Made by a program: the position numbers and the translations under genes. From contig JAFPWH010000071.1 in NCBI GenBank assembly GCA_017395065.1, positions 1 to 64,000 on the forward strand: 64,000 nucleotides of DNA. Reading direction: 5' to 3'. Origin of the DNA: Clostridia bacterium (GTDB taxonomy: Bacteria > Bacillota > Clostridia > Christensenellales > Aristaeellaceae). Positions 1-64,000 of the stretch are shown here, in pieces; the stretch's first letter is position 1, and the number at the start of each line of letters is the position of its first letter. Under the pieces are notes generated by a model, which was not told the origin of the DNA, searched no databases, and saw only the letters and a list, made by a program, of their open reading frames with translations.

Positions 1-1
1 G

Positions 2-196
2 GACTTTTTCCAGGGCAAGGGCTATGAGACGGTGTATTCCCCGTTTATCAACGAGGATTCGATCCGCAACATGATCTCGATGTGCCAAAGAAAGCACAGC
101 CTCGGCATCGTGCAGACCACCTGGTTCTGCCCCCAGACCGCAATCCCCTACGTGCGCCTCTCCGGCAAACTGCAGTGGGAAGGGAAGGAAAGATGA
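2..196 (+). CDS. C-terminal fragment of a possible glycoside hydrolase (partial at window edge)
   Basis: The reading frame is open from the window edge and gives 64 residues before TGA at 194-196. The 3-prime-end motif GIVQTTWF, followed by a hydrophobic stretch and LQWEG, recalls the last strands of TIM-barrel glycoside hydrolases such as GH20-like enzymes, but this is only an impression from a short tail. Codon use and GC match the chromosome rather than the AT-rich genes further right. It is the last intact-looking gene before the decayed region that starts at about 200. Confidence 0.5.
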   Translation, partial: DFFQGKGYETVYSPFINEDSIRNMISMCQRKHSLGIVQTTWFCPQTAIPYVRLSGKLQWEGKER

Positions 197-493
197 AAAA
201 ACGACTGTGAATGAAAACAAAGAAGTGTCGACCGTTTACACAATGATTGCCAGAAATGGGGAAGAAAGGCCCGCGTTCTTTTAGACAAGAGAAGCCCAGG
301 GTAGAAGAAGTACTGGGTAACACGACCCTTTCAAACCCATGAGAAGAAATGACAGCGGAGGAACTGTCAGATGCTTCCGGCTTTTTCCTTCGATGTGCCG
401 GAAGGCGCGAAGAACGTAATCCATCGCTGCGCTGATATCCTTGATTCTTTTTCCTTGAAACAAAGGGTGGGCAGATGATGGAATACAGCATGC

Positions 494-688
494 TTGGGCG
501 CATTGGGTTCATCCGGGTGCATGACGGGACTAATGTCGGATAGGACATCGGCACTGACAATACTTAACGCCCGTGCTCTGTCTCCTGAAAGTAGCTATGC
601 AGAGCTTTATGACGAGGTCTTAATACCAGCTGAATTTCGCAAGGCCCACCAACAAAACGATAATTTCCTTTTGTCGCTTATCACATAG
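494..688 (+). pseudogene. Relic of a DNA methylase C-terminus (restriction-modification type)
   Basis: The frame carries ILNARALSPESSYAELYDEV, then IPAEFRKAHQQND. This resembles the extreme C-terminus of large adenine-specific DNA methyltransferases of the type IIL/PglX kind (ARxxxPxSSLADLYD...MPPELRKAHQxND). No methyltransferase core (NPPY) lies upstream, so only the tail survives. Similarity starts near 540; the TTG at 494 is just the first start-like codon of the open frame. It lies between the GH-like fragment and the integrase relic, consistent with a deleted defence or mobile region. The family match is from memory and not aligned. Confidence 0.5.
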
Positions 689-771
689 TATCATCAAGTA
701 TCATTTAGCAGATTTAAGCGACCAATAAGCGAAAAGTAACGAAGCAATTCACGAAAAAGAACAAAAGAAGC

Positions 772-814
772 CCCATTTACCTGCAAAATCAGCAGATTTA
801 GCGCAGTAAATGGG
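772..814 (+). other. Hairpin between the two relics
   Basis: CCCATTTAC at 772-780 is complementary to GTAAATGGG at 806-814 and is followed by TCTTTT. It may be an old terminator or part of an attachment region. The words AAGTATCAT and GCAGATTTA also recur on both sides (about 704-716, 791-799 and 824-832), which would fit a rearranged junction. The rest of 197-493 shows no convincing coding or RNA feature. Confidence 0.35.
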
Positions 815-847
815 TCTTTTCCTGAAGTATCATTCGGTTCTGTATAA

Positions 848-1033
848 TTGCGGCACAATTACGTTACCCTCCTGTACGAAGCGGGCGTTGACCCTTTGAT
901 CGCGATGAAGATCGTCGGCCACACGGACTACAAGACCACGGCGAACATCTACACCCACGTTCGTGGCGAAATGCTGAAGAAGGCGACGGTGAATATGGCG
1001 GAGGTGTTTGGGAGCAGGGTGGGAGAAGGATAG
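848..1033 (+). pseudogene. Truncated tyrosine recombinase/integrase (C-terminal relic)
   Basis: The 61 codons read LRHNYVTLLYEAGVDP, then KIVGHTDYKTTANIYTHV. This is the second arm of the tyrosine recombinase active site: the RHxxR-box start (LRH), the GH of the third box and the nucleophile tyrosine in TANIYTH. All of the N-terminal DNA-binding domain and the first catalytic arginine are missing, and the frame upstream closes at once (TAA just before TTG). It is a phage or conjugative-element integrase remnant. A hairpin terminator follows at 1055-1090. It suggests that the AT-rich genes to the right arrived by integration. Confidence 0.8.
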
Positions 1034-1054
1034 ATATATACAATTGATAGGAAG

Positions 1055-1090
1055 AACCGGGTAAATTGCCCGGTTTTTACTTTTTTTGGT
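1055..1090 (+). terminator. Intrinsic terminator after the integrase relic
   Basis: AACCGGG (1055-1061) pairs with CCCGGTT (1069-1075) around a 7-base loop and runs into TTTTTAC and a second T run up to about 1087. Confidence 0.8.
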
Positions 1091-1091
1091 G

Positions 1092-1120
1092 TTGAAGATA
1101 AAGACGAAAAATGATATAAT
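1092..1120 (+). promoter_or_regulatory. Sigma-A promoter for the zinc-ribbon gene
   Basis: TTGAAG (1092-1097), 17 bases, TATAAT (1115-1120), 50 bases before the ATG at 1170. Confidence 0.75.
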
Positions 1121-1169
1121 ACAAATAAAAAGTATTTGAATAATACTATAGGGATTGGAGATGCTATAT

Positions 1170-2042
1170 ATGCGTAAAACACTTATTTGCATCGTACTAG
1201 TTGTATTCTTATCATACAGTGCTTCAGTTATAGCTGAAACATGGATTTGCCCTTTTTGTGAGAATGAGGCAAGAGATAATTATTGCAGCATATGTGGTAT
1301 ACAGAGCCCACTTGATTCATGGATCTGCATTCAATGCAAAAATGAAAAAACTGGTAACTTTTGTAATGAGTGTGGCTCACCAAGACCGACTCCTATTTCA
1401 TCGGTTAAGGTGTCGAATAACGTAGAAAATGGCATTAATAGAGGAGCTACTCCGGAGTTAACCAGTGAAGAAACAACAGATGATAAAGCTCAAACAGTAA
1501 CTGTGAAAAACTACGTTGGTAGAAATCTGTCTTCATGTGGTTATACTTCATTAGGTGGAGATAGACGCGATAGATATGCCGATACTACGATACTGCTGGT
1601 TTTATTAGATCTCGACGGTATCTATATAGATCCTATGGATACAAGTGCATTAGGAAGTTACAGGGTAGTAGCACAGTACCCTGAAGCAGATACGAGTTTT
1701 AAGATAACAACAGATGAAGATGGAGAATCAGAGAATCTTGGTTATGGTGAAATCATTCTGGTTGTTACTAACAGTAATAAGAATGCAGAAGTGCTAAATA
1801 TGTCCACAGTCCGTCCCTCCCCTGACAAAAGCATTCAATATGTAAGAGATTATAAAGGTAGAATGCTTGAAGATGTTGGCTATACTGCAATCAATGGGAA
1901 TAGATATGATAAATATGGCCCTGATGGATACGTTCAGATAATTATAGTGGATGAACAAGGCGGAATAATAGATCCATCAGAGTATAAGGATTTATTTATT
2001 ACATTGTTCTTGATCAGGATGTGGCTCCTGATACAGAAATGA
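1170..2042 (+). CDS. Secreted double-zinc-ribbon protein, 5-prime part (frameshifted)
   Basis: The start chosen is ATG 1170, nine bases after GGAG; the upstream in-frame TTG and ATG overlap or crowd that site. A signal peptide (about residues 1-23, ending VIAE) is followed by two zinc-ribbon-like units, WICPFC...CSIC and WICIQC...CNEC, then GSPRP. Two repeats of a PASTA-like unit follow, each with VxxYxGRxLxxxGYT, an RxDxY motif and DxxGxxIDP. The second repeat is cut off: near 1990-2010 the frame shifts and the protein ends in an unrelated hydrophobic tail. Its proper continuation lies in the -1 frame from about 2005 (VLDQDVAPD). The gene is visibly AT-richer than the rest of the window. Function unknown; probably an extracellular or surface protein. 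Confidence 0.75.
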   Translation: MRKTLICIVLVVFLSYSASVIAETWICPFCENEARDNYCSICGIQSPLDSWICIQCKNEKTGNFCNECGSPRPTPISSVKVSNNVENGINRGATPELTSEETTDDKAQTVTVKNYVGRNLSSCGYTSLGGDRRDRYADTTILLVLLDLDGIYIDPMDTSALGSYRVVAQYPEADTSFKITTDEDGESENLGYGEIILVVTNSNKNAEVLNMSTVRPSPDKSIQYVRDYKGRMLEDVGYTAINGNRYDKYGPDGYVQIIIVDEQGGIIDPSEYKDLFITLFLIRMWLLIQK

Positions 2043-2695
2043 CATTTTACTATACTGCTGACGAAACGGGCGTTGAGGATTGCTCGGATCAATCAATCGA
2101 TGCGATTCAGATTACCGTTAGATTAACAGAGCAAGGTATTGCAAAATTTAAAGCCGAAGCTGATGAAGAAGCAGCATTACGTGCTGAGGGAAAGATACGT
2201 GAATTATATCAAGGCAACTATGAAATAGGCAAAGATCTGCCATCTGGGAACTATGAATTATCTTTGATTAGTACCTCGTGTAGCGTCTATGTATATAATA
2301 ATAAAACATCTTTTGAGAACAATAAAGGTGACTGGAAATATCTATATGGAAATGACGATAGAGAGTATCTTTATCTGACAGAAGGAATGTATCTAAAAGT
2401 ATCTGGTGGTGCAACTGAAGCAAAGATACGTGATGTTAAGCTGAATGATTCAGAGTGCTTGTTATACACAGGTGTTTATCAAATTGGAGTTGACTTGGAT
2501 GCGGGCAGTTACGAGTTGAGGCCATATACTGATGCAAGTAGTGTTTATCTATATCAGACTGTATCCAATTTTAAAAACAACAAGGATGGAAAGTGGATGT
2601 ACCTTTATGGAAAAGATGATAAAGAGTATCTTTCTTTAAGAGATGGTATGGTCCTCAAAGTAAGTTCAGGAGCGACTTTAGCCAAGAAAAAATAA
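2021..2695 (+). CDS. Secreted zinc-ribbon protein, 3-prime part (continuation after the frameshift)
   Basis: This frame completes the second PASTA-like unit (DQDVAPDTEMTFYYTADETG) and then has two copies of a beta-rich unit of about 75 residues. Each copy contains GxYxIGxDLxxGxYEL, SVYxYxxxxxFxNNK, WxYLYGxDDxEYLxL and GMxLKVSxGAT. It has no signal peptide and no convincing ribosome site, so it is unlikely to be made on its own. Restored, the gene would run 1170-2695 (about 508 residues). The shift could be a real inactivating mutation, an assembly error, or recoding, but no classical slippery heptamer is seen at the junction. Confidence 0.65.
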   Translation: MAPDTEMTFYYTADETGVEDCSDQSIDAIQITVRLTEQGIAKFKAEADEEAALRAEGKIRELYQGNYEIGKDLPSGNYELSLISTSCSVYVYNNKTSFENNKGDWKYLYGNDDREYLYLTEGMYLKVSGGATEAKIRDVKLNDSECLLYTGVYQIGVDLDAGSYELRPYTDASSVYLYQTVSNFKNNKDGKWMYLYGKDDKEYLSLRDGMVLKVSSGATLAKKK

Positions 2696-2790
2696 TCATT
2701 TTGACATGTTCTTACCAAATAGGACAGTATTTTTAAAGTAAAACAATGCGCTTTTCTTCAGGAAAAGCGTATCCGAAAGAGGGGCTTTGA

Positions 2791-5700
2791 ATGGCGAGAA
2801 GATTCCTTTGTGTATTATTGGCTTTAACGTTTCTTATTTCCGTAGACTGCTCTTTTGCAGAGAACTGGATTTGCCCCGGTTGCAAAAATGAAGCTACAGG
2901 TAATTTCTGTAGTGAATGCGGAACAGCTAAGCCGGTTATGAAATCGCCTGATTGGATCTGCCCCAACTGTGGGAATAATGCTACTGGTAATTTCTGCAAC
3001 AATTGTGGTACAAAAAGACCGGAAACTTCCAAGCCGGAATCGATAGATTTTGAAGAACAAGTAGATGGATTATATGTTCATGCTAAGGAAGATGGTACAT
3101 CGATATATAGAAGTCCCAACATTGAAGATGAGTGGGCTAAAGTGAACATAGACTATGAGTTTTTACTGATAGCAAAAAGTGGTAATTGGCTCAAAATTTC
3201 CAGTACAATTAATAGCTTCGTTGTCTATGCCTTAGAAGATGAATTCACATTTAGTTCAAAGCAATATGAAACAATTGCTCCCACGCCAACGCCGACACAG
3301 AGTATCACTCCTACGTCGACACCAATAGGGAAGATAACGCCTACGCCATCAACAACACCGAACACGACACTCAGCCCAATGGCTACGCCTTTTTCTGCAG
3401 AAGGATACAGTGATGTGTTTGTTAAAGGGGACTTTTCATGTTCTTATGTTGATGGAGGAATAATAATCGTCCGCTATAATGGAAACAGTAGCTACATCAG
3501 CATCTCATCTACGATCGAAGGCAAAAAGGTTATTGGCATAGCATCGAATGCGTTTCGTGATTGCCAAACTATAGATTCGATTACAATTTGGCCTAGGTTG
3601 ACTTCCATAGGTGATTATGCCTTCGCAGGATGTACAAGACTTACGAGCATAAGCATTCCAGGTTCAGTAACTTACATTGGAGTGTCTGCCTTTGAAGGTT
3701 GTTCCTCTTTAACCAGCGCAACAATTTGGAGTGGTCCAACAGTAATCAAAGAGCGAGCATTTAAGGACTGCATTAAATTGACTTCTATAAGCATACCAGG
3801 TAGTGTCAAAACAATTGAACCATATGCATTCTACAACTGTTCAGCTCTTACGAGCGCAACATTTTGGAGTGGTATAGAGTGTATTGGAGAATCAGCATTT
3901 TGGGGGTGTGTTAAACTACAGAGTGTTAGTATTCCTTCCTCGACGAAGCTTATCGAAAAGTCAGCTTTTTGTGGTTGTAAATCGTTGAATTCGATCACTT
4001 TTTGGGGTGGCACTAATATTGGAGATTACGCTTTTCAGGGATGCACCAAGCTAAGGAGTATTTCAATTTCGCGCAAGACAGAATACATTGGTAATTATGC
4101 GTTTGAAGGATGCTCTTCATTGTCAAGCGTAATCACGGATTCATACACCAGCATAGGTGTGGGTGCTTTTGATAATTGCCCTGCTTTAAGGAACAAACCT
4201 GTTTATCCACGGGGCACTGTTCCAGATGAAACATCTTCAAGCATTAATGGTTCTGTTACTCCAACTCCAACTGTTTTTTCACAAAACCACTCCAATCAAG
4301 ACGCGGTATCTATAGACCAAACTCCTCGACCAACAATAACACCAAACGTAATCTCATCAAGCTTACCGGATCAATATACCAGTGGTAATTATGTTGATGG
4401 TGGTACATTGATGAGCATAACTTGGGAATTGTATGATACTGGCCTTCTGATCATAAGCGGAAGTGGATATTTAAATAGTGATTCAGCATGGTCACGTTAT
4501 AAAGCAAGGATTAAATACATCTTCATTGAATCTGGCATTGTAGATATAGGAGATAACCTGTTTAGCTCATACACCAATCTTGAAGGAATTGATATACCGG
4601 ACACAGTCAAGAGAATTGGATATAGAGCTTTTTATTCCTGTGAAAAGCTGCATGAGATTACTATTCCCGGAAATGTTAAAGAAATTGAAGATTATGCATT
4701 CGCCTATAGCGGGCTAACATCTTGTATAATTGAGGAAGGAGCCACTACCGTATCGGATTACTGTTTTTATTACGCTTCAGATTTAGAAAGTGTGAAATTA
4801 CCGAGTACACTGACAGCTATTGGGCTCAAGGCTTTTTATTCCTGTGAAAAGCTACATGAAGTTACTATTCCCGGAAATGTTAAAGAAATTGAAGATTATG
4901 CATTCGCCTATAGCGGGCTAACATCTTGTATAATTGAGGAAGGAGCCACTACCGTATCGGATTACTGTTTTTATTATGCATCAAGTTTAGAGAACGTAGA
5001 ACTGCCGAGTACGTTGACAGTCATTGGATTTAAGGCATTCTATTCTTGTGATGTAAAAGTGATAACGATTCCTTCAACGATTCTTGAAATTGGACAAAAC
5101 GCATTTAACTATAACGATGATTTGCAGATAGTGTATTATCAGGGTTCAGAAAGTGAATGGAATGATGTGAATAAACATAATTCTGGCATTCAAGAGGGAG
5201 TCATAGTATTCAATAATCCGATTGAAGTTAGCAATTCATCTGATGTGTTCACAATTGGTGACATGTATGTCTTTGGCATGTATGAACAAGACAATAACAA
5301 GTCAAATGGAAAAGAGCCAATTGAGTGGATCATCCTTGACGTGGATGTAGACGGTAGCATATTATTACTGAGCAAATATGCATTGGATGCGCAACCTTAT
5401 CATACAAAACTCAGAGATACAATATGGGCGACTTGTACATTGCGCCAATGGCTGAACAAAGATTTCTTGGATGCTGCATTTACAGATGAAGAACAAACAA
5501 AAATTAAAGTCGCCAAAATAGTCAATAATGGCAATCCTTTTTATAGTAGAGAGGGCAGTGATGATACAGAAGATAAGGTATGGCTTTTGAGTATCTCCGA
5601 GATTAATGAATATTTTAAAGAGGATGAGGATCGTTTATGCGCACCAACTAAATATGCAGCTGAACGAGGTGTAGCTCTTAGTAAAAGATATTCTGTTGAT

Positions 5701-5856
5701 GGTTTAAGCGCTTGCTTTTCATGGTGGTTACGTTCCCCCGGATATAGACATGATACAGCTGCTACTATAACGGTTGACCTAGTAAACGGAGAGGATTATT
5801 GTGCAGTTTCTTATGGCTGGCTTGGTGTACGCCCCGTAATTGTTATCATGCCTTAG
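2791..5856 (+). CDS. Large secreted BspA-like LRR_5 protein with double zinc ribbon and DUF6273
   Basis: A 1021-residue protein with a signal peptide (about 1-24, ending SFAE). Two WICPxCxNxATGNFCxxCG zinc-ribbon units (about 25-80) closely resemble those of the preceding gene. An SH3-like segment (about 88-160) and a Thr/Pro linker follow. A first block of LRR_5/BspA repeats has the pattern IxxxAFxxCxxLxSIxIPxSVxxI (about 210-480), then comes a second Pro/Thr linker and a second LRR_5 block (about 540-780). The C-terminal domain resembles DUF6273 (about 815-1021; WIILDVD, LRxWLN, WWLRSPG, GVRPVIVI). BspA-type repeats usually serve adhesion or carbohydrate or protein binding at the surface. 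There is no sortase motif or membrane anchor. The start has AGAGGGG seven bases upstream. The gene is AT-rich, like its neighbour. Confidence 0.85.
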   Translation: MARRFLCVLLALTFLISVDCSFAENWICPGCKNEATGNFCSECGTAKPVMKSPDWICPNCGNNATGNFCNNCGTKRPETSKPESIDFEEQVDGLYVHAKEDGTSIYRSPNIEDEWAKVNIDYEFLLIAKSGNWLKISSTINSFVVYALEDEFTFSSKQYETIAPTPTPTQSITPTSTPIGKITPTPSTTPNTTLSPMATPFSAEGYSDVFVKGDFSCSYVDGGIIIVRYNGNSSYISISSTIEGKKVIGIASNAFRDCQTIDSITIWPRLTSIGDYAFAGCTRLTSISIPGSVTYIGVSAFEGCSSLTSATIWSGPTVIKERAFKDCIKLTSISIPGSVKTIEPYAFYNCSALTSATFWSGIECIGESAFWGCVKLQSVSIPSSTKLIEKSAFCGCKSLNSITFWGGTNIGDYAFQGCTKLRSISISRKTEYIGNYAFEGCSSLSSVITDSYTSIGVGAFDNCPALRNKPVYPRGTVPDETSSSINGSVTPTPTVFSQNHSNQDAVSIDQTPRPTITPNVISSSLPDQYTSGNYVDGGTLMSITWELYDTGLLIISGSGYLNSDSAWSRYKARIKYIFIESGIVDIGDNLFSSYTNLEGIDIPDTVKRIGYRAFYSCEKLHEITIPGNVKEIEDYAFAYSGLTSCIIEEGATTVSDYCFYYASDLESVKLPSTLTAIGLKAFYSCEKLHEVTIPGNVKEIEDYAFAYSGLTSCIIEEGATTVSDYCFYYASSLENVELPSTLTVIGFKAFYSCDVKVITIPSTILEIGQNAFNYNDDLQIVYYQGSESEWNDVNKHNSGIQEGVIVFNNPIEVSNSSDVFTIGDMYVFGMYEQDNNKSNGKEPIEWIILDVDVDGSILLLSKYALDAQPYHTKLRDTIWATCTLRQWLNKDFLDAAFTDEEQTKIKVAKIVNNGNPFYSREGSDDTEDKVWLLSISEINEYFKEDEDRLCAPTKYAAERGVALSKRYSVDGLSACFSWWLRSPGYRHDTAATITVDLVNGEDYCAVSYGWLGVRPVIVIMP
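4627..4974 (+). repeat. Recent 204-bp tandem duplication inside the LRR_5 block
   Basis: The segment starting GCTTTTTATTCCTGTGAAAA at 4627 recurs at 4831, an offset of 204 bases (68 codons, three LRR_5 units). For about 145 bases the two copies differ at only a few positions, including silent sites. Confidence 0.85.
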
Positions 5857-5948
5857 GAAAACCTTCAATAGGGTATCTTCTCACGAATGAGCATGCATTG
5901 CTTTCTGTAAAATGAGTTAATCGAGAATAATGTAGCCCTTCACAACAG

Positions 5949-5985
5949 GGAGGAAACTTACCTTAGTTTCCTCCTTTTAACCTTT
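5949..5985 (+). terminator. Intrinsic terminator after the LRR_5 gene
   Basis: GGAGGAAACT (5949-5958) pairs perfectly with AGTTTCCTCC (5965-5974) around six bases and is followed by a T-rich tract. No gene is seen in 5986-6172. Confidence 0.85.
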
Positions 5986-6172
5986 TGGCACATCACCCAA
6001 AGTCCGTCTCTGACTGACATTTTAGACAATTCCGGTCACAGACCGTCATAGACGCACAAGAATCCGTTGCTTTCCGAGTGGATCGATTTGAGCAAAATCG
6101 GGTGTAATCCGATGGAATCGAGCTTGCGAGCATAAAAAAGACCGGACTTGGATTGACAAATCCGGATCGCTA

Positions 6173-6541
6173 TTAAGTTCCGATTTGTGAATCTGAACTC
6201 CTGCTGTCTTTAGCTGTGTTGATCGAGGCAATGAGGAGCCTGCGGATCGTTCCACAGCGGTCGGACAAAGCCTTGACGGTTTCATTGTCGGCAAGTCCGG
6301 ACTATGTGAACAATTCGAGCCAATATTCGGTCTCATAGCATTCTTTTAAAGCGATTTGGAGCTTTGCGACAAAGTCGGCCCTTCCGTGTGCGTAATTTGC
6401 TTCATGGATATATGCGCCGATGGAAGTTGCAGATCGCTCAAACTGATTTACGAGAGCGCGATGCCCGCTTACCGTCTCACAGAATTTAATCGCATCGACC
6501 GCAAATTGCATTGACAGAGTTCTAAGTTTCGATTCAGCCAT
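6173..6541 (-). pseudogene. Four-helix-bundle protein (S23/Avd-like), interrupted by an in-frame TAG
   Basis: From ATG at 6541 the protein reads MAESKLRTLSMQFAVDAIKF, then RSATSIGAYIHEANYA and KLQIALKECYETEYWLELF. This is the family of small four-helix-bundle proteins that includes the 23S rRNA intervening-sequence proteins and the Avd accessory proteins of diversity-generating retroelements. A TAG at 6302-6304 stops it at 79 residues. The same frame continues with SGLADNETVKALSDRCGTIR and LLIASINTAK to TAA at 6173-6175, the expected C-terminal helix and the usual length of about 122. The stop sits where relatives usually have Lys or Thr, so one base change explains it. GAGG lies eight to nine bases before the ATG. 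The hairpin array at 6592-6767 lies directly upstream. Confidence 0.8.
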
Positions 6542-6591
6542 GACCGTGCCTCGCTTTCCGTATGAAGATGCAACAGATCAGGATCGATTCA

Positions 6592-6767
6592 GTGAAATAT
6601 CGCGCTGCGCGCGATGTGAAATGTTTGCCTTGCGGCAAACGTGAAATATCCGGCTGACGCCGGGTGTGAAATGAAATAAATTCCCACGCCCGCAGGCATT
6701 TCACGTAGCGCAGCTACATTTCACGCGCGAAGCGCATTTCACAAATCCCGACAGGGATTTATTTCGT
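6592..6767. repeat. Array of GTGAAAT heptamers alternating with short hairpins, with central inversion
   Basis: GTGAAAT occurs at 6592, 6616, 6641 and 6666, and its complement ATTTCAC at 6698, 6718 and 6736, with a degenerate copy ATTTCGT at 6761. Every interval except the central one is a perfect or near-perfect small hairpin: 6599-6615 (ATCGCGC/GCGCGAT), 6623-6640 (GTTTGCC/GGCAAAC), 6648-6665 (ATCCGGC/GCCGGGT, one G-T pair), 6705-6717 (GTAGC/GCTAC), 6725-6735 (GCGC/GCGC) and 6743-6760 (AAATCCC/GGGATTT). The hairpin stems differ in sequence, but the heptamers are conserved. The left half reads direct and the right half inverted around a 25-base centre. The centre edge (6673-6685) is also nearly complementary to 6754-6765. 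It lies 51 bases upstream of the four-helix-bundle gene. Confidence 0.9.
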
Positions 6768-6769
6768 TG

Positions 6770-6802
6770 AAAAAACGACGTGCTTTTGCACGCCGTTTTT
6801 TT
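6770..6802 (-). terminator. Terminator of the tRNA-Arg gene (bidirectional)
   Basis: A6-CGACGTGC pairs with GCACGCCG-T7 around TTTT, giving T runs on both strands. Confidence 0.85.
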
Positions 6803-6803
6803 C

Positions 6804-6877
6804 CGTGCCTGGAGGGATTCGAACCCCCGACCTTTTGGTTCGTAGCCAAACACTCTATCCGGCTGAGCTACAGGCAC
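6804..6877 (-). tRNA. tRNA-Arg (anticodon ACG)
   Basis: The reverse strand folds as a cloverleaf with acceptor stem GTGCCTG/CAGGCAC, T-loop TTCGAAT and anticodon loop CTACGAA, giving anticodon ACG (read as inosine-CG). CCA is not encoded. It has its own promoter and terminator. It borders the accessory region, which makes it a candidate past integration site, although no repeat of its 3-prime end is visible on the far side. Confidence 0.95.
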
Positions 6878-6897
6878 TCGTTTCGTGAACGCTTGAT

Positions 6898-6926
6898 ATT
6901 ATAACGCAGGGGAGATAGTTTGTCAA
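6898..6926 (-). promoter_or_regulatory. Promoter of tRNA-Arg
   Basis: On the reverse strand TTGACA (6926-6921), 17 bases, TATAAT (6903-6898): full consensus. Confidence 0.9.
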
Positions 6927-6988
6927 GATGCGGGAATGTAAATTGTTGAATGCAGGGCAAAAATCGGAGCGTTTATCTGAGCGGCAAA

Positions 6989-7020
6989 AGAGATTCCCCG
7001 TTGGGTCGGGGAATTTCTCT
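6989..7020 (-). terminator. Hairpin after the cystatin-like gene
   Basis: AGAGA-TTCCCCG and CGGGGAA-TCTCT form a 12-bp stem with a 6-base loop. On the reverse strand it is followed by TTTT only, so it would be a weak terminator. The rest of 6927-7139 holds nothing else convincing. Confidence 0.5.
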
Positions 7021-7139
7021 GCTGCTCGCTCTGCCGGCTGCGCTGCATTCCTGAGTACAATTTTTTATCTTTTCATAGCACGCGGCAGGGCGGCGTTTGG
7101 TTATGAGCGAGTCGAATGCTAAAACGATTGGTCTCTGCT

Positions 7140-7496
7140 TTAATACTCGCAAAGGGCGCCGAAGTCGAAATCGACGATACTGAGCACTTCCACGGTCCCG
7201 TCGAGCTTTTCATACAGGAAGACCAGCTTGAAGGAGGGCTGCGCGTCGGGTATTACCGGCTTGGCCTGCGCCAGGAAACAGTAGTTCGTTCCGGCGACGA
7301 TCTGGCTTCCGAGGAACGCGACGGGGGTGTAATCGACGCCGAGGAGCTTTTCGGTACCTTTTTCAAACAGCGCCTTGTTTTCTTCGGTGATCGCGGGGGA
7401 GTCGGCAGGCTTCCAACCGCCCGTCGTGAGCCCTTCGGCAAAAGCGGCGGCAGAGATCAGGAGCAGTGCGAAGACGATACATAAGATTTTTTTCAT
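7140..7496 (-). CDS. Secreted stefin/cystatin-like protein
   Basis: A 118-residue protein: signal peptide about 1-21 (ending AFAE), then a mature domain of about 97 residues, the size of a type-1 cystatin (stefin). It begins GLTTGGW and has an alpha-helix-like stretch (TEENKALFEKGTEKLL). It then carries QIVAGTNY at about 65-72, the exact form of the QxVxG first binding loop of family I25 cysteine-protease inhibitors, followed by three beta-like strands. The N-terminal Gly-Gly is also where cystatins contact papain-like proteases. The inferred role is inhibition of papain-like proteases outside the cell, but some bacterial homologues may simply use the fold. It is monocistronic, with GGAAG 5-prime of the ATG. 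Confidence 0.8.
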   Translation of the reverse strand: MKKILCIVFALLLISAAAFAEGLTTGGWKPADSPAITEENKALFEKGTEKLLGVDYTPVAFLGSQIVAGTNYCFLAQAKPVIPDAQPSFKLVFLYEKLDGTVEVLSIVDFDFGALCEY

Positions 7497-7535
7497 TGTT
7501 TTGTACTTCCTTTCTTTTGATGTTGTCTGTTTTGT

Positions 7536-7561
7536 GTGTCCCGGTTTCTGACCGGTGACAC
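7536..7561 (-). promoter_or_regulatory. Hairpin in the 5-prime leader of the cystatin-like gene
   Basis: GTGTC-CCGGT and ACCGG-T-GACAC pair around TTCTG, with one bulge. It lies between the candidate -10 and the ribosome site, so it may stabilise or regulate the mRNA. Confidence 0.4.
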
Positions 7562-7564
7562 TCC

Positions 7565-7593
7565 TTTATACGCGCAGCGGTCCGGTGCGTCAG
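7565..7593 (-). promoter_or_regulatory. Candidate promoter of the cystatin-like gene
   Basis: Reverse strand CTGACG (7593-7588), 17 bases, TATAAA (7570-7565). Confidence 0.5.
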
Positions 7594-7692
7594 CGGGCAG
7601 TCTGTTAAGATTTGCCACCGAAACTGCGCCGGGGGAGAAGGGATCGCTTCACTGCTATACAGAATCGATGCGTGTTTTTGCGCACGAATGAG

Positions 7693-7717
7693 CCGCCGGC
7701 ACGAAGTATGCCGGCGG
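7693..7717 (-). terminator. Hairpin downstream of the large modular protein gene
   Basis: CCGCCGGCA (7693-7701) pairs perfectly with TGCCGGCGG (7709-7717). No T tract follows directly on the reverse strand, so it may only protect the 3-prime end. Nothing else is visible in 7594-7753. Confidence 0.45.
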
Positions 7718-7753
7718 TCCGATGCGATATGGCTGCTGTAATGCTTGCTGCTG

Positions 7754-10700
7754 TCAACGAACGTGCTCCGTAAAGAGCACGGCGTCCCTGTACAGATCCA
7801 TCAGGAGTTCCTCGGGGATCTCCGGCGCTTCGGGATACATGAGCATGAGCAGGCTTCTTTCACCGGGCAGCAGGCTGTCCAGCGTCACGCGCCACGCGCC
7901 GATGTCCTGTTTGCGGTTTTCGTCCGCTTCGAGGTACAGCGGCTTCACTTCCTCGTCCAGCGCTGCCTGCCAGAAGCTCTGGCCCCGCAGGAAAATGCTG
8001 TCCAGGGATCCGTAGCCGGTCTCTCTCAGCATGCTGAGCACGTCTTGCATGGCCCGTGCGGCCGGGACGTCGTAATACTCGGTCACCGCGCAGTCGCTGC
8101 CGCTTAGCGCGTCGAATTCCCGGGTGCTCATCCCGCGCGGTTCCGTCTCTGCCAGCGCCTCATATCCGCTGATCAGGCTGCTTTGGGGCTGCTCCGGCAT
8201 GGTGTGCACGCTGTAACACAGCTGCGCGCATTTGAGCCGCAGCATCTTTGTCAGCGCTTCTCCCCGTACGCCTTCTCCGTAAGCCTCGATGTCGCTCAGC
8301 AGCGCGTCCCGCTCTGCGATCAGCTCATTTCGGCGGCTGTCGTTCTTCGCGGTGGTCAGAAGCATCTCGTACATCGTCAGCGTGTTTTGCTTCATCGATT
8401 CCGCGTCCCCGGCCTTCACTGCCGACGCGTATTTCTCCGCGTAGGCCATAAACAGCGCACGATCCTCCGTCACGGCAGCCTTGGCCTCGGAATCGCCGGC
8501 CTCGTAGAGGATACCGTACAGCTCCAGTATCGCCGAATACCAGATCTCCGCCGCTTCGTCCCAGTCGTTCTCCGCGGCTGACGCCTCGGCGTCCGCAAGG
8601 GTCGTAAGGTCATACTCGCAGAAATGCAGCGTGTAGCGCGCCTCGGTGTCGCCAAGCGCGTCCAGCGTCAGGCTGCAATAGTCTTCGTCCTTCGGCAGCT
8701 TTTCCGGATCGAAATGATCGACGGGGCCGTCGCCCTCGCCTGCCTTGGAGTACACCTTGTCGCTGCTCCGGGGTGTACCGCCGATGTTCTCCCCGAAGGT
8801 GTAGTTCAGCAGCGCCATATTGACCACCCAGTGATGGTCGATGTCGTCCTGCGTCACCATGTAGCTGAACGTGAATTCCTTTTCTTCCCCCGGCGCCAGA
8901 CTGTCAACGGTGCCGATGGGCGTATCGCCGTTTAAGCTGTCGGTGACTTTCACGTCCTTCAGCGTTTCTTCACCCGTGTTCTTCACCGTGATGACGTAGT
9001 CGATCGTTTCGTTGAGATCATAGTACTTCCCGTTCAGCGGGCCGTGCGCCTCTTCCTTCGTGATGCTCGCGGCGACCTTCAGGCCGTAGATCGGCCCGAG
9101 CGGGTCGTCCTCGTCGGAGAGCTTTTTGGTCGGGGCCGTGGCGACGTTGCCGGGCCAGGAATGCTCCCCGCCTTCGGCGTCCTTGCCCGATGCCGTTGCG
9201 TAGTTGGTGATGTAGCCCACCACCTTGGCTTCGTATTCGGTCACCGTCTCGCTCGGCACCTCGCAGGGCAGGGTCTCCCCGGGTTCCATGCTGTCAAAGC
9301 TGCCCACCGTGGTTCCCTTGTCGTCCACGGTGACCTCCATGATGGGGTCTTCCGAGGTGTTGGTCACATTGAGCCCCCACTTCACCTCTTCGCCCTCGTG
9401 GAAATACTCAAAGTCTTTTGGCTGGTTGGCGACGGTCTTGACGACGTCCAGCACAGGCTTTTTTTCCTCGATTCCCTCTCGCGGGATATAGACAGTGAAG
9501 GTGCAGGCGTTGCTCTGACACAGCGGTTCAATGCCGTCAATGCCGGACTTCATTACCTCCGCCGGATCATAACCCAGATACCAAAATGTGATTGTGACCT
9601 TAGCTTCATTGACAGGATCATCCGGGGTTTGGGTCGTGTAGTCTGTATCCTCTGCATAATAGTCATTTGCATGGCGAATACTAAATGAATTTGTGTCGTT
9701 AATGTTTGTCCCTGCCGTCAGTACCAAATCGCTGCTGTCATGACCTGCATACTGCCAGATAGAACCTTTTTCTGTTTCATCGTACTTCATGCGGCCTTGA
9801 GTGTAAAGAGGCACATTGCCTGTATTTGTGAGCTGCATGCCTATAAATGCGTCTATTCCGATATCGACGTCGGCACCCCCAAAGTTATCCACGTTATAAC
9901 TCTTAAGCTTATACTCTCCCGAAATACTGAGCTTGAGGGAGGGAGAAGGATCTGTGGAACTGTCGTAATATGAATTTGTAAAAACCGTTACTTCATTTGA
10001 TACATCCTTGCTGATCAGTTGATAGCCTTCCGGCAGATCGTCCGTATGCTCTGCCCATGTGTATTCGAAATAGTTTCCCGCTTCATCCTTCTCATGCAAG
10101 CCGCTCATCGTAAAAGTCCAGCCGTTGCCGCTATTTAAGGTGACGACAGTCGTTGTTCCTTCCGTCCAGTGAGTCTTTTGCGTAAAATCCGCTTTGACTT
10201 CCGAAGGACGCAGCCCCGCCGCGTCGTTGTCGTCGTCCCAGACAATTTTGACCGTGGACGAAGTGAGACCGGCCGTCGCCGGGATCGGCTCGGTCTTCGT
10301 GTGGCTGGGGTCGTTTTTGCAGGTATAGGTCATTTCGCCTTCTTCGTAGGCAGTGGGCTCCTTCGTCACCACGCCCTCGTTCCAGTCGTGGCCGGTGGCC
10401 TCCAATTCCCGCCGCCACTCGTAATTGCAGCGCACGCAGTAGTTCACTTCCTGCCCGGCCTCTTCGCAGGTCGCCTCCTTTACGGTCGTCCAGGGGTTGG
10501 GATAGTAATGCCCCCGCGCGGCGATCTCCTGCGTTTCTACCTTTTTGCAGCGCTTGCAGGTGCGCGTGCGCGAGCCCTTTTCCGTGCAGGTGGGATCCTT
10601 GGTCTGCGTCCAGGCGGGCCAGTCGTGCCCCAGCGCCGGCGTCGTCTCTTCAAACACATGCTTTCCGCAGTATCCGCAGGACCATACATAGCCGCCCGCG

Positions 10701-10858
10701 TAATCGCACCAGGCGTTTCTCGGCCTCGCTCCCCAGCTGTGTTTTCCGGTCGGGGATTTGGAACAGCCAGCCTCAGACGGCGCGGCCAGCGACACGGGCA
10801 GTATCGCGCTCAGCATCAGGAGCAGAACAAGTGCGGCGATCACGATTCTCTTTATCAT
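7754..10858 (-). CDS. Large modular secreted protein: CxxC/GHxW repeats, CnaB-like and DUF11-like domains, LprI-like tail
   Basis: A 1034-residue protein with a signal peptide (about 1-25). Four short modules with paired CxxC motifs and GHDW/GHYY turns follow (about 30-195; for example CTEKGSRTRTCKRC). Next is a Cna-B-like domain (about 203-300, IVWDDDNDAAGLRP). A beta-rich region follows, then two DUF11-like conserved-repeat domains (about 470-580 and 600-710; VTDSLNGDTPIGTVDSL) as found in surface stalks. The C-terminal 300 residues are helical, and their start (YDLTTLADAEASAAENDWDE) recalls the lysozyme-inhibitor LprI/DUF1311 style, without certainty. No LPXTG or C-terminal membrane anchor is present, so attachment to the cell is unclear. 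The start has a perfect AAGGAGG ten bases upstream. Function unknown, probably a surface or secreted adhesin-like protein. Confidence 0.8.
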   Translation of the reverse strand: MIKRIVIAALVLLLMLSAILPVSLAAPSEAGCSKSPTGKHSWGARPRNAWCDYAGGYVWSCGYCGKHVFEETTPALGHDWPAWTQTKDPTCTEKGSRTRTCKRCKKVETQEIAARGHYYPNPWTTVKEATCEEAGQEVNYCVRCNYEWRRELEATGHDWNEGVVTKEPTAYEEGEMTYTCKNDPSHTKTEPIPATAGLTSSTVKIVWDDDNDAAGLRPSEVKADFTQKTHWTEGTTTVVTLNSGNGWTFTMSGLHEKDEAGNYFEYTWAEHTDDLPEGYQLISKDVSNEVTVFTNSYYDSSTDPSPSLKLSISGEYKLKSYNVDNFGGADVDIGIDAFIGMQLTNTGNVPLYTQGRMKYDETEKGSIWQYAGHDSSDLVLTAGTNINDTNSFSIRHANDYYAEDTDYTTQTPDDPVNEAKVTITFWYLGYDPAEVMKSGIDGIEPLCQSNACTFTVYIPREGIEEKKPVLDVVKTVANQPKDFEYFHEGEEVKWGLNVTNTSEDPIMEVTVDDKGTTVGSFDSMEPGETLPCEVPSETVTEYEAKVVGYITNYATASGKDAEGGEHSWPGNVATAPTKKLSDEDDPLGPIYGLKVAASITKEEAHGPLNGKYYDLNETIDYVITVKNTGEETLKDVKVTDSLNGDTPIGTVDSLAPGEEKEFTFSYMVTQDDIDHHWVVNMALLNYTFGENIGGTPRSSDKVYSKAGEGDGPVDHFDPEKLPKDEDYCSLTLDALGDTEARYTLHFCEYDLTTLADAEASAAENDWDEAAEIWYSAILELYGILYEAGDSEAKAAVTEDRALFMAYAEKYASAVKAGDAESMKQNTLTMYEMLLTTAKNDSRRNELIAERDALLSDIEAYGEGVRGEALTKMLRLKCAQLCYSVHTMPEQPQSSLISGYEALAETEPRGMSTREFDALSGSDCAVTEYYDVPAARAMQDVLSMLRETGYGSLDSIFLRGQSFWQAALDEEVKPLYLEADENRKQDIGAWRVTLDSLLPGERSLLMLMYPEAPEIPEELLMDLYRDAVLFTEHVR

Positions 10859-10936
10859 TTGCAGATATACCTCCTTGGGGCGTACTCTTCGAACCGGCGC
10901 GGAAAGCGAGCTGCGGTCTGCTTTTTTATAAGTCTC

Positions 10937-10966
10937 ATTATATCACAATGCTTGCCGGAGCGTCAA
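10937..10966 (-). promoter_or_regulatory. Promoter of the large modular protein gene
   Basis: Reverse strand TTGACG (10966-10961), 18 bases, TATAAT (10942-10937). Confidence 0.75.
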
Positions 10967-11033
10967 CTTTGCTGAATGCGCCCGCGGACGGAAACGCAAT
11001 AAATACTGAAATAATGTTTTCGTGAGGCAGGAA

Positions 11034-11062
11034 TTGTCTTATCCTTTGTTGAATATTATAGT
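11034..11062 (+). promoter_or_regulatory. Promoter of the GH130-HAD pair
   Basis: TTGTCT (11034-11039), 17 bases, TATAGT (11057-11062). Confidence 0.65.
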
Positions 11063-11086
11063 ATTCACTATAAACGGAGGTAAACC

Positions 11087-12094
11087 ATGGAAAGCGAGAT
11101 CTACAGGGGCAGTCCGGTCATCACACGCTATCCGGAGCCGATACTCACGAAGGACGACGTGCCTTACGAGTCCAACCTGACGTTCAACGCGGGTATCGTA
11201 AAAACCGACGACGGCTATCTTATGCTCTTTCGGAACGACTACGGCTGCACAAAAGAGGAATGGGAAAGCGGAAAGCGCTTCAAGGGCACGAACATCGGCC
11301 TTGCGCACAGCGAAGACGGCATAAAGTGGAAAGTCGATCCCGAACCGTCCTTCGAGCTCAAACAGCTCGGCGTCGACGAATTCGTGCGCTGCTACGATCC
11401 GCGCATCACGCAGATGGGGGAGGACTTCATCGTTTCCTTCGCGGTGGACACGAAGCACGGCGTACACGGCGGGCTTTGCAGAACCCGGGACTTCAAGGAT
11501 TACGAGATCCTGTCCATCTCCGTTCCGGACAACCGCAACATGGTGCTGTTCCCCGAAAAGATCGGCGGCAACTTCGTCCGCCTCGAGCGCCCCATGCCGG
11601 TCTACTCGAGGGACGCTGCGGGCAAGTTCGACATATGGCTCAGCGAATCGCCCGATCTCGTCTACTGGGGCAAGAGCCGCCTCGTGCTGGCCACGGAGGA
11701 CGTGCCCTACTGCAACGACAAAATCGGCCCCGGCGCGCCTCCGCTCAAAACGGACAAGGGCTGGCTGGTCATTTTCCACGCCGTGGACATCGATCCGAGC
11801 CGCGGCAAAAACGGCTGGGAGGACAGCTGGAAAAAGCGCTATTGCATCGGCATAATGCTCCTTGACCTGAACGATCCCGGCAAGGTCGTCGGCATGAGCA
11901 AACGCCCGCTGATGATCCCCGAGGCGCCCTATGAGCTCAGCGGCGGTTTCAGAGACAACGCGCTGTTCCCCTGTGGCATGGTAAGGGACGAAAAGGGACT
12001 TATCCGCATCTACTACTCCGCCGGAGACGCCGTCGTGCGCATGGCCACGGCAAAGGAAGAAGACCTGCTTAAGCTGTGCACGGAGGCAAGATAG
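11087..12094 (+). CDS. GH130 family mannoside phosphorylase/glycosidase
   Basis: A 335-residue protein of the usual GH130 size, a five-bladed beta-propeller. Visible family features are FNAGIVKTDDGYLMLFR at the first blade, RCYDPRIT with the catalytic Asp of the DPR motif, and NRNMVLFPEKIGGNFVRLERP. GPGAPPLKTDKGWL and FRDNALFPCG follow further on. Family members split beta-1,4-mannosyl-glucose, mannobiose or mannosyl-N-acetylglucosamine using phosphate, giving mannose-1-phosphate; the subfamily cannot be fixed by eye. It acts in the cytoplasm (no signal peptide). It has a GGAGG site and its own promoter. Its stop codon TAG is directly followed by the ATG of the HAD gene. Confidence 0.92.
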   Translation: MESEIYRGSPVITRYPEPILTKDDVPYESNLTFNAGIVKTDDGYLMLFRNDYGCTKEEWESGKRFKGTNIGLAHSEDGIKWKVDPEPSFELKQLGVDEFVRCYDPRITQMGEDFIVSFAVDTKHGVHGGLCRTRDFKDYEILSISVPDNRNMVLFPEKIGGNFVRLERPMPVYSRDAAGKFDIWLSESPDLVYWGKSRLVLATEDVPYCNDKIGPGAPPLKTDKGWLVIFHAVDIDPSRGKNGWEDSWKKRYCIGIMLLDLNDPGKVVGMSKRPLMIPEAPYELSGGFRDNALFPCGMVRDEKGLIRIYYSAGDAVVRMATAKEEDLLKLCTEAR

Positions 12095-13063
12095 ATGCTT
12101 TGGGCGTACTGCTGCGAGGGATGCGTGCGCGACTTTGCGCCGCGTGAGATCAGATACGCGTTTCACGACATCGACGGCACGCATTCGCTGATCCGTTTCT
12201 GGCCGCCGGTCATGAGCGCGGTGCTGAACGACGTCATCGAAAACGGCCTTCCGCAGGGCTTCGACAGCGAGGAAAACACGCAAAGACTGATCGACGCGTG
12301 CGGCAAACGGCCCCTGCCGGAGACGGACGCCTTCTGCGTGGAAAGCGCGGGTATGAGCGCGCTCACGCAGATGGAATGGGCCATCCGCCGCGCGGTGGAG
12401 GAGGGGAAGATCCGCGTAGACTGCGATCTGTCCGTCAACAGCGAGATCGTCCGCCTGATCCACGCGGGGGAGGAAAGGTTTGAAGCATTTCGGGAGACCC
12501 CCGAAATGCTTGACATGCTTTCGCAAAACACGCCGCGCCTTTTCAAGCTGTACGAAAGGGTGCTCAACGGCTTTTGCCGCGACCGGAACCTCGCCAAGGC
12601 ACGGCTGGACCCCGAAAGCTTCCGCGTCAAGGGTTCCATGGCCTTCATGCGCATGCTGCGGGACGCGGGCGTCAAGAACTACTTCGTGACCGGCGCGGTG
12701 GTGCAAAGGGGCATGGGCATGTTCGAAGAGGTCGAAACGCTGGGCTACGGGATCGGCCCGGGAGAGCTGGCCGAAGACATCATCGGTTCGAGTTGGCACG
12801 AAAAGCTGCCAAAGGACGAGATCATGCTGCGGCTTCAGAAGGAACTCGGGGCCGGGAGCAGCCAGATCCTCGTGTGCGGCGACGGCCGCAGCGAGATCAG
12901 TGCCGGCGTCAAAATGGGTGCGCTCACGCTCAGCCGCCTGAATCCCGAAGCCGACTACCAAAGGCAGCTGCACGTGCGCCTCGGCACCCACATGATCGTA
13001 GCGGACTTTACCGATCCCCTCATCGAAAAAGTCTTTCGCCCCGATGCGCCCGCGTGCCTTTAG
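12095..13063 (+). CDS. HAD-superfamily phosphatase coupled to GH130
   Basis: A 322-residue protein starting at the ATG that abuts the GH130 stop, so it is probably translated by coupling (no clear ribosome site of its own). HAD motifs are visible: DIDGT near residue 25 (nucleophile and acid Asp), FVTGAVVQ around 198 (motif II), the Lys of SSWHEKLPKDE (motif III) and ILVCGDGRSE around 260 (motif IV). A large helical cap lies between motifs I and II. The unusual N-terminus (MLWAYCCEGCVRDF) has three cysteines. The inferred role is removal of phosphate from a sugar phosphate produced by the neighbouring phosphorylase, but the substrate is unknown. Confidence 0.8.
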   Translation: MLWAYCCEGCVRDFAPREIRYAFHDIDGTHSLIRFWPPVMSAVLNDVIENGLPQGFDSEENTQRLIDACGKRPLPETDAFCVESAGMSALTQMEWAIRRAVEEGKIRVDCDLSVNSEIVRLIHAGEERFEAFRETPEMLDMLSQNTPRLFKLYERVLNGFCRDRNLAKARLDPESFRVKGSMAFMRMLRDAGVKNYFVTGAVVQRGMGMFEEVETLGYGIGPGELAEDIIGSSWHEKLPKDEIMLRLQKELGAGSSQILVCGDGRSEISAGVKMGALTLSRLNPEADYQRQLHVRLGTHMIVADFTDPLIEKVFRPDAPACL

Positions 13064-13648
<585 letters not shown>

Positions 13649-13719
13649 CAGGCCTTGACCTGCCGCGCAGCTCCGGCCATGCCCCGCGACAAGAAACCGG
13701 GAGCTTCTTTTCCCCTTAA

Positions 13720-14094
13720 CGGGCCGGTCCGGAATTTTACTTGATCGTGAAGGACACCGGAAAGCTTGGAACGAACGGATTCCCCAACTGCTCACCCGCC
13801 GGCGGCTTCGCGATCGAAGTGATACTGACCTTCGTGTTCGTGATCGCCATTCTGGGCGTCACTTCCCGCGAGAGCAACGCCAGTGTGGCCGGTCTCGTGA
13901 TCGGCGGCGCGCTGGTGCTGGTGCATTTGCTCGGCATCAGCTTTACCGGCACTTCGGTCAACCCCGCCCGTTCCTTCGGCCCCGCGCTGATCGCAGGCGA
14001 CCTCAAGAACATCCGGGTATTCCTTTTGGTCCCGATGGCAGGCGGCATCTTCGCGGCGTACGTGTACAAGTTCCTGGACGGAAAGAAACAGTAA
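13720..14094 (+). pseudogene. C-terminal half of an aquaporin/glycerol facilitator (MIP family)
   Basis: The open frame begins after a TAA at 13717-13719 and contains only the second half of a MIP channel: FAIEVILTFVFVIAILGV (TM4), GLVIGGALVLVHLLGI (TM5), GTSVNPARSFGPAL with the second NPA motif, and VPMAGGIFAAYVYKFLD (TM6). The first three helices and first NPA box are absent, and no Shine-Dalgarno or ATG is well placed (TTG at 13741 at best). MIP channels need both halves in one chain, so this is almost surely a remnant of a deletion that joined it to the region after pyrR. Confidence 0.8.
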
Positions 14095-14111
14095 ACAAAA
14101 AGATGACAGGG

Positions 14112-14145
14112 AAGCGGACCGGTCTAAAGATCGGCCCGCTTTTTC
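14112..14145 (+). terminator. Terminator after the aquaporin remnant
   Basis: AAGCGGACCGGTC pairs with GATCGGCCCGCTT (one mismatch) around TAAA, followed by TTTTTC. Confidence 0.85.
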
Positions 14146-14157
14146 TGACGCGGCGTA

Positions 14158-14186
14158 TTGACATCATTCCGCATGTTTTGTATTAT
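14158..14186 (+). promoter_or_regulatory. Promoter of the GH-A clan hydrolase gene
   Basis: TTGACA (14158-14163), 17 bases, TATTAT (14181-14186). Confidence 0.75.
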
Positions 14187-14247
14187 ATAGCAAAAGTCAG
14201 CACGTTTTATGCCACGCGCATTCTGAAGCAAAGGACCGAACGGAAGC

Positions 14248-15363
14248 ATGAACAGCAACGAAAACAAAACCTGGACGATTGAGCAGGCCTGGGACTGGCA
14301 GGAAAAAGTCGGCTGGCTCAGGGGCTGCAACTTTATCGGCAGCGACTGCAGCAGCCGTATCGACATGTGGCAGAGCTATAAAAACGAAGAGCACATGCAA
14401 ACGGCGCAAAGGGAGCTTTCCCTGTGCCGGGACATAGGCTTCAACACCGTAAGGCTGATCGTCGAGTTCGACGTGTGGCTGCAGGAAAGGGACAGCTTTC
14501 TGAAAATCCTGGAAAGCTATATCGCCCTTTGCGCACGATTCGGCTTGAAAGTGATGCTCGTACTGGCCAACGAAGCGCAGCTGTGCCGCGGGGAAAAATA
14601 CGTGCCCAAGACACTGGGCGAGCAGGCGTATGCGCCGGGATACCATCAGGGGCGCTTTCCGCTCAGTGAGGAGCAGAAGGCGCTTATGCCGTACCACGAG
14701 TTGGAGCGCCGCGAAACGCGGGAAAAGTACCTCGAAATGGTGCGCGAGATCGTGGACCGATACCGCGCGGACGAGCGCGTCGTGTGCTGGAACGTGTACA
14801 ACGAGCCGGGCATAACCATCGGCATCGAGCGTTCCCTGCCGCTCATACAGCTTTTGTTCGATATGGTAAGGGAAATAAACCCCGTGCAGCCGCTCTGCTC
14901 CGACGTGTGGTACTGGAAGGACTACGATCATCTGAGGCCGAACGACGCGCTGAGCGCACGCCTGAGCGACGTGATCTCCTGGCACCTGTACCAGCCCCTT
15001 GCGAAATTCGTCGTCGGCTACGAACAGCTGAAACGCCTGAACAGACCGATCCTTTTGACGGAGTGGCTGCACCGAATAAACCATCAGAGTGTGCAGGAAA
15101 TCTACCCGCTGCTCTATCTCGAAAGGATCAATTGCTGGTGCTGGGGATTTGTGGCCGGGAAGACGCAGACCTACGAGCCGTGGGATTCTCTGTGGGATCA
15201 GTACGACGCGGCGAACGGAAACGTGGACTACGACTTCAAGCTTTGGCAGCACGATCTTTTCAGGCTGAACCTGCGCCCCTACGATCCAGACGAAATCGAA
15301 ACGATCAAACGCTTCAACGCGCTCTATCAGGCAAACGGCCGGCTGCGCAGAGAAAACAGCTGA
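14248..15363 (+). CDS. Cytoplasmic GH-A clan glycoside hydrolase (GH5-like)
   Basis: A 371-residue TIM-barrel protein without a signal peptide. Early motifs are WLRGCNFIGSDC and GFNTVRLIVEFDVW, as in family 5-like cellulase-superfamily enzymes. VCWNVYNEPG (about residues 181-190) contains the Asn-Glu pair with the acid/base Glu at the end of strand 4. PILLTEWLHR (about 268-277) contains the nucleophile Glu of strand 7, and WGFVAGKTQTYEPW resembles the strand 8 Trp region. Both catalytic residues are present, so it should be active. The substrate is not evident; similar sequences act on mannosides or beta-glucosides taken up as oligosaccharides. It is monocistronic. Confidence 0.82.
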   Translation: MNSNENKTWTIEQAWDWQEKVGWLRGCNFIGSDCSSRIDMWQSYKNEEHMQTAQRELSLCRDIGFNTVRLIVEFDVWLQERDSFLKILESYIALCARFGLKVMLVLANEAQLCRGEKYVPKTLGEQAYAPGYHQGRFPLSEEQKALMPYHELERRETREKYLEMVREIVDRYRADERVVCWNVYNEPGITIGIERSLPLIQLLFDMVREINPVQPLCSDVWYWKDYDHLRPNDALSARLSDVISWHLYQPLAKFVVGYEQLKRLNRPILLTEWLHRINHQSVQEIYPLLYLERINCWCWGFVAGKTQTYEPWDSLWDQYDAANGNVDYDFKLWQHDLFRLNLRPYDPDEIETIKRFNALYQANGRLRRENS

Positions 15364-15367
15364 ACCC

Positions 15368-15417
15368 GAAAAAAAGAATGCCTGCCCCGACACACGAAGA
15401 TGAAGGGGAGGGGCATT
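15368..15417 (-). terminator. Terminator after the GlsB-like gene
   Basis: On the reverse strand AATGCCCC...GGGGCAGGCATT forms a stem followed by CTTTTTTT (15377-15370). It sits between two convergent genes. Confidence 0.65.
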
Positions 15418-15441
15418 TGCAACTGAACGTGAACCGGTCTT

Positions 15442-15684
15442 CTATTTGAAGAACTTGTTGATGAGCCAGACCACCAGGCACGCGCCGCCGATCGACAGCA
15501 GTATGCCGGTGACCCATCCGCCGCCGACGCCGATAAGATTGCCGATCAATCCGCCGACGACGCCGCCCGCGACGCCGAGAAGGACGTTCTTCAGAATGCC
15601 CTTGGATTTCCCGTTCATGATCATATTGGCTGCGTATCCGCAAAGACCGCCGATCGCAAGTTCGATAATCAACTTAAGCAGCAT
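15442..15684 (-). CDS. GlsB/YeaQ/YmgE-family small membrane protein
   Basis: An 80-residue protein of three hydrophobic segments: LLKLIIELAIGGLCGYAANM, LKNVLLGVAGGVVGGLIGNL and WVTGILLSIGGACLVVWLIN. The glycine-rich middle (VAGGVVGGLIGN) is the signature of transglycosylase-associated stress-response membrane proteins. The start chosen is the ATG at 15684, preceded by AAGGAG; a longer open frame upstream has no ribosome site. Its physiological role is poorly known; homologues are induced by stress. Confidence 0.88.
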   Translation of the reverse strand: MLLKLIIELAIGGLCGYAANMIMNGKSKGILKNVLLGVAGGVVGGLIGNLIGVGGGWVTGILLSIGGACLVVWLINKFFK

Positions 15685-15870
15685 TGTTTTTCTCTCCTTA
15701 TCTCTTTGTTGAATTCCGTTTTGTCCCGCTTTGGCATTTGCGTACGGCGCGACAGAAACCCGGGTTTTGCACCCTGAAATGATTATAAGCAGGAAACGGG
15801 CACTTGTCAATCAAAATCCCCCAATTTACAGGCAGTTCCCTCTTAACCGCACTTGATGCAAAATCATCAC

Positions 15871-15904
15871 AAAAAAAGAGTGAGCTTCATCGAAACTCAC
15901 TCTT
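15871..15904 (-). terminator. Terminator of tRNA-Leu
   Basis: Reverse strand AAGAGTGAG...CTCACTCTT followed by T5 (15875-15871). Confidence 0.9.
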
Positions 15905-15906
15905 CG

Positions 15907-15988
15907 TGCGGCTGACGAGACTTGAACTCGTACTCCTTGCGGAACACGCCCCTCAAACGTGCGCGTATGCCGATTCCGCCACAGCCGC
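15907..15988 (-). tRNA. tRNA-Leu (anticodon GAG)
   Basis: An 82-base class II tRNA: acceptor GCGGCTG/CAGCCGC, long variable arm, T-loop TTCAAGT and anticodon loop TTTGAGG (anticodon GAG, codons CUC/CUU). CCA is not encoded. Confidence 0.93.
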
Positions 15989-16001
15989 ATGAACAGGTGA
16001 T

Positions 16002-16029
16002 ATTATACCACAAAAAGCCCGAATGTCAA
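16002..16029 (-). promoter_or_regulatory. Promoter of tRNA-Leu
   Basis: Reverse strand TTGACA (16029-16024), 16 bases, TATAAT (16007-16002). Confidence 0.85.
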
Positions 16030-16085
16030 GACTCAAAGCGGCAGGGCAGAGCCAAAATCAATTATTTAACCTTTTGAAGGACGCT

Positions 16086-18398
16086 TCAGCGCGTGATGCG
16101 CTCGGGCAGGCCGTAATCGTATTGGGTCGTTACGGAGACCGTGCTGCCGTCGATGAACATCGTTATGTCCCCGTGCACGCGCGGCAGGGTGATGTAGATC
16201 TCGCTGCCCAGGGATAAAAACAGCTTCAGGTACTCCTCGTCCGGCATGGACGAGGTCGAAAACACGGCGTATTTGGGCGAGATTGCCCGTATCTGGCCTT
16301 CGCTGAGCTGCCCGGAATGGTGTGTGTTTTTGAAAATGTCCGTGTCGAGCTCGTGCGGGTAGCGCTCCCGGATCTGGGCAAACTCCGGTATCGTGCCGTC
16401 CCCGGTCAAAAGCATGCTCACGTTCCCGATGTCTGCGCGCAGCACGAGGGAATTGACGTTTTCTTCGTCTTCCTTCGGGTCGATCTTCTGAACGGAGATG
16501 GGGCCGATGCACTTGAAGCTTACCCCGCCGAGATAAAAGCTTTGGCCGTGCCTCAATACGCAGAAATCGGCGCGGGATACGCTTTCGCGCTCGCTCTGCG
16601 TCCAGACGGAGCTCTGGATGGAGTATATGACCAACTGATGCGGCACGATCACGACATCCACGTCGAAATTGTCCAAAATGACGCAGGCGCCGCCGATGTG
16701 GTCGAGGTGCGCGTGCGTGCCGATGTAGTATTTGAGATGGGTAACGCCCAGTTCCTTGAGGCGCGCCGCGGCTTTTTCGCCGTAAATATGGTTGCCGGAA
16801 TCGATGAACGCGTATTCGTCGCCGCAGCGAAGCAGAATGGCGTCGTTGGAATCGCAGTTCATGAACAGCGCTTCGAGTTCGCTTCTGCCGGTGCTTTCTG
16901 CGCCGCGCACGGTCACGAGGCAGGCGGCGTGCAGTCCGTTTGCGCTGCGAGCCGTGATCACCGCCGTTCCGGGAGAGAGCGCGGTCACCTCGCCGCTGTC
17001 TGCGTCCACGGAGGCGACGGAAGCATCCGACGACGAAAAGCTTACGCGGGAAAGCGTGTCGCGCGGGAAGGTGCACTTCAAAGTTGCGCTTTCGCCCGCG
17101 TCCAATTCGACGTAATCCCTGTTGATGCTCATGGAATCGGGATTTTTGAGCACGTTGATCACGAGGGAAGATATTAAGCCGTTGATCGTTTCTGCACTGA
17201 TCACCGCGCTGCCAAAACCCCGCGCGGTCAGATTGCCGCTTTCGTCCACCTCCACGCTGTTCGGGTTCGACGACGACCAGGTGACGACGTCGCAGCAGTC
17301 CGCGGGCGAAAGCTTCACGCTGCAGGACAGCGTTTGCCCAACGTACATCTTTGTTTCCGGCGCGGAAACGCTTACGTGGCGGGGGAGGGGAAGCACGGTA
17401 AAGCGCTGCTCCGCGTACAGCCCCGCGCTTTTGAATTCCGCGGAGATCGTGCCCTCGCCGCCCTTGAGCGCGGTCCACGTGCCGTCCTTGCTCACGCTGA
17501 CGGTATCAGGCGTAAGGCTTTTGTAATTCAGGCGGGCAAAGGTGCCTTCGGGCAGTATGCCGCTTACTTTGCCGCTTTGTCCCTCGACGACTGTGAGGGG
17601 CTCGGGCGTTTCGAAATATGTCGGTTCGGGCAGCACCGAAACGCGCACGCTCGCCTTCAGACCGTTTTCCGTGCGCGCGCTCAGGACGCTTTCTCCGTTT
17701 GAAAGCGCGCGGATCTTTCCGCTCTTTTCGTCGAATTCGACCGTCTCGCTGTTCGAGTTCTCCCAGAAAACGCGGCTGTAGCTGAAGGCGGGCAGCAGCG
17801 TCCAATTAAGGGTCGTTTCCTCGCCGATCCCAAGAAAGAGCTCGCCTGCGCTGAGGGTCAGCTCGGTCGGCTGCGAACGCACCTTGACCTCGTAGTTTAC
17901 GTCGACGCCGTTGTAGGCGCGCAGATAGATCATGGCCGAGCCGACCTCGCGCCCGAAAAGCTTGCCGTCCTTCGTCACCGAGACCGCGCCGGCGGCGCTT
18001 TTTACTTCGAGGTTCAAATCGTATTCGCCCTCGAGTGCGCGGCAGGCCTGCACGTCCATCGTGCCGCCCAGCATGAGCTCCACGCTGCGATTTTCGACGG
18101 TGAGCTTCGTGGGTGCCTTCAGCACCGTGAGGCTGAGCGTATAAACGGTTTTGCCCTGCTTGAGCGCGCTGATCTCGCACGTACCCGCCTTGAGAGCGGT
18201 TATGCGCCCGCTTTCCGCGTCTACCCGCGCGACGGAAGCGTCGCTCGAAACGTAGCTGACGCCGCTAAGGTGCGCGCCTGCAAAGACGTTCGGCTGCAAT
18301 ACGCCCATCGTAAGCGTTTCCCTTGCCTCTTCGCAGAGCGACAGGCCGACGAAAACGTTGAACGCGAGCGCGATCAGGCAGAGCAAAAGCTTACGCAT
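16086..18398 (-). CDS. Secreted protein with about six BIG2 Ig-like domains and a metallo-beta-lactamase domain
   Basis: A 770-residue protein with a signal peptide (about 1-22). Residues about 30-500 form six bacterial Ig-like group 2 repeats, each with a core like SSDASVARVDAESGRITALK...GTCEISA. The C-terminal domain (about 505-770) is a metallo-beta-lactamase fold of the ComEC-like type. It has AFIDSGN, THAHLDHIGG (metal-binding HxHxDH), MLLTGDGT (distal Asp) and KNTHHSG (His). The metal ligands look intact. ComEC-type MBL domains are nucleases or act on phosphoesters; here the domain is exported and joined to a surface stalk. It is last in a run of leftward genes after glucokinase (21-base gap), probably co-transcribed with it. 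Confidence 0.85.
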   Translation of the reverse strand: MRKLLLCLIALAFNVFVGLSLCEEARETLTMGVLQPNVFAGAHLSGVSYVSSDASVARVDAESGRITALKAGTCEISALKQGKTVYTLSLTVLKAPTKLTVENRSVELMLGGTMDVQACRALEGEYDLNLEVKSAAGAVSVTKDGKLFGREVGSAMIYLRAYNGVDVNYEVKVRSQPTELTLSAGELFLGIGEETTLNWTLLPAFSYSRVFWENSNSETVEFDEKSGKIRALSNGESVLSARTENGLKASVRVSVLPEPTYFETPEPLTVVEGQSGKVSGILPEGTFARLNYKSLTPDTVSVSKDGTWTALKGGEGTISAEFKSAGLYAEQRFTVLPLPRHVSVSAPETKMYVGQTLSCSVKLSPADCCDVVTWSSSNPNSVEVDESGNLTARGFGSAVISAETINGLISSLVINVLKNPDSMSINRDYVELDAGESATLKCTFPRDTLSRVSFSSSDASVASVDADSGEVTALSPGTAVITARSANGLHAACLVTVRGAESTGRSELEALFMNCDSNDAILLRCGDEYAFIDSGNHIYGEKAAARLKELGVTHLKYYIGTHAHLDHIGGACVILDNFDVDVVIVPHQLVIYSIQSSVWTQSERESVSRADFCVLRHGQSFYLGGVSFKCIGPISVQKIDPKEDEENVNSLVLRADIGNVSMLLTGDGTIPEFAQIRERYPHELDTDIFKNTHHSGQLSEGQIRAISPKYAVFSTSSMPDEEYLKLFLSLGSEIYITLPRVHGDITMFIDGSTVSVTTQYDYGLPERITR

Positions 18399-18419
18399 CC
18401 GTCTTTCCTCCGGCTTTTA

Positions 18420-19364
18420 TCATCTGCCGAGCATGGCCGCGCCGATGATGCCGGCGTCGTTGCCCAGCGTGGCAAGCTCTATGCGCGCATAGGGCATTGT
18501 CTTATAGAACACCATGGTGGGCAGCTTTTCCCTAATGGCGTTCAGAAGGAATTCGCCTGCCAGCGACACGCCGCCGCCCAGCACGATCATTTCGGGATCG
18601 ATGAAGTTGATGATGCCCACGAGCCCGGTGCAGATGTTGTAGATATACTGATCGAACACCTTGAGCGCCACGGGATCGCCCTCCTTGGCAGAATCCATGA
18701 CGGTCTTTGCGCTGATCTTCTCGACGCACCCGCCCGCTTTTTGCATGATCAGGCAATCGGGCGCCTGCGCGGCGGCCTCCCTGCCCATACGGATCAACGC
18801 GCTGGCGCTGGAATAGCGCTCCCAGCAGCCGCGATTTCCGCAGGTGCACAGATCGCCGCCGGCTACGGTGATCATGTGGCCGAGCTCGCTGCCCACGCCG
18901 TGCGAGCCGCTGTAGACCTTGCCGTCCAGCACGATGCCGCCGCCGACGCCCGTTCCGAGGGTCAGAAATACGCTGTTTTTCACGTTTGCGCTGACGCCGG
19001 CGACGCTCTCGGCAAGCCCCGCCACGGTGGCGTCGTTTTGAATGTAGATGGGCTTGTCCACGATCTCGTGCATCCATTCGATGACCGGTACGTCGTGCCA
19101 GCCCAGGTTGGTGCAGAAGGGCACCCTGCCCGTCTCGGGGTCCTGGATGCCGGGCAGGCCGATGCCGATCGCCTTCACGTCTTCAAGCTTTGCGCCGCCC
19201 TGCTCTACGACGTCCAGCGTCAGGCGCGCCATGTCCTCCACGACGGCCTTTGCGCCGCGCTCCACACCGGTGGGGCAGGTCAGCTTTTTGAGGATGCGTC
19301 CGTTTTCGTCCACGAGTCCCGCTTTGATGCTCATGCCGCCAAGATCGATGCCTACGTAAAACAT
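18420..19364 (-). CDS. glcK: ROK-family glucokinase
   Basis: A 314-residue protein of standard ROK length. Motifs are VGIDLGGMSIKAGLVD (phosphate 1), IYIQNDATVAG, LTLGTGVGGGIVLDGKV (ATP site), GHMITVAGG, and the zinc motif CTCGNRGCWE with Cys residues in the CxCGxxGCxE order. IVLGGGVSLAGE (adenosine motif) closes the list. It phosphorylates cytosolic glucose released by the glycoside hydrolases. It lies between hprK (62-base gap) and the Ig-MBL gene (21-base gap), linking glucose capture with carbon control. Confidence 0.93.
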   Translation of the reverse strand: MFYVGIDLGGMSIKAGLVDENGRILKKLTCPTGVERGAKAVVEDMARLTLDVVEQGGAKLEDVKAIGIGLPGIQDPETGRVPFCTNLGWHDVPVIEWMHEIVDKPIYIQNDATVAGLAESVAGVSANVKNSVFLTLGTGVGGGIVLDGKVYSGSHGVGSELGHMITVAGGDLCTCGNRGCWERYSSASALIRMGREAAAQAPDCLIMQKAGGCVEKISAKTVMDSAKEGDPVALKVFDQYIYNICTGLVGIINFIDPEMIVLGGGVSLAGEFLLNAIREKLPTMVFYKTMPYARIELATLGNDAGIIGAAMLGR

Positions 19365-19426
19365 TTTTGTACCTCCGTATGATCAGATGATCGTCTTTCT
19401 GTATTTGGTTCTGTCTCCCGTGTTTG

Positions 19427-20353
19427 TTATGCCTTGCTCTCGCCGCCGTTCATCGACTGCTGCTGGCGCTTTAAAAGCTCTTCGGCCGCGCTGAAGCCCA
19501 TTTGCTTGAGGCGCAGATTTCTTGCGGCGACTTCCAGCACGATCGCGATGTTGCGCCCGGGATGGATGGGCAATAGCAGGTAGGGCACCTGTACGCCCAA
19601 AATCGTCGTCGTCTGACTGCCGAGCCCCAGTCTGTCGTAGGAATGGCCCTCCTGCCAAAGCTCCATGTGCACCACCAGGTCAATGCTCTTGGATTTGATG
19701 ACGCTGGCCACGCCGTACATCGTGTACACGTCGATGATGCCTATGCCGCGGATCTCCATGAGGTGGCGTATGTTTTCGGGCGCGGTGCCGGTCAGCCTCG
19801 AATCGCTCACCCTGCGCACCTCCACCACGTCGTCCGCCACGAGTCTGTGGCCGCGTTTTACGAGTTCGAGGGCGCTCTCGCTCTTGCCTACGCCGGAATT
19901 ACCGGTGATCATCAGCCCCACGCCGTAGACGTCCACCAGCACGCCGTGCATCGTGCGGATCGGCGCGAGCGCAGTGTTCAGATAGTTGATGATGTCCATC
20001 TCGAGCTTGACCGTGTTGGCCTGCGTGCGGTAGATGGGCACCTTGCGCTGACGGGCGCATCTTAGCATGGGCTCGGGAATCGGAAGATCGCGGCAGACGA
20101 TCACGCAGGGCAGGCGGAAGCTGAAAAAGGTGTTCAGGCGCGCGTTCAGCGTCTCCTCGTCCAGCGTGTTGAGATAGGCCATTTCCACCTTGCCGAACAA
20201 TTGCGGCCGCTCATAGGCGAAAAAATCCCAATAGCCCGTCAATTGAAGCCCGGGGCGGCAGGTGTCCGCGTCCTCGATGGGCAGTTCGCCCGTTGGGGAA
20301 GGCAGCACGATGCTTAAGTGCAGCGCCTCCACAAGATCCTTTTCGTATATCAT
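19427..20353 (-). CDS. hprK: HPr kinase/phosphorylase
   Basis: A 308-residue protein. The P-loop GNSGVGKSESALELVKRGH (about 150) is followed by VADDVVEV, the family signature MEIRGIGIIDVYTMYG and LPIHPGRNIAIVLEVAARN. It phosphorylates HPr at Ser46, making the co-effector of CcpA, so carbon catabolite repression operates in this organism. Its ATG directly abuts the stop codon of the upstream Cof-type HAD gene, suggesting coupled translation. Confidence 0.96.
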   Translation of the reverse strand: MIYEKDLVEALHLSIVLPSPTGELPIEDADTCRPGLQLTGYWDFFAYERPQLFGKVEMAYLNTLDEETLNARLNTFFSFRLPCVIVCRDLPIPEPMLRCARQRKVPIYRTQANTVKLEMDIINYLNTALAPIRTMHGVLVDVYGVGLMITGNSGVGKSESALELVKRGHRLVADDVVEVRRVSDSRLTGTAPENIRHLMEIRGIGIIDVYTMYGVASVIKSKSIDLVVHMELWQEGHSYDRLGLGSQTTTILGVQVPYLLLPIHPGRNIAIVLEVAARNLRLKQMGFSAAEELLKRQQQSMNGGESKA

Positions 20354-21163
20354 TTACTCTCCTTTGAGCATCTCTTCGAGCACCCTCGCCACGCCGTAAT
20401 CGCTGTTTGACGGCGCGGAGAGGAAACGGTCGCTGTAGTGTTTTACGCTGTCCGGCGCGTTGTCCATCACGTAGGGGAAGCGCGCCCACTTCAGCATGTC
20501 CAGGTCGTTCTGCCCGTCCCCGAAGGCACAGGTTTCCTCCGGACTCACGTCCAAAAGGTTTCTTAAGTACTCCAGCGCGCCTGCCTTTGAGGTGTTTATG
20601 TCTACGCATTCGATCATATGGCTTTGGCTGTGCATGAGGCTTGCGCGCCCTTCGAATTTGGCTTTCAGGATCGGCATGGCCTTGGCCGCGCCGGTCGGGG
20701 TGTCCAGCACCAAAAGCTTCATCGGCGCTTCGAACAGGTTTTCGCTGATCCTTCCGTTTACGACCGTGGCCTTTACGCCGCAAAGCTGCTCGTAGCCCTT
20801 CGTCAGCGAGCAGTAGTACGGCGCGATGTAGCTGCCCCGAACGAACGCGTGCAGGTACAGCCCAAGATGCTCGCATTCGAGGGCGATCTCTCTGGCAAGC
20901 TCCAGGGGCACGGGCGTGGAATACAGCGTTTTGTTGTTCATCAGATCGACCACCGCGCCGCCGTTATAGCACACGGCGGGCGCGTTCACGTTCAGCTTTT
21001 CAGCGATGCCCCTGAGCGCCGGCGGCATGCGGCCGGAGGACAGAACGAAATACGCGCCTTTCTTCATGCATTCCCTTGCGGCGCTGATCGTTCTTTCTTC
21101 CAGTTCGCGCTTCGGATTCAGGAGCGTGCCGTCGATATCGACGGCGATGAGCTTATATTTCAT
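20354..21163 (-). CDS. Cof-type HAD-IIB sugar-phosphatase-like hydrolase
   Basis: A 269-residue protein. Motifs are LIAVDIDGTLLNPKRE (nucleophile), FVLSSGRMPPAL (motif II), KAGALEYL (Lys) and TCAFGDGQNDLDML (motif IV), with a C2-type cap. The start chosen is ATG 21163 with GGAAGAGG upstream; 30 extra codons of open frame would overlap the promoter. Family members dephosphorylate sugar phosphates, flavin or PLP-type compounds; the substrate is unknown. It is the first gene of the HAD-hprK-glcK run and has its own promoter. Confidence 0.9.
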   Translation of the reverse strand: MKYKLIAVDIDGTLLNPKRELEERTISAARECMKKGAYFVLSSGRMPPALRGIAEKLNVNAPAVCYNGGAVVDLMNNKTLYSTPVPLELAREIALECEHLGLYLHAFVRGSYIAPYYCSLTKGYEQLCGVKATVVNGRISENLFEAPMKLLVLDTPTGAAKAMPILKAKFEGRASLMHSQSHMIECVDINTSKAGALEYLRNLLDVSPEETCAFGDGQNDLDMLKWARFPYVMDNAPDSVKHYSDRFLSAPSNSDYGVARVLEEMLKGE

Positions 21164-21220
21164 GGGACCTCTTCCTGTTTTTATGTTTCCGGCGGAAGCT
21201 TTTTCTGTCCGCTCCACATT

Positions 21221-21249
21221 ATCATACCGCATAAGCTGCCTTTTGGCAA
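21221..21249 (-). promoter_or_regulatory. Promoter of the HAD-hprK-glcK run
   Basis: Reverse strand TTGCCA (21249-21244), 17 bases, TATGAT (21226-21221). Confidence 0.7.
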
Positions 21250-21251
21250 GC

Positions 21252-21278
21252 AAAAAACGCCCCGAAAAGGACGTTTTT
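21252..21278 (-). terminator. Weak terminator after the membrane-protein pair
   Basis: Reverse strand AACGTCC...GGGCGTT, followed by TTTTTG. Confidence 0.5.
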
Positions 21279-21280
21279 GG

Positions 21281-21781
21281 TCATTTTTTTTGTTTTAAGG
21301 CTTCCTCGAGCTTTTGCCGCATTTCTTCGTTCGGGGAAAACAGTATGCGCATCGTCTTCTTTTCGCGGCGGTAGACGATGGCCATGGTTTCGATTTCTCC
21401 GCGCCTTGCGGTAAAGTTTTTTAAACGGTCGACGGCGTATTTGCTCTTTGCGTCGTCGGGACGGCCGAAAAATACGATTTCCCTTAGCATGATCTGCTCG
21501 GAGTAGCGCGCGTTTTTGATGTATACGCGGCCGAAGCATATCTTTACGCCGTCCAGAAAGTAGGTGCAGCTGATCGAAAAACGGAACAGAAGCAGCGCAA
21601 AGAGCGAAAGCGTATATACTCCGATGGCGATGTTCACGAACAACGCCGATACGCGGCCATGGTCATAGAGCCAGCGCAGCACCGCGTCCAGCAAAAACAG
21701 GCTCAGGACGCTGGATATTATCAGCAGCCATGCCTTCAGGGGATTGATCTTCCCCTTGGTGGATTGGATCACGGCCGCCAT
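21281..21781 (-). CDS. Unknown two-TM membrane protein
   Basis: A 166-residue protein not recognised. Two hydrophobic helices (about 18-37 and 47-68) are followed by a soluble domain with alternating beta-like strands (KICFGRVYIKNARYSEQIML, then ETMAIVYRREKKTMRILFS) and a basic C-terminus. The arrangement resembles small bacterial PH-like membrane proteins. Its ATG directly follows the stop of the preceding gene (21782), so the two form a coupled pair. Confidence 0.75.
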   Translation of the reverse strand: MAAVIQSTKGKINPLKAWLLIISSVLSLFLLDAVLRWLYDHGRVSALFVNIAIGVYTLSLFALLLFRFSISCTYFLDGVKICFGRVYIKNARYSEQIMLREIVFFGRPDDAKSKYAVDRLKNFTARRGEIETMAIVYRREKKTMRILFSPNEEMRQKLEEALKQKK

Positions 21782-22474
21782 TTACTGCACCGCAGGCTCC
21801 GTGTAGAGCTCAAGCATCTGATAAAGGATGTACAGCGAGGTGTCGGGGTTTGCGCTGGTCTTGATGATCGAAGCGTACTTGCCCTGCGTGTAGAAGACGT
21901 TTTTGGAGATCAGCCTCGTCATGGACGATATGTCGACGCTGTAGCAGTGCTCCTCCAGCTGCGGGTTTTCGTCGTCCTTTCCTACGTTTACTTCGCTCCA
22001 GACGAGCGCGTCTTTGTACTTTTCGGTGAACAGCTCGAAGCACGGCAGCGTATCCAGCGCGACGAGGCTGTTTTCGTCCCTGAGGAAATCGGTCAGCTCC
22101 TTGCCCTGCATGAAGATGTCGTAGTCTCCGCTGCCCAGATGCACCTGATACAGCTGCGCGCCGTAATAGTCCATTTCATTCTCCGCGCTGCCGCTGTACT
22201 GAATGTTCAGGAACGTGACCTCCGCAAGGTTTTCGTCGTAGGCCTTGCCCAAAGAAAGGAGCTTGGGCGTATCTGCGGCAAGAGGCGCCGTGTCCGCGTA
22301 GCTCTCCACGAAAGCGACGCCGACCAGCTTGTTGTTCGGTGGCAGGTGGTTGTTGACCATCGTGAATATGATCGAAGCCAGCCCCACGCATACCAGCGTC
22401 ATGAATATATAGATCTTCTTGGAATACGCCCAATGGTTTTTGAGCCTTTCCTTGGTCAATCGGGTGTCCGGCAT
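21782..22474 (-). CDS. Unknown single-pass membrane protein with extracytoplasmic domain
   Basis: A 230-residue protein not recognised. A short basic cytoplasmic tail (RLTKERLKNHWAYSKK) and one helix (about 22-40) precede about 185 extracytoplasmic residues. That domain contains LHLGSGDYDIFMQGKELTDF-like text (VHLGSGDYDIFMQ, FLRDENSLVALD), reminiscent of solute-binding protein folds where the ligand protein lists what may not be used. The end (NPDTSLYILYQMLELY) is helical. It is coupled with the next gene, and its own promoter lies upstream. Confidence 0.75.
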   Translation of the reverse strand: MPDTRLTKERLKNHWAYSKKIYIFMTLVCVGLASIIFTMVNNHLPPNNKLVGVAFVESYADTAPLAADTPKLLSLGKAYDENLAEVTFLNIQYSGSAENEMDYYGAQLYQVHLGSGDYDIFMQGKELTDFLRDENSLVALDTLPCFELFTEKYKDALVWSEVNVGKDDENPQLEEHCYSVDISSMTRLISKNVFYTQGKYASIIKTSANPDTSLYILYQMLELYTEPAVQ

Positions 22475-22503
22475 AGTTGTTTTCTCCCTGTGTTGATAAT
22501 GAG

Positions 22504-22532
22504 ATTATACGCGATTTGCGCCCTTCAGGCAA
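22504..22532 (-). promoter_or_regulatory. Promoter of the unknown membrane-protein pair
   Basis: Reverse strand TTGCCT (22532-22527), 17 bases, TATAAT (22509-22504). Confidence 0.75.
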
Positions 22533-22585
22533 GCGGTATTTGGCGAAAAATACAGCTTTTCGCGGAAATGAATATGAAAAATGCG

Positions 22586-23260
22586 CTAATTCATTTCCTC
22601 GATGTGGTTGATGTATTCAAGGCTGCCCAGCGCGGAAATGATCTCCTTGTGGGTCTTGTACTTTTTGAGCTCCGCGCTCACCACCGTCAGCGCCACCGAA
22701 TACACGCTCAGGCCGCTGTTTACGTAGGCAGGATTCAATTCGATCTCGTCAATGCGCAGGCCGAGCTTGCGCGCGACGGCGACGAATTCCCTGAGCGACG
22801 CGGCGCTCGTCAGCTCCAATTGTACCTCGAAGTGATTGCAGTGGTTCTTTAAGTATTCTTCGATGGGCGGCATCAGCGAGATCGTGATGTACAGCCCCGC
22901 AAGGGCGATGCCCGCCGTGAGGAAGCTGCCCGAGCCGATGGCGAGCCCTATAATGCCGCACACCCACAGCGTCGCAGAGGTCGTAAGCCCCTTGATCTGG
23001 TTCTTGGCGCTGTAAAAGATGGAGTTGACCGCAAGGCTGCTGACGGCGATGATGGAAGCTGCGCTGAGCAGATACAGCGTGCTGCCCAGTTTGCCGCTCA
23101 GATATCCGTCCAGCATCATGCACACGCAGGTGCCCAGCGTGACCACCATGAAGGTTCTGAGTCCCGCCGAATGCCGCTTGCTGGCCCTTTCCCAGCCGAC
23201 GATGCCGCCCGCGACCGCGGACAAGGCGATTTTCAATATCACCAGGAGAGTTTCGTTCAC
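22586..23260 (-). CDS. MgtC/SapB-family membrane protein
   Basis: A 224-residue protein. The family signature at the N-terminus is present: GGIVGWERASKRHSAGLRTF with the conserved Glu-Arg and Gly-Leu-Arg-Thr, followed by VTLGTCVCMMLDGYL. Five hydrophobic segments lie in the first 140 residues, then a C-terminal ACT-like soluble domain (HFEVQLELTSAASLREFVAV...). MgtC-type proteins modulate Mg2+ homeostasis and F-ATPase; the role here is unproven. It lies 49 bases after the antiporter gene and may share its transcript. Confidence 0.9.
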   Translation of the reverse strand: MNETLLVILKIALSAVAGGIVGWERASKRHSAGLRTFMVVTLGTCVCMMLDGYLSGKLGSTLYLLSAASIIAVSSLAVNSIFYSAKNQIKGLTTSATLWVCGIIGLAIGSGSFLTAGIALAGLYITISLMPPIEEYLKNHCNHFEVQLELTSAASLREFVAVARKLGLRIDEIELNPAYVNSGLSVYSVALTVVSAELKKYKTHKEIISALGSLEYINHIEEMN

Positions 23261-23309
23261 TTTCTGTCACCTCGTATCGTTTACGGAAGAAATGCGCCGT
23301 CTGTGTTTG

Positions 23310-24740
23310 CTATCTTTTTATGCGCCGCCTGAACGCGTGCTGCCGATAGCTCGAAATGTATTCCTCGGCTGCACCGGTGAAGGCGTCCTCGCTCTCCGTT
23401 TCGGGAGGCTTGGGGAGGGTCTCCCGTATCGCCTTTATGCGCTCGATCAGTATCTCCGTTTCGCTCAGCTTCCGGCCGTCCGGGGAGGCGTCTTTGACGC
23501 TTACGATGTCCTCAAGCTTGTCCGAATAGCTGCCGGACAGGTGCAGCGCGGCCTTCGCGCAGGCGGGGCCGATCAGCTCGTACAGCACGCTCGAGGACAG
23601 TATGATGGTTTCCAGTACGCTGCCGCTTTGCCCGCCGAGCGTCCGTGCGCCCAGCGCCGCAAGGCCGATGGCGACGCCAGCCTGCGGGATCAGCGCAAGC
23701 CCCAGATACCGCGTGACCTTTTTGTCCTTACCGGTCATGCGGCAGCCCAGATACGCGCCGAAGTACTTGCCCAGTATGCGCGTAAAAAAGTACAGCACGC
23801 CGATTGCAACCAGGGGAACGCTGCCGAAGGACAGGTCGTTTCCGAAGAGTATCCCAAGGTTGAAGGAGACGCCGCTTCGCACGAAGAACATCAGCAGTAT
23901 CGGCGGCGACCAGTAATTGAGCTGCTTGAACAGCTTGTCGTCGTCGGTGATGTTCACATACGCCATCGCCATGCCCATGCAGCCCAGCAGCGGTGAAATG
24001 TCCAGCGCGGCGCACAGTCCGCAAAACGCGGTCAGCATCGCAAGGGCGATGATCAGCCGGTTGTCGGTGGAGCGCTTCTTCATGAACGCGCTCATCACCA
24101 CGCCGAACAGCGTGCCCACGACGAGCGCGGCAAGGTTCGTAAGCAGCGGCGTGACCACGCTTTTGACGTTTACGCTGCTGCCCGCAATCGACGCGACGGC
24201 GATGGAGATCGCGACACCGTAGGCGATCAGGCTCACCACGTCGTCCAACGCCACTACCTGAAGCAGCGTGTTTACGAAATCGCCGTGCGCGTTCGTCTGG
24301 CGTATCGTCATCATCGTGGAGGCCGGCGCGGTCGCGGAGGCCAGCGCGCTCAAAACCAGACTGAAAGCCAGATCCAGCCCCAGCAGGAAATAGCACAGCA
24401 AGAATACGAGCACGCTCGCCATAAGCGCTTCAAGCAGCGTGATCAGTATGACCTTGAGCCCGTTTTGCCTGAGCGCGTCCATCCTGAAAAACTGGCCCGT
24501 GCTGAAGGCGATCAGCGCAAGCGCCACGTCCGGCAGAAAGTCCGTGCCCTGAACGAACGTCTCCGGCAGAAGGTTCAGGCAATACGGCCCGATGAGGATG
24601 CCGGCAACGATGTAGCCCGTCACGTTTGGCAGGGACAGCTTTTTGGTAAAGCGCGTCATCAGAAAGCCGCTCAGCAGCGTCACCGCGATGGAGACGATGA
24701 TGCGCGCCACGGGGGAAAGACCGCTCAGCAGCTCCTGCAT
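23310..24740 (-). CDS. CPA2-type cation:proton antiporter
   Basis: A 476-residue protein with about twelve to thirteen membrane helices. KKLSLPNVTGYIVAGILIGP is the classical start of CPA2/Kef-like exchangers, LALIAFSTGQFF follows, and ALDDVVSLIAYG contains the ion-binding Asp-Asp pair in helix 5. A cytoplasmic tail of about 90 residues (after HLSGSYSDKLEDI) has no recognisable TrkA-N domain. It exchanges Na+ or K+ for H+. Shares a promoter with mgtC. Confidence 0.9.
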   Translation of the reverse strand: MQELLSGLSPVARIIVSIAVTLLSGFLMTRFTKKLSLPNVTGYIVAGILIGPYCLNLLPETFVQGTDFLPDVALALIAFSTGQFFRMDALRQNGLKVILITLLEALMASVLVFLLCYFLLGLDLAFSLVLSALASATAPASTMMTIRQTNAHGDFVNTLLQVVALDDVVSLIAYGVAISIAVASIAGSSVNVKSVVTPLLTNLAALVVGTLFGVVMSAFMKKRSTDNRLIIALAMLTAFCGLCAALDISPLLGCMGMAMAYVNITDDDKLFKQLNYWSPPILLMFFVRSGVSFNLGILFGNDLSFGSVPLVAIGVLYFFTRILGKYFGAYLGCRMTGKDKKVTRYLGLALIPQAGVAIGLAALGARTLGGQSGSVLETIILSSSVLYELIGPACAKAALHLSGSYSDKLEDIVSVKDASPDGRKLSETEILIERIKAIRETLPKPPETESEDAFTGAAEEYISSYRQHAFRRRIKR

Positions 24741-24778
24741 ACCGTCGCCTCCTTGCTTTCCAAATTGATCGTGCGGTT

Positions 24779-24807
24779 ATTATACTCCATTACGCGGCAT
24801 TTGTCAA
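24779..24807 (-). promoter_or_regulatory. Promoter of the antiporter-mgtC genes
   Basis: Reverse strand TTGACA (24807-24802), 17 bases, TATAAT (24784-24779): full consensus. Confidence 0.9.
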
Positions 24808-24846
24808 AACAAAATGAAGCCGCCCCGGAGGAGCGACTCCATTTTG
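24806..24846 (-). terminator. Terminator of the sugar ABC transporter operon
   Basis: Reverse strand CAAAATG...CATTTTG with paired GC-rich inner arms (CGCTCC/GGGGCG), then TTTTG. It overlaps the -35 of the antiporter promoter. Confidence 0.75.
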
Positions 24847-24858
24847 CGTGTCTGCGTT

Positions 24859-26022
24859 TTAGCCTTTGATACCGCCTCTTGCCACGCCGCGAACGATCTG
24901 CTTTCTCGCAAACAGGAACAGCAGCAGCATCGGCAAAACCGTGATGGTCGCGCCGGCCATGATCACGTTGTCCTGACGCTCGACCTCGCCGCCGATGCGG
25001 CTCAGGGCCAGGGGCAGCGTGCTGTTGGTCTTGATCGTGTTGTTGATGACGACCTGCGGCCACATGAAGGAGTTCCACGAGGCCATTGCGTTCAGCAGCA
25101 CGATGGTTACCAGAGAGGGACGCGCGATGGGCACCATGACCTTCCACAGGTACTGCCAGTTGCTCGAGCCGTCCACCTGAGAGGACTGATACAGGCTTTC
25201 GGGCACCGACATAAAGAAGTTCCTTAAGATGTAGGTGTAGAAGATCGAGCTCGTGAACGGGATAACGAGGCCGGCCAGCGTGTCGCTCAGGCCGAAGCTT
25301 ATGATCGTCTGGCGGTTTGTGATGATGAGCAGCTCAAAGGGCACCATCATCATGCTGAGCAAAAGCGTAAACAGCACGTCGCGCCCGGGGAATTTCAGGC
25401 GGCTGAACGCGAACGCGGCCAGGATCGTCGTAAACGTGACCAGCGCGACCGAAGACGTCACGACGATCAGACTGTTTACAAAGCTGCGGCCGAGGCTCGT
25501 GGAGGTCCAGGCGGTGCCGTAGTTGACAAAGCTCGTCCAGCTCGCGGGCGCCATCGTGGGCGGGAATTTGTTCATTTCCGTCGCGGTCTTGAAGGAGGAG
25601 GCGATCATCCAGTAGAACGGGAACACCATGATCAGCGCGCCGATCGTCAGCAGCAGATACTTGAGCTTTTTGAGCAGTATCACGCATACCACGAACAGTA
25701 TCACCAGCGCGCAGCAGATCACCAGCCGCGCAATGAACGCGCCCATCGAGGAGCGGTTCGTATTCCCGGCGATGTCCATCAGTTCCTTATAATCGGAGCT
25801 CGTCTGGGAGATGTTCCAGCCGTTTACGCGCTCTTCGACCGAGTCGAGGGAACGCATCGCTTCGAACAGCGTCATTTCCTCGCCGTGCGAGGAGGCCTTC
25901 TTCTGCAGCGTGTCCGCTTCGGAAACGATGTCCATCGAGAAGGGCCAGACGACGATGATGCCGATAAAGCTGAGTACCAGCAGCGCGATAAGGATATATT
26001 GACGAACGCTCAATTTCTTCAT
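24859..26022 (-). CDS. Sugar ABC transporter permease (MalG-like) with N-terminal extracytoplasmic insert
   Basis: A 387-residue protein, about 110 longer than typical MalG-type permeases. The first helix (about 10-30) is followed by about 75 extracytoplasmic residues (DIVSEADTLQKKASSHGEEM...), a second helix (about 95-118) and then the standard six-helix permease core. The core's EAA loop is SSQVDGSSNWQYLWKVMVPI...P. The extension matches the longer one in its partner permease. It imports an oligosaccharide with the other genes of the operon (27683-24859). The start has GGGGGTGAAGA upstream. Confidence 0.92.
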   Translation of the reverse strand: MKKLSVRQYILIALLVLSFIGIIVVWPFSMDIVSEADTLQKKASSHGEEMTLFEAMRSLDSVEERVNGWNISQTSSDYKELMDIAGNTNRSSMGAFIARLVICCALVILFVVCVILLKKLKYLLLTIGALIMVFPFYWMIASSFKTATEMNKFPPTMAPASWTSFVNYGTAWTSTSLGRSFVNSLIVVTSSVALVTFTTILAAFAFSRLKFPGRDVLFTLLLSMMMVPFELLIITNRQTIISFGLSDTLAGLVIPFTSSIFYTYILRNFFMSVPESLYQSSQVDGSSNWQYLWKVMVPIARPSLVTIVLLNAMASWNSFMWPQVVINNTIKTNSTLPLALSRIGGEVERQDNVIMAGATITVLPMLLLFLFARKQIVRGVARGGIKG

Positions 26023-26042
26023 GCTTCTTCACCCCCTTACGA

Positions 26043-27683
26043 TCACTGGTAGACCCATTTGCGCTGTACCAGCTTCTGCAGCATGGTGAACGCAAAGATG
26101 ATGGCAAAGAGGATCATGGCCGCCGCGGCGGCGTAGCCCAGCGAATGGGTGCCGTCCAGTGGCATTTTGATGTTTTGCAGTATGTAGTAGGTCACTGTCT
26201 CCATGTGCGCGTCCTGCGGGGAGCCGTTCCACAGCACGAAGACCTCCGTGTAGACCTTGAACGCCGAGATCGAGTTGATGATCAGCACCAGGCCGATCGT
26301 GGGCGAAAGCAGCGGCACGGTGATCTTGAAGAAGATGCGCATCGGTTTGCTGCCGTCGACCTTGGCCACGGTGTAGAGGCTTTCGTCGATGTTCTGAAGT
26401 CCGCTCAAAAGCAGTATCGTCGTAAACGGCAGCGAACTCCATATGCCGTAGACGACCAGCACGGTCATCGGAATTGATTTGGGAGAGCCGGTCTTCAGCC
26501 AGTCCTGCATCGTCGGCACGCCGAAGAAGCGTTCGATCGACGAAAGCATGGAGTTGATCAAACCGAACTCCGTGTTGAACATGAGGCGCCAGACGAGACC
26601 GATGGCGGTCGCCGTGGTGACCATCGGCAAAAAGTACGCCGTCTGGAACAGAGGGTTGAGCTTCGATTTCTGATTGAGCAGGTACGCGATCACGATCGCA
26701 AGCGCCGCGGTGATCGGCACGGTGAACAGCACGTACAGCGCGGTGTTGCCGATCGAGCGCAGGAAGTCGGAGCTGCTGGGCCCGAAAAGTACGAACCAGT
26801 AGTTGCCGAACCCCCAGCCTTCGCCCTCGCCGAAACCGAACTTGACCTCGTGATACCTTTCCTGGAAGCTCATGATGAACACGCGGATCATGGGGTAGAG
26901 GGTAAACACCGCCACGCCCACCATGAACGGAAGCAGGTAGTCGAAGGGTTCGATGATTCTGCCGAGCTTCGCGCGGGAATCGTAATCGCCGCGCGCCCAC
27001 AAAAACGCAAGCAGCGCCGCCAGCAGCAAAAGCACGACGCCGATGATCAGAATCGCGGAGCCGTAGCGCATCAGCATGAAGTTGGGAGTGCTTGACATGT
27101 TCAGATTCGTAAGCACGCTCTGCATGTCTGCGCCGTCGGCCAGTGCGTTCGCTTCGCCGATCAGACGTGCGCTTTCCTCGGGCAATTCGGCGTAGATACC
27201 GCCGGTCACGGCCTTGATCTGTTCTTCGTCCATGTCGCGGCGCGAAAGACGGTCTTCGATGCGGGCTACGTATACGTCTACCGCTTCCTTTATGATGGTC
27301 TCTTCGTCCTTGCCTGCGGCAAAACCTTCCACGATCAGTTTGTTGACGTCGTGGTATTTGTTGTCGATGATCCTGTCCTTAAAGAAGCTGGTCCAGTCGC
27401 TCGCTTCGCCTTCGCTCATGTCGGGCGTGACGATCGATTCGGTCAGCATCCTGTATATGAAGCCGGAGATGCCCATCTCCGTGGGCAGCTCTTTTCCGTT
27501 CTCGTGCGCACAGAAGTAATCCACGGGTATATCGTGGCGGCGGGCGTCTTTCGCCTGGGAATACTTCGCCATGCCGAAGATACCGACGGGCGTCAGGATC
27601 AGCCCCAGCAGCGCGAACAGAACGATATGCACCAGCACACGGCGAATGCCGCGTCGGGTGCGCGTCTTTTTAGCATTCGCCAT
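26043..27683 (-). CDS. Sugar ABC transporter permease (MalF/UgpA-like) with long N-terminal extracytoplasmic domain
   Basis: A 546-residue protein against about 300 for most family members. A helix at about 15-37 is followed by about 165 residues outside the membrane, rich in charged helices (SRRDMDEEQIKAVTGGIYAEL), another helix at about 207-230, and then the core starting with FDYLLPFMVGVAVFTLYPM. The EAA loop is VAKVDGSKPMRIFFKITVPLLSP. It is not the E. coli MalF P2 type, since the insert precedes the core. It lies 20 bases before the MalG-like gene and two bases after the ATPase gene. Confidence 0.92.
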   Translation of the reverse strand: MANAKKTRTRRGIRRVLVHIVLFALLGLILTPVGIFGMAKYSQAKDARRHDIPVDYFCAHENGKELPTEMGISGFIYRMLTESIVTPDMSEGEASDWTSFFKDRIIDNKYHDVNKLIVEGFAAGKDEETIIKEAVDVYVARIEDRLSRRDMDEEQIKAVTGGIYAELPEESARLIGEANALADGADMQSVLTNLNMSSTPNFMLMRYGSAILIIGVVLLLLAALLAFLWARGDYDSRAKLGRIIEPFDYLLPFMVGVAVFTLYPMIRVFIMSFQERYHEVKFGFGEGEGWGFGNYWFVLFGPSSSDFLRSIGNTALYVLFTVPITAALAIVIAYLLNQKSKLNPLFQTAYFLPMVTTATAIGLVWRLMFNTEFGLINSMLSSIERFFGVPTMQDWLKTGSPKSIPMTVLVVYGIWSSLPFTTILLLSGLQNIDESLYTVAKVDGSKPMRIFFKITVPLLSPTIGLVLIINSISAFKVYTEVFVLWNGSPQDAHMETVTYYILQNIKMPLDGTHSLGYAAAAAMILFAIIFAFTMLQKLVQRKWVYQ

Positions 27684-27685
27684 GC

Positions 27686-28786
27686 TCAGACCTCCTTAGC
27701 GGCTTTCGCGGTGTCCAGGGGCGGATTGAGGCGCGTGCCGTCATTTTCCGCAAACAGGAACACGCCGCGGTTTTTCAGATACAGCGGTACGCGCTGTCCG
27801 GGCTCCAGTCCGACCTCGGAGGGGATGTAGGCCCTGAACACCGTGTCGCCCAGCTTGAACTGCGCCATTTCGTCCTTGCCCAGCTTGTATACGTGCACGA
27901 CCTCGCACTCGATGGCTTCGTCGTTGATCGCATCAGCGGAGAAGCTTTCGGAACGGATGGCAAGATGCACACGGCCGCTGAAGGGAATGTTCTTAAAGCG
28001 CTTGAGCACGATGCGGCGGCCAGAGCCGTCCGGTGTAAAGGCGCCGTTTTCGAATACGCCGGGTATGTTGTTGATGGGGGGATTGCCTAAAAAGTCCGCC
28101 ACGAACTGGTTTGCGGGCTCGTCGTAGAGGCGCTGTGGATCGTCGTACTGCTGCTTTACGCCGAGCTTCATCAATACGATGTGGTCGCTGATCGACATGG
28201 CCTCTTCCTGATCGTGGGTGACGAAGATCGTTGTGACCTTCGTTTCCTGCTGTATGCGGCGGATCTCCTCGCGCATCTCAAGGCGCAGCCTCGCATCCAG
28301 GTTGCTCAGCGGTTCGTCAAGCAGCAGGAGCCTCGGGCGCTTGACCAGCGCTCTTGCGATGGCAACGCGCTGCTGCTGCCCGCCGGAGAGCTGCTTGGGC
28401 TTTCTTTCGAGCATCGTGTCCACGTGCACGAGTTTGGCCATCTCCATCGCGCGCGCGACGCGCTCCTCCTTGGGCACCTTCTGGATCTCAAGGGGGAAGC
28501 AGATGTTCTTCAGTACGCTCATGTGGGGATACAGCGCGTAATTCTGGAATACGAGGCCGATGCCCCTCTCCTCGGGCGGAAGATTGGTGACGTCGTCGTT
28601 GTCGAACCAGATTTTACCGCCGCTCACGTCCAGTATGCCGGCCAGCATGTTGAGAATCGTGCTCTTGCCGCAGCCCGAAGGTCCCAGCAGACAGATGAGC
28701 TCGCCGTCTTCGAACTCCACGTTGAAGGCGTCGACGGCATGCAGTGTGCCAAAGGTTTTTGTCAGGTTTTCGAATCTGACTTTCAT
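27686..28786 (-). CDS. Sugar ABC transporter ATP-binding protein (MalK/UgpC-like)
   Basis: A 366-residue protein. Walker A is GPSGCGKST, the Q-loop is FQNYALYPHMSV, the signature is LSGGQQQRVAIARAL, Walker B is LLLLDEPLSNLD and the switch is THDQEEAM. A C-terminal MalK-like TOBE/OB region (about 240-366) follows. The start chosen is ATG 28786, eight bases after GGAGG; the ATG at 28792 is too close to that site. It powers the two permeases downstream and may serve other sugar transporters too, as the second locus at 54209-57697 has no ATPase of its own. Confidence 0.94.
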   Translation of the reverse strand: MKVRFENLTKTFGTLHAVDAFNVEFEDGELICLLGPSGCGKSTILNMLAGILDVSGGKIWFDNDDVTNLPPEERGIGLVFQNYALYPHMSVLKNICFPLEIQKVPKEERVARAMEMAKLVHVDTMLERKPKQLSGGQQQRVAIARALVKRPRLLLLDEPLSNLDARLRLEMREEIRRIQQETKVTTIFVTHDQEEAMSISDHIVLMKLGVKQQYDDPQRLYDEPANQFVADFLGNPPINNIPGVFENGAFTPDGSGRRIVLKRFKNIPFSGRVHLAIRSESFSADAINDEAIECEVVHVYKLGKDEMAQFKLGDTVFRAYIPSEVGLEPGQRVPLYLKNRGVFLFAENDGTRLNPPLDTAKAAKEV

Positions 28787-28878
28787 GAGCATCCCCTCCG
28801 AAATTTATTATTCTGTGTGCGCTGCGCCTCTTCGCTTTGATTCCCGCAAAGGCGCACCGCACGCCGAAACAATAACGA

Positions 28879-28910
28879 AAGGCTTACGCGCCGTGCGGCG
28901 CGTAAGCCTT
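28879..28910 (-). terminator. Strong hairpin between the binding-protein gene and the ATPase gene
   Basis: A perfect 14-bp stem (28879-28892 with 28897-28910, GGCTTACGCGCC/GGCGCGTAAGCC) with a 4-base loop, followed on the reverse strand by a T-rich stretch with no long T run. Such a partial terminator or 3-prime protector usually keeps binding-protein mRNA above that of the membrane parts. Confidence 0.75.
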
Positions 28911-28921
28911 GCAAAAAGCGA

Positions 28922-30172
28922 TCAGTTCTGGAGCGCGGCGTTGCAGTTGGCGACGCAGGCGGCCCAGGCTTCCTCAACGCTCACACCGTTGTAGGCGACG
29001 GCCTTGACGGCGTTGACGATCTCGTTGCGCACGGTGGAGGCGCCGGTCACGGCAGGCAGGGAGCCCGCGATGTCGAGGTGGGCAGCCACGGCGTTCAGCG
29101 CCTGGACGGCCAGGGTGTCCTGAGAGACGTACTCCTTGTAGCCGTCGAGCTCCTGCGTCCAGGAATAGGGAGCCAGCGCGTTGACGGCCTGCACCCAGCC
29201 CAGGTTCACTTCGGCAGAGATGAAGTACTTGACGAACTCATAGGCGCCTTCGGCGCGGGCGTCGTCGTTGTAGTAGAACACGATGGGGCCGCGGTTCCAG
29301 CTGGGATACCAGGTCTGCGCGGGCATCGGCGCTACGGCGAAGTCGAAGCCGTCGGGCGTGATGTAGGGATAGCCGGCGCAGGAGCCGATGTAGCCCGCTA
29401 CCAGACCGGAGGAGAAGTCATTGGAGAAGTAGTCGGAGGTGGGAGTCAGCATGAACAGACCCTCGGCCTGCATGTCGGCCAGCCACTGGACCTTGGCTCT
29501 CATGGAGTCGGTATCGAAGCCCACGGTCTTGGTGTCGACGTCGATGTAGCTGCTGTCGGGGTCTTCCATGATGAAGGCCTGTACGCAGTCGGTCAGGCTG
29601 TCGAAGCCCAGACCGGCGATGCCCTTCTGCTCCTTGATCACGCGGCAGTTGGCTTCCATCTCTTCCCAGGTGGTGGGAACGGTGAGGTTCAGCTCGTCGT
29701 ACAGCGTCTTGTTGTAGAACAGGATGGGGCCGGTGGTGTAGGCGGGCAGATAGTGGATGTTCTTGTCGCTGAAGCCCTTGACCTCGCCCTGCATGACGCC
29801 CTCGGCGAGGCTCTCGTCGAACGCATCGGCGAACTCGTCGTCGGCATAGATGTACTTGCTGAGGTTGGCTACCAGACCGTCGTTTACGTACTCGGCGGCT
29901 TCGGAAGCGTAGTTGAAGATGATGTCCGGGCCGATGCCGCTGCGCACGGCGCTCTTTACGTTGTCGGTAAAGCCGGCGTAGGCCTGGGAGATGACCTGTA
30001 CTTCGTACTTATCCTGCGTGGCATTGAAGTCTGCAGCGGCCTTTTCGAGATAAGCCTGCTGATCCTTGGTGAAGGTGTGCCAGATGGTGACGGTGGTCTT
30101 GCTGCCCTCGGCAAACGCGGCCATGGACAGAACGAAAACCAGTGCCAGAACGATGGCGATGACTTTCTTCAT
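28922..30172 (-). CDS. Extracellular solute-binding protein of the sugar ABC transporter
   Basis: A 416-residue protein with signal peptide 1-22 (ending AFAE) but no lipobox cysteine. TTVTIWHTFTKDQQAYLEKA begins the mature protein, as in family 1 sugar-binding proteins. IGPDIIFNYASEA, LPAYTTGPILFYNKTLYDEL and PTTWEEM are typical hinge-region motifs. It first binds the sugar for the transporter encoded downstream (28786-24859). With no lipid anchor it must be held in another way or be free. Own promoter at 30221-30249. Confidence 0.94.
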   Translation of the reverse strand: MKKVIAIVLALVFVLSMAAFAEGSKTTVTIWHTFTKDQQAYLEKAAADFNATQDKYEVQVISQAYAGFTDNVKSAVRSGIGPDIIFNYASEAAEYVNDGLVANLSKYIYADDEFADAFDESLAEGVMQGEVKGFSDKNIHYLPAYTTGPILFYNKTLYDELNLTVPTTWEEMEANCRVIKEQKGIAGLGFDSLTDCVQAFIMEDPDSSYIDVDTKTVGFDTDSMRAKVQWLADMQAEGLFMLTPTSDYFSNDFSSGLVAGYIGSCAGYPYITPDGFDFAVAPMPAQTWYPSWNRGPIVFYYNDDARAEGAYEFVKYFISAEVNLGWVQAVNALAPYSWTQELDGYKEYVSQDTLAVQALNAVAAHLDIAGSLPAVTGASTVRNEIVNAVKAVAYNGVSVEEAWAACVANCNAALQN

Positions 30173-30220
30173 AGTGAACTTCCTCCTGATGAATTTCGGA
30201 TGCTCTGATCCGCTGTATAT

Positions 30221-30249
30221 ATTTTAGAACATTTTTGCTTTTTGTACAA
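30221..30249 (-). promoter_or_regulatory. Promoter of the sugar ABC transporter operon
   Basis: Reverse strand TTGTAC (30249-30244), 17 bases, TAAAAT (30226-30221). Confidence 0.65.
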
Positions 30250-30293
30250 GGTGTATTCAGATTTTTTTTGTTAATTGTGGTAGACACAGGTAC

Positions 30294-30322
30294 TTGACAG
30301 TCCGCCGGGAAAAAGCTACAAT
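30294..30322 (+). promoter_or_regulatory. Promoter of the rRNA methyltransferase gene
   Basis: TTGACA (30294-30299), 17 bases, TACAAT (30317-30322). Confidence 0.8.
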
Positions 30323-30392
30323 CGCAGGTGCCGTGGAAAACGGCCGCGCCGCGCCCGGGCACGGCAAAATCAGATAAGGAAGGGGACACGCC

Positions 30393-31718
30393 ATGCTGCC
30401 CGAAGCCTTCGTCAAGCGAATGAAACAGAAGCTCGGGGACGAGTACGCGCAGTTCGAAAGTGCCCTGTCCCGTCCGCCGCAGCAGGCGATGCGGCTCAAT
30501 CCCTTCCGGGAAAACGCTTACGCGGCGTGCGCGGAATACGTCGATTCGCCCGTGCCCTGGGAGGCGCAGGGCTATTACGTTAAGGAAGGCGCGCGCCCGG
30601 GGAGCACGCTGCTTCACGCCGCTGGCGCGTTTTACATGCAGGACGCCTCGGCCATGGCGCCGGTCAACGCGCTTGACGTCCGGCCGGACGACTGCGTGCT
30701 GGACCTTTGCGCGGCGCCGGGCGGAAAAAGCGGGCAGCTGTTTTCGCGCCTCGGCGCCGGGGGTCTTCTGATATCCAACGAATACGTAAAGAACCGCGCG
30801 GGCGTCCTCAAAAGCAACCTGGAGCGGCTGGGCTATTCTTCGGCGCTCGTCACGAACGCCTCCGCCGAAAGCTTTGCCGCATTGGGCGAAGCGTTCGACG
30901 TAATCCTCGTGGACGCGCCCTGCTCCGGCGAGGGCATGTTCCGGAAAAATCCCGACGCGATCAGCGAATGGAGCGAGGACGCGCCCGAACTCTGCGCGCG
31001 CCGTCAGGCGCTGATCCTGGACGCGGCGGCCGTTATTCTTAAGGCGGGCGGACAGCTCGTTTATTCCACCTGCACGTTCAACGAGACCGAAAACGAGGAG
31101 ACGATAAGCGCTTTCCTTGACAGGCATCCAAACTTCGAACCCGGGGAATTCGAACTTCGCGGCGTCGGGAAAAGCCAGAAAGGCTGCCTTCGCCTTTGGC
31201 CGCATAAACTCAGGGGAGAAGGACACTTCGTGTGTCTGCTGCGAAAAACCGGCGCGCCGGGCGCTGCCAAAATAATAGCCGTAAAGCAGGGCAAAGCCGA
31301 AAAAGAGACGGCGCAAGCGCTTTCGGACGCCTGCCTTACCCGCCTGCCCGAGGGCGTCTTCGTCCTGAAGGGAGACGAACTGATCCTGAAAAAGGACAGG
31401 CAGCCCGATCTCAGGGGAACGGCCGTCTTAAGCGACGGGCTGCACCTTGGCACGGTGAAGGGCAAGCGGGTCGAGCCCGCGCACGCCCTGGCCATGGCGC
31501 TGAAACCCGCAGACGCGCAAAGGGCTGTCGAGCTTACGCCGGCACAGGCGGTAAGCTTTCTGCAGGGAGAGGAACTGCCCCTGCCGTCTGAAGCCGGTTG
31601 GACGCTCGTATGCTTTCGCAACATGCCGCTCGGCTGGGCCAAATCCGACGGCTCCGTCCTCAAAAACCATCTGCCCAAGGGCCTGCGGCTCAGGGGCGGC
31701 CATACGCCGAAAGCGTAA
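30393..31718 (+). CDS. RsmF-like 16S rRNA (cytosine-C5) methyltransferase
   Basis: A 441-residue protein with an N-terminal RsmF/RsmB-type methylase. The SAM site is VLDLCAAPGGKSGQL (about 110-124), motif IV is VDAPCSGEGMFRK with the first catalytic Cys, and motif VI is VYSTCTFNETENEE with the nucleophile Cys. After about residue 300 comes a PUA-like C-terminal half (RsmF_B type; LPEGVFVLKG, LRGTAVLSDGLHLGTVKG and GWTLVCFRNMPLGWAKS). It modifies cytosines of 16S rRNA. It has GGAAGGGG upstream of the ATG. Confidence 0.9.
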   Translation: MLPEAFVKRMKQKLGDEYAQFESALSRPPQQAMRLNPFRENAYAACAEYVDSPVPWEAQGYYVKEGARPGSTLLHAAGAFYMQDASAMAPVNALDVRPDDCVLDLCAAPGGKSGQLFSRLGAGGLLISNEYVKNRAGVLKSNLERLGYSSALVTNASAESFAALGEAFDVILVDAPCSGEGMFRKNPDAISEWSEDAPELCARRQALILDAAAVILKAGGQLVYSTCTFNETENEETISAFLDRHPNFEPGEFELRGVGKSQKGCLRLWPHKLRGEGHFVCLLRKTGAPGAAKIIAVKQGKAEKETAQALSDACLTRLPEGVFVLKGDELILKKDRQPDLRGTAVLSDGLHLGTVKGKRVEPAHALAMALKPADAQRAVELTPAQAVSFLQGEELPLPSEAGWTLVCFRNMPLGWAKSDGSVLKNHLPKGLRLRGGHTPKA

Positions 31719-31757
31719 GTTTATACATTTTCGGTGAATAATCCGCGTTCTTTTCCG

Positions 31758-31784
31758 GCCGGGCTTGATTTAAGCCCGGCTTTC
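31758..31784 (+). terminator. Terminator overlapping the next promoter
   Basis: GCCGGGCTT (31758-31766) pairs with AAGCCCGGC (31772-31780), followed by TTTCGATT. The same bases include the -35 and spacer of the downstream promoter. Confidence 0.65.
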
Positions 31785-31793
31785 GATTATAAT
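31765..31793 (+). promoter_or_regulatory. Promoter of the FHA-ftsW-pbp operon
   Basis: TTGATT (31765-31770), 17 bases, TATAAT (31788-31793). Confidence 0.75.
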
Positions 31794-31822
31794 ACACAAC
31801 AGATACTTATACGGAGGGGCGC

Positions 31823-32344
31823 ATGGAGGTTCAGACTTACGAAAAACTTGCGGTGATCATGCGCTACCCTCTGGCGCTCGCGGGCGTGTTCATCGCGCTG
31901 CGCGCGCTGTACATGGCCTTTAAGGACGGCGTCAGGGCTTCGCGCCTTCGAAGCGGCGAAGCAAAGTACGGCGCCGTCGCGATGTTCAGCGTGCTGCCCG
32001 CCGAAAGGCGGGGAAAGGCGCAGCGGATACCCATCCTGCGAAACGGCTGCGTGGGCTCTTCCGGCGCAAGCGACGTGCGCATAAAGGGGATGGGCCTTGC
32101 GGGCCGGCAGTTCGATTACGAGATCCGCTCGGGACTTATGCACATTTCCCTGATCAGGAGCGCCGGCGTGTCGCTCGTCGGAAAACGCGCAAACGAGGAG
32201 ATCACGAGCACCATCGTCCTCGCCCCGGGCGAAAAGCTCATGGTCGGCAGGGCGGTCATAGGCTTTGAAATGCTGAAAACGCCGCGCGGCGCAAACAGCC
32301 CCGCGGGAAACAAGGTATACAGACTGAAAGGCAAACAGCAATGA
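31823..32344 (+). CDS. Membrane-anchored FHA-like protein
   Basis: A 173-residue protein. One helix (about 12-35) precedes a cytoplasmic domain of about 120 residues whose pattern suits a divergent FHA fold: IPILRNGCVGSSGASDVRIKGMGLAGRQFDYEI resembles GRSxxxDIxLxxxxVSRxHAxI with poor conservation, and LAPGEKLMVGRAVIGFEML the end. The phospho-threonine-binding Arg and Ser are not clearly kept. It is followed by FtsW and a PBP, as FHA proteins often are, which suggests it ties cell-wall synthesis to PknB phosphorylation (PknB is at 59465). It overlaps the next gene by 4 bases. Confidence 0.7.
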   Translation: MEVQTYEKLAVIMRYPLALAGVFIALRALYMAFKDGVRASRLRSGEAKYGAVAMFSVLPAERRGKAQRIPILRNGCVGSSGASDVRIKGMGLAGRQFDYEIRSGLMHISLIRSAGVSLVGKRANEEITSTIVLAPGEKLMVGRAVIGFEMLKTPRGANSPAGNKVYRLKGKQQ

Positions 32345-33669
32345 TTTTTACGCGGCTCGACCGCAGTCAAAAGGAAGCGCAGAATTTAAAGCGCCTGCTG
32401 GTGCGCACCGACGAACGCCCGCTGGAGATCGCCGTGATGGCGTTTCAGGCGGTCTGCATGCTGCTTCTCAGCCTGAAGGACGGTCAGATCGACGCCTTCT
32501 CCGTGCTGCTTGGCGCATGCCTTCCGCTTGGAACGTATCTGGGGCTTAAGCTCATCACGCATTTCTGGCCCGTGGACAGGGCCATGTACCTGATCACGAT
32601 GTTCCTTTGCGCCCTGAGCGTGATCCTGCTCCGCGCCGTGTTTTCCTCGACGCTCAAGGCAAAGACGCAGGCGATGTACCTCGTGCCCGGCTTTGGTTCG
32701 CTCCTGATCGGCATCGGGGTGCCCAGACTTTTGAACGGGCGGGAAGCGATCATAAAGCTCGCGATGCCCGCGTTCGTCGCGCTGATGCTTCTGCCCTTCG
32801 GCTTTACCACGGCCTCCGCCGCGAGGAGCTGGGTAAACCTCGGCGCCATACAGTTTCAGCCGAGCGAGCTTTTGAAGCCCGCGACGGTATTGGTGCTGGC
32901 AAGCGGCTTTTCCTTCGGGAAAAAGTTCGGGCGCTGGATCGTCTACGCGCTGTACGGCTTTGCACTGTGCATGATCCTTCTTTTTCAGAGGGACCTCGGC
33001 GCAATGCTTTTGTACTTTTTGCTGATCTGCGCGATGTTCACGGCCGGCACGGGCAAATGGCGGCTGACGCTGATCGCCCTCGCCGCGGCCGCGGGCCTCG
33101 GGGCGCTGTTCATATCCATAAGCGGCAAGGTTGAGGGTTTCGGCTACATCGCAACGCGCATCGACATCTGGAAAAACCCCTGGAGCGGCAAACACGAAGA
33201 GAGCCGCCAGATCGTGCAGGGATTGATGTCCGTATCCAGCGGCGGCCTGTTCGGCGCGGGACTGGGCCTGTCCTACGCAAGAAAGGTTGCTGTCGTGGGC
33301 TCCGACTACATATTCGCCGCCGTGTGCGAGGAGTTCGGCATGGTGTTCGCCATCTGCGTGCTTTTGCTGTGCATGACGCTCATGCTCTTGGGCATGCGGC
33401 AGGCGATGAACGCCCGCAGCCGCTTTCACGCGCTGCTCGCCTTCGGCTGCGCGTTTGAGCTGATCAGCCAGACGCTCCTGATCGTGGGCGGCAACCTGAA
33501 CATACTGCCCCTTACGGGCGTAACGCTGCCATTCGTTTCCGAGGGCGGCTCCTCGCTGGTCGGCAGCATGCTGATGATGGGCATGATCCTGGGCGTCAGC
33601 AGCATAAACGCGCAGGACGAATATGACGACCTCATGCGCCTTACCTCCGGAAAGGGGGTAAAGGAGTGA
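32341..33669 (+). CDS. FtsW/RodA/SpoVE-family lipid II polymerase
   Basis: A 442-residue protein with about ten membrane helices. It contains INLGAIQFQPSEL-like text (WVNLGAIQFQPSELLKPA), the SEDS signature before a membrane helix; LFQRDLGAMLLYFLL; and LPLTGVTLPFVSEGGSSLVGSMLMMGMILGVS, the typical end. SEDS proteins polymerise lipid II with a partner class-b PBP, and that partner is probably the next gene, which overlaps it by four bases. Whether it serves division or elongation is not clear. Confidence 0.93.
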   Translation: MIFTRLDRSQKEAQNLKRLLVRTDERPLEIAVMAFQAVCMLLLSLKDGQIDAFSVLLGACLPLGTYLGLKLITHFWPVDRAMYLITMFLCALSVILLRAVFSSTLKAKTQAMYLVPGFGSLLIGIGVPRLLNGREAIIKLAMPAFVALMLLPFGFTTASAARSWVNLGAIQFQPSELLKPATVLVLASGFSFGKKFGRWIVYALYGFALCMILLFQRDLGAMLLYFLLICAMFTAGTGKWRLTLIALAAAAGLGALFISISGKVEGFGYIATRIDIWKNPWSGKHEESRQIVQGLMSVSSGGLFGAGLGLSYARKVAVVGSDYIFAAVCEEFGMVFAICVLLLCMTLMLLGMRQAMNARSRFHALLAFGCAFELISQTLLIVGGNLNILPLTGVTLPFVSEGGSSLVGSMLMMGMILGVSSINAQDEYDDLMRLTSGKGVKE

Positions 33670-35084
33670 AACAGACCCGGCGGCTGATACGCCTGTTTGC
33701 CCTGGCCCTGAGCTTCATGACGGTCTTTACGGTGATCACCTACATCACGATGGTGAAGACCAACGCAAGCCGCTGGCTCAACAACGCGCAGAACACGCGC
33801 CTTCGGGAGGCCAGAAAGACGACGCGGCAGGGTACGGTGTACGACTGTGAAATGATCGCGCTGTCCCTGAGCGAAAAGCCCGGGGAGAGGAGCTACATCG
33901 CAAACGACAGTATCCGCCTTGCGATGTCGCACACGATCGGCGACCAGTACGGCATGAGCGAAACGGGCGTGGAAAACCGGCACGCGACTGCGCTTTTGGG
34001 CCTGAGCGACATTACCGGCGCGGACAAGACGCTGCAAAGGCTCATGGGCAGCGAGCCCGCGGGCTACGACGTGGTTTTGACCGTATCGGCGCAGCTGAGC
34101 GCCTACGTGAGCAGCCTCTTTCCGCAGGGCAGCCGCGGCGCTTGCGTGATCGTCAACTATAAGACCGGCGCGATCCTGGGTAAGGTCTCCCTGCCCGCCT
34201 ACGACCCGGCGGACATCGGCGCAGCGGTGCAGGACACGGCATATTACGACCGCGTATTGCAGTACCGCTACGCGCCGGGCTCGACCTTCAAGATCGTAAC
34301 CCTGTCGTCCGCGCTCGAAAACCTGGGCGGCATCGCCGAAAAGCAATTCGACTGCGAGAGCCTGTGGTCGTTCGCCGGCAGCACGATCCGCTGCGCGGGC
34401 GGAAAGGCGCACGGGAGGATCAGCCTCAAAGAAGCGTTTTCCGAATCCTGCAACATCACGTTCGCAAAGCTCGCCTACGAGACAGGCGCTTCGAACCTGA
34501 GGCGCACGGCCGAAAACTACGCCTTCAACGACAACTTCCTGTTCGAGGACGTCGTGCTCTATTCCTCCCACTGCTTAAACAGCGCCGCAAGCGTCAGCGA
34601 GGTCATTCAGACCGGCTTTGGCCAGGGCACCTGCGAAGCGACGCCGCTGCACATGGCCATGATCGCAGGCGCCGTCGCAAACGACGGCGTGATGATGGAA
34701 CCCAAATTGATAAAAGAGATCCGCCGCCCCGGCGGCGGCGCGACGCAGACCATGAAGAGCGCGCAGTACAAACGCGTGACCGACAGCGAAAACGCAAAGA
34801 CGATCGCCCAGTACATGTACCTTGCCGTCAGAAACGGCACGGGCAAGAGCGCGCAGATCACCGGCTACACCGCCGGCAAAGTCTGCGGAAAGACCGGCTC
34901 CGCCGAATTTTCCAACGACAAGGAAGCCGGCACCCACGCCTGGTACGTGGGCTTTCTCTACGGCGACGAGCAGCATCCCTACGCTATCGCCGTGATCGTC
35001 GAAAAGGGCGGCTCCGGCGGCGCCGTCGCCGCGCCGATCGCCTCGAAGGCGCTGAAGAAAGCCGTCGAAATGAACCTGTACTGA
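33666..35084 (+). CDS. Class-b penicillin-binding protein (PbpA/FtsI-like transpeptidase)
   Basis: A 472-residue protein with one N-terminal membrane helix (about 10-30). The transpeptidase motifs are all present: APGSTFKIVT (SxxK), SESCNITF (SxN) and VCGKTGSAE (KTG). A short dimerisation-type domain precedes them. It crosslinks peptidoglycan made by the SEDS partner encoded just upstream with a 4-base overlap. It is shorter than usual FtsI and closer to PbpA of the FHA-rodA-pbpA gene sets. Confidence 0.93.
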   Translation: MKQTRRLIRLFALALSFMTVFTVITYITMVKTNASRWLNNAQNTRLREARKTTRQGTVYDCEMIALSLSEKPGERSYIANDSIRLAMSHTIGDQYGMSETGVENRHATALLGLSDITGADKTLQRLMGSEPAGYDVVLTVSAQLSAYVSSLFPQGSRGACVIVNYKTGAILGKVSLPAYDPADIGAAVQDTAYYDRVLQYRYAPGSTFKIVTLSSALENLGGIAEKQFDCESLWSFAGSTIRCAGGKAHGRISLKEAFSESCNITFAKLAYETGASNLRRTAENYAFNDNFLFEDVVLYSSHCLNSAASVSEVIQTGFGQGTCEATPLHMAMIAGAVANDGVMMEPKLIKEIRRPGGGATQTMKSAQYKRVTDSENAKTIAQYMYLAVRNGTGKSAQITGYTAGKVCGKTGSAEFSNDKEAGTHAWYVGFLYGDEQHPYAIAVIVEKGGSGGAVAAPIASKALKKAVEMNLY

Positions 35085-35167
35085 TAAAGAAACGCTTTGC
35101 GGCCAAAGGGCCGTTCGGGAATTGACTGAGTGAAAACATACAAAAACGAAACGGAGAGGTGCGTTCC

Positions 35168-36127
35168 ATGGACATCAAACAATTTGCCGACAGGGTACAA
35201 AACAACGTTTCAAAAGTGATCGTTGGCAAGGACAGGGAAATCAAGCTCATCCTCGCCTCGATCATCGCGGGCGGACACGTTCTGATGGAGGACGTGCCCG
35301 GCACGGGCAAGACGGTGCTCGCCAAATCGCTCGCTGCGTCGATCAACTGCGGCTTCAAGCGCCTGCAGTTCACGCCCGACCTTCTGCCCTCGGACGTCAC
35401 GGGTCTGAGCGTGTTCGATACCAAAAAGGGCGATTTTGTATTCAAGCCCGGCCCGGTGTTCACAAACGTGCTTTTGGCGGACGAGATCAACCGCGCAACG
35501 CCCAGAACGCAGAGCGCGCTTCTGGAGTGCATGGAGGAGCGTCAGGTCACCCTCGACGGCGAGACCCGCGCGCTTCCGAAACCCTTTATCGTGATCGCGA
35601 CCCAGAACCCCATCGAGACCCAGGGCACCTTCCCGCTGCCCGAAGCGCAATTGGACCGCTTTTTGATGAAGCTGAGCCTTGGAAAGCTCACACACGAGGA
35701 ATCGGTGAGCGTGCTCGAGCGCTTCATGCGAAACGACCCGCTCAGGGAAATGGAGAGCGTATGTTCGGCCGAGGACATCATTCAGGCGGGGCGCGAGCTC
35801 GAAAACTGCTCCGTGAGCCGCCCGGTCATGGACTACATCGCCTCGCTTTGCCAGAACACCCATTCGGCGCAGGGCGTCATACTGGGCGTAAGCCCCCGCG
35901 GAATGCTGGCGCTCATGCGCGCATCCAGAGCCTGGGCGATGCTGGACGGCAGAGACTTCGTGACGCCGGACGATGTAAAGGAGCTCGCCGTGCCGGTGCT
36001 GAGCCACCGCCTTGCGGTCAAGGTCATCTACGGCCAGCGGGACGCTGCCGAAAACGCCGTCAAGGAGACGCTGGACAATACGCCCGTGCCCACCGAGAGC
36101 GCCGGAAAGCGGGAGACGGATCAATGA
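35168..36127 (+). CDS. MoxR-family AAA+ ATPase
   Basis: A 319-residue protein. Walker A is EDVPGTGKTVLAKSL, Walker B is NVLLADEINRATPRTQSALLECMEERQVT, sensor 1 is FIVIATQNPIETQGTFPLPEAQLDRF, and an AAA lid follows. The start chosen is ATG 35168, nine bases after GGAGAGG; the GTG at 35159 touches that site. MoxR proteins act as chaperones for partner DUF58/VWA proteins; the partner follows with a 4-base overlap. Confidence 0.94.
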   Translation: MDIKQFADRVQNNVSKVIVGKDREIKLILASIIAGGHVLMEDVPGTGKTVLAKSLAASINCGFKRLQFTPDLLPSDVTGLSVFDTKKGDFVFKPGPVFTNVLLADEINRATPRTQSALLECMEERQVTLDGETRALPKPFIVIATQNPIETQGTFPLPEAQLDRFLMKLSLGKLTHEESVSVLERFMRNDPLREMESVCSAEDIIQAGRELENCSVSRPVMDYIASLCQNTHSAQGVILGVSPRGMLALMRASRAWAMLDGRDFVTPDDVKELAVPVLSHRLAVKVIYGQRDAAENAVKETLDNTPVPTESAGKRETDQ

Positions 36128-37206
36128 GCATTCTCTGGCTCATGGCGCTGAGCATCATCCTCGTGGGACTGCAGGCCCTGCTGTTCGGCGTCAATAACCT
36201 GCGCCGCTTCAGCTACAGCAGAAGGTTCTCCGTCTCCAACGCGTTCGAAGGCGAAAAGGTCGAACTGATCGAGACGATCAGAAACGAAAAGCTCTTGCCC
36301 GTTCCGTGGCTGCGTGCCGAGAGCCGCATCCCGATCGAGCTCCAGTTCGCCCGCGAGCAGCTCAGCCCTTCGCACGAGGTAAGCGGCGGCATGTATCACC
36401 GCAGCATGTTCTTCCTGCCGCCGATGTGCCTGATCAACCGCCACCACGAGGTCACGCTCTCAAGGCGCGGGATCTACGAAGCGGGCAGCGTCGCGCTGGC
36501 GACGGGCGATCTGTTTTCCCTTGCGCGCAAAAAGCGGCAGATGAATTTCGACTGCAGTATTTTGGTGTATCCGAGGCTTTTAAGCGAAGACGAGCTGCCC
36601 GAGCCCGCCATGCGCTTTTTGGGCGACGCCATCGTAAAGCGCTGGATCATGCCCGATCCCTTTCTGGTCAACGGCATCCGCGACTACGCGCCAGGGGACC
36701 CGCTAAGGGACGTGCACTGGAAGGCGAGCGCCAGAACGGGACAGCTCAGGGTAAAACTCAGAGACTACACGACCGATCCCAAGGTGCTGGTGCTGCTCAA
36801 CATACAATCCACGCAGAACCAGTGGAGCGACGTGCCCGTCCAGTTCGTTGACATGATGGAAAGGGCGATCAGCGTCTGCGCCACGCTGTGCCTGAGGGCG
36901 CTCAGATACGGCATGAGCGCGGGCTTCGGTTCGAACGCGTGTTTAAACGGCACGCACGGCAGCGGAAAGGGCATCTACGTGCCCGGCATGGGCGGCAGCG
37001 CTCAGGCGGACAAGCTGCTTGAAACGATGGCGAAAACCGAGCTCCACATGGAACTGAGCATGCACACCTTTTTGGAAAGCCTCGAGGACGTAAACGGAGA
37101 GGACATACTGATCCTGACGGCTTACGAGGACGAGGACCTGCTCTCGGCCGTGCAGAAGCTCAGAAACAGGGGCAACACCGTAACGCTCAGCGCGATACGG
37201 CAGTAA
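36124..37206 (+). CDS. DUF58 domain membrane protein
   Basis: A 360-residue protein starting at the ATG of ATGA, overlapping the moxR stop. An N-terminal helix (about 3-20) is followed by a beta-rich region and then the DUF58 hallmark GIRDYAPGDPLRDVHWKASARTGQLRVK (about 185-210). The VWA-like remainder has a degenerate metal site (VLLNIQSTQNQWS). DUF58 proteins work with MoxR ATPases, often in cell-envelope processes. The open frame extends far upstream, but this lies over moxR in another frame and is not coding. Confidence 0.9.
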   Translation: MSILWLMALSIILVGLQALLFGVNNLRRFSYSRRFSVSNAFEGEKVELIETIRNEKLLPVPWLRAESRIPIELQFAREQLSPSHEVSGGMYHRSMFFLPPMCLINRHHEVTLSRRGIYEAGSVALATGDLFSLARKKRQMNFDCSILVYPRLLSEDELPEPAMRFLGDAIVKRWIMPDPFLVNGIRDYAPGDPLRDVHWKASARTGQLRVKLRDYTTDPKVLVLLNIQSTQNQWSDVPVQFVDMMERAISVCATLCLRALRYGMSAGFGSNACLNGTHGSGKGIYVPGMGGSAQADKLLETMAKTELHMELSMHTFLESLEDVNGEDILILTAYEDEDLLSAVQKLRNRGNTVTLSAIRQ

Positions 37207-37255
37207 ACACGTAAAAACAGTTTTGTCTCCTTGCAAAGGGGAGGGATATCGCTTT

Positions 37256-38662
37256 ATGATCAGTTCGTCCGAGAGACTGGAGCGCGGGGGCATGTATCTG
37301 CTCATCATGATGCCGGTCTACGGTTTTATAACCCATTTCTTTCTCGCGTGGCAGCTGTTGAACGTGGGGTGCCTGATGGCGCTTACGATCGTGGGCTGCT
37401 TCGTGACGTTTCTTCCAAAACACCTGGGAACCTACAGCGAAACGGAAGTGATCCGCTACGAAGGCGGCATCAACAAGGGCGCAGACCCCAACCCCGACCG
37501 CGAATCCCGCCACGAGACGATCCGAGAGGGCAGGCGGCTGCCGCTGAGAGCTCCGGCGTGCATCGTGTTGCTGGCGCTCAGCGTCATAGCGCTCATCCTC
37601 ATACCCGCCGAGGCCTACAACGACCAATCCGGGCTGTACCGCTTCTGCTTTATCGGCCTTACCGCTGTGTTCGAGATCATCTGCATGGCGTCGATCACGC
37701 AGGAATTCTGTGTCTGGACGCAATTGCCCGGCATAGGTCTTGGCTTTATGGGCTATCTCGTCGCAGCGCTGTACTTTTACATTTCCAAGAGCGAGGGCGG
37801 CGTGTTTTTTACGAGCCTCGGAATCAGCGCGCTTATCTTCCTTTTCGGCGCGTTCGTCTGCCTGAACCGCGCCTCGATCTCGTCCGAGACCTCCGACGCG
37901 GAGGGGCGCAAGGCCCCCAAGACGATCGAAAAGCGCAACCGCATCGTCGTACTCATCTTTGCCGCGGTGATCGCGCTCATCAGCTTCGTAAAGCCCGTAA
38001 GGGACGCGGCGCTTTGGGTGGTCAGGTGGATCGCCGTGTTCTTCAGCTATCTTGCGTGGCTGCTGCGCGGCGGAAAGGATGTCGACAAGGGTGACCTGAA
38101 CCGCCTGCTGGAGATGCAGGGCTTCGGCGAGGAGGTTCCGGAAGAGGAGATCGAGGCCATCCAGGAGGAACTGGAGCAGCTGGAATCGACCACGATGGAC
38201 AAGGTGATCGTTTTCACCTTCATCGGCCTGATCGCGCTGGGACTTCTGTTCATCATCTACAGCGCGGCGATGCGCAAGGTAAAGCGCGACGGCTATCTGT
38301 TCCGGCGCAGGCGCGTGGCTGCGAGCGAGGGCTATTACGACGAAAAGCAGAGCCTCGAAAGCGACGAGGTGCGCAAAAAGTACGCCAAAAACCGGCTCAA
38401 AAACCTGTTCAAACGCGAAACACCCTGGGAAAAGCTGGACGGCAGGGAAAAGGCCAGAAGGCTCATCAAGCGCCTGTACGAAAAGCGGCTGAAGAACGCG
38501 GAAAAGCTTGAAACGAAGACGGTGACGCAGGCGCTCGAAATGACGGCGCTAAAGCCCGATACAGCGCTCAGAACGCGCAAGGCCTACGACAAAGCACGCT
38601 ACAGCGAGCACGAGGTCGACGGTGAAAAAATGGACGAGCTCAGAAAGGAGCTTAAGCTTTGA
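37256..38662 (+). CDS. Multi-pass membrane protein with DUF4129-like C-terminus
   Basis: A 468-residue protein. About seven membrane helices lie in the first 270 residues; a further helix (VIVFTFIGLIALGLLFIIYSAAM) is followed by a basic cytoplasmic tail with KARRLIKRLYEKRL and TVTQALEM, similar to DUF4129. In the usual moxR-DUF58-TGase operon this place is taken by a transglutaminase-DUF4129 protein; here no transglutaminase Cys-His-Asp region is seen. The start chosen is ATG 37256, nine bases after GGAGGG. The last bases overlap uvrC (TTGA). Confidence 0.8.
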   Translation: MISSSERLERGGMYLLIMMPVYGFITHFFLAWQLLNVGCLMALTIVGCFVTFLPKHLGTYSETEVIRYEGGINKGADPNPDRESRHETIREGRRLPLRAPACIVLLALSVIALILIPAEAYNDQSGLYRFCFIGLTAVFEIICMASITQEFCVWTQLPGIGLGFMGYLVAALYFYISKSEGGVFFTSLGISALIFLFGAFVCLNRASISSETSDAEGRKAPKTIEKRNRIVVLIFAAVIALISFVKPVRDAALWVVRWIAVFFSYLAWLLRGGKDVDKGDLNRLLEMQGFGEEVPEEEIEAIQEELEQLESTTMDKVIVFTFIGLIALGLLFIIYSAAMRKVKRDGYLFRRRRVAASEGYYDEKQSLESDEVRKKYAKNRLKNLFKRETPWEKLDGREKARRLIKRLYEKRLKNAEKLETKTVTQALEMTALKPDTALRTRKAYDKARYSEHEVDGEKMDELRKELKL

Positions 38663-40578
38663 ACGAGACCCTCGAGTGGAAGCTAAAGAACCTGCCGGAC
38701 AGTCCGGGCTGTTACCTTATGAAATCCGGGGGAGAGGTCATCTACGTCGGGAAGGCCAAGAATCTCAAAAACCGCGTGCGGCAGTATTTCCACGCCTCGG
38801 CGAACCACAGCGCCAAGGTGCGCGCCATGGTCGAGAAAATCGAAGACTTCGACATCGTCCTGGTCGACGGCGAGCTGGAAGCGCTGATACTGGAATGCAA
38901 CCTGATCAAGGAGCACATGCCGCGCTACAACATACTGCTCAAGGACGACAAGCACTATCCCTTCATCCGGATCGACTTAAATGAACCTTATCCCGCCATC
39001 CGCATCGCCCGCACGCAGCAAAGGGACGGCGCGAAGTATTTCGGCCCCTACGTCGGCGCGATGGCGGTTCGGGAGGTCATGGACACCGTGCGCGAGGTGC
39101 TGCCGGTCAGGCAGTGCGTAAAGCAGCTTAAGCCCGACGGGCACGAAAGGCCCTGCCTGCATTATCAGACGGGCAAGTGCCTTGCACCCTGTGCGGGGCT
39201 GGTCAGCCGCGAGGAATATGCAAAATACATTCAGGCGGTCATCCGCTTTCTGAGCGGACATCCCGAAGAAGTGCTGGACAGGCTGAACCAAAAGATGCTG
39301 GAAGCCTCGAAGGCCATGAACTACGAACGCGCCGCCGTCTATCGCGACCGCGTCCGCGCCGTCAACGACATCATGCAGCGTCAGAAGGCCATCTCCACCG
39401 GGGGCGACGACAGGGACATCATCGCCTGTGCAGTCTGCATGAACGATCAATTGGTGCAGGTGATGCGCTCCCGCGAGGGAAAGCTGCTGTCTTCGGACGT
39501 GTTTACGCTGGAGGGCGCGGCGGGCGAGGACGCGGGCGAAGTGCTTTTGCGCTTCATGACGCAGTATTATTCGCTCGCCAATCCGCCGGCAAGGGAGGTC
39601 GTCGTGAGCGCGGACATACAGGACGCCGAGGTGCTCGAGGAACTGCTCAGCGAGACCGCGTCCCGTAAGGTGCACGTGATCCTGCCCAAGCGGGGCGACA
39701 GGGCTGCGCTGATCAGGATGGCCGAAAAGAACCTTGAGGACGAAATAAACAAGATCGAAAGCAAGAAGGAAAAACAGCTCGAGCGCACGGTCGGCGCGCT
39801 CAACGAGCTCGCCTGGGAGCTTGGGCTCGACGAAGCGCCGCGCAGGATCGAGGGCTACGACATTTCCAACACGCAGGGCGCGCAGTCGGTGGCCAGCGAG
39901 GTCGTCATGATCGACGGCGTCTGCCGCCACGACCAGTACCGCCACTACCGCATCAAAACCGTCGTCGGCGCGAACGACTTCGAAAGCATGTACGAGGTCA
40001 TTACCCGCCGCTTCACGCACGGACTCAAGGAAATGGAGACCCGGAAGCAGCAGGGGCTCGACCCGCGCGAAGGCAGCTTTTCGGACATGCCGGACCTTCT
40101 CTTGATCGACGGCGGCCGCGGACAGCTTACGATGGCGCTCAAGGCCATGAAGGACGTGGGCGTGAACGTGCCCGCCTTCGGCCTTGCGGAGCGCGTGGAC
40201 GAGATCGTGCTGCCCTACGAGGAGGACACGATCTTTCTGGACCGCCATTCGCCGGCGCTGCACCTGATCGAGCGGCTCAGGGACGAAGCGCACCGCTTCG
40301 CGATCACCCATCACAGAAAGCTCAGAAATTCGCGCTCGATCCAGAGCCGCCTCGAGCAGATCCCGGGCATCGGCCCGAAGCGCAGAAAAGCGGTGCTCAC
40401 GCACTTCAAGACGGTCGAAGCGCTCCTCGCGGCGCCGCTTGACGAAATCGCAAAAGCCGACGGTGTGGGGGACACGTACGCGCGACTGATTTACGATTTT
40501 CTTCACCCCGATCCGGAAAAGGACAACGCAAGCGCAAAAACAGAAGAAATCGCAAAAAAGCCCGGCCCGGATAACTGA
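38659..40578 (+). CDS. uvrC: UvrC, excinuclease ABC subunit C
   Basis: A 639-residue protein. The GIY-YIG nuclease domain (about 10-95) has SPGCYLMKSGGEVIYVGKAKNLKNRV, and RPCLHYQTGKCLAPCAG carries the Cys-rich insert. A UVR motif lies at about 205-240; the RNase H-like domain has EGYDISNTQG and LLIDGGRGQL; and the C-terminal HhH pair is IPGIGPKRRKAVL. It makes the dual cuts in nucleotide excision repair. The start is TTG 38659, ten bases after AAAGGAG and overlapping the preceding TGA. Confidence 0.96.
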   Translation: MNETLEWKLKNLPDSPGCYLMKSGGEVIYVGKAKNLKNRVRQYFHASANHSAKVRAMVEKIEDFDIVLVDGELEALILECNLIKEHMPRYNILLKDDKHYPFIRIDLNEPYPAIRIARTQQRDGAKYFGPYVGAMAVREVMDTVREVLPVRQCVKQLKPDGHERPCLHYQTGKCLAPCAGLVSREEYAKYIQAVIRFLSGHPEEVLDRLNQKMLEASKAMNYERAAVYRDRVRAVNDIMQRQKAISTGGDDRDIIACAVCMNDQLVQVMRSREGKLLSSDVFTLEGAAGEDAGEVLLRFMTQYYSLANPPAREVVVSADIQDAEVLEELLSETASRKVHVILPKRGDRAALIRMAEKNLEDEINKIESKKEKQLERTVGALNELAWELGLDEAPRRIEGYDISNTQGAQSVASEVVMIDGVCRHDQYRHYRIKTVVGANDFESMYEVITRRFTHGLKEMETRKQQGLDPREGSFSDMPDLLLIDGGRGQLTMALKAMKDVGVNVPAFGLAERVDEIVLPYEEDTIFLDRHSPALHLIERLRDEAHRFAITHHRKLRNSRSIQSRLEQIPGIGPKRRKAVLTHFKTVEALLAAPLDEIAKADGVGDTYARLIYDFLHPDPEKDNASAKTEEIAKKPGPDN

Positions 40579-40612
40579 AAACCGCCCCGGCATTATCCGG
40601 AGCGGTGGTTTT
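40578..40612 (+). terminator. Bidirectional terminator between uvrC and the convergent gene
   Basis: AAAACC-GC-CCCGG pairs with CCGGAGC-GGTGGTTTT (one mismatch each side) around CATTAT. Confidence 0.65.
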
Positions 40613-40629
40613 CGTACCGTGACAGCGCC

Positions 40630-40911
40630 CTAAGCGGCCGCGCTTTCGGCTGTTTCGGCGATGCTCTTGAGCCAGGATACGATGGTGTCGGAGAAGAACC
40701 ATACGAGGATGGCCGCCGCCGCCAAAAGCAGCAGGCTCAGCACCAGCGCCGCCACGGCGAAGGAGCGCTTCGAAGGCGCCTTGGCAAAGGATATCGCGAA
40801 AATAAAGAAAAGGATGTTCACGCCCGGTATGATCGAGATCAGCAGCGTGATAAACCAGTTGAACATCGAAATCGGCGGATTGTAATTGGGTTTGTTCTTT
40901 TTCTTGCTCAT
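40630..40911 (-). CDS. Small two-TM membrane protein of unknown function
   Basis: A 93-residue protein. A lysine-rich head (MSKKKNKPNYNPPISMFNWF) is followed by two long helices (about 17-36 and 45-70) and a short acidic-alanine tail. The start chosen is ATG 40911, eight bases after AAGGAG. Not recognised as a named family; similar small proteins are widespread in Clostridia. It is transcribed alone from a consensus promoter. Confidence 0.8.
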   Translation of the reverse strand: MSKKKNKPNYNPPISMFNWFITLLISIIPGVNILFFIFAISFAKAPSKRSFAVAALVLSLLLLAAAAILVWFFSDTIVSWLKSIAETAESAAA

Positions 40912-40951
40912 AATTGACTCCTTGCGCCCATGCGCGCCGTGATATGTGAGT

Positions 40952-40980
40952 ATTATACACCAAATATTACAGGATGTCAA
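40952..40980 (-). promoter_or_regulatory. Promoter of the small membrane protein gene
   Basis: Reverse strand TTGACA (40980-40975), 17 bases, TATAAT (40957-40952): full consensus. Confidence 0.9.
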
Positions 40981-41024
40981 ATCAATTTGTAACAATTATG
41001 AAATATTTTACCTGAGGTGGTTGC

Positions 41025-41318
41025 ATGAAACATCTGGTGATCGTAAAATGGAACGTCGGAGCCGAAGAAAAAGAACGCCTGAACGCCGAAGCGCTCGGGC
41101 TGTTCAAGGGCTTGTGCGGCATGGAGGGCATACACGGGGTCGAGCAGATCAAGGGCCTTCCGCTGAATGAAAACCGCTTCGACATGATCCTGAAGATTGA
41201 TATGGAAAAAGAGGCGCTGAAGGCCTACAGCGAGAGCGCCGTCCACCAAAAATGGCTCTCGGAATACGCGAAATACATCAAGAAAAAGGCGATCTTCGAC
41301 TGTGAGGGAGATCTGTAA
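41025..41318 (+). CDS. Dabb-family (stress-responsive alpha/beta-barrel) protein
   Basis: A 97-residue protein: MKHLVIVKWNVGAEEKERLN at the start, GIHGVEQIKGLPLNENRFDMIL in the middle, and ESAVHQKWLSEYAKYI before the end. These fit the dimeric ferredoxin-like Dabb fold. The HxxW region (VHQKW) corresponds to the conserved His near the family ligand pocket. Biochemical role unknown. It has GAGGTGG upstream. It is convergent with the isomerase gene, only 15 bases apart. Confidence 0.88.
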   Translation: MKHLVIVKWNVGAEEKERLNAEALGLFKGLCGMEGIHGVEQIKGLPLNENRFDMILKIDMEKEALKAYSESAVHQKWLSEYAKYIKKKAIFDCEGDL

Positions 41319-41333
41319 ACGGGCTATGCGCCG

Positions 41334-42155
41334 TCAGCCGTTCAGCCCGGCTCTTACCGCGTGCAGGCTCCGGTTCAGCTTCTCCACGTCCACGCTGCCG
41401 TCGGGATTGACCGAGGTGCTTTCCACGGTCGCCGTACCACTGTAGCCCGCGCGCCTTACAAGGCCGAAAAAGGCGTCAAAGTCCACCTTGCCGTCGCCGA
41501 TGTGCATGATGGGCAGCCTTTCCATATCCGGCTTTACGAGGCTGTCGTTTACGTGCAGGTGGCTGATCGCGCCTTCGGTCAGCAGGGGTTTATACTTTTC
41601 CGTTCCCAGCAGCTCGTTTTCGCGGTGGAGATAGGCCATCTTGGTGTCGAAGGTAAAATGCGCGTCCGGCACAGTCCTTCTGAGCTCAAGCAGGTGGTCG
41701 AGGCTCAGGTTTTCACGGCAGGTCACGTTCTCGACGGTCAGGCTGAGCCCTTCCTTTGAAGCCAGAAAGTGCATCTGCGCGAAGGCGTCCAGGGATTCGT
41801 CAAAGCGGCTGTCCGAAAAGGCGCCGTTCCACAGGTGGATCACCAGCTTCGCGCTGCCGATCTCGAGGGCGGTCTCAAGATCGCGCCGGAAGATCGAAAG
41901 CGCGTCTTTCGTCCCTTCTGCGCCCCGCGTGCTCAGCGTCTCGCCGATCTCCTTGTCCATGTGCATCACGGGAAAGGAAAGGCGCGTGGACTTAAGAAAA
42001 CTGCGCAGGGACCTGACCTCGTCCTTCCAGACGAAGTACATCAGAAATTCCACGCCGTCGTGGTCCAGCATGAAGGGATATTTGCCGATATGGCGATAGT
42101 CCCTGCCGTTGTTGCGCGTGATGAACGCGCCGTTCGAAACGTATACGGGTATCAT
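41334..42155 (-). CDS. Sugar phosphate isomerase/epimerase-like TIM-barrel protein
   Basis: A 273-residue protein of the AP-endonuclease-2-like superfamily. Metal-binding type residues are visible in KLVIHLWNGAF, SLTVENVTC (Glu), HFTFDTKMAYLH, ISHLHVNDS (His), and TATVESTS (Glu at the C-terminus). It does not carry the full signature of endonuclease IV. It overlaps ruvA by 4 bases (ATGA) and forms the last gene of the nudix-ruvC-ruvA run. The substrate cannot be judged. Confidence 0.82.
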   Translation of the reverse strand: MIPVYVSNGAFITRNNGRDYRHIGKYPFMLDHDGVEFLMYFVWKDEVRSLRSFLKSTRLSFPVMHMDKEIGETLSTRGAEGTKDALSIFRRDLETALEIGSAKLVIHLWNGAFSDSRFDESLDAFAQMHFLASKEGLSLTVENVTCRENLSLDHLLELRRTVPDAHFTFDTKMAYLHRENELLGTEKYKPLLTEGAISHLHVNDSLVKPDMERLPIMHIGDGKVDFDAFFGLVRRAGYSGTATVESTSVNPDGSVDVEKLNRSLHAVRAGLNG

Positions 42156-42754
42156 ATGCCTCCGCCCATCAGCTTGAGCGCCTGGAAAATGATGTCGTTG
42201 GCCTTGTCGAACTGCTTGTCCACGCGGGAAACGGCCTTGGCCGCCTCGGAGGAGGGATAGCCCAGCGCCATCAGCGCCTCGATGGCCTCTGCCTGCGCGC
42301 TCTGCGCCGCCGGCACGAAAGCAGGCGAAACGGCGGCACCGGTCAGATCGTCGTTGCTCACCTTGTCCTTCAGTTCGAGGATCAGCCTTTGGGCGGTCTT
42401 TTTGCCGATGCCGGGCGCTCTGGCCAGCGCGTTTATGTCGCCCGCGACCAGCGCGACCGAAATATCGTGTACGCTCAGCGTGCTTAAAATCCCCAGCGCG
42501 CTCTTCGGGCCGATGCCGCTCACCGCGGTCAGCCTCAGAAACATGTTTTTTTCTTCCTTGCTGATAAAGCCGTACAGCTCCATCGCGTCCTCGCGCACGT
42601 TCAGGTGGGCGTAGAGCTTTGCGCTTTTGCCGACGGGCGGGCAGGCCGAAAGCGTCGCCGTGCTGACGCTCAATTCGTACCCGACGCCCCCGCAGTCGAT
42701 GACCACGCTGTCTGTGCTTTTGTCCGAAACGATGCCGTCTATATGCGCTATCAT
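42152..42754 (-). CDS. ruvA: RuvA, Holliday junction branch migration protein
   Basis: A 200-residue protein. The N-terminal OB domain is MIAHIDGIVSDKSTDSVVID...GVGYELSVS, the HhH motifs are LTAVSGIGPKSALGIL and LARAPGIGKKTAQRLILELKDK, and the C-terminal domain III is EAIEALMALGYPSSEAAKAV. It binds Holliday junctions and loads RuvB. ruvB is not next to it in this window. Confidence 0.96.
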   Translation of the reverse strand: MIAHIDGIVSDKSTDSVVIDCGGVGYELSVSTATLSACPPVGKSAKLYAHLNVREDAMELYGFISKEEKNMFLRLTAVSGIGPKSALGILSTLSVHDISVALVAGDINALARAPGIGKKTAQRLILELKDKVSNDDLTGAAVSPAFVPAAQSAQAEAIEALMALGYPSSEAAKAVSRVDKQFDKANDIIFQALKLMGGGI

Positions 42755-42797
42755 GATGGTATTCCTTTACAGTTGATGGATAGGCTCCTGCGGCGCA

Positions 42798-43292
42798 CTA
42801 CTTGATTTTGTACATTTCCTTTGCGTGCAGGCAGTTGCTGTGCGTAAGTGCGACCGCCAGCGCGTCCGCGGCGTCGTCGGGCTTTGCGATCTCTTCCATA
42901 TTCAAAAGCAGCTTGACCATTTGCTGCATCTGCCTTTTTTCGGCTCTGCCCCAGCCGGTGACCGCCTGCTTGATCTGCATCGGCGTGTATTCGTAAAGGT
43001 TTTCGGTGTGCTGCGCCGCCGCGATCAGCGCCGCGCCCCTGGCCTGCGCGACGGCGATGCCCGTCGTCACGTTCTGCGCAAAGAACAGTTCCTCGAAGGC
43101 GATGTCCTGCGGCTGATAGATGTCGATCAATTGACTGAGCCCCGTGTAGATCGAGCGCAGGCGCTGGGGCATGGGGGAGTGCGCCACGGTGGAAATGCAG
43201 CCGTAGGTCAGCACTTTGTATTTGCCTGCGCTGAAGTCGATGACCCCGTAGCCCGTCAGCGCAAGGCCCGGATCGATGCCGAGGATCACCAT
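42798..43292 (-). CDS. ruvC: RuvC, Holliday junction resolvase
   Basis: A 164-residue protein. MVILGIDPGLALTGYGVID holds the first catalytic Asp, IAFEELFF the Glu, and KPDDAADALAVALTHS the last two acidic residues. It cuts Holliday junctions in complex with RuvAB. It sits between the nudix gene (one base gap) and ruvA (43-base gap). Confidence 0.96.
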   Translation of the reverse strand: MVILGIDPGLALTGYGVIDFSAGKYKVLTYGCISTVAHSPMPQRLRSIYTGLSQLIDIYQPQDIAFEELFFAQNVTTGIAVAQARGAALIAAAQHTENLYEYTPMQIKQAVTGWGRAEKRQMQQMVKLLLNMEEIAKPDDAADALAVALTHSNCLHAKEMYKIK

Positions 43293-43293
43293 G

Positions 43294-43749
43294 TCAGCCG
43301 CCGCGCCTTTCGCTGCCGAGATAAATCGTCTCGCCGTAATCCAGCAGCAGAGGAAGATTGTCGCGTATCACCTTCGGAAACAGGCTTGCCTCGCGGGCCT
43401 TGCCCACGTTGATCCATTCCATGCCGACCTGATAGGCGTCGCGCTCGACGGGCTCCTTCGGCGGCACGTCTATGAGCCTGCACAAAAACACAAAGTACAT
43501 CTTATGAGCGTTTACATTGCTCTCTTTCGCGCCGGAAATGCGCTCGTAAACCGCGCTTAAACGCATGGGCTCCACGGTGAGGCCTGTCTCTTCCATCACT
43601 TCGCGCCTGAGCGCTTCCGTCAGCAGCTCGCCGTCGTGCTGCCCTCCGCCTGGCAGGGCATAGTATACCCCCAGACGCGAGACGCACTTGTTGAACAGCA
43701 GTCTGCCCTCATGCAATATAAGCGCCTTGGCTGAATTGCGGATTGCCAT
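43294..43749 (-). CDS. NUDIX hydrolase
   Basis: A 151-residue protein. The Nudix box is complete: G-x5-E-x7-REVMEETGL in GGQHDGELLTEALRREVMEE. The N-terminus KALILHEGRLLFNKC and GVYYALPGG are typical. It hydrolyses nucleoside diphosphates linked to other groups; the substrate is unknown. First gene of the operon with ruvC, ruvA and the isomerase. Confidence 0.93.
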   Translation of the reverse strand: MAIRNSAKALILHEGRLLFNKCVSRLGVYYALPGGGQHDGELLTEALRREVMEETGLTVEPMRLSAVYERISGAKESNVNAHKMYFVFLCRLIDVPPKEPVERDAYQVGMEWINVGKAREASLFPKVIRDNLPLLLDYGETIYLGSERRGG

Positions 43750-43796
43750 TTCAACATTCCTTTCAGGCCACGGCCTATATGAAATCTGTTGAGCCT

Positions 43797-43825
43797 ATTA
43801 TACAACCAGCGGCGCGCATTTACAA
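43797..43825 (-). promoter_or_regulatory. Promoter of the nudix-ruvCA operon
   Basis: Reverse strand TTGTAA (43825-43820), 17 bases, TATAAT (43802-43797). Confidence 0.75.
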
Positions 43826-43854
43826 AGCAATTATTGTTAAATAATAAAAAGCTC

Positions 43855-43883
43855 TTGACAGTTTGGCCCCCGACATATATAAT
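43855..43883 (+). promoter_or_regulatory. Promoter of the tRNA-Gln/tRNA-Glu pair
   Basis: TTGACA (43855-43860), 17 bases, TATAAT (43878-43883): full consensus. Confidence 0.92.
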
Positions 43884-43922
43884 ATCATTTGTCGGTCGGG
43901 CGCGTTGCGCTCGGTTGACTAT

Positions 43923-43993
43923 TGGCGAATGGTGTAACGGCAACACTAACGACTCTGACTCGTTCATTCTAGGTTCGAATCCTAGTTCGCCAG
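43923..43993 (+). tRNA. tRNA-Gln (anticodon CTG)
   Basis: A cloverleaf with acceptor TGGCGAA/TTCGCCA, anticodon loop CTCTGAC (anticodon CTG) and T-loop TTCGAAT. CCA is not encoded. It is followed after six bases by tRNA-Glu. Confidence 0.93.
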
Positions 43994-43999
43994 GAACCT

Positions 44000-44071
44000 G
44001 CCTCTATAGTCAAGCGGTCAAGACGTCGCCCTCTCACGGCGAAGACCAGGGTTCGATTCCCTGTAGAGGTG
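44000..44071 (+). tRNA. tRNA-Glu (anticodon CTC)
   Basis: Acceptor GCCTCTA/TAGAGGT (one G-T pair), anticodon stem TCGCC/GGCGA with loop CTCTCAC (anticodon CTC), T-loop TTCGATT. It shares the promoter and terminator of tRNA-Gln. Confidence 0.93.
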
Positions 44072-44074
44072 CTT

Positions 44075-44107
44075 GGGACATCTTTTGAGAGATGTTCCAT
44101 TTTTTGT
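44075..44107 (+). terminator. Terminator of the tRNA pair
   Basis: GGGACATCT pairs with AGATGTTCC (one G-T) and runs into ATTTTTTG. Confidence 0.85.
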
Positions 44108-44120
44108 TTTCGGAGGAACC

Positions 44121-44879
44121 ATGCACATACTTCTTACCAACGACGACGGCTGGCAGGCGGAAGGCCTGCGGGTGCTGGCAAGAAAACTCATTTCCGAAGG
44201 TCACAGGGTCACCGTCGCCGCGCCTGATTCGGAGCGCAGCGCGGCTTCGCACGCCCTGACCATCTTAAAGCCGCTCACCGCCAAGCCCATACAGTTCGAT
44301 GGCGCAAGCGGCTGGGCGATCGACGGCGCGCCTGCGGACTGCGCTCGGCTGGGCCTTCACCTGACCAAACGCGACAAGCCGGACATCTGCATTTCCGGCA
44401 TCAACCACGGCTCGAACCTGGGCGGCGCGTGCATCTACTCGGGCACCGTGAACGCGGCGATGGAGGCTTCGATGGCCGGCTGCCCCGCGATCGCCGCAAG
44501 CCTCGAAAAATCAGCAAAATACGATTTTGCGCCCGCCGCGGACCTTACGGTTAAGCTGATCGGCTACGCGCTTTCCCATCCGATCCCGCGGGGGCAGATC
44601 TACAACCTGAACCTGCCCGCAAGAGCACAGATCAGGGGCCTGTTCTTTACGCAGATCCTGGGTCCCGATTTTCTGACGGAGGCCAATTATCAGGAATTCA
44701 CGAGCGACTACAACCAGAAATATTACTTCCTGGACGACGGCGCGAACGAACAGTATTTCCATCCGGACAGCGACAGCAAAAGATGTCAGGACGGCTGGGC
44801 GACGCTGAGCGTGCTCGGCTGGGACATATCCGCAAAGAACGACGGGAAGCTTCCCGAAAGCGGCCTGCTCACGCTGTAA
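44121..44879 (+). CDS. surE: SurE, 5-prime/3-prime-nucleotidase
   Basis: A 252-residue protein. MHILLTNDDGWQAEGLRVL holds the Asp-Asp metal site, VAAPDSERSAASHALT the Ser, and CISGINHGSNLGGACIYSGTVNAAMEA the Asn of the active site; all are standard SurE marks. It dephosphorylates nucleoside monophosphates. The start chosen is ATG 44121 with GGAGG seven bases upstream; the longer frame runs through the tRNA terminator. Confidence 0.95.
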   Translation: MHILLTNDDGWQAEGLRVLARKLISEGHRVTVAAPDSERSAASHALTILKPLTAKPIQFDGASGWAIDGAPADCARLGLHLTKRDKPDICISGINHGSNLGGACIYSGTVNAAMEASMAGCPAIAASLEKSAKYDFAPAADLTVKLIGYALSHPIPRGQIYNLNLPARAQIRGLFFTQILGPDFLTEANYQEFTSDYNQKYYFLDDGANEQYFHPDSDSKRCQDGWATLSVLGWDISAKNDGKLPESGLLTL

Positions 44880-44903
44880 TCACCAATATTTGAGGAGACG
44901 AAA

Positions 44904-45614
44904 ATGCTCAAACGAAAGATCGGCGCGGGACTGTGCCTGCTCAGCGGCATCCTCGCCTTCGCGATCTACATTATTGTCATCAACGGTTATTCGGAACACC
45001 TGCTGGCGCTGCAGAGCATGCGCTTCGGCAGCGTGTATTACCCGCTTCTGATCGGGCTGGACCTTATCCTTTTGCTTTGCGTGTGCATGAAGTCCTACAC
45101 GCTGAACCGCCTCGTGGGCGCCGAAAGAAGCATGACCGGTCTTGAGCGTGCCGTCTTGTCCAAATGGCCGGAGGCCTGCGTGTTTTTGCTCTGCACGCTG
45201 CTCAACGTCTATTTTGCCGTGCAGGCCAACCGCATCTATACTGACGACATCGTTTACACGCCGATCATGCTGGTCAAGGCGCTCACGATGCTCGCGGTTT
45301 ATCTCGTCCACACGGCGCTCTCCTTTGCGGACGGCAAAAAAGCGGCGCGCATCGTCGCTCTTATTGCGATCCCCGTCATGCTCGTGTTTTCCTACCGGCT
45401 GGTCGACGCGGCCTGCCTCGAAAAAAACTACATGAGCGCGAGCGAGTTCATAGGCCTGTTCGTAAGCAGCGTCGTGCCCCGTGTAGCGAAGCTCTTCGGC
45501 TCCAACAACACGCTGATTGCAGCCGCGACGGTCCTGTTCGAATGCCTGCTTGCGATCATGCGCCTGATCGGCCTTTCCCTGTACGACACGAAACTCAAAC
45601 TGAAGGGAGTCTGA
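44904..45614 (+). CDS. Unknown multi-pass membrane protein
   Basis: A 236-residue protein with about six helices: residues 8-26, 46-66, 91-108, 121-140, 146-164 and 205-225. No motif is recognised. It has GAGGAGA 6-8 bases upstream. It lies 24 bases after surE and 4 bases before the next gene, so all three may be co-transcribed. Confidence 0.78.
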   Translation: MLKRKIGAGLCLLSGILAFAIYIIVINGYSEHLLALQSMRFGSVYYPLLIGLDLILLLCVCMKSYTLNRLVGAERSMTGLERAVLSKWPEACVFLLCTLLNVYFAVQANRIYTDDIVYTPIMLVKALTMLAVYLVHTALSFADGKKAARIVALIAIPVMLVFSYRLVDAACLEKNYMSASEFIGLFVSSVVPRVAKLFGSNNTLIAAATVLFECLLAIMRLIGLSLYDTKLKLKGV

Positions 45615-45618
45615 CAGC

Positions 45619-46122
45619 ATGAAATACACCTCCGCCGCAGCCAACAAGCTGCTCAAAAAGCTTGCCCAGGAAAAAGAATACTGCATGGACAAGGAGACGA
45701 ACGCCAAAACCTACGTGGCCGCCGTGGACGAGGAGCCCGTGGTGCCGGAGTTCGACTACGAAAAGAACGCCGCCGAGATCGAGCGGCTGGATGAGCAGAT
45801 CGTAAAAATCAAGCACGCCATCAGCCTGAACAACGCGCTTGCACGCATCGACGTAAACGGAAAAACCATGAGCGTGGACGAGATCCTCGTCCGCATGGCG
45901 CAGCTCAACCGCCGCCTGGTCGATCTGGACGAGATGCGCAAGGCCTTGCCCAAGACGCGCGTGAACTCAATGGGTCCGCGCACGCTCAAGCCCGAGTATA
46001 CCTATATCAATTACGACATCGAAAAGGTCAAGGCGGATTACGAAAGGTATTCCGACGAAGTGACGCAGATGCAGCTGGCGCTGGACAAGTACAACCAGAC
46101 GGCAGAATTTGAAATAGAATAA
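45619..46122 (+). CDS. Coiled-coil protein, possibly DIP1984-like
   Basis: A 167-residue acidic-basic helical protein without signal or membrane parts. The helical region NAAEIERLDEQIVKIKHAIS...MSVDEILVRMAQLNRRLVDLDEMRKAL recalls the small helical DIP1984-like/septicolysin-like family (L..LI.RIN.TN ... G.TL.EAL..RD.L), but the agreement is loose. It lies after the unknown membrane protein gene with a 4-base gap. Function unknown. Confidence 0.72.
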   Translation: MKYTSAAANKLLKKLAQEKEYCMDKETNAKTYVAAVDEEPVVPEFDYEKNAAEIERLDEQIVKIKHAISLNNALARIDVNGKTMSVDEILVRMAQLNRRLVDLDEMRKALPKTRVNSMGPRTLKPEYTYINYDIEKVKADYERYSDEVTQMQLALDKYNQTAEFEIE

Positions 46123-46140
46123 ATTTTCCGCGCAGACGTA

Positions 46141-46457
46141 AAAAGCCATCTAAATCAGCATGTAAGCGTTCAGCGTCAAGTTTATTCGTTATTTGGTTTT
46201 TTCTTATATGTCACTGTCTGAATGGTCATGCTGAAACATATTAAGACCCCGGCCGGTCTGAGCGTCTGCCAAAAGCTTTGCCCCTCGGGGCAGCGGGCTG
46301 CGGAAGCACGGTCACAGGCAGCCTACTTTCGGGCGAAGGTCTTGATCCCGGGAAAACTGTCAGCCAAAGCTTGACGGATGAAGAAGTTCCCTCATAACCG
46401 CACCGAATAAACAGTCAACGCAACGCCGCGGCGAAATCATCTCGCCGCGGCGCTTTT
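46141..46457 (+). ncRNA. Possible structured non-coding RNA region ending in a strong terminator
   Basis: The 348 bases between two genes carry no ORF with a ribosome site, but several potential helices: TGCCC/GGGCA around CTCG (46279-46292), GCAGC/GCTGC (46290-46301), AAGACC (46243-46248) with GGTCTT (46338-46343), and GTCA...TGAC (46359-46375). The terminator at 46424-46457 faces rightwards, 300 bases after the last + gene, which would suit a small RNA or long trailer. No sure promoter is seen. It does not match tmRNA, RNase P RNA or SRP RNA signatures I know. Confidence 0.3.
46424..46457 (+). terminator. Strong terminator
   Basis: CGCCGCGGCGA (46424-46434) pairs perfectly with TCGCCGCGGCG (46442-46452), followed by CTTTT. 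Confidence 0.85.
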
Positions 46458-46470
46458 AAATCCTTCTGAT

Positions 46471-47424
46471 TCAAATCTTCCTGATAAAGTCCCTCTGCTC
46501 CTTCGTGATCTCCGCGTCCGCTGCTTCGATCAGGGGCTTCAGCTGTTCGGGCTTGCTGGCGCCAGCGAGGGGGATCAGCGGGAAATCCTGTTCGCACAGC
46601 CACAGAAGGCCGATCGACGCGACGCTCAACCCGGTCTGGGCGCTCACGGTCTTGCAGCGCGCGTAGATAGCGAGGTTTTCTTCTGTCAGGAAGCGCCTTG
46701 CCGACTTTTCGCTAAGGCCTTCTGCGCCCAAAGTGTCCAGCTTGTACAAAAAGCCCTTTGCCTGCGAGGAATAGGGCGTCATCAGCATGCCGGTACGCTT
46801 GTGCATGTTCAGCATTTCCTCGTCCGCCTGCACGAGCGACGGATCGTCCGGCCTGGTCTGTACGGGCAGCGAGAACTGCGGCTGGTTGCCGAAAAACGGG
46901 GTAAGGCCGTGCTCTTCGGCGTACCTGTTCGCTTCGAGGATGCGCGCCGTGCTCCAGTTGGAAGCGCCGATCAGCTTCGTGTATCCCTTTTCCACGAGCT
47001 CCTGCAGGTTCTCCATGACCTCGGAAACTTCATAGGAAGGATTGTCCCTGTGCAGCCAGTAGATGTCCACGTGGTCGGTCTCAAGCGCTTCAAGGCTCTC
47101 GCACATGTCCCTGCCGAGTTCTTCGCGGCTCAGTCTGCCGAGGGGCGGGGTGCCCAGCATGTGGTGCGCGCCCTTCGTGCTCAGAAAGATTTTGTCGCGC
47201 AGCCGGTTCTCCCGCATCCACCTGCCGATCACCTTTTCGCTTTCGCCGTTTTTGGGCGTCACAAAATCGCCGTAGACGTGGGCGGTGTCGAGATAGTTGC
47301 CGCCGGCCTGCCAATAGGTGTCCAAAAGCGCGCAGGCAGTCGATTCGGAAACCTTCCCGCCGAAATCGGTGCTGCCGAAAGCGATGCGCGCGGCGCGAAA
47401 GCCGCAAATGTCGACGTATTTCAT
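46471..47424 (-). CDS. Aldo/keto reductase
   Basis: A 317-residue TIM-barrel protein. GGNYLDTAHVYGD holds the catalytic Asp and Tyr, IFLSTKGAHH the Lys, VDIYWLHRDNP the His region, and KLIGASNWS and LIPLAGASKPEQL the NADP-binding parts. It reduces an aldehyde or ketone sugar or similar; the family is broad. The start is ATG 47424 with GGAGG upstream, overlapping the DUF523 stop by 4 bases (ATGA). Confidence 0.92.
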   Translation of the reverse strand: MKYVDICGFRAARIAFGSTDFGGKVSESTACALLDTYWQAGGNYLDTAHVYGDFVTPKNGESEKVIGRWMRENRLRDKIFLSTKGAHHMLGTPPLGRLSREELGRDMCESLEALETDHVDIYWLHRDNPSYEVSEVMENLQELVEKGYTKLIGASNWSTARILEANRYAEEHGLTPFFGNQPQFSLPVQTRPDDPSLVQADEEMLNMHKRTGMLMTPYSSQAKGFLYKLDTLGAEGLSEKSARRFLTEENLAIYARCKTVSAQTGLSVASIGLLWLCEQDFPLIPLAGASKPEQLKPLIEAADAEITKEQRDFIRKI

Positions 47425-47864
47425 ATTTCCTCCAAGGGCAGTCGGTCGAGCTCGTCCTCCGTGAAGACTTCGATCCCGTTTTGCTTGAGCAGCGCAGCGC
47501 AGACGCCGTCGCCCCCGATCAGTTTTCCGCTGAAACTCCCGTCGTAGATCATGCCGCTTCCGCAGGAGGGAGAGCGCGATTTGAGGACGGCGAATTTCAC
47601 GTTGTTGAGCTTTGCGATGTAAAGCGCCGCTTCCGCCCCGCTTCGGTAGGCCTGTGTCACGTCCTGTCCCGCCTTGTTGATCACCCTGCCGCCCTGCTGC
47701 TCCGCGGGCTCGCGCGGCGTGGGAAGGCCGCCCAGCTGCTCCGGACACACGGGGATCAGCGTATGTTTGTTGCCGAGCTCGAGGATCTTTTCGTTCCGCT
47801 TTCCGTCGCCCTTGTAGCGGCAGTTGACGCCCAAAAGACAGGCGCTTACGAGTATATTCGCCAT
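47421..47864 (-). CDS. DUF523 family protein (YbbK-like)
   Basis: A 147-residue protein: MANILVSACLLGVNCRYKGDGK at the start, PVCPEQLGGLPTPREPAE in the middle, and KSRSPSCGSGMIYDGSFSGK near the end. The conserved Cys and Gly-rich loops are those of DUF523, a family that may bind an iron-sulphur or metal site but lacks a proven function. The start chosen is ATG 47864 after GAGGTG; the frame extends to a TTG at 47882. Confidence 0.92.
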   Translation of the reverse strand: MANILVSACLLGVNCRYKGDGKRNEKILELGNKHTLIPVCPEQLGGLPTPREPAEQQGGRVINKAGQDVTQAYRSGAEAALYIAKLNNVKFAVLKSRSPSCGSGMIYDGSFSGKLIGGDGVCAALLKQNGIEVFTEDELDRLPLEEI

Positions 47865-47881
47865 AACATCACCTCGCTTCA

Positions 47882-47910
47882 ATTCTACCCGCGCCGAAAG
47901 GGACTGTCAA
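47882..47910 (-). promoter_or_regulatory. Promoter of the DUF523-aldo/keto reductase pair
   Basis: Reverse strand TTGACA (47910-47905), 17 bases, TAGAAT (47887-47882). Confidence 0.8.
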
Positions 47911-47939
47911 CCCATTCGGGTTAAAAATTCCGACGGCGC

Positions 47940-47968
47940 TTGAAAAGTTACGCTGCAGGGGTTATCAT
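47940..47968 (+). promoter_or_regulatory. Promoter of upp
   Basis: TTGAAA (47940-47945), 17 bases, TATCAT (47963-47968). Confidence 0.7.
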
Positions 47969-47992
47969 ATACAAAAACACGGAGGTGTGACT

Positions 47993-48646
47993 ATGGAACG
48001 CTTTCTTGAAAATACGATCATTTTCGATCATCCTCTGATCGCCCACAAGGTCACGCACCTGCGCGACGTGCACACCGGCAGCAAGGAGTTCTGCGAACTG
48101 GTCACCGAGCTTACGATGCTGATGGGCTACGAGGCGTTAAGAGACATGCCCACGAAAAACATAATGGTGCAGGCGCCGCTGAGAACCTTTGAAAGTCCCG
48201 TGCTTGCGGAGGATTTCACGATCGTTCCCATCCTTCGCGCCGGCCTTGGCATGGTGGACGGCCTGCGCGCCCTTTGTCCCACGGCGAAGGTGGGCCACAT
48301 CGGTTTGTACCGCGACGAGGAGACGCTCGAGGCAAAACAGTACTATTTCAAGCTGCCCGTGGACGTCGCATCGGGCGAAGCCATCATCGTGGATCCTGCG
48401 CTCGCGACGGGCGCGACCGCGCTCAAGGCCGTCGAGATGCTTAAGAGCGCGGGCTGTGAGCACATCAAGATCATGTGCATCTTCTCCTCCGCCACGGGCA
48501 TCAAGCTGATCCACGACAAATTCCCAGAGGTGCCCATCTACACCGCCGCCTATTCCGACGAGCCGCTCAACGAAAAGGGCTACATCTACACCGCCGCCGG
48601 CGACGCGGGCGACAGGGTGTGCGGCACGGTGAGCTACAAACCGTAA
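47993..48646 (+). CDS. upp: Uracil phosphoribosyltransferase
   Basis: A 217-residue protein. TIVPILRAGLGMVDGLRALCPTAKVGHIGLYRDEETL is the classical UPRT stretch; IIVDPALATGATALKAVEML is the PRPP loop; IYTAAYSDEPLNEKGYIYTAAGDAGDRVCGT is the uracil site. It turns uracil plus PRPP into UMP. The start is ATG 47993 after GGAGGTG. It stands next to the uracil permease gene and completes a uracil salvage pair. Confidence 0.96.
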   Translation: MERFLENTIIFDHPLIAHKVTHLRDVHTGSKEFCELVTELTMLMGYEALRDMPTKNIMVQAPLRTFESPVLAEDFTIVPILRAGLGMVDGLRALCPTAKVGHIGLYRDEETLEAKQYYFKLPVDVASGEAIIVDPALATGATALKAVEMLKSAGCEHIKIMCIFSSATGIKLIHDKFPEVPIYTAAYSDEPLNEKGYIYTAAGDAGDRVCGTVSYKP

Positions 48647-48756
48647 TCGGGAAGAATAAATGTTACGTTTGTTTTGCACGGAAATACAGAAATGTGAGAC
48701 AACTGTTGCGCCGCGAACAACATGGGTTATCTTTGAGTGAATAACAAAAACTCCGT

Positions 48757-48785
48757 TTGACAAACGCCCTTGTGTGGAGTAAACT
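48757..48785 (+). promoter_or_regulatory. Promoter of the uracil permease leader
   Basis: TTGACA (48757-48762), 17 bases, TAAACT (48780-48785). Confidence 0.75.
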
Positions 48786-48917
48786 TACCCGCAGTGAGAA
48801 ACGGAAGCAATCTTTAATCCAATACGAGATATTGGCAAGAGCGCAATCCACACACTGCAAATGAGGATTACAGGCCTTGCCATGCTCATTGGAAAGATGA
48901 GTACGGCAAGGCTTTTT
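48786..48917 (+). promoter_or_regulatory. Transcription-attenuation leader of the uracil permease gene
   Basis: About 170 bases separate the promoter from the ATG. CCAATA-CGAGA-TATTGG (48819-48835) forms a hairpin. The terminator is GCCTTGCC (48874-48881) with GGCAAGGC (48905-48912), an inner CTCAT/ATGAG arm, then TTTTT. Competing pairings exist: GGCAAG (48834-48839) with CTTGCC (48876-48881), and AATGAG (48860-48865) with CTCATT (48885-48890). It should therefore switch between termination and read-through. The binder (PyrR, a small ligand or other) is not identified; the usual PyrR loop sequence is not seen. Confidence 0.7.
48874..48917 (+). terminator. Conditional terminator ahead of the uracil permease gene
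   Basis: An 8-bp GC-rich outer stem GCCTTGCC/GGCAAGGC with an inner CTCAT/ATGAG hairpin, followed by five T. Confidence 0.85.
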
Positions 48918-48960
48918 GATTGCCCGCGATCACGAATAAACAAAAGGGGAGAAACTCAAA

Positions 48961-50579
48961 TGAAGCTTATCTACGACATCGGAGACAAGCCGGCACTCAA
49001 AAAGACCATCGTGTTCGCGTTCCAGCAGATGATCGCCATCATGGCGGCTACGCTGCTGGTGCCCATCCTGATGACGGGCTTTGACAAGACCGGGACCCTG
49101 AAATTCGACCCCGCTGCCGCGCTGTGCGGCGCCGGCATCGGCACGCTCGTCTACCTGTTCTTCACCAAGCGCCGTTCGCCCGTGTTCCTGGGCTCTTCCT
49201 TCACGTTCCTTGGCGCCTACGCGGCGGTCATCGGAATGAACTACGGCTACCTCGGCGTCATGATCGGCATCGCCTTCGCGGGCCTCGTGTACGTCGTCAT
49301 CGCGCTCATCATCAAAATGACCGGTTCCGGCTGGGTCAACAAGCTCATGCCCGCAGTCATCATCGGGCCCATCGTCGCCCTGATCGGTCTTTCCCTCTCC
49401 GGCACCGCGACCGGCTGGATGAGCACCAACGGCAACAATGCAGTAACCACGAATACGATGTATGTATCCGAACAGGCATACACCGAAGAAAACGGCGTGA
49501 TTACGCTAAATATGAGCGAAGAAGCCGCTGCCATAGACGAAGAAGGCAAGCTGGTTCTTTCAAATGGCGCTTATTCGATCGACTCCACCTCCACGAATCC
49601 GTACAGCCTTGTTACGATCTGCGTCGGCGTGTTCACCTTCCTCGCCATCGTGTTCGTATCCATCAAGGGCACCAAGGGCATGAAGCTCATTCCCTTCATC
49701 ATCGGCATCGCCGCGGGCTACGTCCTTGCGCTGATCCTGACCCTCATCGGCAGAGCCACCGACACCGCGAGCCTGCAGATCCTCTCCTTCGACGCCTTTG
49801 AGAGCGCGTTCAAGCCCTTCAAGTTCACCAGCATCCTGGACTACCCCAAGTTCACCTTCATCAAGGCCATTCAGGAGTACGGTAAGAATGCGGCCAACGT
49901 CAAGCTTGACGGCAGCGCCATCGCCAACATCGCCATCACCTTCGTGCCGATCGGCATCGTGGAGCTGGCACAGCACATCGCCGACCACAAGAACCTTTCC
50001 AATATCGTCAACCGTGACCTCATCACCGATCCCGGCCTCGACAAGACCCTGCTGGGTGACGGCGTAGGCTCCATCGTCGGCGGCATCTTCGGCGGCGCGG
50101 CCAACACCACCTACGGTGAGAGCATCGGCTGCGTAGCCATCACCGGCAACGCTTCCATCGTAAGCATCCTGGGCGCGGCCATCGGCTGCATGGTGCTCAG
50201 CTTCTTCACCCCCTTTGTGGCCTTCATCAACTCCATCCCCAAGTGCGTCATGGGCGGCGCCTGCATCGCCATGTACGGCTTCATCGCCGTAAGCGGCCTT
50301 CAGATGCTCAAGAACGTCGACCTCGGCAACAGCAAGAACCTCTTTGTGGTCGCGGCGATCCTGGTCGTGGGCATCGGCGGCCTGACGCTCGAGTTCGGCT
50401 CCAACGCCATCACCGGCGGTTCCCTCCTCTCCATCTCCGCGCTTGCCACCGCGTTCATCGTGGGCGTGATCACGAACCTCATCGTGAACAACGGCAAGAT
50501 GTCCTCCGGTGAAGACAACATGGTCTCCGGCCACGCCGAGAACATGGGCATGGTCAAGGACCCCGAGAAGAAAAAGTAA
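48961..50579 (+). CDS. uraA: Uracil permease (NCS2 family, UraA-like)
   Basis: A 539-residue protein with about fourteen helices. The substrate-site text is VPIGIVELAQHIADHKNLS, with the key Glu, and GGAANTTYGESIGCVAIT, the UraA motif GG..NTTYGE.IG. An extracytoplasmic insert of about 60 residues (NGNNAVTTNTMYVSEQAYTE...) separates helices 5 and 6, absent from E. coli UraA. The start chosen is ATG 48961, after AGGGGAG. It imports uracil for Upp (upstream gene), and its leader is attenuated. Confidence 0.93.
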
Positions 50580-50596
50580 AAATCTCTTACAAACAC

Positions 50597-50627
50597 AGGC
50601 GGATCGTCAAACGGCGCTCCGCCTTTT
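50597..50627 (+). terminator. Terminator of the uracil permease gene
   Basis: AGGCGGA (50597-50603) pairs with TCCGCCT (50618-50624), then TTT. Confidence 0.75.
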
Positions 50628-50673
50628 GCTTGCCTTGGGACCGGCAAAAAAATGTTTTCGCTTCCGCCAAAGC

Positions 50674-50702
50674 TTTACAAAAGCGGGCGAAGAGACTATA
50701 AT
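50674..50702 (+). promoter_or_regulatory. Promoter of the GH2-isomerase pair
   Basis: TTTACA (50674-50679), 17 bases, TATAAT (50697-50702). Confidence 0.8.
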
Positions 50703-50731
50703 ACAAACAAATAAAAAGCGGAGGACGGACA

Positions 50732-53104
50732 ATGGAGACAGACCGCATTTCGATCAACGCAGGCTGGCTGTTCGCAAAGACCGAAGAGGAGGACGCGGTA
50801 AAGCCGAACTTCGACGAAAGCGCCTTTCAGCCCGTAAGGCTGCCGCACGACTGGCAGATCACGAACCCTCAAACGCCTGAGGCGCCGGGCGGGGGAAGCC
50901 AGGGCTTTTTCCCGCGGGAAGAGGTCGGCGTTTACCGCTATCATTTTACCGCGCCGGAAGAATTGAAGGGCAAGCTTGTGCGCGTCCTCTTTGACGGTGC
51001 GCAGCGCTTCAGCGAGGTCTACGTAAACGGTGAGTACGCGGGCGGAAGAAAGTACGGCTACGTACCGCTTCTGTGTGAGCTAAAAAACCTGAAATACGGT
51101 GAAGACAATCTCCTGAGCGTGCGCCTCGACAACTGCGCCGCGGCGGATAAAAACGCCGGCGGGGGAGACAGGTGGTATTCCGGCGCGGGTCTGTACCGGA
51201 ACGCCTGGCTGCTCGTGGACGAAGCGACGCACATCCGCCACGACGGCGTCTTCGTTACCGCAAAACCCAAACTGAACGGACCTGTATACAGTGAATCCGA
51301 CGGAAAGCCTCTTCGGGCCGCCTCTGCCGACGTGTGCGTCACGGTGGAAAACGAGGGCGGTTTGGACGGGTTCACGCTTGAGATCGACGTGTTGCAGGGC
51401 GGACAGAGCGTATATACCGAGCGGCAGAATGCGCTGAAGACCAACAGCTTCTGCTTTACGCTAAAGGACGCGTACCTCTGGACGACGCAGCAGCCCTGCC
51501 TGTACGCGCTGAGAGCGCGCTTAAGGCGCGGTAAAGCATGCGTCGACGAGCAGTGCGTGCGCTTCGGCGTGCGCAGCGCCGTGTTCGACGAAGAGGACGG
51601 CTTCCTGCTCAACTGCGTCAAAACCAAGCTCTGGGGCGTCAATTTTCACCACGACGGCGGGCCTTTGGGCGCGGCCGTGCCCATCGAACTGTGGCGACGC
51701 AGGCTCGAAAACGCGAAAAAGCTCGGCGTCAATGCGGTGCGCTGTTCGCACAACCCGATGGCGGAGGAGTTTTACGACCTCTGCGACGAATTGGGCCTGC
51801 TCGTCATCGACGAATACTGCGACAAATGGCAAAACAACGGCTTCTATTTCGACCTGATCGACGACGGGGAGCGGCTGGAGGAAATCGAGATCATGCTCCG
51901 TCGCGACCGCAATCACCCGTCCGTCATCCTCTGGAGCGTGGGCAACGAGATCGGCCCGCAGTACAGCGAGTACTTTTTCGCAATGCTCGAAAAGCTCTGC
52001 GCGAAGGTCAGACAGCTCGATCCCACCCGTGGCGTCAGCACGGCGCTGATCGGCTTCGTGCTGCCCGACTACAACGCCGGCACGCCGCTTGGCGTAAAGC
52101 TTTCGCTCATGAAGCGCTATGCCGGCATCGTGGACGTATTCATGGGCAACTACATGGAGCAGTATTATGAAAAGCTTCGCGAGGCCGGCATGCGCAAGCC
52201 CATCATCGGCAGCGAAGTGCACACCTACTACTGCTACAGCACCGACAGCCTGAACACGCTGAACATGAGCGCCGAATCGCCCTACGCCATCGTGAAACGC
52301 CACGACTGGGTCTGCGGCGCGTTCGTCTGGGCGGGCTGCGACTATCTGGGCGAAACGGGCGGCTGGCCCTGCAGGGGCTGGACGGGCTGCCTCATGGACT
52401 CTACGGGCGAAGCCAAGATACGCGCGTGGTACTGCGCGTCTCAGTTCAAAACCGAGCCGCTTTTGCGCCTTGCGGTGTACGACGAGAGCGAGCCCTGGGA
52501 CATGGCGAGGGGCAATTGGGGCTTTCCGCAGATGCGCGCGCACTGGAAGTATGCGCAAAACGAAAAGATCATGCACGTTGCCGTCATGACCAACTGCGAC
52601 ACGGTGAAGCTGTACCAGAACGCGCAGCAGCCGCGTATCGCGTACCTCAAGGACTATAAAGACGGCATGATCCACTTTTACCTGCCGTATTCCGCGGGCA
52701 TTCTGAGAGCAGAAGGCTATATCGGCGGAAACCTCGCGGCGAGCGACGCGCTTTACAGCGATTATGCGCCTGCCTCGCTTGCGCTTTCGGCGGACAGGGA
52801 CGTATTGCCCGCGGACGGCAAAAGCGTTTCACTGATCGACCTGTATCTGTACGACGCGCACGGGCGCGCCTACGTGCTGAGCGAACCCGTCGTGCGCGTG
52901 GCGCTCGAGGGGGACGGCGAAATACTGGCGCTGGACAACGGGAATCCGCTTCAGATACGCGACTACGCGAACAACGCCGCGCTCGAATTATACAACGGGC
53001 ATCTGCTGATTCTTCTCAGAGCGCCCGAAAAGCCGGGCAGCGCGAAGCTGCGCGTCTGGGCGGAAGGCTTTGACGCAAAGGAACTCACGCTAAATTACGT
53101 TTGA
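50732..53104 (+). CDS. GH2 family glycoside hydrolase (beta-galactosidase/glucuronidase-like)
   Basis: A 790-residue cytoplasmic protein. The sugar-binding jelly-roll domain has VRLPHDWQI, GVYRYHF, VLFDGAQRFSEVYVNGEY and RWYSGAGLYRNAWL. The TIM barrel has WGVNFHHDGG, NAVRCSHNPMAEEFYDLCDELGLLVIDEY, SVILWSVGNEIG with the acid/base Glu, and IIGSEVHTYY with the nucleophile Glu. DUF4982-like and Ig-like C-terminal domains follow (GFDAKELTLNY at the end). Both catalytic Glu are present. It probably removes a terminal beta-galactoside or related sugar from oligosaccharides brought in by the nearby transporter. It is followed by an isomerase gene after 39 bases. Confidence 0.93.
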   Translation: METDRISINAGWLFAKTEEEDAVKPNFDESAFQPVRLPHDWQITNPQTPEAPGGGSQGFFPREEVGVYRYHFTAPEELKGKLVRVLFDGAQRFSEVYVNGEYAGGRKYGYVPLLCELKNLKYGEDNLLSVRLDNCAAADKNAGGGDRWYSGAGLYRNAWLLVDEATHIRHDGVFVTAKPKLNGPVYSESDGKPLRAASADVCVTVENEGGLDGFTLEIDVLQGGQSVYTERQNALKTNSFCFTLKDAYLWTTQQPCLYALRARLRRGKACVDEQCVRFGVRSAVFDEEDGFLLNCVKTKLWGVNFHHDGGPLGAAVPIELWRRRLENAKKLGVNAVRCSHNPMAEEFYDLCDELGLLVIDEYCDKWQNNGFYFDLIDDGERLEEIEIMLRRDRNHPSVILWSVGNEIGPQYSEYFFAMLEKLCAKVRQLDPTRGVSTALIGFVLPDYNAGTPLGVKLSLMKRYAGIVDVFMGNYMEQYYEKLREAGMRKPIIGSEVHTYYCYSTDSLNTLNMSAESPYAIVKRHDWVCGAFVWAGCDYLGETGGWPCRGWTGCLMDSTGEAKIRAWYCASQFKTEPLLRLAVYDESEPWDMARGNWGFPQMRAHWKYAQNEKIMHVAVMTNCDTVKLYQNAQQPRIAYLKDYKDGMIHFYLPYSAGILRAEGYIGGNLAASDALYSDYAPASLALSADRDVLPADGKSVSLIDLYLYDAHGRAYVLSEPVVRVALEGDGEILALDNGNPLQIRDYANNAALELYNGHLLILLRAPEKPGSAKLRVWAEGFDAKELTLNYV

Positions 53105-53143
53105 ACGATTTGGAACGAACGACGACAGAGGGAGGACGACGCA

Positions 53144-54058
53144 ATGAACAAAATCGCGGTACAGACAGGCGGGACCGAAAAGCTTTACGACACAGTGGAG
53201 GCTTACGGCCACATCAGGGAATGGGGCTTCGACGCCGTGGATGCGAACATCGACCATGTGTTAAGCGGCGGAAACATCACCAAAAACAACATCCCGGAAT
53301 TGCTGATTAAGGGCGGCAGGGAATGCATGGAACTGTTCAAGCCCTGGCGAGACGGCTCAAAGACCTACGGCGTAGACAACTTTCAGGCGCACGCGCCGTT
53401 TCCAAGCTGGGTCGCGGGCGAAGCGGAGATCAACGGCAAAATGATCGAGGTGCTCAAAAACACGATCCGCGCCTGCGATTACATCGACTGCCGAAGACTC
53501 ATCATCCACCCGTTCTTCGCGGGCTACGACAAGATGCTGAGCTTTGAGGACGAATGGGCTCTGAACCTGGAATGCTACGCAAAGCTCATTCCCGTCGCGA
53601 AAGAGAACGGCGTCACCATCTGCCTTGAAAACATGTTCACGGGCTTCAAGGGCAAGATCATCGCTGCATGCTGCTCCAATCCGGTGCTCGCGTGCAAATA
53701 CGTCGACGAACTGAACGCGCTGGCGGGCGAAAACGTATTCGGCTTTTGCCTGGATACGGGCCACGCGCTTTTGTGCGGGCTGGACATCAGGCAGACGATG
53801 CTGACGCTGGGCAAGCGCATCTGCGCCTTCCACATCCACGACAACAACGGAACGAGCGACCAGCACCTTGCCCCGTACATGGGCGTGCTCGACTGGCAGC
53901 GCTTTATCGAAGGCTTAAGGCTGATCGGCTATAAGGACACCTTGTCCTTTGAGACCTTCAACGTATGGAACGTCGTGGACAACCAGGTCATCGACCACAT
54001 GATGCGCTTCATTTACGATTGCGGCGTGATGTTCAGCCGCAGAGCCGAACTGCAGTAA
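53144..54058 (+). CDS. Sugar phosphate isomerase/epimerase-like TIM-barrel protein
   Basis: A 304-residue protein of the xylose-isomerase-like superfamily. CRRLIIHPFFAGY (His), VTICLENMFTGFKGK (Glu), FGFCLDTGHALLCGL (Asp, His), CAFHIHDNNG (His, Asp) and TLSFETFNVW (Glu) are metal-site positions in order, so the enzyme looks active. It follows GH2 and likely isomerises the released sugar or a derivative. GGAGGACG precedes the ATG. Confidence 0.88.
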   Translation: MNKIAVQTGGTEKLYDTVEAYGHIREWGFDAVDANIDHVLSGGNITKNNIPELLIKGGRECMELFKPWRDGSKTYGVDNFQAHAPFPSWVAGEAEINGKMIEVLKNTIRACDYIDCRRLIIHPFFAGYDKMLSFEDEWALNLECYAKLIPVAKENGVTICLENMFTGFKGKIIAACCSNPVLACKYVDELNALAGENVFGFCLDTGHALLCGLDIRQTMLTLGKRICAFHIHDNNGTSDQHLAPYMGVLDWQRFIEGLRLIGYKDTLSFETFNVWNVVDNQVIDHMMRFIYDCGVMFSRRAELQ

Positions 54059-54077
54059 ACAGTCGAATCCCGTAAGG

Positions 54078-54172
54078 AAAACGACCTCATCCGTCGCCTT
54101 CCCCATGGGGGAAGGCTTTGGAATGGAGGCAGGCAGATGACAGAGAGCAGTACTAAAAAACGACCTCATCCC
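54078..54172. repeat. Repeated intergenic element with hairpins
   Basis: AACGACCTCATCC occurs at 54080-54092 and again at 54160-54172 (80 bases apart). The first copy leads into the hairpin GCCTTCCCC/GGGGAAGGC (54096-54116), the second into a terminator. Such CCTCATCC-CCTTCCCC elements recur between genes of many gut Clostridia, from general memory. Confidence 0.65.
54096..54119 (+). terminator. Terminator-like hairpin after the isomerase gene
   Basis: GCCTTCCCC pairs with GGGGAAGGC around ATG(G), followed by TTT. Confidence 0.6.
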
Positions 54173-54197
54173 CGATAGGGGATGAGGCGTTTTTTTC
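54155..54197. terminator. Bidirectional terminator between the two convergent sugar operons
   Basis: A6-CG..CCTCATCCCC pairs with GGGGATGAGG-CG-T7 around GATA. Confidence 0.9.
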
Positions 54198-54208
54198 AGG
54201 TGAACCGA

Positions 54209-55732
54209 TTAGTGGATGGCGTCGTAGGCTTCCTGATACTCGGCCAGGATCTTGTCGCCGCCCTGGGTGTGCCAATCGGCGTATACGGCCTTCAGACCAT
54301 CCAGGTCGATCTTGCCGGCGATGTACTGCACCTGCGCGTCTTCAACGGTCTGGTTGATGGTGGCGCCCATCAGTACGTTGGTTTCGCTGTCCAGCGTGTA
54401 GCAGGGGTTGGAGATGACGTACTGGGCGTTCTCGATCAGATTGTTGTTATACCAGTTGCGCAGGATGGTGCTGGCAGCCTTGGGAGACAGATCGCCGTGT
54501 ACGTTCATGCCCAGCTGGTTGAGGCTGTGCAGCACGGTGTTGGTGTAGAGAGTGTACTGATCCTTGTTGGCATCTTCTCCCTCGGGATAGGTGTAACGAT
54601 ATCCGTCGGAATGGATCCAGTAGGTGCAGCCTTCCACGCCGCAGTTGAGGGTGGTGGTGCCGTCTTCGCTGCTGCACCAGTCAAGGAACTTGAGCACGGC
54701 GGGGAGCTTCTCTTCGCTCACGGTCTTGCAAACGCAGACTTCGCCGGAAGCACCGATGTTCTGGGGCCAGATCTGGATGTCGCCTTCGTCGTTGGGCAGT
54801 GCGGTCACGAGCGCCACGATGGGGTTCTCGGGATCGGCACCCATGTTGGTCTCCAGCCACTCCTGATAACGATAGCCGTTGTCAAGGCAGTCGAGGCGCA
54901 TGATGGCCTTGGGGGGCGTGCTGCGCTCGGCGTCGTTCCAGCTGCCGGATTCGATGGTCATGAAGTTGGGATCGATTCCGCCGGCCTCATACAGCTCGCG
55001 CAGGAAATCGAGGCCTTCCTGGAAGGCAGGATCCTCGAAGGCGGGGTAGATGGTGCCGTCCTCGTCGACGCCGTACTGATAGGGAGCGCCCATCATGACG
55101 GTGGTGATGCCGATGGTGCCGGCGACGTATTTGCACATGTTGATGACATACATGTCGGGATCGAGCGCGGCCAGAGCGAAGCAGAGCTCTTTGAACTCTT
55201 CAACGTTCGTGGGAACCTCGGTGATGCCGGCTTCCTCGGCGTAGTCGCTGCGGTAGTAGATACCGGCGCGGGCATACGCACGGGAGCGGTACACGCCGTA
55301 CAGACGGCCGTCGATGGCGATGTTGTCGTAGGTGGACTTGGAGCCCGCCGCGAGGTTCGGATACTCTTCGGCGTCATAGATGTAATCGGTCAGATCCCAG
55401 AACGCGCCGGCGCGGGCGGTGGAGATCATGATGGCGTCGCGAACGCCCTGCATGACCATGACTTCAGGCATGTTGGCGGGGTCCGCAACGGTCAGACTGG
55501 TCATCTCGCCGTAGGCAGAGTCGGCAACCCACTGGATGTCGAGCTTCACGCCGGTCGCCTCATAGATGTGCTGCAGAACGGGGTTGCCGTCTTCGAGGGT
55601 CACCCAGTCTTTGTCGGAGTTGAAGTCCGGCAGCATAACTTTCAGCGTGATCTCTTCGTTCTCGGCGGAAACGAAGCTCGCCAGGGACAGCGCCATGATC
55701 AGCGCAAGTACCAGGGAAACAAGTTTCTTCAT
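54209..55732 (-). CDS. Extracellular solute-binding protein (LipO-like) of the second sugar transporter
   Basis: A 507-residue protein with signal peptide 1-23 (ending VSAE), no lipobox Cys. EITLKVMLPDFNSDKDW, MPEVMVMQGV, DGRLYGVYRSR, GIYYRSDYAEEAGI and VPTNVEEFKELCFAL are typical of long Firmicutes binding proteins that work with LplB/LplC permeases on complex glycans. It is the last gene of the operon (57697-54209), 56 bases after lplC-like. Confidence 0.93.
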   Translation of the reverse strand: MKKLVSLVLALIMALSLASFVSAENEEITLKVMLPDFNSDKDWVTLEDGNPVLQHIYEATGVKLDIQWVADSAYGEMTSLTVADPANMPEVMVMQGVRDAIMISTARAGAFWDLTDYIYDAEEYPNLAAGSKSTYDNIAIDGRLYGVYRSRAYARAGIYYRSDYAEEAGITEVPTNVEEFKELCFALAALDPDMYVINMCKYVAGTIGITTVMMGAPYQYGVDEDGTIYPAFEDPAFQEGLDFLRELYEAGGIDPNFMTIESGSWNDAERSTPPKAIMRLDCLDNGYRYQEWLETNMGADPENPIVALVTALPNDEGDIQIWPQNIGASGEVCVCKTVSEEKLPAVLKFLDWCSSEDGTTTLNCGVEGCTYWIHSDGYRYTYPEGEDANKDQYTLYTNTVLHSLNQLGMNVHGDLSPKAASTILRNWYNNNLIENAQYVISNPCYTLDSETNVLMGATINQTVEDAQVQYIAGKIDLDGLKAVYADWHTQGGDKILAEYQEAYDAIH

Positions 55733-55788
55733 TTCGAAACCTCCTTAAAGAATTGTTATAACGAGCGCATACGCGCCGATAACCGTTT

Positions 55789-56742
55789 TTAGCCCTTGAG
55801 CGCGCCGACCATGACGCCCTTCACGAAGTACTTCTGCAGGAAGGGATAGATGCACATGATGGGCACGGTGGCCACGACGATGACTGCCATCTTGATGGAC
55901 TCCTTGGGCGGCTCCACGAAGTCGGGGTCCATCAGCGTCATGTCGCTCGCGCTGGCCTCCGCCGTGATGATGATCTGGCGAAGGATCAGCTGCAGGGGAT
56001 ACATTTTGTCGTCGGTCAGGTAGATCATCGCGGAGAAGTAGCTGTTCCAGTGGCCGACTGCGTAGAACAGACCGAACGTGGCCAGTACAGGCAGCGACAG
56101 GGGAAGCACGATGCGAACCAGCGTGCTTAAGTCGTTGCAGCCGTCGAGGTTCGCGCTTTCCTCCAGCTCCTGCGGGATGCCCTGGAAGAAGTTCTTGACG
56201 ATCATCATGTTGTAGGCGGAAATCGCGCCGGGCAGGAGGATCGCCCAGTAGGTGCCGCGCATGCCCAGCCACGTGGAAACCAGTACGTAACCGGGGATCA
56301 TGCCGCCGGAAAAGAACATCGAGAAGATGATCAGATTCAGTATCGGCGTTCTGAAGCGCAGGTACTTCTTGCTCAGCGGGTAGGCCATCGTGACCGTGCA
56401 GAACAGGTTGATCAGTGTTCCGCATACGGTGATGAACACGCTGTTGCCGAAGGCGCGGATCAGCTTGTTCGACGCGAAGATGTAGGTATAGGCGTCGATC
56501 GACCAGGTGTGGGGGATCAGGAACATGCTCCTGGTCTGAAGCTCGAATTCCGTCGCAAAGGAGTTGAAGATGATGTAGAGGATCGGCAAAACCGTGGTGA
56601 TCGCGGCCAGCGTGATCACGGTGTAGTTCAGTATGTCGAACAGTACGCTGCCGACCGTTCTGTATACGCCGACGGGCGCGTTGCTGAGGATGATGGTCTT
56701 GCCGTTGAGTTCGGCAGTAAATCCGTTTTTCTTCTTTGCCAT
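55789..56742 (-). CDS. Sugar ABC transporter permease (LplC-like)
   Basis: A 317-residue protein with six membrane helices. The EAA loop reads SANLDGCNDLSTLVRIVLPLSLP, and the C-terminus YPFLQKYFVKGVMVGALKG is the classical end of this permease type. The start chosen is ATG 56742, eight bases after GGAGG; the GTG at 56751 overlaps that site. It works with the LplB-like protein encoded 14 bases upstream. No ATPase lies in the operon. Confidence 0.94.
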   Translation of the reverse strand: MAKKKNGFTAELNGKTIILSNAPVGVYRTVGSVLFDILNYTVITLAAITTVLPILYIIFNSFATEFELQTRSMFLIPHTWSIDAYTYIFASNKLIRAFGNSVFITVCGTLINLFCTVTMAYPLSKKYLRFRTPILNLIIFSMFFSGGMIPGYVLVSTWLGMRGTYWAILLPGAISAYNMMIVKNFFQGIPQELEESANLDGCNDLSTLVRIVLPLSLPVLATFGLFYAVGHWNSYFSAMIYLTDDKMYPLQLILRQIIITAEASASDMTLMDPDFVEPPKESIKMAVIVVATVPIMCIYPFLQKYFVKGVMVGALKG

Positions 56743-56755
56743 GCTGCCCACCTCC

Positions 56756-57697
56756 TCAGTACAAGCCTTCTTCGCCCAAGGCGTGGGCGATCTTGTTGGA
56801 GGTTACGACCATGCAGACCGATACCAGGCTCTTCATAAGACCTACGGCTGTCGTATAGGAATACTGGCCGCCCTTGATACCGTTCTGATAGACGAACACG
56901 TCCAGCGTCAGCGAAACGGAACGGTTTAGTGAGTTGGACATCAGTATCAGGTGCTCGTAGCCCGTGTCCAGTACGGAGCCCATTCTCAGTACCAGCAAAA
57001 GCACGATCGTGCTCCTGATCGAAGGCAGGGTGATGTGCCAAAGCCGCTGCGCGCGGTTTGCGCCGTCGATCATGCTGGCTTCGTACAACTGCGTGTCCAC
57101 GTTGGTCAGCGCGGCAAGGAAGATGATCGTGCCCCAGCCGGTTTCCTTCCATATGCTCTGGCCCACGATCATCCAGCGGAATACGCCGGGATCGCCCAGA
57201 TAGTCGATCGAACGGCCCAGCATTTTCTGCGTGAGTTTGTATATGATGCCGTCCGCGCCGAAAATGACGTAGGTGATCGAAACCACGATGACGATCGATA
57301 TGAAGTGCGGCATGTACAGAAGCGTCTGCGAGATCTTCTTGAAGTGCATGTTCCTGATCTCGTTGAGCATCAGCGCAAGCACGATGGGCGCGGGGAAGGT
57401 GAGCACGATGCTCATCAGCGAAAGCAGAAGCGTGTTTCCAAGGTAGGTCAGCCACATGGGCGTGGAAAAGAACTGCTTGAACCAGTACAAGCCCACATAG
57501 GCGCTCTTGATGGGGCCGGTAAAGGGGACGTAGTTCTCAAAACCGATGATGATGCCCCACATCGGCAGATATTTGAAGACGGCGAAGTAAACCAGCCCGG
57601 GTATCATCATCAGATACAGCCAGGGGTTCCTCATCAGGTCCTTGCCTATGCTTCTCCTGTGCGGACGCTTTTGCCGCACGTCGGCGGTAACGGTCAT
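56756..57697 (-). CDS. Sugar ABC transporter permease (LplB-like)
   Basis: A 313-residue protein with six helices. NPWLYLMMIPGLVYFAVFKYLPMWGI is typical of LplB at the N-terminus; the EAA loop is ASMIDGANRAQRLWHITLPSI; the end is SNKIAHALGEEGLY. The start chosen is ATG 57697, following GAGGAGA. First gene of the operon LplB-LplC-binding protein. Confidence 0.94.
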   Translation of the reverse strand: MTVTADVRQKRPHRRSIGKDLMRNPWLYLMMIPGLVYFAVFKYLPMWGIIIGFENYVPFTGPIKSAYVGLYWFKQFFSTPMWLTYLGNTLLLSLMSIVLTFPAPIVLALMLNEIRNMHFKKISQTLLYMPHFISIVIVVSITYVIFGADGIIYKLTQKMLGRSIDYLGDPGVFRWMIVGQSIWKETGWGTIIFLAALTNVDTQLYEASMIDGANRAQRLWHITLPSIRSTIVLLLVLRMGSVLDTGYEHLILMSNSLNRSVSLTLDVFVYQNGIKGGQYSYTTAVGLMKSLVSVCMVVTSNKIAHALGEEGLY

Positions 57698-57796
57698 CTG
57701 CTCACTCTCCTCGTCGTTATATATATGCAATCAAATACAGTATAGAAAAAGCCGACTGTTTATCCGCAGCTCGGCAGCGTATAAACTATCATTAAC

Positions 57797-57825
57797 ATTA
57801 TAATGGATTTGTACATAAAATGCAA
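57797..57825 (-). promoter_or_regulatory. Promoter of the LplBC-binding-protein operon
   Basis: Reverse strand TTGCAT (57825-57820), 17 bases, TATAAT (57802-57797). The leader of about 100 bases before the ATG contains no further clear element. Confidence 0.8.
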
Positions 57826-57834
57826 GCGTTTTGA
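57820..57834 (+). promoter_or_regulatory. Candidate CcpA cre site overlapping the -35
   Basis: ATGCAAGCGTTTTGA fits the cre consensus WTGNAARCGNWWWCA at all but one position (G for C at 57833). It covers the -35 of the transporter promoter, where CcpA-HPr(Ser-P) would repress. Confidence 0.5.
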
Positions 57835-57897
57835 ACGCACGTATCGAAAATATTTCATTAAGTGAGGCGGGCGCCGCCTTTTCGGAAAAGAAAAAGC

Positions 57898-57937
57898 AAA
57901 AAACGATCCGCTCAGGCTCCTAACTGCGGATCGTTTG
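57898..57937 (-). terminator. Terminator of the rsmB-to-rpe cluster
   Basis: Reverse strand AAACGATCCGC (57935-57925) pairs with GCGGATCGTTT (57911-57901), followed by a T run. Confidence 0.85.
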
Positions 57938-57946
57938 GGGGATCGT

Positions 57947-58594
57947 TTATGATCGCTTCAACAGTTTGACGAATTCGGCGGGGTCCTCCGCCTTGAAAAA
58001 CGCGGAGCCGGCGACCAGCATGTCCGCACCGGCCGCGACGGCGAGCGGAGCCGTTTCCGTATTGATGCCGCCGTCCACCTCCACGATGGGGTTCAGGCCG
58101 CGTTCTGTGCACATGCGCCTGATTTCGCGCACCTTGTCCAGCGTGAAAGGCAAAAGCTTCTGCCCGCCCTTGCCGGGCTCGACGGTCATGATGAGGATCA
58201 GATCGCACAGCTCAAGGACCTCCTCGAGCGCGTGCACGTCGGTATAGGGCTTGACCGATACGCCTGCAAGGCAGCCTGCTTCCCTGATCCTTCGCAGCGT
58301 GTTTGCGGTCTCGAAGCCCGCCGCTTCCTGATGGATCGTGATGTACCTCGCGCCTGCCTCGGCGAACTCCGAAATGTGCTTTTCGGGATGCACGATCATC
58401 AGATGTGCGTCGATCGGGAAACCGCGCTTCGACAAAAACGACAAAAGCCCCTGCCCGAAGGTGATGGCGGGCACGAAGGAACCGTCCATCACGTCGTAAT
58501 GCAGTGCGTCCGCGCCGGAGGAGACCACCTTGTCCAGCGCCTTTCCGAATTCGAGATAGTTGCTTGCAAGCAGCGACGGCGCGACCTTAATCAT
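57947..58594 (-). CDS. rpe: Ribulose-phosphate 3-epimerase
   Basis: A 215-residue TIM barrel. APSLLASNYLEFGKAL, LHYDVMDGSFVPAITFG, IDAHLMIVHPEKHI, ILIMTVEPGKGGQKLLPFTLDKV and IVEVDGGINTETAPL are the diagnostic RPE motifs with the metal-binding His and Asp residues. It interconverts ribulose-5-P and xylulose-5-P in the pentose phosphate pathway. Its start overlaps the end of rsgA by 8 bases; it is the last gene of the cluster. Confidence 0.96.
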   Translation of the reverse strand: MIKVAPSLLASNYLEFGKALDKVVSSGADALHYDVMDGSFVPAITFGQGLLSFLSKRGFPIDAHLMIVHPEKHISEFAEAGARYITIHQEAAGFETANTLRRIREAGCLAGVSVKPYTDVHALEEVLELCDLILIMTVEPGKGGQKLLPFTLDKVREIRRMCTERGLNPIVEVDGGINTETAPLAVAAGADMLVAGSAFFKAEDPAEFVKLLKRS

Positions 58595-59468
58595 AGCGCT
58601 TCATCCACCTTTCTCTCTGTTCATTGAGTAATTCTATGTATCTGTCGTAGCGCCCGCGCGGGATACTGCCTTCGATAAGCGCTTGCTTTACCGCACAGTG
58701 CGGTTCGCTGTCGTGGCAGCAGGGCTGAAAAAAGCATTTGTCCGCATAGGGCTGAAATTCTTTGTAGAAGCCGGCCAGCGCTTCCGGTTCGCAGGATTCG
58801 CTCTCGAACAGGCTGAAGCCCGGCGTGTCCAGTACCGCACCCTCGTTTACGGGCAGCAGGCGGCAGGCGCGGGTCGTGTGCTTTCCGCGGTCTATGCGGC
58901 GCGAAATGTCGCCGACCTCCAGAAGCGTCCCGTACAGCGCGTTGATCAGGGAGCTTTTGCCGACGCCGGACTGCCCCGCGAAGGCGTGTATTTTGCCGCG
59001 CAGCGCCGTCTTAAGGCTGTCAAGGCCCTCGCCGGTCAGCGCGCTCACCGGAAATACTTGAGCGCCGCAATACGCGTACTCCGCCTTCAGGCGCAGCGCG
59101 TTTTCATTAGCGAGGTCGCACTTGTTCAGGGCAAGCAGTGTGTATATGCCCTTGCGCTTTGCGCTGACCAGCATCCTGTCCACCAAAAGCAGATCCGCCG
59201 CGGGTACGTGGCAGGACACGGTGATCACCAGCGCGTCGATATTGCTTACCGGCGGGCGGACGAGCTCGTTTTTACGGGGAAGTATGGACTTGAGCCACCC
59301 GTCCTCTTCGCCCGTTCCGGGCTCGAACTCTATCAGGTCGCCCACGAGGGGTTTTAAGTGTACGCGCCTGATTTTGTTCTGGGCGCGCAGCGTGTACTGT
59401 CTTCCGTCGTCGCCCAGCGCGTAATAAAACCCGCCGATGCCCTGCAGCAAACGCCCGAACATGCTCAT
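58587..59468 (-). CDS. rsgA: RsgA, small ribosomal subunit biogenesis GTPase
   Basis: A 293-residue protein with an OB domain (MSMFGRLLQGIGGFYYALG...VHLKPLVGDLIEFE) and a circularly permuted GTPase: LALNKCDL (G4) comes before FAGQSGVGKSSLINAL (G1) and LDTPGF (G3). The C-terminal zinc finger is FFQPCCHDSEPHCAVKQAL. It helps 30S maturation. It overlaps pknB by 4 bases (ATGA). Confidence 0.96.
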   Translation of the reverse strand: MSMFGRLLQGIGGFYYALGDDGRQYTLRAQNKIRRVHLKPLVGDLIEFEPGTGEEDGWLKSILPRKNELVRPPVSNIDALVITVSCHVPAADLLLVDRMLVSAKRKGIYTLLALNKCDLANENALRLKAEYAYCGAQVFPVSALTGEGLDSLKTALRGKIHAFAGQSGVGKSSLINALYGTLLEVGDISRRIDRGKHTTRACRLLPVNEGAVLDTPGFSLFESESCEPEALAGFYKEFQPYADKCFFQPCCHDSEPHCAVKQALIEGSIPRGRYDRYIELLNEQRERWMKRYD

Positions 59469-61258
59469 ACGAACTCGCGGGTGTCGGTATACACGTACTC
59501 GTGGGCGTAGTATACCATGATCTGGTGTTCGCCTGCCTCGCCGCTTTCGAGCTCGAGGTAGATCATGCGCTCGGCTTCGCAGTCGTCGCTGAACACCTCG
59601 GTCTCGTTCCCGGAGGGGGAGACCAGCACGATCCTTACGTTGGTGGTGTAGGGCACCTTCAGCGCGTAGGTGGCCATGTAGACCACGGGGCGCGTGAGGC
59701 TCACGATGATCTGCACGGTGTCGCCCCTGAGCAGCTCTTCGCCCGCCGCGGGGTTTTGCAAAAGCACGGTGTCCGCCGCGGAATCGGTGGAATAGCCATA
59801 GATCACCTCGGGTTTCAGATACAGCGCTTCGAGGGTGTCCAGCGCCTGCTGGCGGGTCTTGCCGTTGAGAAGCGGCATGCTGATCAGGTGAGAGTTGACC
59901 GTCAGCGTCACTGGCTGCCCGGGCTGCGCCTCGCCATCGTTCGGGGATTGACTCAGCACCACGTTCATCTCTCTGGAAACGTCGTTTGCGTACGTCACGT
60001 TGACGGTGGGAAAGCCGTTTTCAGAGAGCAGCGCCAGTGCCTGCTCCACGTTCATGCCGGTCGTATCGGGCAGATACACGGGTTCTACGCCCATGCTCAC
60101 CGTGAGGGTTACGGACTTGTTTCTGCGCCCCCTGCTGTTTGCGGCGGGGTCCTGGCTGATCACGACGCCCTCGTCCACGCTCACGCTGTAGGCGTATTCA
60201 GTCTTGGTGATCATGTCGCCGGAGCGTATGAGCTCCTCGGCGGCGCTCTTTTCCATGCCGACCACGGCCGGCACGTCCACGCCGTAGAGGATGTCGCTGA
60301 CCTTCACGAAGCCGTAGATCACGATGGCCAGCACCGTGATGAAGCTTAGCGCCACCAATACGGCGTTCAGGCCGTTTCGGAACATGTAGCCCGCAAAGCG
60401 TCCGAAAAAGCCGCTGCTGTTTACGAAGCCGCCTTTGGGCAGGCGCAGCGCGCGCTTTAGGTCCTTAGCCATCTCGGCGGCGGAGCGATAGCGCATTTCC
60501 GGCGCCTTCTCCAGCGCCTTGAGCACGACCTCGTCGAGGGAACGGGGGATGTCGCGGTAGATCGCGCGCATGCTGCGGGGCAGCTCGTTTACCTGCTTGA
60601 GCGCGATCGTGACGGCAGTATCGCCGTCGAAAGGCACGGTGCCGGTCAGCATTTCGTACAGCACAACGCCCATCGAGTACAGGTCGCTCTTTTCGTCTAC
60701 GGGGTCGCCGTTTGCCTGCTCGGGGGAAACGTAGTGAACGCTCCCGAGCACGGCGTTGCTGTCGGTGAGCGTGCCGGTAGAGCCGTCCACGAGGCGCGCG
60801 ATGCCGAAATCGGTCACCTTGATGTTGTCGTCGGCGTCCACGAGGATGTTCTGGGGTTTTATGTCCCTGTGAATGATATTGTTTTTGTGGGCGTGATCCA
60901 GCGCGGCAAGGATCTTGAGCGCGTATCTTACGGCCTTTTCGCTCTTCAGCCGGCCCTCGCGGGCGATGACCTCCTTGAGCGTCTGGCCGTCGATGTACTC
61001 CATGACGAGGTACTGCAAATCGCCGTCGCTGCCCACGGAATAGAGCTTGACGATGTTCGGATGCGACACCTTGGCTGCGGCGTTTGCCTCGTGGCGGAAG
61101 CGCTTTATGAAATCGGCGTTTTTCTGATACTCTTCCTTGAGCACCTTGAGCGCGACCACGCGCCGCTGCTTTTCGTCGTAGGCCTTGTAGACCACGCTCA
61201 TGCCGCCGGTGCCCTTGACCTCCAGTATCCGGTAACGCTCGGAAATGAGTTTAAGCAT
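59465..61258 (-). CDS. pknB: PASTA-domain Ser/Thr protein kinase (PknB/PrkC)
   Basis: A 597-residue protein. The kinase domain (about 10-270) has KGTGGMSVVYKAYDE (P-loop), VVALKVLK (Lys), IIHRDIKPQNILV (catalytic Asp) and VTDFGIAR (Mg site). One helix (about 305-330) is followed by three PASTA units (VPAVVGMEKSAAEEL, LPDTTGMNVEQALALL and MPLLNGKTRQQALDTL). The Ig-like end (about 540-597) is not PASTA. It senses muropeptides or lipid II and phosphorylates cell-wall and growth proteins. Overlaps prpC by 8 bases. Confidence 0.96.
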   Translation of the reverse strand: MLKLISERYRILEVKGTGGMSVVYKAYDEKQRRVVALKVLKEEYQKNADFIKRFRHEANAAAKVSHPNIVKLYSVGSDGDLQYLVMEYIDGQTLKEVIAREGRLKSEKAVRYALKILAALDHAHKNNIIHRDIKPQNILVDADDNIKVTDFGIARLVDGSTGTLTDSNAVLGSVHYVSPEQANGDPVDEKSDLYSMGVVLYEMLTGTVPFDGDTAVTIALKQVNELPRSMRAIYRDIPRSLDEVVLKALEKAPEMRYRSAAEMAKDLKRALRLPKGGFVNSSGFFGRFAGYMFRNGLNAVLVALSFITVLAIVIYGFVKVSDILYGVDVPAVVGMEKSAAEELIRSGDMITKTEYAYSVSVDEGVVISQDPAANSRGRRNKSVTLTVSMGVEPVYLPDTTGMNVEQALALLSENGFPTVNVTYANDVSREMNVVLSQSPNDGEAQPGQPVTLTVNSHLISMPLLNGKTRQQALDTLEALYLKPEVIYGYSTDSAADTVLLQNPAAGEELLRGDTVQIIVSLTRPVVYMATYALKVPYTTNVRIVLVSPSGNETEVFSDDCEAERMIYLELESGEAGEHQIMVYYAHEYVYTDTREFV

Positions 61259-61973
61259 TGTCGCCTCCGCTCACGAACGCGATCGTGATGTTGTCGGTGG
61301 AACCGTTTCTGAGCGCGAGATCCCTTAAGATGCCCAGCCGCCTGATCGGCGCAACGTCGTCCATGTTGAGCGTATCTTCGATCTCCCTGTCGCTTACGCT
61401 GCCCGCGAGCCCGTCGCTGCAGAGCAGGTACCGGTCGGCCTCGCGGTGATCGAGCTTTACGATCTGCGGATCGATGGCGTTGAACACGCCGATGCAGCGG
61501 GTGATCAGGTTGCGCTTTGGGTGCGTGCGGGCCTGCTCGCGGGTGATCACGCCGCTCTTTACCAGCTCCTCTACATAGGAATGATCCTCCGAGAGCTGGG
61601 TCAGCTTTCTGTCCCTTAAGCGGTAGGCGCGGCTGTCGCCGACGTGGCCGAGATAGACGATGTTGCCGCTGAACCACAGCGCGGTCAGCGTGGTGCCCAT
61701 GCCCTCGCGGCTTACGTCGCTGTTGGCTGCGGCGTACACGGCTGAATTCGCCTCTTCAATAGCGGTCAGCAGGCGCGCTTCGCCGGCGCAAGGCGCTTTC
61801 CGAAGGCTCGCGGCCAGATGCTTTACGGCGATAAAGCTCGCCACCTCGCCGGCGGCGTGGCCGCCCATGCCGTCCGCGACCGCGATAAAGCGCTCGGAGA
61901 ATTCGGGAAGGTAGTAGTAGTCCTCGTTGAGCCGCCTTACTCTGCCTTTGTCGGTGATGCCGCATGCCTTCAT
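61251..61973 (-). CDS. prpC: PP2C-type Ser/Thr protein phosphatase (PrpC/Stp)
   Basis: A 240-residue protein. TDKGRVRRLNEDYYYL (Arg, Asn, Glu, Asp), FIAVADGMGGHAAGEVAS, LTALWFSGNIVYLGHVGDSRAYRL, YLLCSDGLAGSVSDREI and GSTDNITIAFV hold the metal-binding Asp residues of PPM phosphatases. It removes phosphates added by PknB. Confidence 0.96.
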   Translation of the reverse strand: MKACGITDKGRVRRLNEDYYYLPEFSERFIAVADGMGGHAAGEVASFIAVKHLAASLRKAPCAGEARLLTAIEEANSAVYAAANSDVSREGMGTTLTALWFSGNIVYLGHVGDSRAYRLRDRKLTQLSEDHSYVEELVKSGVITREQARTHPKRNLITRCIGVFNAIDPQIVKLDHREADRYLLCSDGLAGSVSDREIEDTLNMDDVAPIRRLGILRDLALRNGSTDNITIAFVSGGDNA

Positions 61974-61985
61974 ATCGTTCTCTCC

Positions 61986-63035
61986 TTACAGGCGCGATCT
62001 GCGCAATTGCCCGCACGCGCCCTGTATGTCGTCTCCCATCTCGCGCCGTCTGGTGACGGAGATGTGCCTTTGCTCGAGTCTTTGTATAAAGCTTTCGGTC
62101 TGCTCCTTCGTTACGCCCTTGAGCGCGCGCTCCTTCACTTCGTTTAAGGGGATGACGTTTACGTGGCACTGCATGCCGCGCAAAAGCCCCGCAAGCTCGT
62201 CCGCGTGGCTGAGCTCGCAGTTGACGCCGCCGACCAGGGCGTATTCGAAGATCACGCGGCGGCCCGTCTTTTCTATATAATACCTGCACGCCTTGAGTAC
62301 GTCGCTTATGCCGTAGGCGTTTGCGACGGGCATGAGCTGCCTTCGTATGTCGTCGTTCGGCGCGTGCAGGGAGACCGACAGCGTGACCGGCAGCCCTTCG
62401 TCCGCGAGGCGGTACATTTTGTCCACCAGCCCGCAGGTCGAAAGGCTCACGTTTCTGAGCGATATGTTCAGCCCCTTTTCGGCGTTGACGAGCCTCAGAA
62501 AGCGGACCGATTCGTCGTAGTTGTCCAGCGGTTCTCCGCTGCCCATCATGACGATGTTGTGTATGCCGTATTCGCCGGGCGTGAGCGCCTGTATGCGGCG
62601 GTTGACCGCGAGCACCTGTCCCAGTATTTCGCCCGCGCTCAGGCTGCGAACGCAGCCGTCCAGCGTGGAGGCGCAGAACTTGCAGCCCATGCGGCAGCCC
62701 ACCTGCGTGGAAACGCACAGCGTATCCCCGTAGCGATAGCGCATACGCACGCCCTCGATCAGATTGCCGTCGGGGAGCTCGTAGAGATATTTCTCCGTGC
62801 CGTCGATCTTGGAGGTCAGGCTTTCGCGTATCTTCACGCCGTTTACGTAGGCGACCTGTTCGAGCTTGCTTCTTAGCGCCTTCGAAAGGTTCGTCATTTC
62901 GCCGATCGCTGCGCCCTGTCTGATCCACGCCGCCAGCTGTTCGGCCCTGAAAGCGCTTTCGCCCAGCGACAGCACGAACGCCTTCAATTCCTCGAAGCTC
63001 AAGCCGCAAAGCTCGGTTTTGCCCTCGAAGCCCAT
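61986..63035 (-). CDS. rlmN: RlmN, 23S rRNA (adenine-C2) methyltransferase
   Basis: A 349-residue radical SAM protein. The cluster site is CRMGCKFCAST (Cx3Cx2C), with MGSGEPLDNYDESV, SLSTCGLVDKMYRL and VSLHAPNDDIRRQLMP, and GDDIQGACGQL with the methyl-carrying C-terminal Cys. It methylates A2503 of 23S rRNA and some tRNAs. The start chosen is ATG 63035, overlapping the rsmB stop by one base (TGATG). Confidence 0.95.
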   Translation of the reverse strand: MGFEGKTELCGLSFEELKAFVLSLGESAFRAEQLAAWIRQGAAIGEMTNLSKALRSKLEQVAYVNGVKIRESLTSKIDGTEKYLYELPDGNLIEGVRMRYRYGDTLCVSTQVGCRMGCKFCASTLDGCVRSLSAGEILGQVLAVNRRIQALTPGEYGIHNIVMMGSGEPLDNYDESVRFLRLVNAEKGLNISLRNVSLSTCGLVDKMYRLADEGLPVTLSVSLHAPNDDIRRQLMPVANAYGISDVLKACRYYIEKTGRRVIFEYALVGGVNCELSHADELAGLLRGMQCHVNVIPLNEVKERALKGVTKEQTESFIQRLEQRHISVTRRREMGDDIQGACGQLRRSRL

Positions 63036-64000
63036 CACAGCACCCTTTTCAGTCTGGCGATGAAGAAGCCTTCAAGGCCGTCCCTGTGGCCCAGCAGGAG
63101 CAGCATGCCGTCTTTGCTGAGGGGCCTCAGCTTTTCCGGAAGCCAGCTTACGTCCTCGTCAGGCCTGAATTCGGCGTGCTCCAGCAGGAAACGTCTGATC
63201 ATCTCTTCGTTTTCGCGGGGCAGCACCGTGCAAGTCGAATAGACCAGCGCGCCGCCGCGCTTTACGTATTCGCAGCAGGTGTTCAGAAGCTTTTGCTGCG
63301 TAAGCACGATTTCGCTTTCCTTTGCATGCGTCAGGTGATATTTGATGTCCGGCTTGTCCGCCATGACGCCAAGCCCCGAGCAGGGCGCGTCGATCAGCAC
63401 CGCGTCCATGCCGCAGATCATGTCTTCCTTCGTATCACAGGCGTCCCTGACCGCGCAGCGCAGGTTGTCCAGCCCCAAACGCTTTGCGTTTTGCTTCATC
63501 AGTTCGACCCTGTGCTCGTGCAGGTCCCAGGCGTAGACCCTCCCGCTGCCCTCCATCAGTTCGCAAAGGCACGCCGCCTTGCCGCCCGGCGCCGCGCAGG
63601 CGTCCAGCACGTTCATGCCGCGCCTCGGCTTTACCGCCATAGCCGCAAGGATCGCGCTTTGCCCCTGTATGGAGAAAAGCCCCTGCTTATAGCCTTCGCT
63701 GTCGATGAGCGCGCCCGCGTTCCTGACGAGGTGCGCGTGGGGGACGGGGGAGGACTTCCACTCGTACCCGTTTTCATCCAAAAACCGCTCCAGAAGCTCG
63801 TCCGAGCTTTTGAGCAGGTTCGGGCGGAGCGTGTCGTATCTTTCCTCCGGCCGGTAGGCGAGCAGCTTTTCGGCCTCCTCGAAGCCGTAGGCGTCCATCA
63901 GCATTTCCACCGTGTCGGGGCTTGCGGAATACTCCGTCTCGAGGTATTTTTTCGGCTCTGCCGTTTTGTCGATCGCGTTCAACGTTCCGGCGTCGCGCGC
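63035..64000 (-). CDS. rsmB: RsmB, 16S rRNA (cytosine-C5) methyltransferase (5-prime end outside the window)
   Basis: The open frame reaches the window edge; 321 residues are visible. VLDACAAPGGKAACLCE (SAM site), VLIDAPCSGLGVMADKPDIKY (motif IV Cys) and VYSTCTVLPRENEEMI (motif VI Cys) are RsmB-type. The N-terminal part seen (LNAIDKTAEPKKYLETEYSA) is the end of the NusB-like RNA-binding domain; about 110 residues are missing outside. The in-frame TTG at 63982 is therefore not the start. First of the rsmB-rlmN-prpC-pknB-rsgA-rpe run. Confidence 0.94.
   Translation of the reverse strand, partial: ARDAGTLNAIDKTAEPKKYLETEYSASPDTVEMLMDAYGFEEAEKLLAYRPEERYDTLRPNLLKSSDELLERFLDENGYEWKSSPVPHAHLVRNAGALIDSEGYKQGLFSIQGQSAILAAMAVKPRRGMNVLDACAAPGGKAACLCELMEGSGRVYAWDLHEHRVELMKQNAKRLGLDNLRCAVRDACDTKEDMICGMDAVLIDAPCSGLGVMADKPDIKYHLTHAKESEIVLTQQKLLNTCCEYVKRGGALVYSTCTVLPRENEEMIRRFLLEHAEFRPDEDVSWLPEKLRPLSKDGMLLLLGHRDGLEGFFIARLKRVL

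Follow-up and report, generated by a model that had tools for sequence, protein, structure and literature searches.

The heptamer-hairpin array at positions 6592-6767 of the window (the whole 64,000-nucleotide stretch of Clostridia DNA that was analysed) is one copy of a dispersed element, and probably acts in cis within a small mobile element of the S23/IVP kind. The layout starts from a tRNA or tmRNA gene and continues with a terminator, the inverted word-hairpin array, a promoter and the S23/IVP gene.

Anatomy and recurrence of the array

In the window, the array lies about 50 bp from the start of the S23 gene (6541, minus strand), and its other side is occupied by a terminator and then a tRNA-Arg gene. 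The features are as follows:

6134..6166, minus strand: terminator B, native to tRNA-Arg and now displaced downstream of S23; in G001 a homologue follows the tRNA directly, and homologues follow partial tRNA copies in G000:C36, G005 and G002
6173..6541, minus strand: S23/IVP four-helix-bundle gene of 122 codons (PF05635, TIGR02436), with an in-frame TAG at 6304-6302 (codon 80)
6592..6672, plus strand: second array arm, with direct GTGAAAT words (Gut-1, 48.6 bits)
6592, 6616, 6641, 6666: direct words GTGAAAT of the second arm (spacings 24, 25, 25)
6673..6685, no strand assigned: GAAATAAATTCCC, located at the turn between the arms as the distal complement to the strand of the first hairpin near 6754-6766, with which it offers an alternative long-range pairing; the arrangement is conserved in 46 other loci
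6693..6769, minus strand: first array arm, the Gut-1 match (RF01706, 75 bits)
6698-6704, 6718-6724, 6736-6742: inverted words ATTTCAC of the first arm, with a degenerate ATTTCGT near 6761 (spacings 20, 18, 25)
6770..6802, minus strand: terminator A (AAAAAACGGCGTGC-loop-GCACGTCGTTTTTT), which apparently travels with the array, being found with it behind tmRNA in G004 and unlike the native terminator in G001
6804..6877, minus strand: tRNA-Arg (Rfam tRNA, 67.8 bits; isotype from ARAGORN), an intact host gene with the unit at its 3' end

The words, spacings, hairpins and orientation flip described in an earlier note on this DNA were all confirmed in place, as was its four-helix gene beside the array, which scores 59.8 bits with PF05635 (cut-off 33.8) and 67.4 bits with TIGR02436. 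Each non-central gap is a near-perfect hairpin, with a stem that differs from gap to gap. The array is real and not a product of chance: its 176 nt hold one 7-mer seven times, reverse complements counted, a density reached for any 7-mer by one of 2000 first-order Markov sequences, and the array strand folds better than shuffled sequences with z-scores of -7.7 (DNA) and -6.3 (RNA), none of 200 shuffles being as good. The words of one arm pair with the words of the other in the predicted fold. Elsewhere in the window (1155-5856), adjacent proteins have, by sequence appearance, zinc-ribbon-like starts and BspA-like leucine-rich repeats.

The open reading frame listed for the S23 gene comprises 79 amino acids and stops at the TAG, the homologous C-terminus runs on to codon 122, and a whole-length match contains one TAG. 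This S23 copy is therefore broken, and because of the TAG at codon 80 the copy of the element in the window is probably dead. Purifying selection on S23 is strong (median dN/dS of 0.05 over 94 pairs). The function of S23/IVP proteins has been unclear for more than 25 years (PMC4990558). A relative with a solved structure, 2RLD, has five chains. To our knowledge, S23 has no catalytic domain.

The earlier note knew of no described function for the array. The sequence motif itself is known, however: an Rfam scan matched RF01706 (Gut-1) to 6769-6693 on the minus strand, over model positions 1-77 of 77 and, at 75 bits, above the gathering cut-off of 50 bits, and the second (left) arm scored 48.6 bits. 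Gut-1 was published in 2010 (Weinberg et al.) as a stand-alone noncoding RNA of the human gut only, not cis-regulatory and without function or partner (PMC2864571). In contrast, the Gut-1 match here is one of two inverted arms that make up an array with S23 and tRNA genes as neighbours, an architecture that is also present in MAGs from ruminant, horse and deer gut.

Each of the three outcomes that the note had named as refuting it turned out the other way. The array is not unique to its site: a further Gut-1 copy lies on contig 67 of the window's own genome, and Gut-1 was found in 14 of 60 relatives (the window's genome counted in) and in 84 of the order's 396 genomes. The richest genome, G043, has 52 matches, and G046 has 29. 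The words vary by copy and genome (GTGAAAT, GTGATAT, GTTATAT, RTGATGT, RTGAAGN, GCGATAT, GCTAAAT and others), and both arms of one array have the same word, inverted. In G283 and G420, direct-only word-hairpin arrays (L292-L308) occur amid AAGCCTTCCCC..GGTGGCTGAG and ATTATTC/ATTCACT heptamers as composite repeat islands.

Association with S23 genes and insertion behind RNA genes

S23 is encoded by 97 of the 396 genomes of the order: 65 of the 84 genomes with Gut-1, versus 32 of the 312 without it (odds ratio 30, p=6e-33 by Fisher's test with genomes treated as independent and kinship ignored). Possible causes for the 19 Gut-1 genomes without a detected S23 are assembly gaps, loss, or supply in trans. 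The enrichment of arrays near four-helix genes that the earlier note anticipated is also seen gene by gene, at least two word-hairpin-word units being located within 450 bp upstream of 101 of 180 S23 genes, whereas such units were seen in none of the 540 shuffles and in 14 of the 675 control segments. A contig scan with one S23 protein yielded 80 loci in MAGs of gut and rumen Clostridia, nearly all with an array, typically of four words per arm. At one locus (L027, G013:C27:164-300) the S23 gene next to a word-hairpin array is truncated where the two meet, which looks like insertion of the array into the gene or recombination between them. A phage-labelled human fecal record (L338, MT835815.1:3912-5659), which may be bacterial DNA, shows the usual succession of tRNA-Arg, terminator, hairpin array (with the word GTGATAT) and S23.

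Several other identities for the unit were rejected. As a defence system it gave no match in PADLOC. As phage cargo it is represented by only two fecal phage-labelled records, and no S23 relative was confirmed in viral_contigs. A type III toxin-antitoxin system was discarded because the array precedes the S23 promoter instead of lying between a promoter and a terminator.

The units are inserted at the ends of RNA genes: 72 of 106 array-S23 units are behind a tRNA gene on the same strand and none behind one on the opposite strand, versus 1 of 81 control windows, and 15 tRNA isotypes are used. The terminator of array units starts between -4 and +3 nt relative to the tRNA 3' end. The terminators of tRNAs without an array are equally placed (27 of 31 within the same range), so this position was no longer taken to prove that the terminator is part of the element. 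The terminator is assigned to the element because the native terminator is displaced and because the same terminator is shared at two different RNA genes. In the sister species G001, tRNA-Arg is directly followed by the terminator CCGGATTTGTCC..AAGTCCGGTTTTTT, which constitutes an empty site; in the window, a homologue of this terminator is downstream of S23, and a different terminator is behind tRNA-Arg. In G002 the same tRNA-Arg site is occupied by a different S23 element, whose terminator is a third one and whose heptamers have no hairpins between them. The terminator and array of the window recur behind tmRNA in G004 with 85% identity, and the sequences behind tmRNA in G000 and G005 are unlike that of G004.

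The empty site and the displaced terminator show insertion, and together with the presence of the same terminator and array at tRNA-Arg and tmRNA in two species they indicate that the unit moves, terminator included. The description in the earlier note, a small mobile or structured-RNA element, is thereby supported in its first half; a structured RNA looks less likely than a role as DNA. The right junction of the insert is close to 6167. No target-site duplication is visible at the one resolved junction pair, and many mobile elements make none. As in a transposon or MITE, copies of the element are dispersed over different sites, and one site was found empty in a relative; a candidate second empty site, around G311, was not used, the locus being rearranged. 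Several members of the genus have partial copies of tRNA-Arg, about 51 nt from its 3' half, with CGGTAACAAAG and then the native terminator behind them (G000:C36:88560-88780, G002:C40:1473-1669, G005:C279:16003-16251, G006:C70:7799-7885); these copies are read as att-like scars of integrative islands at that tRNA.

Co-variation of word and protein, and the likely mode of action

When word classes (assigned by patterns, with 22 rows assigned by hand) are mapped onto a tree of 172 S23 proteins, they change 22 times, versus 79.7 times in shuffles, and GTGAAAT words, including those of the window, occupy one part of the tree. The word thus follows the S23 clade, and appears to change together with S23 as if the protein reads it; the shared tree could partly reflect linkage. 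Genomes with S23 of the RTGATGT clade are enriched for dispersed RTGATGT units (p=0.0005, S23-adjacent arrays counted in); G377, for instance, has 71 TGATGT units on many contigs. Some genomes, such as G024, mix words. Among 613 distinct word-gap-word units, 463 are hairpins, versus 51 once the gaps are shuffled, and their stems are of 241 different sequences and 97% Watson-Crick, in agreement with the earlier proposal that stems vary yet pair. Linked descent alone gives some clustering, yet the intervening stems are not kept, and therefore it is concluded that the word is kept while the stem is free provided that pairing holds. The first hairpin's 5' strand, together with part of the word, is matched by a further exact complement some 82 nt away at the arm turn; this was seen in 46 loci, which have 15 different stems, and the window shows the same distal complement at 6673-6685 with one extra base. 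This arrangement allows two mutually exclusive pairings, one local and one long-range, which change together between elements.

Across 92 loci, the -35 box of the S23 promoter usually follows immediately on the last word (the best promoter score is at least 9 of 12 in 67 loci; these are raw best scores without a shuffle control); the promoter in the window is weak. Given this promoter position, the array is outside the S23 transcript, and the terminator shields it from the tRNA transcript. This position argues against expression as a noncoding RNA, and the evidence as a whole leans towards a role as DNA. It is rather unlikely that the array is transcribed as a branched rod that S23 binds, as Avd and IVS proteins might bind RNA partners, so that it would spread with the element and act as RNA. 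Such a role would accord with publication of the motif as an RNA (PMC2864571), with the z-score of the RNA fold, and with the location behind tRNA genes and the IVS parallels in rRNA (PMC4990558). The base pairs are divided: on the sense strand of S23-linked arrays, G.T pairs outnumber A.C (27 versus 10, p=0.008 with ancestry ignored), which would fit RNA or one DNA strand, but over all units G.T (26, or 1%) is not above A.C (43). The inverted arms, with reverse-complement words and loops, suit recognition of double-stranded DNA or of either strand.

Two further readings are less probable still. The words could be operators of S23 and possibly other genes in a regulatory or insulating array of the host, dispersed by old duplication without active mobility; the last word does abut the S23 promoter, the terminator and array are directly behind tRNA genes, and S23 is under purifying selection. 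This is improbable in view of the patchy presence of the array, the empty site, the different units at one site in sister species, the occurrence of one unit behind both tRNA and tmRNA, and the dozens of gene-less copies. It is very improbable that the array is a repeat of the REPIN or retroelement type for which a Y1 transposase or reverse transcriptase encoded elsewhere in the genome provides mobility, with S23 a mere passenger. Word-plus-palindrome units in inverted pairs look like REPs, and Avd, a homologue of S23, works with a reverse transcriptase. Over the 396 genomes, however, arrays are not associated with the reverse transcriptase domain PF00078 (odds ratio 1.3, p=0.32) or the Y1 transposase domain PF01797 (odds ratio 0.89, p=0.69), and of the 23 genomes richest in arrays, 9 have neither enzyme and 20 have S23. 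The sole reverse transcriptase match of the window's genome is on another contig, C14.

In the preferred reading, a mobile element of the S23/IVP kind, the mobile unit would comprise terminator, two-armed inverted word-hairpin array, promoter and S23 gene, and would insert at the 3' ends of tRNA and tmRNA genes. S23 would bind the repeated 7-nt word and so join both arms, and may repress its own gene, whose promoter in most relatives directly adjoins the last word. The arms may extrude as single strands or cruciforms, DNA rather than RNA being the presumed active form, and host replication or repair enzymes are proposed to cut and copy them because the element encodes no known catalyst. Gene-less copies would be non-autonomous, moved in trans by an S23 that fits their word. 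On this basis the orphan Rfam family Gut-1 would gain an identity, S23/IVP proteins would gain a concrete and testable job in recognising 7-nt words, and the separate puzzles of Gut-1, rRNA intervening sequences and bacterial heptamer repeats would be linked. If S23 and host enzymes suffice for movement, this would be a mode of transposition without parallel among the systems known to the authors, and protein and nucleic acid would have left a natural record of their co-evolution in the changing words.

Relationship to other S23 genes and repeat systems

Tandem words in inverted orientation also flank S23 genes on plasmids from Bacteroidota, Spirochaetota, Cyanobacteriota, Chloroflexota and Bacillota. 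Inverted 8-mers common to both flanks of S23 were found at 18 of 18 loci, versus 6 of 18 in a mismatched-locus control, and at 50 of 59 S23 genes of the order that lack hairpin arrays, versus 21 of 59 in the control. All 41 strongly periodic flanks have a period of 7. S23 elements appear to form one class, in which the protein would recognise 7-nt words and the array probably acts as DNA. More tentatively, S23/IVP genes may represent a class of mobile elements that crosses phyla without a transposase or reverse transcriptase, in which a small and probably pentameric four-helix protein reads a co-evolving 7-nt word. Such a class would appear in three forms: the IVSs of rRNA, the heptamers that flank S23 in cyanobacteria and further phyla, and the Gut-1 arrays. 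Plasmid S23 genes are also situated inside defence operons (L346, L349, L341, L347, L348, L336): between cas2 and cas1 (Anabaena, Nostoc), beside the DISARM gene drmD (Planktothrix), between DUF1156 and Swt1-HEPN genes (Gloeocapsa, Chlorohelix), and between hsdS and hsdR (Monoglobus).

Several known systems share parts of this organization. Avd of diversity-generating retroelements (DGRs) is a four-helix-bundle homologue of S23 that works with a reverse transcriptase, whereas the S23 of the window has no such gene beside it and arrays have no association with one. REPs and REPINs with RAYT likewise combine a short conserved word with a variable palindrome in inverted pairs, and have many non-autonomous and few gene-bearing copies; the arrays here differ in having no link to Y1 transposases, three or four units per arm, and S23 as the partner protein. 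The STRR heptamer repeats of cyanobacteria are tandem words of period 7 that were observed here to flank S23 in inverted orientation in Nostoc and its relatives, but they have no hairpins between the words; no paper in the library searched ties STRR heptamers to S23.

A close parallel is the intervening sequence (IVS) of 23S rRNA in Coxiella burnetii, which encodes a PF05635 protein, has tandem heptamers (GACAGAT) upstream of the S23 start and inverted ends, lies in a structural RNA gene and has spread by horizontal transfer (PMC4990558). By analogy, the 7-nt words between the hairpins would be of the same kind as these heptamers. The Coxiella IVS protein seems dispensable, and the origin and function of IVSs are called unclear in the same paper, through which a 1993 proposal is known that the IVS is a mobile element with an open reading frame serving its mobility (PMC4990558). 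The Rfam scan found no rRNA in the window and the element is behind tRNA-Arg, so its location is not that of an IVS. The element belongs with the S23/IVS kind; the reading as a new transposase-less class is possible. It differs from the IVS of 23S rRNA in its position behind tRNA and tmRNA genes, in the hairpins between its words, in its own terminator and promoter, and in its dispersed gene-less copies.
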